A DNA stretch of 25,345 bases from a virus, in the IMG/VR virus record IMGVR_UViG_3300034190_002505, positions 1 to 25,345 of that record, one strand, 5' to 3'. A program made the position numbers and the translations under genes. Shown one piece after another: positions 1 through 25,345 of this stretch (positions are counted from its first letter, which is position 1; every line of letters starts with the position of its first letter). The notes under the pieces were generated by a model. The model saw nothing but the letters and a program-made list of their open reading frames with translations, made no database searches and had not been told where the DNA came from.

Positions 1-292
1 GTATAACTCATGACTAGTATTGTTCAAGACTTCTCTTGTAGATTATAAGGACAAACATAAGGGAAAAAAGTATGCGACTAATCCAAACCCTTATGATGTC
101 TTATATGAGGGATATATTTACCCATGTGATATGTATCACAATTCAACCTCGATGTGCCTCTCTCAAAGGCTTACGTACTTAGGCTTACATTATCTTAGCT
201 AAGGTTTCATGACGTTAATATGAACAGTTTGTCTTCTTGTTAAGGAATACGACGTTATTACGTCCTTTCTAACTCTTTAGCTATTCACGTTG
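1..292. other. Intergenic region without a convincing gene
   Basis: No ORF here has a credible start. A 60-codon plus-strand frame (20-202) opens only with TTG, has no ribosome binding site and has an unconvincing composition. Visible structures are a 7-bp inverted repeat with a 2-bp centre (125-140), a small hairpin GACGT-tatt-ACGTC (251-264) lying just past the stop of the minus-strand lipoprotein gene, and TATCTTAGC at 191-199, which looks like a promoter -7 element but has no matching -33 element 20 bp upstream. The hairpin has no clear U-tract, so it is at best a weak terminator. Confidence 0.5.
125..140. promoter_or_regulatory. 16-bp inverted repeat, CRP-type half-sites
   Basis: The sequence TGTGATATGTATCACA is a 7-bp inverted repeat around 2 bp and fits the TGTGA-N6-TCACA pattern bound by CRP/FNR-family regulators. 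No strong promoter was found beside it, so a regulatory role is inference. Confidence 0.35.
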
Positions 293-667
293 TTAATACA
301 CTAGTGTGTACTCTTCAATGCTTTTGCAGTGTGATTTTGACCTCACCTTCTTACCATCAACGAAATGTTCATAGTTTGATTTGAACATAGTTCTACCTAA
401 TGTTAAGGTTACTTTTGTTCCAATTTGTAGATCTTGAATAGGTCTTGATGAGTATGCTTGATACTCAATACCATCAGTCATATACACATAGTACCAACCA
501 GATCTAGCTCCTGCTAATTGCATTCTACTTGTTGCATCTGATAGTTCATCAACAGCAATTATAGTTGTTTTAACTAATGTGTCATTGTAAAGTCTATTCA
601 TTCTTTCTTGTCTACTCTCACAATTGAATAGGAGAGTGAGTATTGATAATATTAATAATCTTTTCAT
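293..667 (-). CDS. Small predicted lipoprotein, 124 aa
   Basis: The protein starts with Met-Lys-Arg and a hydrophobic stretch (residues 4-14) that ends in Leu-Phe-Asn-Cys. This is a non-canonical but plausible lipobox, giving a mature protein that begins at Cys16 followed by Glu-Ser-Arg. The rest (about 108 residues) is polar, with several beta-type stretches around residues 56-95, and has no motif I recognise. It is likely exported and anchored in a host membrane during infection, but its function is unknown. It is the last gene of the minus-strand block and is separated from its upstream neighbours by about 90 bp. The ATG at 667 is the only good start because it opens directly on the signal sequence. 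An Rz1-type outer spanin is conceivable from size and lipidation, but the protein lacks proline richness, so I do not call it that. Confidence 0.7.
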   Translation of the reverse strand: MKRLLILSILTLLFNCESRQERMNRLYNDTLVKTTIIAVDELSDATSRMQLAGARSGWYYVYMTDGIEYQAYSSRPIQDLQIGTKVTLTLGRTMFKSNYEHFVDGKKVRSKSHCKSIEEYTLVY

Positions 668-760
668 TTTATATAGTTTTAATGTTATGGTTTAGCTATT
701 TATAATAATGATGGTTATTTTTATTGAGGTGGAAATAGTGTTGAAAGAGGGGTTATTGGA

Positions 761-856
761 TTATCCCTCACCCATCAACTTGTTCACCAACATCAATAGT
801 TCTTTGAATTGTATTGTTAACTTGTTATCATCTAGTTGATTACTTAATGATGTCAC
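761..856 (-). CDS. Very short ORF (31 aa), possible 3' half of an interrupted gene
   Basis: Starting at a GTG, this frame encodes a helical, amphipathic peptide (begins TSLSNQLDDNKLTIQF and ends near LVNKLMGEG). It lies in the same reading frame as the 21-aa membrane ORF just upstream (863-928), separated from it only by a TGA at 863-865 and two sense codons. Read together, they would be a transmembrane helix followed by a helical cytoplasmic or periplasmic segment, as in many small phage membrane proteins. Either part may be a separate short gene, or the pair may be one gene broken by a nonsense mutation or read through. No ribosome binding site is evident before the GTG. Confidence that this is translated is low to moderate. 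Confidence 0.35.
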   Translation of the reverse strand: MTSLSNQLDDNKLTIQFKELLMLVNKLMGEG

Positions 857-862
857 TGTATT

Positions 863-928
863 TCATCTCTGAGCCCAATAGGCAAGAGTGAGTACAACAG
901 TGAGAACACACGTAGCAGGCAACACCAT
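863..928 (-). CDS. Very short membrane-segment ORF (21 aa)
   Basis: From the ATG at 928 this frame reads a single hydrophobic helix (begins MVLPATCVLTVV, then LTLAYWAQR) and stops at TGA. Upstream of that ATG the frame stays open for 12 more codons and would add Lys-Lys-Arg-Leu-Phe-Leu-Ser-Val, a natural signal-like N-terminus, but no standard start codon precedes it. This suggests a decayed 5' end or a non-canonical start. The same frame resumes after the TGA as the ORF at 761-856. It is therefore listed as a possible fragment of a small membrane protein gene running from about 964 to 761 on the minus strand. Confidence 0.35.
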   Translation of the reverse strand: MVLPATCVLTVVLTLAYWAQR

Positions 929-1001
929 ATGAGTGGTTATGACTGAAAGGAATAATCTTTTCTTTTACGAGCAAAGCGAGTTATCTTTTTTTAGGACAAA
1001 A

Positions 1002-1163
1002 CTATGCCTCCATAAGAGAGATAGCTTTGTTTACACAAAAGAGTTCAGGAAAGATACTTTCAGCTAAACACATGTTAGGACTAAATAACATTCCTGATTT
1101 AGGAATATACTCAGCATCTAACATAAATTCTTTTGTCTTAATATTATAAAGTAAAGAATACAT
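1002..1163 (-). CDS. Hypothetical protein, 53 aa
   Basis: This is a complete small ORF with an ATG start and TAG stop in the otherwise empty stretch behind the 150-aa gene. The product begins MYSLLYNIKTKEFMLDAEY, has a Pro-Lys-Ser-Gly turn near residue 22, and ends in a mixed hydrophobic segment with two cysteines (residues 32 and 43). No motif is recognised. The reading frame is convincing because the codons are A/T-ending and the residue mix is protein-like, unlike the other frames here. It lies 66 bp downstream of the 150-aa gene on the same strand, beyond a hairpin that may partly terminate transcription, so its expression may depend on read-through. Confidence 0.55.
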   Translation of the reverse strand: MYSLLYNIKTKEFMLDAEYIPKSGMLFSPNMCLAESIFPELFCVNKAISLMEA

Positions 1164-1192
1164 AATATAAGTTTTAAAGATTAAACAATAAA

Positions 1193-1218
1193 GCTCTTCC
1201 TCAATTAAGAGAAAGAGC
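1193..1218 (-). terminator. Hairpin terminator after the 150-aa gene
   Basis: On the minus strand GCTCTTTCTC and GAGGAAGAGC form a 10-bp stem with one G-U pair around a 6-nt loop, starting 12 nt after the stop codon at 1230. The following tract TTTATTGTTT is only moderately U-rich, so termination may be partial. Confidence 0.6.
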
Positions 1219-1229
1219 CATTAAATTAA

Positions 1230-1682
1230 TTACTCAGCTACATCATTGTTAGATGAAGCAACATCTTTCAAGAAAATGTCTTGAACAGATAAGTCTTGAG
1301 TAAAATAGCTGTTTCTATAAACAGGCTTACCTTGATAAGTGATTACTTGCTTAGTAGAAGGATTGATTTTAGCGTCCTGTTTCTTACCATCTTTCTTGAT
1401 GTAAGGAACAGTCGTTTCCTCTATGACAATTTTACCTGCATAAGGAAATTCAGCACCATCTACTAAGTGGTCACTAATAAGTTCAAGAACATCTTCTTCA
1501 AGAGTCATGAAGGCTGTACGAGTAGATACTCTACCAATACGGTCAAGACCTGTTATAGTCTTAGATTGTACCATGACAGAACCAGTTTGACGAGTCTCTC
1601 CAGTTTTCTTATCAGTGATAGATTTCATAGTTACCACTTTACCTGTTTTAGAATTTGCTACGATTGTTACTAAAGTTTTCAT
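1230..1682 (-). CDS. Conserved-looking phage protein, possible ssDNA-binding or OB-fold type, 150 aa
   Basis: The N-terminal two thirds alternate short Thr/Val/Ile/Lys-rich strands with charged turns (for example MKTLVTIVANSKTGKV at the start and the TGSVMVQSKTITGL segment near residue 35). A Lys-rich loop lies at residues 96-104, and a C-terminal Asp/Glu-rich tail follows a hydrophobic Val-Gln-Asp-Ile-Phe-Leu segment. Strands with a basic loop and acidic tail suggest a compact beta-barrel nucleic-acid-binding protein such as a phage SSB, but no diagnostic motif is present and this is a guess. It is the first gene of the minus-strand block, has its own hairpin terminator, and faces the regulatory region 1683-2060. 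That arrangement fits a highly transcribed replication-associated or regulatory gene. Confidence 0.75.
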   Translation of the reverse strand: MKTLVTIVANSKTGKVVTMKSITDKKTGETRQTGSVMVQSKTITGLDRIGRVSTRTAFMTLEEDVLELISDHLVDGAEFPYAGKIVIEETTVPYIKKDGKKQDAKINPSTKQVITYQGKPVYRNSYFTQDLSVQDIFLKDVASSNNDVAE

Positions 1683-1878
1683 AAGATTTAAATTTAAATG
1701 ATTATATAATTAAGTTAAAATGTTACAATTCAAAGTGTCTGCTCTTTGGCAAACACTGAAGAATAAGGTGATAGTCAATTGACCATACCCTGCTCCCCAA
1801 AATTTAAAAAGAGTAGGGGCTAGATTGTTATTTATCCACCACTCAACTATCTCTCAAAAAAAAATTTTAAAAAAAAAA

Positions 1879-1909
1879 TTATCGTATCAACTTCGTATAT
1901 TATCGTATC
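1879..1909. repeat. Three helically phased repeats (TTATCGTATC type)
   Basis: TTATCGTATC occurs at 1879-1888 and exactly again at 1900-1909, 21 bp apart. A variant (CTTCGTATAT, 1891-1900) lies between them, so copies recur about once per helical turn on the same DNA face. They directly follow A-tracts of about 9 and 10 bases. Such spacing is typical of operator or iteron arrays. Confidence 0.55.
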
Positions 1910-1990
1910 TAATAGTACTACCTATGTGTATTCTTTCTCATACGTTAGCACCCATATATGTATGCTATGACTGAGATATCATACCATAAA

Positions 1991-2020
1991 TGTCCAGTTA
2001 ATTTAGTAAGAAACTGGACA
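1991..2020. promoter_or_regulatory. 9-bp perfect inverted repeat upstream of a promoter
   Basis: TGTCCAGTT (1991-1999) and AACTGGACA (2012-2020) are perfect inverted copies separated by 12 bp. The repeat ends 4 bp before the -33 element of the promoter at 2025-2056, a position suited to an activator or repressor site. It has no U-tract and is not a terminator. Confidence 0.5.
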
Positions 2021-2024
2021 AATA

Positions 2025-2056
2025 TTTGCACACTTAATTAATTATCACTATATTGG
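2025..2056 (+). promoter_or_regulatory. Bacteroidota-type promoter, nearly leaderless gene
   Basis: TTTG (2025-2028), a 20-bp spacer and TATATTGG followed by C (2049-2057) match the TTnG/TAnnTTnG(C) pattern repeated through the window. The -7 element ends 4 bp before the ATG at 2061, so transcription should begin at or within a few bases of the start codon. Confidence 0.65.
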
Positions 2057-2060
2057 CTGA

Positions 2061-2312
2061 ATGGATTATAAAACAACAAAAGATTTTATCAACGAAGGTA
2101 GTAAAGAGTTTATAGATATTGACTCAGAGATCAAGAGGGTGTATAGGTTTCCTAATTATGAGGACATAATAATAAATTACCCATTGAAATTATGTGTAAC
2201 AGAGAATGGACATAGGATATGGGACGCCTATGGGACATCCCATTATATCCCTACTGGATGGATACATCTAGCTTGGGAAGTAAAAGAAGGTAGACCAAAC
2301 TTTATTAAATAG
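2061..2312 (+). CDS. Hypothetical protein, 83 aa
   Basis: This acidic soluble protein has no membrane segment. It is rich in aromatics towards the C-terminus (Trp-Asp-Ala-Tyr, Pro-Thr-Gly-Trp-Ile-His-Leu-Ala-Trp), suggesting a small beta-rich domain. I recognise no family. It is the first plus-strand gene after the divergent control region, and its ATG practically abuts the -7 element, so its mRNA is likely leaderless. The gene downstream starts 11 bp after its stop, so the two are probably co-transcribed. As the first gene of a phage-specific unit next to possible operator repeats, it could be an early protein, but nothing in the sequence proves this. Confidence 0.7.
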   Translation: MDYKTTKDFINEGSKEFIDIDSEIKRVYRFPNYEDIIINYPLKLCVTENGHRIWDAYGTSHYIPTGWIHLAWEVKEGRPNFIK

Positions 2313-2323
2313 TTATTAGAGTC

Positions 2324-2740
2324 ATGAAGGATAAATATTATACACCAACAATAGAAGAGTTTCATGTAGGCTTTGAGTTTGAAGTTAATTATGGAAAGAA
2401 CAATTGGGTTGAAGAAAGTTTAGCTTACGCTCCACAAGTAGTTACACTGCCATACATGAAGCTAGAAAACATTAGAGTTAAATACCTAGACAAAGAAGAT
2501 ATTGAGAGTTTAGGGTTTAAATCTAGAAGCCCTGGTAGTGACATGAGACATTATCATTACTTCAAGAGAGAAGCTCCAGGTAGTTTAGAATATTGGTCAG
2601 AAGTACTTATTGATTTTAGATGGGGATTAGATGATATAGGAATTAGAGGAGTGAGAGGAAGTGAAGAGGGAACACTCTTTAAAGGATCAATCAAGAACAT
2701 ATCAGAACTTAAAATTATATTAAAACAATTAGGAGTATGA
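2324..2740 (+). CDS. Conserved hypothetical phage protein, 138 aa
   Basis: The N-terminus reads YYTPTIEEFHVGFEFEV, an opening I associate with small proteins common in phages of Bacteroidota. It is followed by a Lys-Tyr-Leu-Asp-Lys-Glu-Asp-Ile-Glu segment (residues 53-61) and a C-terminal helix ending in Ile-Leu-Lys-Gln-Leu-Gly-Val. It is soluble, with no signal or membrane segment and no catalytic motif I can identify. Its TGA stop overlaps the ATG of the next ORF (ATGA), which indicates translational coupling. AGGAG sits directly before that overlap. The molecular role of the family is unknown to me. Confidence 0.8.
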   Translation: MKDKYYTPTIEEFHVGFEFEVNYGKNNWVEESLAYAPQVVTLPYMKLENIRVKYLDKEDIESLGFKSRSPGSDMRHYHYFKREAPGSLEYWSEVLIDFRWGLDDIGIRGVRGSEEGTLFKGSIKNISELKIILKQLGV

Positions 2741-2880
2741 ACATGAAACAAGTAATAGCTCTATACGATGTAATAGAGCCTAAGTGTGAGGAACTAGGAA
2801 TTAAACCTATGTTTAGAATAGTAGGATCAGAAGTGATGGAATTTTCTGTAACATTTAAAGAGATTAAGAGTGACCTATAA
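2737..2880 (+). CDS. Small hypothetical protein, 47 aa
   Basis: The start overlaps the preceding stop as ATGA, with AGGAG six bases upstream, one of the better ribosome binding sites in the window. A second in-frame ATG lies two codons later. The product (begins MNMKQVIALYDVIEPKCEEL) is a small alternating strand/helix protein with an amphipathic first segment and a C-terminal Lys-Glu-Ile-Lys-Ser-Asp-Leu. The next gene starts inside its last codons. No function is recognised. Confidence 0.65.
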   Translation: MNMKQVIALYDVIEPKCEELGIKPMFRIVGSEVMEFSVTFKEIKSDL

Positions 2881-3085
2881 AGAGTACTTAAGTAGAGAGG
2901 GGTTTGTTTACAATGAGAAAGAAGGATCATGGGTAATAGGACTTGGATGGGGTAAGAGTATTAAAGTATCTCATATACTTAAAGGACTCTTTGAAATAAC
3001 AAAGAACAGTAAGATTATATTCTCAGACTTTGTAGAGAGTATGAATGAATTTAAACACTTAATCGAGGAAACTAAAAAGGAATAG
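2870..3085 (+). CDS. Small hypothetical protein, 71 aa
   Basis: Translation most likely starts at GTG 2870, overlapping the previous gene by 11 bp; there is no upstream ATG in frame. The product begins VTYKEYLSREGFVYNEKEG and continues with a Gly-rich turn (VIGLGWGKS). It then alternates hydrophobic and polar residues and ends in a charged helix (Glu-Glu-Thr-Lys-Lys-Glu). It is soluble and of unknown function. It closes a four-gene run that begins at 2061 and is followed by an 18-bp palindrome. Confidence 0.65.
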   Translation: MTYKEYLSREGFVYNEKEGSWVIGLGWGKSIKVSHILKGLFEITKNSKIIFSDFVESMNEFKHLIEETKKE

Positions 3086-3102
3086 CTATAATACTCAAGT
3101 AG

Positions 3103-3120
3103 ATAATTGTTAACAATTAT
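3103..3120. promoter_or_regulatory. 18-bp perfect palindrome before the rhomboid gene
   Basis: ATAATTGTTAACAATTAT reads identically on both strands and ends 8 bp before the rhomboid start codon at 3129. A TATAAT-containing stretch (AGCTATAATA) lies about 15 bp upstream of it. It could be a dimer-bound operator, or an mRNA hairpin covering the ribosome binding region. Confidence 0.5.
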
Positions 3121-3128
3121 GTAGCTTT

Positions 3129-3674
3129 ATGTTCATGAATAAGCATAGTCAAATAAACGTACTGTCATGGACATTAATAATTACTATACCTTTTATATTT
3201 CAATATACAGGGATAATAAATACCCAAGAATTACTTACTTCTAAAAGCAATGGATGGTGGTCAATACTTACAGGGCCATTACTTCACGGAAGCCCAACAC
3301 ACTTCGCAGGAAACATTACAGGATTAGTACTAGGAGTATCATTACTACTTAACATGTATAGTAAGAGAGCATACTGGATGGTAATCATCTTAGGATTCAT
3401 CTTACCATCAATAGTAATGTATGCAACAGGATTAAGATCACTTGGTATAAGTGGATTAGTCTTTACAGTAATATGGTTCATAATATACAGAGGCATGTTA
3501 TCAAGTCAGATCTTACGTAAGGTTATTGGGGTGTTAATGTTGATATTATATGGATCTACTCTAGCTAGTGCATTCCCTAAGTTGATGTCAAATGTAGCCT
3601 GGCAGTCACACATGTGTGGAGTAGTGCTTGCAATCTTTTTAGCGTTATATGATAAAATAAGGTTAAAAAATTAG
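3129..3674 (+). CDS. Rhomboid-family intramembrane serine protease, 181 aa
   Basis: The rhomboid fold is visible as about six hydrophobic segments with the family's motifs in order. His53-x4-His58-x3-Asn62 (HGSPTHFAGN) matches the helix-2 motif that supplies the oxyanion His and Asn. Gly-Ile-Ser-Gly (106-109) supplies the nucleophile Ser108. Ser-His-Met-Cys-Gly (160-164) supplies catalytic His161 and the helix-6 glycine. All catalytic positions are therefore present, and the protein should be active in the host inner membrane, cleaving transmembrane substrates. There is no cytoplasmic or extra domain, so this is a minimal rhomboid core of the size seen in short bacterial members. Two ATGs (3129, 3135) are possible. 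The gene follows a perfect palindrome and is followed by small membrane proteins. The substrate is unknown; superinfection control, host envelope protein cleavage or lysis timing are possible roles by inference. Confidence 0.88.
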   Translation: MFMNKHSQINVLSWTLIITIPFIFQYTGIINTQELLTSKSNGWWSILTGPLLHGSPTHFAGNITGLVLGVSLLLNMYSKRAYWMVIILGFILPSIVMYATGLRSLGISGLVFTVIWFIIYRGMLSSQILRKVIGVLMLILYGSTLASAFPKLMSNVAWQSHMCGVVLAIFLALYDKIRLKN

Positions 3675-3702
3675 GAATGTATTATTCACTTCACTATCTT
3701 AG
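3671..3702 (+). promoter_or_regulatory. Promoter for the 77-aa membrane protein
   Basis: TTAG (3671-3674, overlapping the rhomboid stop codon), a 20-bp spacer and TATCTTAG followed by C (3695-3703) fit the window's promoter pattern. The expected leader before the ATG at 3726 is about 17 nt. Confidence 0.55.
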
Positions 3703-3725
3703 CACCTTAATTAAAAAATAATATT

Positions 3726-3959
3726 ATGAAGTACATTAAACAACTGTTAGCAATAATTGTTAACTTTACAACTGGATTAGGATTTTATGGAATAGGACTT
3801 ATAGCAGTAGCTATTGGATTGTTATCTATTGGAATCGACTCTATTGCTTATGGGTTCATTGGTGCATTCGTGTACAAGAACTGGGAAACAATAGTGCCTC
3901 ACTTACTTAAAGCTTGGGAATTTGTTAAAGCAAAAGTTCTTGGATGGGTTAACGGGTAA
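3726..3959 (+). CDS. Small membrane protein with two hydrophobic segments, 77 aa (holin-like size)
   Basis: The sequence has a short basic N-terminus (Met-Lys-Tyr-Ile-Lys), hydrophobic runs at about residues 7-30 and 30-51 broken by small residues and one Asp, and a C-terminal amphipathic segment rich in Trp and Lys. Two adjacent membrane helices with charged ends in under 80 residues is the general form of many phage holins, but it is also that of unrelated small membrane proteins, so holin is only a suggestion. No endolysin gene is visible nearby to support it. The gene has its own promoter (3671-3702) and is followed by a strong terminator, making it a single-gene unit next to the rhomboid. 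Confidence 0.75.
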   Translation: MKYIKQLLAIIVNFTTGLGFYGIGLIAVAIGLLSIGIDSIAYGFIGAFVYKNWETIVPHLLKAWEFVKAKVLGWVNG

Positions 3960-3983
3960 TAAACAATAAAAAGAAATTTTAAA

Positions 3984-4012
3984 AATCCTAGCAGAAATGT
4001 TAGGATTTTTTT
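3984..4012 (+). terminator. Rho-independent terminator
   Basis: AATCCTAGCA and TGTTAGGATT form a 10-bp stem (one G-U pair) closed by a GAAA tetraloop and followed by a U-tract to 4012. It ends the 77-aa gene's transcript; the next promoter's -33 element begins within the U-tract. Confidence 0.88.
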
Positions 4013-4041
4013 GTTACATACACCATTAATCCGTACCTTAC
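4010..4041 (+). promoter_or_regulatory. Promoter overlapping the terminator tail
   Basis: TTTG (4010-4013), a 20-bp spacer and TACCTTAC (4034-4041) fit the pattern less fully (TTAC in place of TTnG) but with the right spacing. A leader of about 12 nt to the ATG at 4058 is expected. Confidence 0.45.
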
Positions 4042-4057
4042 AAAAAACAATAAAATT

Positions 4058-4324
4058 ATGATAACATTTTTTAAAATAGTAGCAATCATTGGATTAATCT
4101 TTTTTCCAATAGTTAAATCAAAGAATAAAGGGGTTATAGAGTGGTTCTGGATAAAAGGAATAGTATTGGGTTTAAATTATGATTCAATGTACTTTGCAGT
4201 TAAAAAAGAGGATGGAGAGGATCAAGCATACAAACTTTACAACTTTCAATTCCATTTATTTATTGGAACTATAACAATGTCATTTTCAGTTAAGAAAGAT
4301 GATATAGCAATAAAAGAAAGCTAG
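4058..4324 (+). CDS. Hypothetical protein with N-terminal membrane anchor, 88 aa
   Basis: Residues 1-19 form one hydrophobic helix (MITFFKIVAIIGLIFFPIV) followed by a basic stretch (Lys-Ser-Lys-Asn-Lys), giving a probable N-out, C-in anchor. The remainder looks like a small beta domain, with a Trp-Phe-Trp-Ile-Lys-Gly stretch and later Tyr-Asn-Phe-Gln-Phe-His-Leu. Short proteins with this kind of centre recur in Bacteroidota phages as far as I remember, without known function. The TAG stop overlaps the GTG start of the following 52-aa ORF by one base, so the two are probably translated together from the promoter at 4010-4041. Confidence 0.7.
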   Translation: MITFFKIVAIIGLIFFPIVKSKNKGVIEWFWIKGIVLGLNYDSMYFAVKKEDGEDQAYKLYNFQFHLFIGTITMSFSVKKDDIAIKES

Positions 4325-4482
4325 TGAAAGAGATTAAATCATTAAAAGAATCCACGTATGAATACACGGAAGCTCTTATTGCTTTGTCATTGCAAATAGG
4401 TATAGCTGAGATTAGAGCTAGAAAGAGAAGTACTCCTAGGAGAAATATTCCATGGGAGATATCAAAAGATAATGATATGTAA
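4324..4482 (+). CDS. Small basic hypothetical protein, 52 aa
   Basis: The GTG at 4324 shares its first base with the previous stop (TAGTG), a coupled arrangement common in this window. The product starts with charged residues (VKEIKSLKESTYEYTEAL), has a central helix, and turns strongly basic near the end (Arg-Ala-Arg-Lys-Arg-Ser-Thr-Pro-Arg-Arg). A nucleic-acid or membrane-surface contact by that tail is possible but unproven. It is the last coding ORF before the structured RNA, whose promoter -33 element begins two bases after this stop codon. Confidence 0.55.
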   Translation: MKEIKSLKESTYEYTEALIALSLQIGIAEIRARKRSTPRRNIPWEISKDNDM

Positions 4483-4483
4483 A

Positions 4484-4515
4484 TTAGGATTTTAATCTTA
4501 ATTGAACTATATTTG
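4484..4515 (+). promoter_or_regulatory. Promoter of the structured RNA
   Basis: TTAG (4484-4487), 20 bp, and TATATTTG followed by C (4508-4516). This -7 element is a perfect TAnnTTTG. No coding start lies within 400 bp downstream and a terminator intervenes, so it appears to drive only the RNA. Confidence 0.6.
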
Positions 4516-4519
4516 CATC

Positions 4520-4883
4520 AACATAATTATTACAGTGTTTTAACTGGTATAAAATCTGAAGCTAATTGATCAACGCATATTGATAGGGCACAGACGACCA
4601 GGGAGGTTTAAGTAATAATATTGAGTAACGCAGGAAACCTTTTACATATACGCTCAAGATTGGACTGGATACGGAACAAGTAGATCCTCCTGAATTAACA
4701 GATGTTATCAGTCCTTGCTAGAAATACACTGTCTTGAGGAAATTGTAATAAAAACTGTTCCAGAGCATAGGAAACCCCTAAAGCTCAAGGACTTTGCGTA
4801 TTAACTTTTTAAGTAATAAAGTTGTTTATATAAGTATTGTCTGTCTGAAATGTCTATTAGTTTATTCTAATAGGCATTTTTTT
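4520..4883 (+). ncRNA. Candidate structured noncoding RNA, about 360 nt
   Basis: The stretch has no supportable ORF but is bounded by a promoter and a strong terminator. Five mutually compatible helices can be drawn. A basal stem joins AAG-TAAT-ACGCA (4559-4577) with TGCGT-ATTA-CTT (4795-4807). Inside it are AGGTTT/AAACCT (4604-4609, 4635-4640), CTCAAGA/TCTTGAG (4653-4659, 4732-4738) enclosing GGACTG/CAGTCC (4662-4667, 4709-4714), and a hairpin GAGC-TAGG/CCTA-GCTC (4763-4786) with loop AAACC. This makes a multibranch junction. GTCCTTG/CAAGGAC (4711-4717, 4786-4792) and GGAACA/TGTTCC (4673-4678, 4756-4761) would be alternative or pseudoknot pairings. I compared it mentally with RNase P RNA, tmRNA, 6S RNA and group I introns and saw none of their signature sequences. 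Function unknown. Confidence 0.65.
4851..4883 (+). terminator. Rho-independent terminator of the structured RNA
   Basis: TGTCTATTAG and CTAATAGGCA form a 10-bp stem (one G-U pair) with a TTTATT loop and seven U residues. It separates the RNA from the operon that begins at 4943. Confidence 0.9.
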
Positions 4884-4892
4884 GTAAAAACA

Positions 4893-4924
4893 TTTGTGAG
4901 TTATATTCTTTTGTTATACATTAG
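4893..4924 (+). promoter_or_regulatory. Promoter of the 4943 operon
   Basis: TTTG (4893-4896), a 20-bp spacer and TACATTAG followed by C (4917-4925). The expected leader is about 13 nt to the ATG at 4943. It lies 9 bp after the RNA terminator's U-tract. Confidence 0.65.
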
Positions 4925-4942
4925 CAGAAACAAATACAAATT

Positions 4943-5290
4943 ATGACAGAAGCTTTGAATACAAAAGACGATATAAAGGAGATTAAAGAAGTTCTTGACA
5001 AGAGACAAGACATATCTGAGATAGCCAAGTCCATAAGAATAGCTCCATCTAAGAGAGCTGTACTAGGTCTAAGTAAAGACCTACTCTTAAAACACAATGC
5101 ACTTATTTTTCACAAAGGATCTTCTTTATCATCTACACAACGTAAGATGATACAAGAGAGAATTGCCTATGGAATAAATAAAGGTACTATTCAACCATCA
5201 GAGGTTGCAGCTGAGGTAAACAAACTTAATGCCTTGATTCAAGGAGAACTTGTAAAGCTATCTAAAGATGATAATAGTATCACTGAGTAA
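4943..5290 (+). CDS. Hypothetical protein, 115 aa
   Basis: The protein is largely helical by appearance: an acidic and basic N-terminal coil (residues 5-30, Asp/Glu/Lys repeats), a basic segment (Pro-Ser-Lys-Arg-Ala), and a C-terminal helix-rich half with Ser-Ser-Thr-Gln-Arg-Lys-Met. It has no membrane segment, no cysteine and no catalytic motif. It is the first gene of the long operon that leads to the chaperonin. The next ORF starts within its last 23 bases in another frame. I do not recognise a family; a DNA-binding or scaffolding role would be speculation. Confidence 0.75.
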   Translation: MTEALNTKDDIKEIKEVLDKRQDISEIAKSIRIAPSKRAVLGLSKDLLLKHNALIFHKGSSLSSTQRKMIQERIAYGINKGTIQPSEVAAEVNKLNALIQGELVKLSKDDNSITE

Positions 5291-5510
5291 TAAAACTAAT
5301 TTACAAGGAAAGATTAATAGCATCCTGGACACTGCTAAGCAACTGAAGGAAACAGCAGTTGTTATAATGGTTTCTAGAGAAGATTACATTTATACAACAA
5401 CATTCTTTAAGGATCACAAAGCAATACAGAAGATAATGGTAGGTGGTCAAACATTCTACATTATCAGGGAGATGAGAGTGGAATTAAAACCAATAGATTT
5501 TTATGTTTGA
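5268..5510 (+). CDS. Hypothetical protein, 80 aa
   Basis: The ATG at 5268 lies inside the end of the previous gene; no later ATG gives a protein-like N-terminus, so the 23-bp overlap is accepted. The product alternates a helix (residues 13-29) with beta strands (VVIMVSRED, TFYIIREMRVEL), like a small alpha/beta domain with exposed acidic residues. It ends Pro-Ile-Asp-Phe-Tyr-Val, and the following ORF starts inside its last codons. Function is unknown. Genes from here to 8925 are nearly all overlapped by 1-23 bp, implying one transcript and coupled translation. Confidence 0.65.
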   Translation: MIIVSLSNKTNLQGKINSILDTAKQLKETAVVIMVSREDYIYTTTFFKDHKAIQKIMVGGQTFYIIREMRVELKPIDFYV

Positions 5511-5649
5511 TGGAATAACAATAACAAAGAAAGGTGGAGGTCTTGTACTGATAATAGACAATGAGCATCTCACATTAAGACTGTATTTTAACCATTGGAC
5601 ATTTGAAGTTAAAGACTTTAAGTATTCCATTAAACAAGAACAGAAATGA
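5503..5649 (+). CDS. Small hypothetical protein, 48 aa
   Basis: This ORF starts at an ATG overlapping the end of the upstream gene by 8 bp and ends in an ATGA overlap with the next. The product (begins MFDGITITKKGGGLVLIID) looks like a few beta strands with the aromatic stretch Leu-Tyr-Phe-Asn-His-Trp-Thr-Phe, then a charged C-terminus. The precise head-to-tail packing on both sides supports its reality despite the small size. No family is recognised. Confidence 0.6.
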   Translation: MFDGITITKKGGGLVLIIDNEHLTLRLYFNHWTFEVKDFKYSIKQEQK

Positions 5650-5771
5650 TAACTGTTAAGGTGAATGATGAAACACTTTCCTGTCCTTACGAGGAGTGGC
5701 TGGCACAAAGAGAGTTTCAGATTATGCAAGAAAAAAGAGTTATGGATCTAATATTAAGAGGAAAATTATGA
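5646..5771 (+). CDS. Small hypothetical protein, 41 aa
   Basis: Coupled by ATGA at both ends. The peptide (begins MITVKVNDETLSCPYEEWL) continues as an amphipathic helix (Gln-Arg-Glu-Phe-Gln-Ile-Met-Gln-Glu-Lys-Arg) and ends Leu-Arg-Gly-Lys-Leu. The strand-then-helix pattern is plausible for a tiny folded protein. An overlapping plus-strand frame from 5696 has no ATG before 5768, and its upstream part is taken to be noncoding. Confidence 0.6.
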   Translation: MITVKVNDETLSCPYEEWLAQREFQIMQEKRVMDLILRGKL

Positions 5772-5881
5772 TAAAGTTTTATTACAGCCCTATAACAGGA
5801 CTAGTATGGTGGAGTATAAATGAAGCTCCAAGTTATGCACAATTCAGTGCCAAAAGAAAAAGAAGAGATAGACATGTCTAA
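5768..5881 (+). CDS. Small basic hypothetical protein, 37 aa
   Basis: The ATG at 5768 overlaps the preceding TGA (ATGA). The product starts MIKFYYSPITGLVWWSI and ends in a strongly basic tail with Lys-Arg-Lys-Arg-Arg-Asp-Arg-His. The same frame is open further upstream, from about 5696, but only with a GTG start in the middle of the previous gene, so the coupled ATG is preferred. The next gene starts within its last codons. Function unknown. Confidence 0.5.
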   Translation: MIKFYYSPITGLVWWSINEAPSYAQFSAKRKRRDRHV

Positions 5882-6098
5882 AGCAAGAGAAATAGCAAGT
5901 GGGTATAAGAACCTATTAAAGAACCAGTTAGGTTTATCTTCTCCAGAGCAGGAGAAGTTATTTGTAGTAAGAAGAGAAATATGTAACGCGTGTGATTATA
6001 GATCAGCCTTAGATGTTTGTATAAAATGTGGATGTCCACTATCAGCAAAAACAAAGAGTCTGAGTCCTCACTCGAAATGCCCAGAAGGATTATGGTAA
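5874..6098 (+). CDS. Small zinc-finger-like protein, 74 aa
   Basis: A helical N-terminus is followed by a cysteine cluster: Cys37-x2-Cys40, Cys49-x2-Cys52-x-Cys54 and Cys69-Pro, in the arrangement CNAC ... CIKCGCPL ... CPEGLW. This matches small Zn-ribbon-like proteins frequent in phages (I recall DUF6171-type sequences, unverified). Two or more zinc-binding Cys pairs suggest nucleic-acid or protein binding. The start at 5874 gives an 8-bp overlap with the previous stop. The alternative ATG at 5820 would add 18 residues and overlap the previous gene by 62 bp, so it is less likely. Confidence 0.75.
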   Translation: MSKAREIASGYKNLLKNQLGLSSPEQEKLFVVRREICNACDYRSALDVCIKCGCPLSAKTKSLSPHSKCPEGLW

Positions 6099-6388
6099 AA
6101 TTTACAGAACATAAGATGACAATCCTTAAAGGTTCTGTTGGTGACTTAGTTACTGAATGGATGACTGATGAGGAAGCAAAAGCTTTTTGGAAAGATCACG
6201 CAATATACGTAGAGGAGTTAAAGGCTAAAGGAGAATATCTTCAACCTGTTGAGCTTACAATGAAAGTAGAGAATGATCCTTTATACGATGAAATAAAGGA
6301 GGATAATTCTCCTGTATGTGAAAGTTATAGATTAGAGATTATTGATATGAGTAAAAACAATTTAGATGGAAAGAGGCACAACATTTAA
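6092..6388 (+). CDS. Hypothetical protein, 98 aa
   Basis: The start at 6092 is chosen because AGAAGGA sits 3-9 bases upstream and the overlap with the zinc-finger gene is 7 bp; an ATG at 6077 would add five residues. The protein has an N-terminal beta section (MVKFTEHKMTILKGSVGD), then a helical and acidic centre (Thr-Asp-Glu-Glu-Ala-Lys-Ala-Phe-Trp-Lys) and a final Arg-Leu-Glu-Ile-Ile-Asp strand. No membrane segment or catalytic motif is seen. It overlaps the next gene by 23 bp. Unknown function. Confidence 0.7.
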   Translation: MVKFTEHKMTILKGSVGDLVTEWMTDEEAKAFWKDHAIYVEELKAKGEYLQPVELTMKVENDPLYDEIKEDNSPVCESYRLEIIDMSKNNLDGKRHNI

Positions 6389-6569
6389 GCTAACCTTTGA
6401 AGAAGAATACTTCAAGCAGAATGATACCCTGGTTATGTCAAATATCAACGTGGTATTAACATCTGGAGTCAAGAAAGTATATGGAGCATGGTATCACAAA
6501 ATAATAAATAGAATAACATTAGGTTACTTCTGTAATTTAAGTTACATTTACAACGTAGAAATATTATGA
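6366..6569 (+). CDS. Hypothetical protein, 67 aa
   Basis: A small beta-rich protein that begins MERGTTFKLTFEEEYFKQND and contains NVVLTSGVKKVYGAWYHKI. Its C-terminal half is hydrophobic and aromatic (Leu-Gly-Tyr-Phe, Tyr-Ile-Tyr-Asn-Val-Glu). I have the impression of a recurring Bacteroidota-phage family, but with no known role. The start ATG is 23 bp inside the previous gene and the stop is shared with the next start (ATGA). Confidence 0.7.
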   Translation: MERGTTFKLTFEEEYFKQNDTLVMSNINVVLTSGVKKVYGAWYHKIINRITLGYFCNLSYIYNVEIL

Positions 6570-6733
6570 TGACAACAATAGAATTAAAGCCAGACGTATT
6601 AGAGTTCTTAAGAACAACAGGAACAGTATGGAGAGATGGTGAGCACGATGAGATATTCGTAGTAGGAGCAACAGTTTATAAACCAACAAATAAAGAAGGA
6701 TTTTACACAGTAGAATTTAGAGAAATACAATAA
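6566..6733 (+). CDS. Small hypothetical protein, 55 aa
   Basis: Two consecutive ATG codons open the frame, the first overlapping the previous stop. The product begins MMTTIELKPDVLEFLRTTG, then has a strand-rich part with Asp-Gly-Glu-His-Asp-Glu-Ile-Phe-Val-Val-Gly-Ala and ends in Phe-Arg-Glu-Ile-Gln. It stops one base before the chaperonin start codon, so it is the immediate upstream partner of the GroEL gene in the operon. No function is recognised. Confidence 0.65.
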   Translation: MMTTIELKPDVLEFLRTTGTVWRDGEHDEIFVVGATVYKPTNKEGFYTVEFREIQ

Positions 6734-6734
6734 A

Positions 6735-8315
6735 ATGACTGAAATTAAATTTGATAGAGAAGTAAGAGATGGCATTAAAGCAGGAGTAGATGCTCTGGCT
6801 AATGCAGTCAAAGTAACATTAGGCCCTAAAGGTCGTAATGTTATCATACATAGATTAAATGGTCAAGATGATCAAGTAACTAAAGATGGTGTCACAGTGG
6901 CAGATGCAATAGAACTTGAGGATGACTTAGAAAACATAGGAGCACAAGTAGTAAAGAAAGTTGCACAGAAGGCTAATAAGAATTCAGGTGACGGAACTAC
7001 AACAGCAACAGTATTAGCACAAGCTATACTAGAGGAAGGGTTAAAACTTGTTACGGCAGGTTATAACCCTTTGGACATTAAGAGAGGCATTGATAAAGCT
7101 ACGGATGTTATAGTTGCTCAGCTTGAGAGGACTAAGATTGAAGTAGCTTTTGACTCACCAATGATAGAACAGATTGCTACTATCTCAGCCAATAATGATC
7201 CTGCCATAGGTAAGATTGTTGCTGAAGCATTTCTCAGTGTGGGAACTGATGGTGCTGTAAGTGTAGAGGAAGGTAGTGGGTTTGAAACTGTTATTAATAA
7301 AGTTGACGGATTACAGTTTGACCGTGGATTATTAACTCCATTCTTCTCTACTTCCCCAGACAAGATAGAAGTTTCTATGCAGAACCCATTAATATTAGTA
7401 GTGGATGGAATGCTTAAAACAAAGGAACAGGCAATAGCAATATTAACTCCAGTAATTGATTCTAGGAGACCTTTATTTATAATTGCTGAAGATATTATAG
7501 GTGATGCATTATCTACTCTTACACTTAATAAATTGAAGGGTGGGCATCAAATAGCTGCTGCTAAAACACCTGGCTTTGGAACATACAGAAAAGAGTTAGC
7601 ATTGGATATAGCAACAGTAGTTGGTGCAGTATTAATACCTGAAGATAAGGTGGATGAAATAAAGCCTGAACATGTTGATGTTTTATTTGGAACAGCTTTA
7701 GCTATAAAGTCAGAACAAATGAGCACAGTAATCATGGGAGGTGTGTCAATAGACGGAGAAGTAGAGAAAAGGGTTAACGAGATTGACTTAAAGCTAACTG
7801 ATAAAAAGCTAACTACTTTCGAGGTAGATAAACTAAATGAAAGGAAAGCTAAATTAGGTGGAGGAGTTGCTGTAATAGAAGTTGGAGCAAAGTCTGAAAT
7901 TGATATGAAAGAATTGAAGGACAGAATTGATGATGCTAAATGTGCCGTAATAGCTGCACTGGAAGAAGGAGTTGTTATCGGTGGAGGATGTGCATTACTT
8001 AACTGTAAAGATCTAGTAGTGAACGTGGTAGAAAATTCCGACGAAAAAATAGGGGTGCAATTGATGATGAAGGCAATCGAAGCACCATTCAGAACGATAT
8101 GTAAGAACGCAGATGTTGGTTCAGATGTGATCATGAATCTAGTGTTAGTTCCAATAGAAAACTATGGATACAACGCTAAGACTAATGATATGGTTGATAT
8201 GGTTGAAGCAGGGATATTAGACCCGAAGAAGGTAACAAGGATAGCCCTTGAGAGTGCTGCCAGTGTGGCAGGAATATTGTTAACCACTGCATGTGCAGTA
8301 ATACAAAAACACTAA
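6735..8315 (+). CDS. groL: Phage-encoded chaperonin GroEL (Hsp60), 526 aa
   Basis: This is a full-length group I chaperonin with equatorial, intermediate and apical domains in the usual order. Nucleotide-site elements are intact: TLGPKGRNVII (28-38), Lys-Asp51-Gly-Val-Thr-Val, GDGTTTAT (85-92, Asp86), Asp400 in the RIDDAK segment and GVVIGGGCAL (412-421). In the apical substrate and co-chaperonin face, the E. coli Tyr199 and Tyr203 positions are Leu199 and Phe203, and Phe204 is kept. Two features are unusual. The C-terminus ends at IQKH without the Gly-Gly-Met tail, and the inter-ring contact position equivalent to E. coli Glu461 is Gly462. It should assist folding of phage (virion) proteins with the GroES-like protein encoded 1.5 kb downstream. 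It starts one base after the previous stop; its TAA overlaps the next ATG. Confidence 0.97.
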   Translation: MTEIKFDREVRDGIKAGVDALANAVKVTLGPKGRNVIIHRLNGQDDQVTKDGVTVADAIELEDDLENIGAQVVKKVAQKANKNSGDGTTTATVLAQAILEEGLKLVTAGYNPLDIKRGIDKATDVIVAQLERTKIEVAFDSPMIEQIATISANNDPAIGKIVAEAFLSVGTDGAVSVEEGSGFETVINKVDGLQFDRGLLTPFFSTSPDKIEVSMQNPLILVVDGMLKTKEQAIAILTPVIDSRRPLFIIAEDIIGDALSTLTLNKLKGGHQIAAAKTPGFGTYRKELALDIATVVGAVLIPEDKVDEIKPEHVDVLFGTALAIKSEQMSTVIMGGVSIDGEVEKRVNEIDLKLTDKKLTTFEVDKLNERKAKLGGGVAVIEVGAKSEIDMKELKDRIDDAKCAVIAALEEGVVIGGGCALLNCKDLVVNVVENSDEKIGVQLMMKAIEAPFRTICKNADVGSDVIMNLVLVPIENYGYNAKTNDMVDMVEAGILDPKKVTRIALESAASVAGILLTTACAVIQKH

Positions 8316-8647
8316 TGATACATGACTTAGGAAAAGAGATTGCAAGAAGGGAGTACTATAATAGAATGGCTCCATTCCCAGTATATGATACAGAAATAAT
8401 AAATGATTTAAAAAAATTAGAAATGATCACATCAAAAGACAACAGTAATAACGAGCCTATCACATTTTGTAAAACATGCTTGTCAATACTTATTAAGACA
8501 ACGACAATGCAAGACACTGGACAAGAAGTTGATTACTGCGTAGCATGTAGCAACACAGACATGGACAGTACACATATCACAGAATGGGAAGATATGTATG
8601 AAGAGAAATACGGAGAAAGATTCTTAACTTCATTAAAGGGGAAGTAA
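8315..8647 (+). CDS. Zinc-ribbon-like hypothetical protein, 110 aa
   Basis: The start ATG overlaps the GroEL stop (TAATG); a GTG at 8291 is in frame but would overlap GroEL by 25 bp. After an N-terminal helical region, residues 52-78 hold two Cys pairs (FCKTC at 51-55 and YCVAC at 74-78), a likely zinc ribbon. An acidic C-terminal helix with Glu-Trp-Glu-Asp-Met-Tyr-Glu-Glu-Lys-Tyr-Gly follows. Similar short two-CxxC proteins are common in phages of this host group by my recollection. Its role is unknown; position right after the chaperonin suggests co-expression rather than a shared mechanism. Confidence 0.75.
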   Translation: MIHDLGKEIARREYYNRMAPFPVYDTEIINDLKKLEMITSKDNSNNEPITFCKTCLSILIKTTTMQDTGQEVDYCVACSNTDMDSTHITEWEDMYEEKYGERFLTSLKGK

Positions 8648-8925
8648 TGATAAACATTCTAAAGCTTGACGGATGGGATGAGGATGGAAAATTAACATTC
8701 TCAAAAGAAGATTCAGTACTAAAGGAATTAGAATTATTTGTGTCAGACCTACACACAAGCGTTGAGAAAGTAAACGAGACGTTAAAAGAGAGCAAGTATA
8801 TTATAGAGAGCTCTATTACGGGAGAGGAAAACGATTATTTAATGCTAGTAAAAATACAATATTATGGCCAAAAGTCAGGGTATGAACATAAAAAGAATTC
8901 ACACAAGCAAACAATCAATATTTAG
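8647..8925 (+). CDS. Hypothetical protein, 92 aa
   Basis: Coupled to the upstream gene by TAATG. The N-terminus (MINILKLDGWDEDGKLTF) looks like a beta hairpin, then residues 22-60 form a charged helix (Lys-Glu-Leu-Glu-Leu-Phe-Val through Val-Asn-Glu-Thr-Leu-Lys-Glu-Ser), followed by a strand and a basic polar tail. The last 60 bases are also the start of the next gene in another frame, a long overlap in this already compressed operon. Unknown function. Confidence 0.65.
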   Translation: MINILKLDGWDEDGKLTFSKEDSVLKELELFVSDLHTSVEKVNETLKESKYIIESSITGEENDYLMLVKIQYYGQKSGYEHKKNSHKQTINI

Positions 8926-9250
8926 ATATTGGCTTGAATTCTTAAAACCATACCATAAATTAAGAAACAAAGAGATAGAGGCGTTGAGCTTACTTCTATA
9001 TTACAGATACGAATTGTCAAGAGACATTTCTGATATGTCAATGGTAGATATGGTTCTGTTCTCTACCCAAACAAGAAACAAGATAAGAGAAGATCTTGGA
9101 GGAATGGAGCAAAAGAACTTCAATAACCTTTTGACATCACTGAGAAAGAAAGGAATAATAATGCCAGGTAATAAGATAAATCCAAAGTTAATACCAAACA
9201 TGACTGAAAATGGATTTAAATTAGTATTTGATTTTGATATTAAGAAATGA
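8864..9250 (+). CDS. Hypothetical protein with winged-helix-like features, 128 aa
   Basis: The N-terminal part is basic and helical (KPYHKLRNKEIEALSLLLYY), the centre contains KIREDLGGMEQKNFNNLLTS, and then come RKKGII and GNKINPKLIP. A helix-turn-helix followed by a basic wing-like hairpin would fit this pattern, and the final strand FKLVFDFDIKK closes the domain. I infer a possible DNA-binding or replication/transcription factor, without a named family. The annotated ATG overlaps the previous gene by 62 bp; a second ATG at 8882 would shorten this and is also possible. The stop overlaps the next start as ATGA. Confidence 0.7.
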   Translation: MAKSQGMNIKRIHTSKQSIFRYWLEFLKPYHKLRNKEIEALSLLLYYRYELSRDISDMSMVDMVLFSTQTRNKIREDLGGMEQKNFNNLLTSLRKKGIIMPGNKINPKLIPNMTENGFKLVFDFDIKK

Positions 9251-9516
9251 AATTCAGCAGAGCAGATGAAATAAAAGTAAAGGAACTTGCCGAAGAGTAC
9301 GGAATAGATGTAAACATCATCAAGCAGATGGTTTCTGCACCGTATGATTTTATTCAAAGCAAGACAAGGGAATTAAACTTTAAAGACAACCTGACTAGGG
9401 AAGAATTCGATTCAGTTAAAAAGAATTTTAATATCCCAGGAATAGGAAAGCTTTATGCATCATATTTCCTTTACGAACAAATTCAGAAAAAAAAGAAAAA
9501 AAAGCTTGGTAGTTAA
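9247..9516 (+). CDS. Hypothetical protein with lysine-rich tail, 89 aa
   Basis: A soluble, mainly helical protein: an N-terminal coil with KVKELAEEYGIDVNIIKQMV, a central segment containing LNFKDNLTREEFDSVKKNFN, and a PGIGKLYASYF motif before a run of six lysines. The IPGIGKL-type stretch looks like a helix cap. The poly-Lys end could contact nucleic acid. The promoter for the next transcription unit has its -33 TTG inside the last codons of this gene (cTTG at 9505-9508). Function is not recognised. Confidence 0.7.
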   Translation: MKFSRADEIKVKELAEEYGIDVNIIKQMVSAPYDFIQSKTRELNFKDNLTREEFDSVKKNFNIPGIGKLYASYFLYEQIQKKKKKKLGS

Positions 9517-9536
9517 TTTTATTTAAATTACTTTAG
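9505..9536 (+). promoter_or_regulatory. Promoter for the 9567-10811 unit
   Basis: CTTG (9505-9508), a 20-bp spacer and TACTTTAG followed by C (9529-9537). The -33 element lies inside the preceding gene's 3' end. The leader to the ATG at 9567 would be about 25 nt and is A-rich, with no Shine-Dalgarno. Confidence 0.62.
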
Positions 9537-9566
9537 CCATAACAATAATAATCAAAATTTTTAAAA

Positions 9567-9791
9567 ATGAGTAAACAAGAAAATGCTTCACCACAGAAGC
9601 CAGGTGCTAATTTATTTATCACAACAGAAGAAATACTTAATGCAACATTACAGTATTTAGCAGGCAAGCCTTATGCAGAAGTTGCACAGTTAATTGACGC
9701 TTTAAAACAATCTCAAGCTCACACTCCAGTAGCAAACATGGAAGTTGTTGATGCAGAAGTAGTAGAAGGGCCAAAAAAGAAAACTAAGTAA
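9567..9791 (+). CDS. Small hypothetical protein, 74 aa
   Basis: A short protein with a polar N-terminal tail (MSKQENASPQKPGANLF), a compact helical centre (TTEEILNATLQYLAGKPYAE, then VAQLIDALKQ), an acidic Val-Asp-Ala-Glu-Val-Val-Glu segment and a basic end (Lys-Lys-Lys-Thr-Lys). This looks like a small two-helix protein with flexible arms. It is first in a three- to four-gene unit with the GroES-like gene, to which it is coupled by TAATG. No family is recognised; a chaperonin-related or capsid-assembly accessory role is only a guess by position. Confidence 0.7.
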   Translation: MSKQENASPQKPGANLFITTEEILNATLQYLAGKPYAEVAQLIDALKQSQAHTPVANMEVVDAEVVEGPKKKTK

Positions 9792-10381
9792 TGAACAAAG
9801 AAGGACAAGTATCAAAGGATTTAGAGGTTATCAAGAGAGAGGAAGCTCGTGACTTAGGTATTCAGGACTTCTTTACTTCAAGAGACAAAAAGAATAGAGG
9901 AACTGAGGGGCTTATAGAAGATGCCTCTCAGACTCTATCTAAAGAGATCAACACTAAAGAAAGACTGTACGATGAGTCAATGATGGTTAATAACCTACCT
10001 ACTCATATAGTACCAATGTTCGGAGGAATATTCCTTACGGCAAGAAGAAATAAAATATCAGAGAATGGAATATATTTACCAACTGCATCTTACGGAAAAG
10101 GAAGTGATACAGATATGGATGTAGATTTCTCTGAAAAACAAGTTGCGTTAGCTTGTGGTCAACATGCTCAACAAGTCAGTCCTGGTATGGAAGTCGTTAT
10201 CAATATGGATAACTTTAAGAAGAAACTTGGAGATACATTGGCTCAGAAGCTTAACAAAGAACATACGTATGAACTACCTATCGAAACTATCGAAGGAGTA
10301 GAGTACCTCTATGTAACAGAAAGAGATATAAAATACATCTCAAATACTAATGGGATTGACTTCCCACAAAAACAAAATTAA
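9791..10381 (+). CDS. GroES-like co-chaperonin with N-terminal extension, 196 aa
   Basis: Residues about 68-184 resemble the Cpn10 fold: an opening strand with THIVPMFGGIFLTARR; ENGIYLP (91-97), in the place of the mobile loop whose hydrophobic tripeptide (Ile94-Tyr95-Leu96) docks on GroEL; QVALACGQHAQQVSPGMEVV (117-136), equivalent to the Val-Gly then Gly-Asp-x-Val strands; and a closing EYLYVTERDIKYI, equivalent to the GroES Ser-Glu-x-Asp-Ile-Leu-Ala-Ile end. Compared with bacterial GroES (about 95 aa) it has a charged N-terminal extension of about 65 residues and an insertion near 141-160. With a phage GroEL 1.5 kb upstream, a co-chaperonin role is likely. It is coupled to the previous gene (TAATG) and abuts the next. 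Assignment rests on motif pattern only. Confidence 0.75.
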   Translation: MNKEGQVSKDLEVIKREEARDLGIQDFFTSRDKKNRGTEGLIEDASQTLSKEINTKERLYDESMMVNNLPTHIVPMFGGIFLTARRNKISENGIYLPTASYGKGSDTDMDVDFSEKQVALACGQHAQQVSPGMEVVINMDNFKKKLGDTLAQKLNKEHTYELPIETIEGVEYLYVTERDIKYISNTNGIDFPQKQN

Positions 10382-10708
10382 ATGTCATTAAAAACAAACT
10401 TATTAAACGTAATTGAAGATGCTTTAGAATTGTCAAAGCAAATTCCACAAACAATAGAAGTTAGAGGTGCTATCAAGCAGCTTATACAAGCAAAGGGATC
10501 AATCTCTCAGGTATCAGAAGAGGAGCTTGATATGATTGCTGAGTCTGTTGAAGGTGAATCATTAGAGTCTTTAAATTCTCAGACTGAAGAGATTATTGAA
10601 GAATTCAAAGAAATGAAAGATGATGTTAAAGAAATGGCTGCATTAGATGCTATTGATGCAATTGATGAAGGTATTATCTCTAGCGTATTATCAGAAGAAG
10701 AGGAGTAA
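10382..10708 (+). CDS. Acidic coiled-coil hypothetical protein, 108 aa
   Basis: The protein begins directly after the GroES-like stop. It is strongly acidic, with an N-terminal helix (MSLKTNLLNVIEDALELSKQ) and long Glu-rich helical stretches (residues 50-85, Glu-Glu-Ile-Ile-Glu-Glu-Phe-Lys-Glu-Met-Lys-Asp), ending in Ser-Glu-Glu-Glu-Glu. This composition resembles phage scaffolding or assembly-helper proteins, but such a label would be inference from position and charge alone. It has no membrane segment and no cysteine. Confidence 0.7.
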   Translation: MSLKTNLLNVIEDALELSKQIPQTIEVRGAIKQLIQAKGSISQVSEEELDMIAESVEGESLESLNSQTEEIIEEFKEMKDDVKEMAALDAIDAIDEGIISSVLSEEEE

Positions 10709-10724
10709 GAGAATTGTTGTTGTG

Positions 10725-10811
10725 ATGATGAATGAAGTAGAGTTGCAGACTGACAATGCAGAAGAGGAAGAAGAAATATTGATATATCATACACTTATGA
10801 GGATAGCCTAA
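10725..10811 (+). CDS. Very small acidic ORF, 28 aa
   Basis: The frame opens with two ATGs (10725, 10728) and encodes a peptide with six Glu in a short stretch followed by a hydrophobic Ile-Leu-Ile-Tyr. The stop codon is part of the left arm of the terminator stem at 10803-10828. Its position within the transcript and protein-like codons favour expression, but the small size makes it uncertain. Confidence 0.4.
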   Translation: MMNEVELQTDNAEEEEEILIYHTLMRIA

Positions 10812-10834
10812 CTTGACAGTTGGGCTATTTTTTT
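10803..10834 (+). terminator. Rho-independent terminator overlapping the packaging promoter
   Basis: ATAGCCTAAC and GTTGGGCTAT form a 10-bp stem (one U-G pair) with loop TTGACA and a U-tract from 10828 to 10834. The TTG of the loop doubles as the -33 element of the next promoter. Confidence 0.88.
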
Positions 10835-10843
10835 GTATATTAG
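10812..10843 (+). promoter_or_regulatory. Promoter of the packaging and structural operon
   Basis: CTTG (10812-10815, in the terminator loop), a 20-bp spacer and TATATTAG followed by C (10836-10844). The predicted leader is about 100 nt to the ATG at 10951, much longer than for the other units. Confidence 0.68.
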
Positions 10844-10844
10844 C

Positions 10845-10950
10845 TTCAGGAAGAATTATAAACTATAAAATTCGCTGCTGGGCATCGCTACCAAGTAGGG
10901 ACAGAATGGTCAAATTAAAACCTTGGCCATTCATAATATAAGAGAGAGGA
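10845..10950 (+). promoter_or_regulatory. Structured leader with possible 11-codon upstream ORF
   Basis: AATGGTCAA (10905-10913) and TTGGCCATT (10923-10931) pair as a 9-bp stem with one G-U. The same stretch can be read as an ATG-initiated peptide MVKLKPWPFII (10906-10941) that stops 9 bases before the next gene's ATG and spans the hairpin. AGAGAGGA precedes the true start at 10951. Leader control of the late operon is possible but unproven. Confidence 0.4.
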
Positions 10951-11505
10951 ATGAATTTATTTGAAATTGTAAACAACGTGGTAACCTTTAGCCCACAAGC
11001 ATTATTAGTAAAGCCTTTTAAGGAAATATATGATGCTGATGAAAGTGAGGACAAGCATGTATCTACTCTAGAGTTAGGATACATATATTACATGGCTGAT
11101 GAAAGGAGTGATTTTATGCACATACTTGATCCAGATGAAAGAGATGAAGAGGTAAGAAACTGGTTAGACATGCCATCTAAATGGTCTGGAAAAAGAAAAG
11201 AGATTGTAAGAGCAATACACTTCTACTCACAAATCTCAGAAACAACTAGCACAAGATTACTTAAGAGCACAAGATTAGTACTTCAGAAGATATCTGAATT
11301 CCTAGACAACATTAACATGAATGAAAGGGATGAAAGATCAAAGAAGCCTATTCATGATATTAGTAAGATTACAAGTGCTGTTGAGAAAATACCAAAGCTT
11401 ATCAAGGCTATCAACGAAATAGAGAAAGAAGTGATTAAAGAGAAAGAACTTAAGGCACAATCTGGTAATAGAACCCAGAGTATGTTTGATGATGCAGGGA
11501 TTTAA
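10951..11505 (+). CDS. Putative small terminase subunit or packaging protein, 184 aa
   Basis: A soluble, helical protein sitting directly before and coupled (TAATG) to the large terminase, the usual position of TerS. Features in order: a mixed N-terminus (MNLFEIVNNVVTFSPQALLV), an acidic segment with DADESEDKHVSTLELG, a Tyr-rich helix, a Trp/Lys segment (NWLDMPSKWSGKRKEI), a central helix pair and a coiled-coil-like C-terminal third (residues 130-170, rich in Glu/Lys/Ile). A central coiled-coil oligomerisation region is usual for TerS, but no HTH is obvious. The label rests on position and architecture. AGAGAGGA upstream is a reasonable ribosome binding site. Confidence 0.6.
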   Translation: MNLFEIVNNVVTFSPQALLVKPFKEIYDADESEDKHVSTLELGYIYYMADERSDFMHILDPDERDEEVRNWLDMPSKWSGKRKEIVRAIHFYSQISETTSTRLLKSTRLVLQKISEFLDNINMNERDERSKKPIHDISKITSAVEKIPKLIKAINEIEKEVIKEKELKAQSGNRTQSMFDDAGI

Positions 11506-13856
11506 TGAGAAAGTTTAATTCCATACAGACAGAGATAACTGAAGAGTTACTTAAAAAGATGCCTCGCGAAGAGAAGCAGGATCTGTTAGATAGTATAGAT
11601 TCAATTCAATTCATACAGAACTTAGCTAATCCAAAGAGGAAATTTGCTAAAGACCTTGATAGATGGGATAACCCTCTTTTACCCCTAACCAGTTTAGATC
11701 CAGATATGAATGTCAGAGTTCTGGATCCAAAAGGCAGAATAGCCATAGACTTAACTAATCCACATATCTTAAGTGATATGGATTACTTTAGACCTTCAGC
11801 TATATTTTTTGAAAAACACAACTGTTATACTAAGTTGTTTCCAAATAAAAACCCTAACTCAACATACTTTAAGTTTTGGGCAGAGGAAGCAAGAAGGTGT
11901 AGAGAAGGATATGTGAGAGAATACGATGGTGAATGGATACCTGGTAATTACTATTTCCAGTTAAACTATGCACCACTGCTTAGAGCAGAGATTATAAAAG
12001 GAACTAAACAGGCTGATAGGCTTGAAGGATTTGCATACGTATATGATGCAGATTACTGGTTCTTTCATTATTGTGAACAAGCTAGAGCACAGGGTATGCA
12101 CGGAGCTAACCTTAAAAGAAGGGGTTGTGGTTACTCAGTAAAGGCATCTAACATGTTAGCCAAGAACTTCATACTTGGTGATACCACTAAAGCAAAAGCA
12201 AAAGTTAAATCATTCGCGATAGCAAATGAGAAAGAATACCTAATTAAGGATGGTATATTAAACAAGTTCGTCAATGTAATTGATTGGAACGCTACACACA
12301 CGCCATGGCCACGCATAAGATCACTTAAGGATTCTCTTAATGATATGCACTGGAGAATGGGACGTAAAGATAATGTACGTGGTACAGAGGTTGGAGTCCT
12401 GAATGAAGTAATGGGTGTGACATTAAAGAATGATCCACAAAAGGCAAGGGGTAAAAGGGGTGCATTAGTACTCTGGGAAGAAGCAGGTAAATTTTCTGAC
12501 TTCCTTACAGCTTGGAAGATTGCTCAACCATCAGTAGAAGAATCTGGATTTGCATTTGGATTCATGATGGCAGGTGGTACAGGTGGTGTCGAGGGTGGAG
12601 CATTTGAAGGATTAGAAGAAATCTTCTATAACTCTTCAGGTTATAATATTATGTCTATGCCTAATGTGTTTGATAGAAACACTAATGGTAAAGGTAGATG
12701 TGCATTCTTCTTTGGTACATATCTTAACTATCGTGGTAAGATGGATAAGAATGGTAACAGTGATGTTATTGGTGCAATGATTGAGATCAACAAAAAAAGA
12801 ACTAGTATTAAAACTGGTGCTTCAGATCCTAATGCAATTGTACAAGCTAAAGCTGAGGAGCCAATTACACCTCAAGAAGCAATCATGCGTACAGAAGGGT
12901 CAGCCTTTCCTGTATCAGATCTTAGAGATTACTTAGAAGATATCATGCCAAATATGCAGTCATTTGTAGACTCACATTATGTAGGCTCTTTAGTTTATGA
13001 TGAGAGTGGATTTACTAAATGGCTAAATGATAATAGAAAGACTCCAATTAGAGACTTCCCATTTAAAGTAAGAGGAGGCTCTAGTGCAGATGGTGGTGTT
13101 GAGATATTTGAGATGCCTAACAAAGATAGAGATGGTAAAGTGTTTGCTAATAGATATATTGGTGGGATTGATCCAATTGATAATGATTATACTATTGGTG
13201 GATCTCTTGCTTCTATAATTATATTTGACTTATGGACTGATAAAATTGTTGCTGAATATACTGGAAGGCCAGTTATGGCAGATGAGTTTTATGAGATATG
13301 TCTGAGGCTTACTTCATTTTACAATGCCCAAAGCAATTATGAAAATAACCTCAAGGGTCTTTTCACATACTTCTCCAACCACAACGCCTTGTACTTATTG
13401 GCTGATAGCCCAGATATATTACGGGATATGGAGATTGTCAAGAGTACTTTATTTGGAAATAGAGCTAAAGGTACACGTACAACTAAAGAAGTAATTAAGT
13501 TAGGTAAGACACTTCAGAGACAATGGATGTTAACTCCATACGAAGAAGAAAGATATGATGAGGCTACTGGAGAGACTAGCACAATGACTATACCTAATTT
13601 AAGAAGGATTAGGAGCATTGGATACATAAAAGAGTGTATCGCATGGAATCCAGATATAAATACAGATAGGGTCTCTGCTATGGATATGGTGATGATACTT
13701 AGAGAAGATAGGGCTAAGTACACAAATAAATATGAAGAACCAATAAATGAGAACGTAAATGATTTCTTTCATGATGATGAGTTTCTAGATAGCAATTGGC
13801 AAAAGGCTGTGCGTAAGATGGATAACTCTAATAATGATGGATTTGGAATCATTTAG
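11505..13856 (+). CDS. terL: Terminase large subunit (TerL), 783 aa
   Basis: The ATPase-nuclease motor that packages DNA into the prohead at the portal. After an extended N-terminal region (about 1-190), a deviant Walker A segment (KRRGCGYSVKASN, 204-216) is followed by a Walker B with ALVLWEEAGKF (320-330, catalytic Glu in the Glu-Glu pair). Then comes a stretch with FGFMMAGGTGG (351-361) and the C-terminal RNase H-like nuclease, with Asp556 in the IGGIDPIDND motif, Glu613 (YENN) and Asp727 (RVSAMD) as likely metal ligands. The long N-terminus and the Lys-Arg-Arg-Gly-Cys-Gly form of the P-loop are as I recall from crAss-like and related Bacteroidota phages. It starts one base inside the previous stop. 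The portal gene follows 61 bp downstream. Confidence 0.93.
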   Translation: MRKFNSIQTEITEELLKKMPREEKQDLLDSIDSIQFIQNLANPKRKFAKDLDRWDNPLLPLTSLDPDMNVRVLDPKGRIAIDLTNPHILSDMDYFRPSAIFFEKHNCYTKLFPNKNPNSTYFKFWAEEARRCREGYVREYDGEWIPGNYYFQLNYAPLLRAEIIKGTKQADRLEGFAYVYDADYWFFHYCEQARAQGMHGANLKRRGCGYSVKASNMLAKNFILGDTTKAKAKVKSFAIANEKEYLIKDGILNKFVNVIDWNATHTPWPRIRSLKDSLNDMHWRMGRKDNVRGTEVGVLNEVMGVTLKNDPQKARGKRGALVLWEEAGKFSDFLTAWKIAQPSVEESGFAFGFMMAGGTGGVEGGAFEGLEEIFYNSSGYNIMSMPNVFDRNTNGKGRCAFFFGTYLNYRGKMDKNGNSDVIGAMIEINKKRTSIKTGASDPNAIVQAKAEEPITPQEAIMRTEGSAFPVSDLRDYLEDIMPNMQSFVDSHYVGSLVYDESGFTKWLNDNRKTPIRDFPFKVRGGSSADGGVEIFEMPNKDRDGKVFANRYIGGIDPIDNDYTIGGSLASIIIFDLWTDKIVAEYTGRPVMADEFYEICLRLTSFYNAQSNYENNLKGLFTYFSNHNALYLLADSPDILRDMEIVKSTLFGNRAKGTRTTKEVIKLGKTLQRQWMLTPYEEERYDEATGETSTMTIPNLRRIRSIGYIKECIAWNPDINTDRVSAMDMVMILREDRAKYTNKYEEPINENVNDFFHDDEFLDSNWQKAVRKMDNSNNDGFGII

Positions 13857-13917
13857 CTATAATAGGAGAAGCAATATTTTTAATAAATTGATTAAATTTA
13901 CATAATTATAATAAGAT

Positions 13918-16317
13918 ATGTCAACAGTAAAAAACTTTCCAGCACAAAAATTGTCTTTCAAAAAGAAAGGTAAGCAATGGCGTAGAGACCATTTAGATTG
14001 GGCAGATAACAATAGTTACCTGAACAACAGTGCTGTGAGAAGAAAATTAAAGAATAAGAAAATTAATCTTAACTTGTATAACGGGAAGTTGGATATTGCC
14101 GATATGAAGCTTATTTTAAATCCTGGTGATTTAGAGAAGTTTTATGTACCTGATGCAGTTCAGCATTACCCTATTATCACACCAAGAGTCAATGTACTTG
14201 TAGGTGAAGAGAAGAGACGTAAGTTTGACTGGTCAGTACAAATAGTTAATCCAGATACTATATCTAAGATTAAAGAAGATAAGAAGAAATTAGTTGACGC
14301 TAAGCTCATGGAGATGTTACAGTCAGATGTATCAGATGAGGAGCTAGAAAAAGAACTAATGAAGTATGGTGATTATATTAATTTTGATTACCAAGATTTA
14401 CGTGAGAAGAGAGCTAATCTCTTAATGCGTCACTACATTAGTAAGTTAGATATGAAGATTCAATTCCAACAAGGTTTCAAAGACGCCTTAATAATGGGAG
14501 AAGAGATCTACATGTTTGACATTGTTAAAGGTGAAGTAATATTCGAGAAATTAAATCCATTAAAAGTTCACACATTACGTAGTGGCTTTTCAAATAAGAT
14601 AGAAGATTCAGACGTTATAGTAATAGATGACTTCTGGAGTCCAGGTAAAATTCAAGATACATTCTACAACGACCTTAGTGATATGGAAGTTAAGAAGCTT
14701 GATGAAGGAAGCTGGACAGGTGGACAAACTAATGCAGATGGAGTATCTGAAGCTATTGATGATGAGGCAGGATTAAGATTGCTTAACAGAGAAGCTATGG
14801 ATGACTACATGGAATCAACTGGTATATTTACAGCCAAGGGTTCTGAGGGTAGAAATACTTATACTGATACATATGGGAACGTAAGAGTCTTAAGAATGTT
14901 TTGGAGAAGTATGAAGAAAATACTTAAGGTAGAATACTTCGATGAATTAGGAAAGAAGCAAACTAAATTTAGAGCTGAAGACTATATAGTTGACAAAGCT
15001 ATGGGTGAGGTTGCTAAAGCAATGTGGATACCACAATGGTGGAAAGGTGTTAAGATAGGTGAAGATACTTACTTACAAATCAAGCCAAAGGAAATACAAT
15101 ATAACAAACTAGATCAACCAAGTTTCAATTCATGTGGAATAGTTGGTCAAGTATATAACTCAGGTGACGAAGAAGCTGTTACTTTAGTTGATAGAGCAAA
15201 ACCATTCCAATATCTTTATGATATATCATGGTACAGAGTTAACGAGGCATTAAGTAAGTACTTAGGGTCGATCGTTGAATTAGATTTAGCAAAAGTTCCA
15301 ACAGGATGGTCAGTGACTAAATGGTTATACTTTGCAAGAAAGTCTGGTATCTCTGTTGTAGATAGTTTTAAAGAAGGACAAAAAGGAATGGCTAAAGGTA
15401 GGCTAGCAGGATCTGTTGGTAATACTACTGGAAGAATATTAGAGCAAAAGGTTGGTGATTTCATTCAGACTCATATTGATATGATGGAATTTGCTAAAGC
15501 ACAAATGGATGAGATAACAGGTGTTTCAAGACAACGCCTAGGGCAAGTTGAGAATAGGGAAACTGTCGGTGGGGTAGAAAGAGCTGTATCTCAATCCAAT
15601 CATATTACTGAGGAATTATTCACTATGCACGACTGGTGTAAGAAGAGATGTTTCCAGATGTTAATTGAAACTGCTAAGATTGCTCTTAAAGGTAAACATA
15701 CTAAGTTCTCTTATATTGGCGATGATATGACTCGTCAAATTGCAGAGATAGATGGTGATCAGTTTGCTGAAGAAGAATACGGATTAATGGTATCTAATGA
15801 TGATGAGATTAATCAGTTACAACAAAAGCTAGATGGTATGGTTCAAATGGGACTTCAAAACCAAATGCTTTCTTTTTCAACTGCAATCAAAATATACAAT
15901 TCTCCTTCTGTTAGAGAGATTCAGAGACTCATTGAAAAGGATGAGACTCAAATGAAAGAATCACAAGCTAAGCAGGCTGAGGATCAAAACAAACAAATGC
16001 AAGCTCAATTGGAGCAACAAGCTCTTGAGAAACAAACAGAACAGAATCTTGACTTGCAGAAGTTTAATAGAGAAGACGAAACTAAAAGATATATAGCTGA
16101 GTTACAAGCAGAGACTGCTAGACTAAGCCAAGAGAATAATGATAGAGGGGTTGATAATGATGATGCAGATTTTGCTAAATTTGAATCTGAGCTAGGTATT
16201 AAAAAACAAGCTCAAGCTAATGATATGAAAAAGCATAATGATGTGATGTCAAGAAAGGACAGAGAGATAGAAATCAAAAACAAAATAGCAAATAAACCAC
16301 AAACAACATCTAAATAA
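13918..16317 (+). CDS. Portal protein, 799 aa
   Basis: The gene follows TerL and encodes a large mixed alpha/beta protein ending in a Gln-, Lys- and Glu-rich coiled tail (from about residue 670), the form of portals in large podovirus-like phages of Bacteroidota. An early stretch with YPIITPRVNVLVGEEKRRKF (about 83-102) resembles the conserved portal segment on which the monomer is built, and MDEITGVSRQRLGQVENRET (about 530-549) resembles the segment near the stem and clip. Its role is to form the dodecameric DNA entry ring, bind TerL and attach the neck. The 61-bp gap before it contains TTTAGCTATAATA (13852-13864), a near-miss of the promoter -7 pattern. No major capsid protein gene lies between the portal and the fibre genes in this window. 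Assignment is by position, length and composition. Confidence 0.85.
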   Translation: MSTVKNFPAQKLSFKKKGKQWRRDHLDWADNNSYLNNSAVRRKLKNKKINLNLYNGKLDIADMKLILNPGDLEKFYVPDAVQHYPIITPRVNVLVGEEKRRKFDWSVQIVNPDTISKIKEDKKKLVDAKLMEMLQSDVSDEELEKELMKYGDYINFDYQDLREKRANLLMRHYISKLDMKIQFQQGFKDALIMGEEIYMFDIVKGEVIFEKLNPLKVHTLRSGFSNKIEDSDVIVIDDFWSPGKIQDTFYNDLSDMEVKKLDEGSWTGGQTNADGVSEAIDDEAGLRLLNREAMDDYMESTGIFTAKGSEGRNTYTDTYGNVRVLRMFWRSMKKILKVEYFDELGKKQTKFRAEDYIVDKAMGEVAKAMWIPQWWKGVKIGEDTYLQIKPKEIQYNKLDQPSFNSCGIVGQVYNSGDEEAVTLVDRAKPFQYLYDISWYRVNEALSKYLGSIVELDLAKVPTGWSVTKWLYFARKSGISVVDSFKEGQKGMAKGRLAGSVGNTTGRILEQKVGDFIQTHIDMMEFAKAQMDEITGVSRQRLGQVENRETVGGVERAVSQSNHITEELFTMHDWCKKRCFQMLIETAKIALKGKHTKFSYIGDDMTRQIAEIDGDQFAEEEYGLMVSNDDEINQLQQKLDGMVQMGLQNQMLSFSTAIKIYNSPSVREIQRLIEKDETQMKESQAKQAEDQNKQMQAQLEQQALEKQTEQNLDLQKFNREDETKRYIAELQAETARLSQENNDRGVDNDDADFAKFESELGIKKQAQANDMKKHNDVMSRKDREIEIKNKIANKPQTTSK

Positions 16318-17318
16318 TGAAATTATCACAAAATCAATTTTTCGGAACATTCGATGAATTACCATCAAGCCTTCCTGTAGGATCAACATTTGCTTCAATA
16401 GATACAGGACAATTTGTAGTCTATGGAAAAGACGGTACACCAAGAGTAGGATCAACACTTGGTGGATTACAAGACGTTACTGACAAAGGCAATGGAACTA
16501 ACACATATATAGTTGTAGATGACTACAATCCTACACCAACGAGATATGCAAACTCAGCACTAATAACTGCTGAGAAGCATTCAACTGAGGCAGGAAGTAA
16601 TCTTGCTCTTGCAATAGATGTTGTAAGAGAAGCTCCGTCAGCTAATTCTGGATACTCTTTTGCTTCTTACTCTAGACTGCGTTCTGATTCTGTACACCAA
16701 GATGGTGGGTTATACGGAAACTATGTTGAAGTTGATTACAGAGGAACAGGTGGAGTAGAGACTTTAGTTTATGGAGAAAAAATATTTGCAAAATACACTG
16801 GGTCAGGAGATCTAGGGGATGGAAGTACTGATAGTGCTACTATGGGATTTTTGTTAGGACAGACAATTACAACTGTTGCAGAAGGTACAGGCACATCTAA
16901 AATAGGTATAATTAGAGCTATAAGTACTCATGCTGAATTGAATAATCCAAATGTAACTCTCGGTAACCTGCAAGGTCACCACAACACAGTCTCAATGATG
17001 GCTGGAACTGTCTCGCAAAATGCAGCAGTTAATCTTTTAGATTTTGATTACACTGGAGGGACAGTAGGAGGAAACTTTGCTTACTTGCATATACAAGAAG
17101 ATGCAGGCGTTCCTTTTGACACTTTTGTTGGAGGAACTGCTAGAGCAATAAATTCAGCTTCACCATTACCTTCTTTACTTGCAGGAACATTAGAAGCTAA
17201 AGAATTAATCTCTACTACAATTCAGGTGTTTGCAGATGATGCAGCAGCAGGTGTTGGAGGTGTGACTAAAGGAACAATATACTCCACAGTTGCTGGAGAT
17301 TTAAAGATAAAATTATAA
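16317..17318 (+). CDS. Virion fibre or appendage protein, 333 aa
   Basis: Coupled to the portal by TAATG. The first about 45 residues (with KLSQNQFFG then an LP-x-GS-x-SIDT and a VYGKDGTPR stretch) are shared with the N-terminus of the next gene, so this is likely a common virion-attachment module. The rest is Gly/Ser/Thr-rich and beta-structured (for example YSFASYSRLRSDSVHQDGGLYG and TVEAKELISTT-type strands) with no enzyme motif. It fits a trimeric fibre or head/tail decoration protein. The C-terminus ends in a typical fibre segment (GVTKGTIYSTVAGDLKIKL). A terminator lies 82 bp after the stop. Confidence 0.75.
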   Translation: MKLSQNQFFGTFDELPSSLPVGSTFASIDTGQFVVYGKDGTPRVGSTLGGLQDVTDKGNGTNTYIVVDDYNPTPTRYANSALITAEKHSTEAGSNLALAIDVVREAPSANSGYSFASYSRLRSDSVHQDGGLYGNYVEVDYRGTGGVETLVYGEKIFAKYTGSGDLGDGSTDSATMGFLLGQTITTVAEGTGTSKIGIIRAISTHAELNNPNVTLGNLQGHHNTVSMMAGTVSQNAAVNLLDFDYTGGTVGGNFAYLHIQEDAGVPFDTFVGGTARAINSASPLPSLLAGTLEAKELISTTIQVFADDAAAGVGGVTKGTIYSTVAGDLKIKL

Positions 17319-17400
17319 TTAGCCTGGAGAGGTAGTTTAGAACTCGATGAAGTGAGATTGATGTAGTAGGTGTTTTAAAGGGAAAACAATAAATAAATGA

Positions 17401-17427
17401 GCAGGGTGTCTATTACGCCCTGCTTTT
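17401..17427 (+). terminator. Rho-independent terminator
   Basis: GCAGGGTGT and ACGCCCTGC form a GC-rich 9-bp stem (one U-G pair) with loop CTATT and a short TTTT tail. The 134-bp gap from 17319 to 17452 otherwise shows nothing clear; no good promoter for the following gene was found, so partial read-through is possible. Confidence 0.8.
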
Positions 17428-17452
17428 AATAACGCTTACAATATTAATCAAA

Positions 17453-18988
17453 ATGAATAAATTAACACAAAATCAATTCTTTGGTGAATTAGAATTTCTT
17501 CCTGCCAAGATGATAAGAGGTTCTCAGTATATATCTACTGACTCTAACGAACTATACTTATACGGAGAAGACGAGAGGCCACGCCTAATTAGCATAGATG
17601 CTAATTCTGATGTTAAGCCTCAGAATGTAACAATAGCTCAAATGAATAATCTTACTCCTAAATTAGGAGAGATTGTTTTTGATACAGATACTAGTGTAAA
17701 CAGATACTGGAACGGAGTAGAGTGGAAGATATTTCCAACAGGATCAACTCCTATTGATGATGTTCTAGATAATAGAATAATTGTAAATCAAACCAACGTA
17801 GCAACGACTCTGGGAGGAGTAATAGATTCAACTAAGGAGTACTTCTTGGATGGCATCATAGACTTAGGTGCTACTCAGGTAACAGTCCCAAGTACAGGGA
17901 TGTCTATTAAGGGTTATTCTTTTGATTTATCTGGAATGATTTCTTCTGATGACAACTACACAATGTTTATTTCTGCATCTACTGGTGGTGATGGCAATGG
18001 ATCTGGAAATGTATTAGGAATGGATTACTTGATATCAGTAACAGGTGCAGGAAGCAAAGTATATGAGTTATATGACGACACTGGATTTAACGCATTTGAG
18101 TTCGCTAGAATTAACTTTATAGATTGTACTGATCTAGGTGATCTATATGATTACAGACAAGGACTAGAATTAGGCACAGGGAGATTCGGTGGTTCACCAA
18201 GCCTAACATTACACGGATTATGGAGAGGTGGTTTCAGGATAACAACATCAATAGTGAGGAGTTTATCTGGAACTATGACTAAGCCATTATTTAAAGAAGG
18301 AGTTTTGTTTCAAATGAATAGTAGATTCTTAAGTGATATAAACTGTGATCTACCAACACTAGCTCCTTTGTTAGATTTCTCTCCAATAAACTTTCCAAAC
18401 GCATCTACACTTCAGTTGCAAGGATGTGAGATAACTAGAGATGGCTCTTATGACTCAGAAGATTCTAACATAACACCTAATATATTAGCATCTGATCTTT
18501 CTTCTTTCTGGAGAGATAATAATGGACTACCCAACACTTATGTGGGAGGAACATCAATAAGTTTAATAGAAGGTGCTACAACAATAAACACAATAGGTGT
18601 GTATGAGGATGTTCAGGGAACTTGGGCTGGTAATGGATTATCTCATTTCGAGCATGTTCCAGAAGGAAAGCTTAGGCACTTAGGTGCAACTCCTAGGGAT
18701 TTTGAGGTATCAATAAACTGTAATGTTGATGGATCTCCAAATGAAGAGTTAGCCTTAAAATTATTTAAGTGGGACGATTCATTAGGCGTAGAGACTGCTT
18801 TAGATTACACTATTCAAAGAAGGCCAGTAAACAACTTCCAAGGAGGAAGAGATGTTGCTTTCTTTATTAATTTCTTAGGAGTAACTCTAGATAAAAATGA
18901 CATGCTATATTTAAAGGTAGCAAATTTAACGAGTACAGATAACGTAACATTTGAAGAATTAAGTTTCTTCAGAATACAACAAAGATAA
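17453..18988 (+). CDS. Beta-helical fibre or spike-like virion protein, 511 aa
   Basis: Residues 1-48 repeat the N-terminal module of the upstream protein (LTQNQFFG ... YLYGEDERPR). Residues 70-95 hold a short fibre motif ending WNGVEWKIFPTG. The central part, about 105-400, has a parallel beta-helix character (DLGATQVTVPSTGMSIKGYS, YRQGLELGTGRFGGSPSLTL, RSLSGTMTKPLFKEG), and the C-terminus forms a beta domain. No catalytic residues for a depolymerase are obvious. I recall similar beta-helical proteins in several Bacteroidota phages. It presumably attaches to the virion through the shared N-terminus and contacts the host surface or decorates the particle. Confidence 0.8.
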   Translation: MNKLTQNQFFGELEFLPAKMIRGSQYISTDSNELYLYGEDERPRLISIDANSDVKPQNVTIAQMNNLTPKLGEIVFDTDTSVNRYWNGVEWKIFPTGSTPIDDVLDNRIIVNQTNVATTLGGVIDSTKEYFLDGIIDLGATQVTVPSTGMSIKGYSFDLSGMISSDDNYTMFISASTGGDGNGSGNVLGMDYLISVTGAGSKVYELYDDTGFNAFEFARINFIDCTDLGDLYDYRQGLELGTGRFGGSPSLTLHGLWRGGFRITTSIVRSLSGTMTKPLFKEGVLFQMNSRFLSDINCDLPTLAPLLDFSPINFPNASTLQLQGCEITRDGSYDSEDSNITPNILASDLSSFWRDNNGLPNTYVGGTSISLIEGATTINTIGVYEDVQGTWAGNGLSHFEHVPEGKLRHLGATPRDFEVSINCNVDGSPNEELALKLFKWDDSLGVETALDYTIQRRPVNNFQGGRDVAFFINFLGVTLDKNDMLYLKVANLTSTDNVTFEELSFFRIQQR

Positions 18989-18991
18989 GAT

Positions 18992-19153
18992 ATGGTAGCA
19001 GCAATAATGATTAAAAAAGAACTAGATCAAGCTCTAGCTAAAATAAAGAAGCTTGAAGAAAAGACTAAAGGTGTGGAAAGTGTATTAGAGAATAAAATAT
19101 ATATTCACAACTATTCTTCAAAAATAAAAGCAATAAGAAAGATTATTAAATAA
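18992..19153 (+). CDS. Small lysine-rich coiled protein, 53 aa
   Basis: The ORF starts 4 bases after the previous stop and ends just before a terminator, so it shares that transcript. The peptide (begins MVAAIMIKKELDQALAKIKK) is a continuous amphipathic helix with heptad-like Leu/Ile spacing to about residue 36, and then a basic end (Lys-Ile-Lys-Ala-Ile-Arg-Lys-Ile-Ile-Lys). A coiled-coil accessory of the neighbouring fibres is possible. No family is recognised. Confidence 0.6.
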   Translation: MVAAIMIKKELDQALAKIKKLEEKTKGVESVLENKIYIHNYSSKIKAIRKIIK

Positions 19154-19157
19154 TTAA

Positions 19158-19166
19158 TACTTTAGC
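19158..19166 (+). promoter_or_regulatory. Isolated TAnnTTAGC box before a terminator
   Basis: TACTTTAGC matches the -7 element, but the triplet at the -33 position (TAAG, 19134-19137) is poor. A terminator hairpin begins 13 bp downstream, so any transcript would be very short. It may be a chance match or a remnant. Confidence 0.25.
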
Positions 19167-19179
19167 TATAATATAGAAG

Positions 19180-19209
19180 TACCCTTTTTGAAAAAAAAGG
19201 GTATTTTTG
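19180..19209 (+). terminator. Rho-independent terminator
   Basis: TACCCTTTTT (19180-19189) and AAAAAGGGTA (19194-19203) form a 10-bp stem with a GAAA loop, followed by TTTTTG. It ends the fibre transcript that includes the 53-aa coiled protein. The next gene starts at 19228 with no evident promoter. Confidence 0.85.
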
Positions 19210-19227
19210 TTTATACAGCAAAACATC

Positions 19228-19968
19228 ATGGGAATAATAACATTAGACATCAATGCTAAGCCTAATAGACCACCTAGTCAATCAGGGTGGCTTGCTATTG
19301 CTTTGGGTTACGGAATAAATCACACATTCACAGTTGCAAACTTCACTACTGAAACAACCCCTTCATACTCCGATCCAGAAGGAGATCCATTAAAAGAGAT
19401 TAAGGTGACATCTCTCCCTACTCAGGGAATTTTAAAATTAGCTGGAACACCAATAATTGTGAATGACGTTATAACATCTGCCCAATTAGGTGGATCATTA
19501 TTTACTTACGAATCTGATTCAGGAGATACTGATGGATATACTGATTCTTATATGAGATTTACAGTCTCAGATACAGGCTCAAGCACCTTCACTACTTCTC
19601 CAAAGATAGTTACATTTACAGTTGAAGGTAATGTTAATGAGCCTCCAAGTCAAGTTGGTGATGGGGAATTAGATATTGTTGTAGGATCTACAACAGTTTT
19701 TACAAGAGCAATGCTTACAGTTGGACTTAATCCAATGTATCAAGATCCAGAAGGAGATATAGCATTAAACTTATTGGTAGAGGTAGTCCCAGTCTTCGGT
19801 AACTTATTCCTGTCAGGAGTTTTAGTTGTTGATGGACAGATTATACCTTTTACAGAAATAGATGCATCTAACCTCACCTATGTGAATGACAGTGTAGAGG
19901 TAGGAGATGCGACAGAAGGATTTACTTTTAAAATAGCTGATGCAGGATCAGGAGAATACGTAGGATAA
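19228..19968 (+). CDS. Virion protein with two cadherin-like or Ig-like repeats, 246 aa
   Basis: The ATG at 19228 is preferred to an in-frame TTG at 19207 that lies inside the terminator tail. The protein consists of two homologous beta-sandwich-like repeats of roughly 110-120 residues. Each contains DPEGD (residues 49-53 and 173-177), a Gly-Ile-Leu-Lys-Leu or Gly-Asn-Leu-Phe-Leu strand, and an FT-Val-Ser/Lys-Asp strand (111-115, 233-238). Asp/Glu/Gly motifs of this kind bind Ca2+ in cadherin-like domains. Such domains are often surface-exposed adhesive parts of phage particles. The second repeat is cut shorter at its C-terminus. The next gene begins one base after its stop. Confidence 0.75.
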   Translation: MGIITLDINAKPNRPPSQSGWLAIALGYGINHTFTVANFTTETTPSYSDPEGDPLKEIKVTSLPTQGILKLAGTPIIVNDVITSAQLGGSLFTYESDSGDTDGYTDSYMRFTVSDTGSSTFTTSPKIVTFTVEGNVNEPPSQVGDGELDIVVGSTTVFTRAMLTVGLNPMYQDPEGDIALNLLVEVVPVFGNLFLSGVLVVDGQIIPFTEIDASNLTYVNDSVEVGDATEGFTFKIADAGSGEYVG

Positions 19969-19969
19969 T

Positions 19970-20686
19970 ATGGCACAATTTATATTTAACATATCAGATT
20001 CAGCCTTTAAGGTTGAGCAATTACCAGATGTAGTAACAGATTGTTCTACAATCTTTTCATGGAAAGTTACATCTAATACTGGCAATACAGTAAGATTTCA
20101 GATTGGTCAAACATACCAATACTTTACCAATGCATTCTACACTCAGCTAGGTGTAGACACTCCATTCACAAATGTTCCAGTAACATTAACTTATGGTTCA
20201 GACTTATACATATCATTTGCTTTAGGCAACTCAGGAGATCCTGGGAGATTTAATAAGTGTAAACTTGAAGTATGGGATGATACTACGGCAGAGCCTTATA
20301 ACTATTATTTCAAATATAACATTAGAGATAATGATGGATTACCATGTGATGAACCATTAGGTAGTCAAGATAGAACTTATGATGAACTAACAGATACACC
20401 TAACACAAAGGTAGGTAATGCTCTTAAAATAGTAAGAGTTAATGCTGCTGAGACTGATCATGAATATGTAGACTTAGGCTTAATAGGAAATGACCTTAAT
20501 GACTCTAGAGTATTTCCATCTAGCATGACTTGGGTTTACAACAACCACAACTTAGGGAAGATCCCTTCAGTAACTGTAATAGATGGGGCAGGGAATACTG
20601 TTCACGGAGATATAACATATACAGATCTAAACAATCTGACAATAACATTTAATACTGCATTTGCAGGAACAGCCTATTTAAACTAA
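19970..20686 (+). CDS. Tail or fibre-associated structural protein, 238 aa
   Basis: Three parts can be seen. Residues 1-120 form a beta domain with an even strand pattern. Residues 135-169 contain DELTDTPNTKVGNALKIVRV then AAETDHEYVDLG, a linker widely found in fibre proteins of phages in this host group. Residues 187-238 form a small terminal beta module (TWVYNNHNLGKIPSVTVID, HGDITYTDLNNLTITFN, ending AGTAYLN) that I recall capping fibre polypeptides. It ends one base before the next gene, and the set from 19228 to 22364 forms one fibre cluster. The likely role is fibre assembly or host contact. Confidence 0.75.
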   Translation: MAQFIFNISDSAFKVEQLPDVVTDCSTIFSWKVTSNTGNTVRFQIGQTYQYFTNAFYTQLGVDTPFTNVPVTLTYGSDLYISFALGNSGDPGRFNKCKLEVWDDTTAEPYNYYFKYNIRDNDGLPCDEPLGSQDRTYDELTDTPNTKVGNALKIVRVNAAETDHEYVDLGLIGNDLNDSRVFPSSMTWVYNNHNLGKIPSVTVIDGAGNTVHGDITYTDLNNLTITFNTAFAGTAYLN

Positions 20687-20687
20687 T

Positions 20688-22091
20688 ATGAGCCACATAT
20701 TTGGAACAGACGTTGACTTTAATAGCAATGAAGCAAAGAAATTTAGGGTTGAGAATTTACTAAATTTTCCAACCGTAGGTGCTGGTGATGTGGGTAGAAT
20801 ATTTTCTCACACTGGGCAGAATACATTCTATGGATGGAATGGAAACTCTTGGTTAGACCTTGCATTATCAGGAGGAGGAGGTGGTTATACACTACCTACT
20901 GCAACTGATGTAATTCTTGGTGGAGTAAAGATAGATGCTAATACTATCAATATAGATGGCAACGGAGTAATCTCTGCATCAGGATGGACAGACCCAACTG
21001 GTCTGGAAGCAATAGATGAAGGTAACTGGTTTGGATGGAGATTCATTGGTAGAGATCCTTCATACTATGGTAACATCGGATATGATGCAAAAGACTTTGG
21101 AGTGAACTATGCTCTTAATAGTACTTTAGGTGCAACAGGAAGTCTATCAGTAAACTTTTCAGAGGATGGACTCATTACTGGGTATGGTGCTTTTGCAGGT
21201 ACAGGATATAACTTACAATTAACAAATACATATACAACAGGTTTTGGATACTATAACATAAGTAATGGTTATTCAAGCTTTATAGCAGGCGTGTGGAATG
21301 TAGAAACAAATTCAAAAGGTTTCAATTTCACGGCAGGACATAGTAATCACACTAATCAAATTGCTGGATTCTCAGCAGGTGCAGCTTTATTAAAGGGCAC
21401 TGGGGTTGGATGTGCTGTACTAGGAGCTGCTAATATTGATATAGCTTCAGCTCAAAGTGGGACTGATGTAAATGCACCAATGATTATAATTGGTAATGGA
21501 ACACATACAACACCTGATGCAACAGCATGGGCTGCCACTGTAAGAAGTAATCTATTCGTAGGATACAGAAATGGTGAAGTTGTATTACCATCAACTACTA
21601 TTGCTATCATTGATGCAGAATCAACTGGAAGACAGTTGTTAACTAAAGAATGGTATGATGCTAAGAATATTGTATCAGGATTTCAATTAAGAGATAGCTC
21701 AGGACAATCAATCCCTAATGCATCATGGACTAAGGTAACTTTTCTTACAGAAGATTCAGATCCAGATAATGCTGTATCAGCTAGTACATTCACTGTACCA
21801 GCAGGAAAAGGAGGTAAGTTTTCTGTAAGTGGATTAATTACCTTTGACACAATAGGAGATACATCTAATTGTATAGCTTCTATATATAAGAATGGAGCAC
21901 TATTCAACTTGGTTGCAAGGGGATTAGCAGGTGGTACAGGGCTTATGGGATTATCAGGAGCAATGATTATAGACTTAGTAGATGGAGATACAATAGAATT
22001 TTACGCATACCAAGCTAGTGGAGGTGCAATAGCATTAAGAACAGATGCAGGGTATAATCACTTTGAAGCATATAGAATAGGAGATTCATAA
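20688..22091 (+). CDS. Fibre protein with YadA-like centre and C1q/TNF-like C-terminal domain, 467 aa
   Basis: N-terminus: a fibre attachment motif (VENLLNFPTVGAGDVGRIF, then FYGWNGNSWLDL at 47-58) followed by a Gly5 hinge (62-66). The centre, about 150-280, is a Gly/Ala-rich repeat pattern with spaced Gly (GYGAFAGTGYNLQLTNTYTT, then FNFTAGHSNHTNQIAGFSAG), similar to trimeric YadA-type beta-roll heads. The C-terminus (about 331-467) is a C1q/TNF-like jelly roll: SWTKVTFLTEDSDP, FTVPAGKGGKFSVSG, ASIYKNGALFNLV, DGDTIEFYAYQAS and a final HFEAYRI. These domains trimerise and bind ligands at the tips of receptor-binding proteins, so this is a candidate receptor-binding fibre. The next ORF follows after 21 bp. 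Confidence 0.78.
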   Translation: MSHIFGTDVDFNSNEAKKFRVENLLNFPTVGAGDVGRIFSHTGQNTFYGWNGNSWLDLALSGGGGGYTLPTATDVILGGVKIDANTINIDGNGVISASGWTDPTGLEAIDEGNWFGWRFIGRDPSYYGNIGYDAKDFGVNYALNSTLGATGSLSVNFSEDGLITGYGAFAGTGYNLQLTNTYTTGFGYYNISNGYSSFIAGVWNVETNSKGFNFTAGHSNHTNQIAGFSAGAALLKGTGVGCAVLGAANIDIASAQSGTDVNAPMIIIGNGTHTTPDATAWAATVRSNLFVGYRNGEVVLPSTTIAIIDAESTGRQLLTKEWYDAKNIVSGFQLRDSSGQSIPNASWTKVTFLTEDSDPDNAVSASTFTVPAGKGGKFSVSGLITFDTIGDTSNCIASIYKNGALFNLVARGLAGGTGLMGLSGAMIIDLVDGDTIEFYAYQASGGAIALRTDAGYNHFEAYRIGDS

Positions 22092-22112
22092 TAATAAATA
22101 AATAAATATAAA

Positions 22113-22364
22113 ATGGTAAAATCAATTAATATTAAAGATTCACATGTCTCTGAATTAATAGAGATATACGGACAAGATTGGCAAGCAAATATAGTTAATC
22201 CAGAGACAGGAGATGAGATGATTCCTAATCCTCAGAGCAAGGCTCAGTTTGCTAATGACGAACTTACAGTTCACCTAAGACAGGCAATAGCATACAGGGT
22301 ACAAAATTATAGAAAAAGAGTTGCTCAAGTAAACATAGACAATACAGATATTACAGAAGACTAG
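22113..22364 (+). CDS. Small conserved-looking phage protein, 83 aa
   Basis: A helical, soluble protein (begins MVKSINIKDSHVSELIEIYG) with a polar middle containing NPETGDEMIPNPQSKAQFAN, a helix with HLRQAIAYRVQNYRKRV and an acidic tail (Asn-Ile-Asp-Asn-Thr-Asp-Ile-Thr-Glu-Asp). It lies between two fibre genes, 34 bp upstream of the large fibre start. It could be a fibre chaperone or tail-assembly factor. That is by position only; no motif supports it. Confidence 0.7.
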   Translation: MVKSINIKDSHVSELIEIYGQDWQANIVNPETGDEMIPNPQSKAQFANDELTVHLRQAIAYRVQNYRKRVAQVNIDNTDITED

Positions 22365-22398
22365 TAGATTATAATTATACAGGTTAATAAGATTATAG

Positions 22399-25345
22399 AT
22401 GGAGATATTCAATAAAGATGTAAGTGTAATAGGAGATTTAACATTATCCCCTGTAAACGCTGTGGGTAATTTTTTAACACTAGATGTAACAGGAATTGTT
22501 AGATTTAGAACCCCTGCTGAGGTTCTTGCAGACTTAGGAGTATCCTCTCCTTTGACAACTAAAGGTGATATTTATATCTATGGAACTCAAGAAACAAGAC
22601 TTCCTGTTGGTGTGAATGGACAAAGACTTACGCCTGATTCTACTACCCCAGAAGGATTAAAATGGGAAGATGATAATGCATTAGGTGAGGCACCTCTTGA
22701 TGGAGCTGAGTGGGTAAGAAAGAATGGTGGTTGGGTTATGAATTCTGGTGGAGCATCTACTGGTGAGACTAATACGGCATCTTCTGTTGGAACAGGTGTT
22801 TCATTATACAAGACTAAGGTTGGAACTGATCTGCAGTTCAATGCTCTTAAATCTGAGAATGCTATCTTAGGTATAGCACTAGATGTACTTACTAATGATA
22901 TTGAATTTACTATTGATCAAACTCAAATAGTAATAACTGAGTCACAGATTAGTGACTTGTCTCATTTTTCTCCAACTAGTCTTATTGCAGATTATTCATT
23001 CGTGGATAACTCTGCTAACTGGAATGCAGCATTCGGATGGGGAGATCATGCAGGTTTATATGTAGATTTACTAAATAACCAAACAGTAGCAGGTCAGAAG
23101 ACATGGTCAGGTAGAGCTGTCTTTACTGATGATATAATGGGTCAGACATTAACAGACCTGAACATTACTCTGGGAGCAGGAGAGATAAAATTACTTAAAA
23201 CTGGATTCCAAGCTGCTAATGACCCTCCTTATGGAAATTATTTTACAGGATTACATTTTAGTGCATTAAACAGTAATGGGAATTACCAATCTCAGATAGG
23301 ATTCTCAAGTGATGCATCAGACTCTAAGCTATTAATAAGGACTACTGACAGTGCTGTTGCAAATGGAGAGTGGACAGCATGGAGAAGAATAGTAGATTCA
23401 GATTGGCTTAACCCTGATACATACGTTCCGAATGCAGCAGGATCTGATACTCAAGTACAATTCAATGATGGAGGTTTAATAGGAGCTGTTAGTGATTTTA
23501 CATTTGATAAAACATTAGGACTTCTGCAAGCTAGAAAGCTAACTGACGGAGCAGTGATAAGAGTTGTTAGTGGACAAAATAATTCTGCTCATTCTAGCAC
23601 AGTTCCATTTGGTTCATTTGAAGTATATTCAACTGATGCTAGTGGTGGAGGTGCAGGAGTGAGAGGTTCTATTAGAGTATTTCCACTCAATACAACTGGT
23701 AGTGCTGCTGAAATGGTATTTTCTGTTACAGATGCAACGACTAATGATGTTGAGAGAATGCGTATTGACTATCTAGGAAAGGTAGGTATTGGTATAATAG
23801 ACCCTTTGTATCAACTTCACGTTGGTGGAGAGATTAGAGCTGATCAATTTCAAAAAGAAGGTGGATTAGTAACTGAGTTTCTAAAAGCTGATGGGTCTGT
23901 AGATACTAATACTTATTTAACTTCTGCAGATAGCTTAACATTAGGCACTAATGATAAAATTCCTTTCATGAATGCTGCAGGGGATGATTTTGAATATGAT
24001 AGCAACTTTAAATGGACAGGTGCTACTCTTCGGACAACTAGTGCTGGTTTTCCCGTTCAACACTTAACAAGGACTACAACTCTAGCTGGTGGTTCATTAA
24101 GTTCTATAACAGGAATAGCGTCAGCATACCTATTGACTACAAAGACAAGTGCAGATATGGTAGATGGCTTTGGTGGTGGATTAGTCTTTAATCTAGGTGA
24201 TGATACATACGATCCAGGTACAACTCAGTTTGTAGCAAGAATATACGCTAGGAGAGATGGTGCAGATACTGACGGAGCTTTACAATTTTACGTCGGTAAT
24301 GATGGAAACACTCAAGCTGTGTCTATGAGAGCTAGTGGAAATGTAGGTATTGGAGAATTTGACCCGAGTGAAAAGCTAGAAGTAGCAGGTTATGCTTTAG
24401 CAACAGGGCATAAAACTCCTGGTGGAGTAGCAACAGAGTTCCTAAAAGCTGATGGTAGTGTAGATACTACGACGTATGCACCCATATCAGCTTTAGCAGG
24501 CTATGTAACTTTAACAACTGCTCAAACTATTTCAGGAGTTAAAACCTTTTCAGGTAATGAAGTTACCATTAGTGGTAGTGCTCCAAAATTAGTTTTTAGT
24601 GAAACTTCAGAGATTCCAGTATGGAACTTTTATGTAAGTAAAGGTAAATTCTCTCTTAGAAGACTTGCTTCCTCAGACATAGTGGCCTCATGGAATGCTA
24701 TTACTGGAGACCTGCAACTTGTTACAAATACAGTTGCATTAGGTTTAATTGGTGCTGGAGCAGTAAGTCCACTATATCAACTTCATGTTGGTAAAGGAGA
24801 TGCAAGTGGTAACTTAGGTTTCTTCTGGGATGAGACTGCAGGACTTGGAGGAATGTTACATCAAGGTAATACAGGTAGGTTCGACTTAGTTGGTTACAAT
24901 AACACTGCTTTTAACGATATATTAATAAGAGCAACATCAGTAACAAGCTACCAGTTATTACTACATACGTCAGGGAATGTTAGTATGGGTAATAATAATG
25001 ATACTCACAAGCTAGAGGTTACAGGAGATATTAAAGCAACATCATTTATTAAGGACGGTGGTACTAGTCTTGAATTCCTAATGGCAGACGGATCAGTTTC
25101 TGCTGGAGGTGGTGGCGTGACAGATCACACTGCATTAACAAATATAGGCACAAACACACATGCTCAAATAGATACTCACATTGCAGATGGTTCTAAACAC
25201 TTCCCTATATCTGATATAAACAAAGCATACATAGATGCATTAAATGTGGATGCAGATACTTTTGATGGTATTAATTCAGCAGGGTTCTTAAGAAGTTCTG
25301 CTACTGATTATAAGACAGCAGGAGATTTAATATTCAATGATGGTA
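22399..25345 (+). CDS. Large modular tail-fibre protein (incomplete, at least 982 aa)
   Basis: The frame from ATG 22399 is open to the window end. The N-terminus (about 1-50) has VSVIGDLTLSP and VRFRTPAEVLADLGV, a typical fibre attachment segment. Later there is a SANWNAAFGWGDHAGLY motif (about residue 210). A repeated stem unit of the form VGIG...LxVxG...TEFLKADGSVDT occurs near residues 462 and 649, with a degenerate copy near 862 (LEFLMADGSVS), plus a YQLHVG half-copy near 792. Close to the end, DHTALTNIGTNTHAQIDTHI is a fibre motif. This architecture of alternating stem repeats and beta domains fits a long trimeric tail fibre. The repeated DNA blocks are prone to recombination. The C-terminal receptor-binding tip is outside the window. 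Confidence 0.9.
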   Translation, partial: MEIFNKDVSVIGDLTLSPVNAVGNFLTLDVTGIVRFRTPAEVLADLGVSSPLTTKGDIYIYGTQETRLPVGVNGQRLTPDSTTPEGLKWEDDNALGEAPLDGAEWVRKNGGWVMNSGGASTGETNTASSVGTGVSLYKTKVGTDLQFNALKSENAILGIALDVLTNDIEFTIDQTQIVITESQISDLSHFSPTSLIADYSFVDNSANWNAAFGWGDHAGLYVDLLNNQTVAGQKTWSGRAVFTDDIMGQTLTDLNITLGAGEIKLLKTGFQAANDPPYGNYFTGLHFSALNSNGNYQSQIGFSSDASDSKLLIRTTDSAVANGEWTAWRRIVDSDWLNPDTYVPNAAGSDTQVQFNDGGLIGAVSDFTFDKTLGLLQARKLTDGAVIRVVSGQNNSAHSSTVPFGSFEVYSTDASGGGAGVRGSIRVFPLNTTGSAAEMVFSVTDATTNDVERMRIDYLGKVGIGIIDPLYQLHVGGEIRADQFQKEGGLVTEFLKADGSVDTNTYLTSADSLTLGTNDKIPFMNAAGDDFEYDSNFKWTGATLRTTSAGFPVQHLTRTTTLAGGSLSSITGIASAYLLTTKTSADMVDGFGGGLVFNLGDDTYDPGTTQFVARIYARRDGADTDGALQFYVGNDGNTQAVSMRASGNVGIGEFDPSEKLEVAGYALATGHKTPGGVATEFLKADGSVDTTTYAPISALAGYVTLTTAQTISGVKTFSGNEVTISGSAPKLVFSETSEIPVWNFYVSKGKFSLRRLASSDIVASWNAITGDLQLVTNTVALGLIGAGAVSPLYQLHVGKGDASGNLGFFWDETAGLGGMLHQGNTGRFDLVGYNNTAFNDILIRATSVTSYQLLLHTSGNVSMGNNNDTHKLEVTGDIKATSFIKDGGTSLEFLMADGSVSAGGGGVTDHTALTNIGTNTHAQIDTHIADGSKHFPISDINKAYIDALNVDADTFDGINSAGFLRSSATDYKTAGDLIFNDG
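23782..24480 (+). repeat. Direct repeats inside the fibre gene
   Basis: Near-identical DNA blocks encode TEFLKADGSVDT at about 23871-23911 and 24435-24473, with related upstream YQLHVG/KLEVAG segments; a weaker copy starts near 25068. These are internal stem repeats of the fibre. Confidence 0.7.

Follow-up and report, generated by a model that had tools for sequence, protein, structure and literature searches.

The 25,345-base linear IMG/VR record analysed here (the whole of this stretch is called the window below) encodes a rhomboid-family intramembrane serine protease, carried as single-gene accessory cargo by a crAss-like phage. The predicted fold, together with the retained active-site residues, makes it highly probable that the protein is a competent rhomboid protease. 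We further infer, with moderate confidence, that it would act as an active accessory enzyme cleaving a membrane protein of the host. The keeping of a rhomboid with an intact site by a phage suggests that the phage gains during infection from the cutting of some membrane protein. The gene would offer a small system for substrate discovery, in which cells that have the active serine are compared with cells that lack it. The features of the window referred to in the text are as follows.

2870 to 3085, plus strand: p71, a 71-aa protein at the left border of the variable slot, with homologues in 20 related loci
3103 to 3120, no strand: perfect AT-rich palindrome of 18 bp, shortly before the rhomboid gene, initially put forward as a putative regulatory element
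3129 to 3674, plus strand: open reading frame of the rhomboid-family intramembrane serine protease, 181 aa, ATG at 3129 and stop at 3674
3726 to 3959, plus strand: p77, a 77-aa protein with a single transmembrane (TM) segment, 3' neighbour of the rhomboid gene and probably in the same transcription unit
3981 to 4010, plus strand: hairpin with a U run behind it, a likely intrinsic terminator downstream of p77 (RNA fold of -14.6 kcal/mol, z -4.87), not listed by a simple pattern scan
4058 to 4324, plus strand: p88, an 88-aa protein with a single TM segment
4943 to 5290, plus strand: p115, a 115-aa protein with tblastn homologues, taken as the right slot border for counting

Identity of the phage and of the rhomboid gene

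Gut crAss-like phages, crAss001 among them, have large terminases that in the matches listed are about 41-43% identical to that of the window over 97-99% of its length, and PHROG matches in the window include the portal protein (2.1e-127) and GroEL (2e-131). Judged by these matches, the window is a contig of a crAss-like phage. Kinship with crAss-like phages and the relatives of the rhomboid suggest that its host is probably a member of Bacteroidota. The gene of the phage GroEL (526 aa, 6735-8315) precedes those of the terminase and the portal, and tblastn homologues of it occur in 39 related loci.

The 181-aa protein matches the Pfam Rhomboid family PF01694 with an E-value of 3.6e-13 (50.4 bits, above the curated cut-off of 22.6), and a sequence search of the PDB retrieves GlpG of H. 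influenzae (2nr9, E=2.8e-4); the rhomboid assignment is therefore well beyond chance. Translation could equally well begin at a second in-frame ATG, at 3135, and the G+C fraction of the gene is 0.34, that of the window being 0.35. The initial annotation had recognised the motifs HGSPTHFAGN, GISG and SHMCG, in that order, as rhomboid active-site elements, and all three are indeed present in the same order. The nearest NCBIfam model is that of rhombosortase, TIGR03902 (2e-10), but the score of 40.9 bits is about half of the curated cut-off of 84 and the protein is for this reason not filed as a rhombosortase. The GlpG equivalog model TIGR04239 likewise stays below its cut-off (E 0.43; 10.3 bits against 250). 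Rhomboids are near-universal across cells, and a rhomboid match was recorded in all 14 control genomes.

Predicted structure and active site

Structure prediction with AlphaFold2 from an alignment of 11 viral homologues gave a model with a pLDDT of 90.7 and a pTM of 0.87; an earlier model, built with the two closest sequences only, had a pLDDT of 42.3 and was discarded. The accepted model displays the six-helix rhomboid fold. When it was searched with Foldseek, ranks 1 to 34 were all occupied by GlpG entries, and VIA-align placed its residues 7-179 on residues 93-272 of the E. coli GlpG chain 5f5k (Z 20.2, 2.6 Å over 168 residues, 17% identity). Chains of iRhom, derlin-type and designed rhomboid-fold proteins follow with Z from 15.3 down to 10.8, and unrelated helical proteins reach at most 6.8. 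Structure prediction, which had been proposed as a check on the initial annotation, thus recovers a GlpG fold.

In the sequence alignment to 2nr9, the phage segment LLHGSPTHFAGN falls on the GlpG segment LVHLSNLHILFN. Alignments of the window protein and of the family profile place H53-x4-H58-x3-N62 on the H-x4-H-x3-N motif of GlpG, S108 on the serine of GxSG, and H161 on the histidine of the last helix. The catalytic residues of E. coli GlpG, which we take to be H145, H150, N154, S201 and H254, would accordingly correspond to H53, H58, N62, S108 and H161 of the phage protein, H150 being the oxyanion histidine. The initial annotation had assigned His53 and Asn62 to the oxyanion hole; Asn62 stands in the GlpG alignment, but by the numbering that we assume the oxyanion histidine is His58 rather than His53. 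The phage protein shares with GlpG of E. coli and H. influenzae the predicted fold and the catalytic residues, yet it is only 16-17% identical in the structure alignment and falls in a separate subfamily, as evident from the TIGR04239 result. GlpG also has an N-terminal cytoplasmic domain, to which the phage protein has no counterpart.

A phage clade of rhomboids

The search for related terminases yielded 67 contigs. When all 68 loci were searched by tblastn, the rhomboid matched only the window itself (L001) and one relative, L054. A survey of related phages had been suggested from the start, and in it L054 is the single record with a rhomboid homologue: PF01694 was positive in 1 of 50 related records, which are mostly fragments. 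Of the 67 terminase loci, 50 enter this count; most of the remaining 17 are short contigs. Neither a tblastn search of the rhomboid protein against 50,697 phage records nor a DNA-level search of the same records gave a match, and given this tblastn result the gene is the first rhomboid found here in a crAss-like phage. Scanning of viral contigs with the protein alone and of genome contigs with a two-row alignment returned no relatives; scans with broader alignments succeeded, and one of them retrieved a third copy of the clade in L293.

Among the proteins encoded by L293, a 48 kb phage contig, are a prim-pol, an RNase H-like protein and one of 747 aa that matches no Pfam family; the rhomboid gene of L293 runs in the opposite direction to the genes around it. 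The rhomboid frame of this contig (L293:4971-5804) extends about 100 residues past the domain and overlaps reverse-strand open reading frames, either as a real extension or through a lost stop. The window and L054 rhomboids are about 48-50% identical to each other, and that of L293 is about 31-37% identical to both.

The pattern of conservation in the three copies was compared with that of 71 cellular proteins, among which 34 columns are at least 95% identical. The window protein keeps 17 of these columns, L054 21 and L293 23. All three copies retain H53, H58, N62, G106, S108, G109, W158, H161 and G164, and at 50% identity between the window and L054 proteins the retention of nine out of nine columns would occur by chance with a probability of about 0.002. 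Loss of Ser108 and His161 from all homologous phage proteins would have spoken against the initial annotation; both are retained in three of three members of the clade, as are His53, His58 and Asn62. With the PF01694 match and the GlpG-like predicted fold, this supports the claim that the phage encodes a rhomboid whose dyad is intact.

The three phage proteins also have S45, S94, Y98 and Q159 in common, at positions where the cellular proteins carry G (71/71), G (68/71), W (71/71) and E (70/71), respectively, and they share a shortened loop before GxSG, which deletes a histidine present in 70 of the 71 cellular proteins. Two of these features extend beyond the trio: the cellular protein L214 has Q159 and likewise lacks the histidine, and Q159 occurs in two other viral proteins as well. 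The loss of near-invariant residues (Trp98 to Tyr, Glu159 to Gln and the histidine before GxSG) suggests that activity or specificity in the clade may differ.

Phylogenetic support was obtained from two trees. The wider tree was built after rows shorter than 150 aa and duplicates had been dropped; the core tree additionally omits L164, L165, L166, L168, DLP3 and BF1-TP2. In the core tree the trio forms one side of a branch with a modest support of 94/65, and the pair of window and L054 is supported by 100/100 in the wider tree and 95/92 in the core tree. The clade is known from three members. As far as these comparisons go, it is an old phage-specific rhomboid lineage related to the core rhomboid of Bacteroidota.

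Cellular relatives and origin

At E<=0.001, a profile built from the two phage proteins matches in 168 of the 199 genomes taken from the family of Winogradskyella (Flavobacteriaceae) and in 68 of 296 genomes of the phylum sample. The matching cellular protein is usually about 250 aa long with a conserved acidic C-terminal tail; a crude FDxxGNF-like pattern describes the tail in 52 of 65 long cellular hits. One or both of rarA and rlmB lie within the fetched flank in 59 of 63 long-form loci (rarA in 57, rlmB in 55), and this adjacency identifies the long-form rhomboid as a core chromosomal gene. In three Bacteroidota genomes (L307, L308 and L309) the core rhomboid was seen between a rarA-like gene and rlmB, with a conserved DPF-x5-FD-x-x-GNF-like motif in the acidic tail.

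The phage protein and this rarA-rlmB rhomboid have in common a colinear six-helix core with H-x4-H-x3-N, GxSG and W-x-x-H, the best profile match being 1.1e-20. The acidic tail is confined to the cellular form, whereas the phage protein ends after helix 6 and differs further in S45, S94, Y98, Q159 and the shorter loop before GxSG. The best pairwise identity between a Bacteroidota cellular rhomboid and the window protein is about 31%. In the trees the phage proteins belong to the wider Bacteroidota family and lie outside its main cellular clade of 60 rows on a long stem (6.46 in the wider tree, 2.37 in the core tree), with a base that is unresolved on few columns and under a long-branch warning.

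Phylogeny with host rhomboids had been proposed as a means to see whether the gene is a recent capture. The stems of 6.46 and 2.37 do not support such a capture, and it was rejected as an explanation, with the caveat that branches are long, columns few and the trio supported by 94/65 only. Because of the long branches and few columns, the claim is limited to this: a recent capture of the phage rhomboid from the host is unlikely.

The variable slot and its signals

The initial annotation placed the gene beside small membrane proteins, and p77 and p88 do each contain one TM-like segment. The hairpin at 3981-4010 suggests that the rhomboid gene and p77 form one unit. Homologues of both p71 and p115 were found in 18 records besides the window, and by tblastn and PF01694 a rhomboid is present in 0 of these 18. 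The slot between the two borders ranges from 831 to 3058 bases in the 18 records and the small genes that it holds differ between relatives. p77 is found in 5 and p88 in 10 of them, and one or both in 14 of 18; L003 has both, in the order p71, p77 and p88, and in L008 and L021 open reading frames of about 100 aa precede p88. Homologues of p77 occur in eight loci besides the window, none of which has a rhomboid.

The L054 contig begins just upstream of its rhomboid gene, which is followed by an 81-aa protein with weak similarity to p88 across 36 residues (E=0.004); tblastn found no p77 homologue in L054. As relatives carry p77 and p88 without a rhomboid, these proteins are not dedicated partners of it. 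Two diverged phages thus carry the rhomboid gene in comparable positions, as accessory cargo of one gene. The slot (3085-4943 in the window, and also that of L003, L008 and L021) may repay a search for further accessory functions of phages.

The 18-bp palindrome had been read as a sign of regulated expression. It exists as described but does not support regulation: a perfect palindrome equally long turned up in 18 of 100 dinucleotide-shuffled versions of the window, its RNA hairpin is unremarkable (z -0.96), and the palindrome was rejected as a regulatory signal because it is not beyond chance. A sigma-70 scan, which does not cover Bacteroidota promoters, gave 16 sites against 14.9 expected.

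Proposed function and alternatives

In the favoured reading, the minimal six-helix rhomboid would insert into the host inner membrane during infection and cut unstable transmembrane helices by a Ser-His mechanism, in which Ser108 would attack, His161 would serve as the base, and His58 and Asn62 would hold the oxyanion. The gene would be an accessory single-gene cargo of the variable slot whose active site has been kept over a long phage history. The target would be a host receptor, transporter or membrane-anchored defence effector and not a phage protein; the occurrence of p77 and p88 in relatives that lack the rhomboid, together with the sporadic distribution of the rhomboid gene, makes a host target likelier than an essential phage target. 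Bacterial rhomboids have been described to attack metastable transmembrane helices of orphan or unassembled membrane proteins, and prokaryotic rhomboid function was still called enigmatic in 2020, both according to an excerpt of PMC7232013.

The rhomboid may instead process a phage-encoded membrane protein (a small neighbour, a holin or spanin, or a virion protein) for assembly or lysis, an alternative that we consider unlikely. Its single-TM neighbours p77 and p88, the p88-like protein after the L054 rhomboid and the transcript that p77 may share with the rhomboid gene, as suggested by the terminator-like hairpin, are in its favour. The 14 of 18 slot records with p77 and/or p88 and no rhomboid argue against a dedicated phage substrate, and L054 gave no p77 homologue; moreover, with a homologue in 1 of 50 related records, though most of these are fragments, the gene is an improbable requirement for a core step. 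The target could also be a membrane protein from a part of the phage genome that lies beyond this fragment.

A special case of host-protein cleavage is counter-defence or superinfection exclusion, in which the enzyme would destroy a membrane-anchored defence effector or the entry factor of co-infecting phages. This is a doubtful proposal, although it agrees with the sporadic presence of single-gene accessory cargo in a variable slot, and many membrane effectors could have metastable helices of the kind that rhomboids attack. PADLOC returned no defence or anti-defence family for the five window proteins searched, and no open-access paper was found that links rhomboids to phage defence or superinfection exclusion. 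In its most specific form, the phage-specific subfamily (S45, S94, Y98, Q159 and the short loop before GISG, in two kinds of phage contig) would be a counter-defence weapon that cuts membrane-anchored immune effectors within the bilayer, before those effectors kill the cell; this too is speculative and rather improbable.

It is quite improbable that the gene is a cellular acquisition now drifting as a neutral passenger. Sporadic presence would fit, as would the fact that genomes of likely hosts already carry a related gene, but the catalytic columns are kept in three diverged copies, where between one third and one half of the remaining conserved columns have changed, the shared stem is long in the wider tree, and a p88-like gene also follows the L054 rhomboid. 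Still less credible is a pseudoprotease of the iRhom or derlin type that binds without cutting: the model does align to such chains (Z 10.8-15.3) and some family-invariant residues are lost, but Ser108, His161, His58 and Asn62 are retained in three of three members and GlpG scores higher. A rhombosortase cutting C-terminal GlyGly-CTERM anchors is very improbable, as the score against TIGR03902, although the best NCBIfam model, is only about half of the curated cut-off.

Other viral rhomboids

The view that rhomboids are rarely described in phages was half right. Phage rhomboids are already known as annotations, in DLP5, DLP3, Summit, BF1-TP2 and several BFVD proteins. In the parts of PMC7326821 and PMC5834331 available, a rhomboid is annotated in the Stenotrophomonas phages DLP5 and DLP3, and the authors of DLP5 called it a moron gene. 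The rhomboids of DLP5, DLP3 (gp93) and Summit are likewise phage-encoded membrane proteins, but they belong to the phage group Delepquintavirus, are 21% identical to the window protein, are not its sister in the wider tree and have GASA in place of the GISG of the crAss-like copy. Bacteroides phage BF1-TP2, a phage of Bacteroidota like the probable source of the window, encodes a rhomboid family intramembrane serine protease annotated from structure comparison (gp59); at 155 aa, it lies on a different branch of the wider tree and gave no tblastn match with the window protein. A functional test of a phage rhomboid was not found in the open-access literature, where one may have been missed, and in the excerpt of PMC13185550 the word rhomboid denotes a shape in a figure legend and not a protein.

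In BFVD, eight proteins of phages and giant viruses match the model at E<=2.1e-3, and seven of the eight are named rhomboid, GlpG-like or rhombosortase. Viral rhomboids were also found in IMG/VR in a group of similar contigs (L237-L254, L285, L288 and L289), in L291 and L292, in L269 and in the prophage-like L306. The contigs of the group, which reach 98 kb, may be phages or plasmid-like elements, and their conserved rhomboid contains WEGH. Genes close to it in L238 encode a Dam methylase, a RuvC-like resolvase, a DUF5895 protein and a 649-aa protein, one stretch of which resembles GIY-YIG. In L306 (5302-5940), where open reading frames were read by eye, a 212-aa rhomboid lies between capsid/portal-like genes and an integrase-like gene. 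The rhomboids of L291, L292 and L269 have GASL or GTSM instead of GxSG and keep the catalytic serine.

Follow-up and report, generated by a model that had tools for sequence, protein, structure and literature searches.

A structured RNA supported by covariation at an exchangeable slot upstream of groEL in crAss-like phages

In the viral record IMGVR_UViG_3300034190_002505, analyzed here over a single stretch of 25,345 bases (the window), about 360 nt without an ORF lie between a rhomboid/membrane module and a chaperonin operon, raising the question of whether this interval encodes a stand-alone structured RNA with its own promoter and terminator, as an original prediction made from sequence alone had proposed. 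The window phage is a crAss-like phage (Crassvirales, Steigviridae-related), as established from its terminase and portal protein, the terminase reaching at most 43% identity, with cr111_1 and other Steigviridae as its best matches. The predicted setting held on inspection of the ORF list and flanking genes, and neither strand has a listed ORF reaching 60 aa between 4325 and 4942. The phage encodes a rhomboid-family protein (3129-3674) and a GroEL (6735-8315), the latter with no more than about 47% identity to any GroEL in the phage collection. The features of the locus are as follows.

3129-3674 (rhomboid), 3726-3959 (membrane protein) and 4058-4324 (p88): small-gene block 5' of the RNA
4484-4516, plus strand: Bacteroidota-type promoter, consisting of a weak -33 box TTAG, N20 and TATATTTGC (-7 box, 4508-4516)
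4508-4884, plus strand: putative noncoding transcription unit, with Bacteroidota-type promoter, body of about 285 nt and terminator
4522-4806, plus strand: structured RNA body, designated type A, about 285 nt, defined by a covariance model, without an ORF or Rfam match
4820-4884, plus strand: tail AAGUUGUUU, then an intrinsic terminator (stem at about 4852-4876, T-run to 4884)
3' of the RNA: p115-p80-groEL block, giving the slot order p88 - RNA - p115 - groEL

The promoter had been described as perfect, which held for the -7 box, TATATTTGC at 4508-4516 being an exact match to the TAnnTTTG consensus; the -33 box is weak, and the -7 motif alone is no rarer than chance (3 in the window versus 5.65 expected). 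The pattern of a Bacteroidota housekeeping promoter (TTTG-N19-21-TAnnTTTG) is nonetheless met, with a degenerate -33 box (TTAG) in the window. Related loci repeat TTTG-N20-TAnnTTTGC, exactly or nearly so, at the corresponding position, and the full TTTG-N19-21-TAnnTTTG motif is present in L005, L013, L064, L134, crAss001, and others. As inferred from sequence, without a transcript having been shown, the RNA probably begins a few nucleotides past 4516, where helix P0 starts (4526). The predicted strong terminator was recovered as an inverted repeat followed by a T-run, whose stem is preserved through compensatory substitutions, reading GTCTATTAG..CTAATAGGC in the window, GTCCATTGA..TCAATGGAC in L005, and CTAGAG..CTCTAG in L003; it went unreported by a simple terminator scanner. 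A separate promoter is likely for the downstream operon of the window: TTTG-N20-TACATTAGC, at about 4893-4925, conserved in L005.

The minimum-energy fold of the interval is not unusual as compared to shuffled sequences (z = -1.4 for 364 nt and +0.6 for 271 nt). Helices seen in a single sequence could thus be chance, so single-sequence folding was dropped as structural evidence and comparative evidence was required. Relatives were gathered via p115 and GroEL protein searches, two DNA patterns, and a GroEL alignment. DNA profiles detected type A upstream of the groEL block in L005, L003 (also L002 and L004), L012, L013, L024, L028, L030, L021, and L025, and a divergent group, designated A', in L064, L066, L070, and L093. 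L013 carries a nearly unchanged copy of the central ~130 nt of the window RNA, although its GroEL is only 60% identical. A candidate from Andersenbacteria (L071) was rejected, as the search pattern had picked only a 33-nt stretch, judged to be chance.

Covariation was evaluated in an alignment of 13 type A sequences from related phages. The assembled structure comprises 66 pairs in 12 helices, with 94.3% standard pairs and changes on both sides in 38 of the 66 pairs; none of 500 shuffles matched the observed pairing, both-sided changes, or covariation score, and pairing fell to 36-48% in a control in which helix partners were slid. This structure was read from the same alignment as the pair count, which favors structure, and an unbiased helix scan with its own null served as an independent check. 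In the scan, three or more covarying pairs were found in 10 helices; 100 structure-free alignments simulated along the same tree gave a mean of 0.67 such helices and a maximum of 4. P4, P0, P5, P1a, P1c, PK-L, and P1b ranked near the top. Testing was done at the level of helices because per-pair column covariation with a tree null is underpowered with 13 sequences. The type A element is a structured RNA with compensatory changes beyond those expected from phylogeny. A covariance model of type A (R1) recovered 15 loci at >250 bits, with one copy per contig. The structural elements are listed below, all on the plus strand.

4526-4532 ATTATTA with 4613-4619 TAATAAT: P0, which closes the 5' domain; both-sided change in 5 of 7 pairs
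4544-4547 with 4598-4601: P1a; both-sided change in 4 of 4 pairs, 100% paired
4554-4558 with 4591-4595: P1b; 3 covarying pairs
4565-4570 with 4579-4584: P1c hairpin; 3 covarying pairs
4573-4577 ACGCA (P1c loop) with 4795-4799 TGCGT (3' tail): pseudoknot PK-L; 3 covarying pairs, 95% paired
4533-4538 CAGTGT with 4726-4731 ACACTG: P7, probable second pseudoknot; 100% paired in 13 of 13 sequences
4603-4612: near-invariant purine-rich segment GAGGUU(U/A)AAG; GAGGUU invariant in 13 of 13 type A sequences
4642-4646 with 4744-4748: P3; one pair covaries three ways (C-G, U-A, A-U)
4653-4659 with 4732-4738: P4; 7 of 7 pairs covary
4662-4671 with 4706-4714: P5; 5 covarying pairs
4673-4675 with 4685-4687: P5a hairpin; 1 covarying pair, loop ACAAGUA invariant
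4690-4692 with 4699-4701: P5b hairpin; 1 covarying pair, loop AAUUAA invariant or nearly so
4763-4786: P8 hairpin, with a variable sequence; both-sided change in 5 of 6 pairs
4788-4806: 3' tail motif AAGGRnnUUUGYGUAUY; types B and D, described below, have similar tails

Both-sided change is exemplified by P0 of L021, which reads ATTGTTGC:GCAACAAT, and by PK-L, which appears in relatives as ACACA:TGTGT, ACAAA:TTTGT, and ACAGGAG:CTCCTGT. P7 is termed only probable because its counted pairs vary solely by one-sided changes of the G-U type; in L021, a pair adjoining P7 is changed on both sides (GCAGTGT:ACACTGC). The original prediction had included a closing stem of 4559-4577 with 4795-4807, the core of which is real (4573-4577 with 4795-4799) and takes the form of a hairpin-loop pseudoknot. 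Its multibranch fold with possible pseudoknots resolves to two pseudoknots, PK-L supported by covariation and P7 probable. A second ACGCA, at about 4629-4633, becomes ACACA in step with the first copy in several relatives and could possibly compete with PK-L, perhaps as an alternative fold. As a partner for TGCGT it was rejected in favor of the first copy, since it is missing in L013 and A'. A long-range GGAACA:TGTTCC helix was likewise discarded, as it is not kept in L024 or L028. The GAGGUU(U/A)AAG segment may conceivably be a ribosome or protein contact.

Searches for known families were negative. Rfam 15 at the gathering threshold returned tRNAs only and no family for the RNA; with permissive thresholds, the best non-tRNA hits remained below gathering, and weak hits to BTnc201 and Qrr were rejected because they cover only the terminator and A+T-rich tail. 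ARAGORN found neither tRNA nor tmRNA in the window RNA, and blastn of types A, B, and C against annotated phages gave no credible match. The original prediction had noted no signatures of RNase P, tmRNA, 6S RNA, or group I introns, which held under permissive Infernal searches and ARAGORN. Of the checks that it named, two have now been run: comparison of homologous loci, which gave strong covariation in its support, and an Infernal scan against Rfam, in which a known family would have refuted it and none was matched. Its proposal of a new phage regulatory or structural RNA is thus well supported as regards a new structured RNA, on the basis of the Rfam-negative result, covariation, promoter, and synteny.

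A second conserved noncoding RNA, designated type B, has the same neighbors in eight contigs (L023, L026, L031, L033, L034, L035, L037, and L039), the synteny being fixed for both A and B. Covariation is weaker than in type A, with four helices having at least three covarying pairs versus 0.78 in the null; the pair count gave 83.8% pairing and 52 both-sided cells, matched by 0 of 500 shuffles. A form designated B' occurs in the more distant L134-136, where P0 covaries further (GAATT:AATTC). The GAGGUU segment is not strictly kept, reading GAUAGUU in L037 and GAGUU in B'. Type B loci were not found by the covariance model of type A. Hits of the type B pattern in L047-L050, L052, L054, L055, L059, and L060 were rejected, as they showed no RNA beyond the pattern.

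On a phage tree of GroEL and the neighboring 128-aa protein, A and B are interspersed, requiring at least three switches, and placement of B as one clade was rejected (AU p = 1.8e-9). In L023, upstream p88, downstream p115 (68%), and the flanking DNA (72-81%) are closest to those of L024, which is A-type, but only B loci match the RNA body (78-84%), showing that the RNA body alone was exchanged between A-type flanks. Directly after its B-type RNA, L023 carries a gene for an 83-aa membrane protein (973-1224), of which L024, with an A-type RNA, keeps only the first ~20 codons (6556-6615). Trees and flanks together show that the slot is an exchangeable cassette in which A and B have replaced each other at least three times. 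Exchange among several alternative RNAs is a refinement that was not visible in the original prediction and, to our knowledge, alternative structured RNAs exchanged at one locus have not been described previously.

An AAGUUGUUU-type tail and terminator follow both type A and type B RNAs, with terminator stems that are unrelated in sequence between clades. The predicted stand-alone character, with a dedicated terminator, holds for the window and most relatives and fails for the A' phages, L023, and L134-136, in which the RNA has no terminator and a short ORF, differing between lineages, starts within tens of nucleotides. In one relative, L022, the RNA is apparently absent from profile and covariance-model searches. 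This groEL-bearing phage (L022 / L130 1-763) seemingly lacks the rhomboid-p88-RNA block, and a minus-strand gene adjoins its small p115 operon.

Two further elements occupy comparable positions. Type C is a third conserved sequence of ~340 nt upstream of p115 (L137 2279-2620, L138 3472-3820, and L144 3189-3530), heading a tRNA array with 8-9 tRNA matches in L137. With only three similar sequences known, type C is a positional counterpart only, RNA-like but without an established structure. Type D is an unannotated, conserved noncoding stretch at about 660-995, within 651-1000, of the cultured crAss001 (L073, MH675552), with counterparts in cr112_1, cr128_1, and cr111_1; it sits behind a TTTG-N20-TATGTTTGC promoter and before gp3 and the crAss001 tRNA array. 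The 49-aa gp3 directly after RNA D is annotated as a 'putative beta-fructosidase', which looks doubtful. A stem of type D shows a double substitution between crAss001 and cr128_1 (AGCAC:GTGCT to AGCCT:AGGCT). The type D tail, AAGGGAU..UAUAC, resembles those of A and B, and the cr128_1 tail GGGAUAACUAUA is identical to that of L023. HMM cross-hits among A, B, and D are in register at the 3' end, with E values of 0.0014-0.12 in a 13-RNA set and only ~0.5-0.6 against all loci. Because the cross-hits are in register but weak against all loci, A, B, and D, which share the 3' motif, are treated as probably related and may be one deeply diverged family; sequence homology is weak and the relationship is not proven. 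No such RNA was found at the slot in the cultured or complete relatives phi14:2, DAC15, and cr126_1.

The best overall explanation is a trans-acting, exchangeable noncoding structured RNA of crAss-like phages, a reading that the balance of evidence favors by a modest margin and for which no transcript has been seen. The host-type promoter directly upstream, which recurs in relatives, suggests by its consensus that host RNA polymerase would make the RNA without phage factors. In the fold, which covariation shows, P0 closes a 5' domain and P3-P4-P5 make up a long arm; the pseudoknot between the loop and the 3' tail, probably with a second one, holds the two together. Independence from the neighboring genes, and hence action in trans, is inferred because the downstream gene changes and a terminator and separate downstream promoter are usually present; it is the synteny that is shown. 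In the proposed mechanism, the slot is an exchangeable cassette at which A and B replace each other, once as the RNA body alone; the RNAs that alternate there would be equivalent in function, with the host or competing phages selecting among them. A conserved partner may be bound by the motifs that are invariant and single-stranded, namely GAGGUU, GGAAACC, ACAAGUA, and AAUUAA.

The first guess for that partner, held with low confidence, is the host translation or tRNA-handling machinery, a suggestion resting on type C heading a tRNA array, type D preceding the crAss001 array, the similarity of GAGGU to the Shine-Dalgarno core, and the precedent of GOLLD. Types C (L137) and D (crAss001) do lie near tRNA islands. 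Among the A and B loci scanned, tRNAs lie several kb from the RNA in L012, L026, and the L064 contig, and none was detected in the scanned sequence around L007, L028, and L035. The B-type phage L026 carries 21 tRNA genes in one array (13017-15248), downstream of the groEL block. The translation idea is weakened by the looser conservation of GAGGUU in type B and by the lack of tRNAs in the scanned sequence of most A loci. Against the best explanation as a whole, a leader role is not excluded in A', L023, and L134-136, where the short ORF directly follows, and L022 seems to be without the RNA.

Several rival explanations were considered, ordered here from a defense decoy through RNA-only assembly and a cis leader to an origin RNA. 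An anti-defense or exclusion RNA would act as a decoy soaking up or blocking a host defense component or a factor of superinfecting phages; recombination would then trade A and B as two different specificities. In its favor are the clean exchange of cassettes between conserved flanks at a single slot, the apparent absence in L022, and the existence of phage RNA-based anti-CRISPRs (PMC10651486); it is considered unlikely, as the core hardly changes within a type despite ~50-60% GroEL identity, unlike an arms-race gene, and no known small-RNA family was recognized in Rfam. Also unlikely is a GOLLD/ROOL/OLE-like structure, a scaffold or cage made of RNA only that assembles by loop-loop contacts. 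Such a role would fit the intricate pseudoknots, a kissing contact that the P1c loop may make with the 3'-tail loop, the phage origin, and the tRNA-island neighborhood of C and D, with precedent (PMC12286853). However, ROOL (659 nt) and GOLLD (>800 nt) are at least twice as long as the RNA, the loop contact may be intramolecular, and Rfam gave no match to GOLLD, ROOL, or OLE.

A cis-acting leader, either riboswitch or attenuator, of the downstream gene finds support in L064, L066, L070, L093, L023, and L134-136, where an ORF lies within tens of nucleotides without a terminator. This reading is very unlikely, as the constant downstream gene in cis expected of such elements is not observed (the following gene may be a 70-aa membrane protein, an 83-aa membrane protein, another ORF, or p115), a terminator and separate promoter usually intervene, and terminator stems are unrelated between clades. 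A replication-origin RNA, serving as an R-loop primer or copy-control RNA, was suggested by a 98-kb contig (L102-L106), in which, at about 56-58 kb, two divergent gene blocks meet at a GC-skew minimum 2-4 kb from the RNA. Skew follows gene orientation, so the minimum need not be an origin, and a folded RNA product is what the covariation and the invariant loops point to; this alternative is rated slightly lower still. Lastly, the interval might hold no functional RNA, being a degenerate gene or chance A+T-rich intergene, as would be consistent with a minimum-energy fold no better than shuffles; covariation, conservation, promoter, and synteny all but exclude this possibility, which is refuted by the pair-count test.

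Among known systems, ROOL and GOLLD are the nearest in kind, being noncoding RNAs carried by phages, with several pseudoknots and no known function, and frequently situated close to tRNA islands, as are C and D (PMC12286853); GOLLD binds ribosomes in pull-downs (PMC12286853). The new RNA differs in its length of 285-360 nt (versus ~660 nt for ROOL and >800 nt for GOLLD), in having no match to the Rfam models of GOLLD, ROOL, or OLE, in its host phylum, inferred to be Bacteroidota, and in having alternatives swapped at one locus. Racr anti-CRISPRs are likewise solitary RNA genes of phages acting in trans, but these mimic CRISPR repeats (PMC10651486), while the new RNA has a large pseudoknotted fold. 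RNase P RNA, tmRNA, 6S RNA, and group I introns are also independently folded and of comparable length, and tmRNA and RNase P also use pseudoknots; none gave a permissive Infernal match on the window RNA, and the tRNA-like domain and tag reading frame that define tmRNA were not found by ARAGORN or Rfam. In the literature searched, in which most subscription papers were beyond reach, no paper on this RNA was found, nor any description of a structured noncoding RNA in crAss-like phages beyond tRNAs. The RNA is therefore regarded as new as a class, within a broader kind that is already known, the elaborate phage RNAs without assigned function, of which GOLLD and ROOL are examples.

Few phages of the human gut are as abundant as the crAss-like phages, of which crAss001 was the first to be cultured. 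Strand-specific RNA-seq of Bacteroides intestinalis with crAss001 has already been published in a study that also covers DAC15 (PMC12118408), and existence of the RNA is testable at once in these data, given the candidate counterpart in this cultured phage. A bolder reading, on which doubt slightly outweighs confidence, is that Steigviridae-related Crassvirales keep a slot for one structured RNA at the head of the late/tRNA arm, with A-D as isofunctional or deeply homologous recombining cassettes, one of them in the human-gut crAss001, together forming a new class that would act in trans on a conserved bacterial target. Apart from that reading, the near letter-for-letter conservation of the RNA over large divergence and its exchange as a unit suggest that it may serve an important, as yet unrecognized step of infection.
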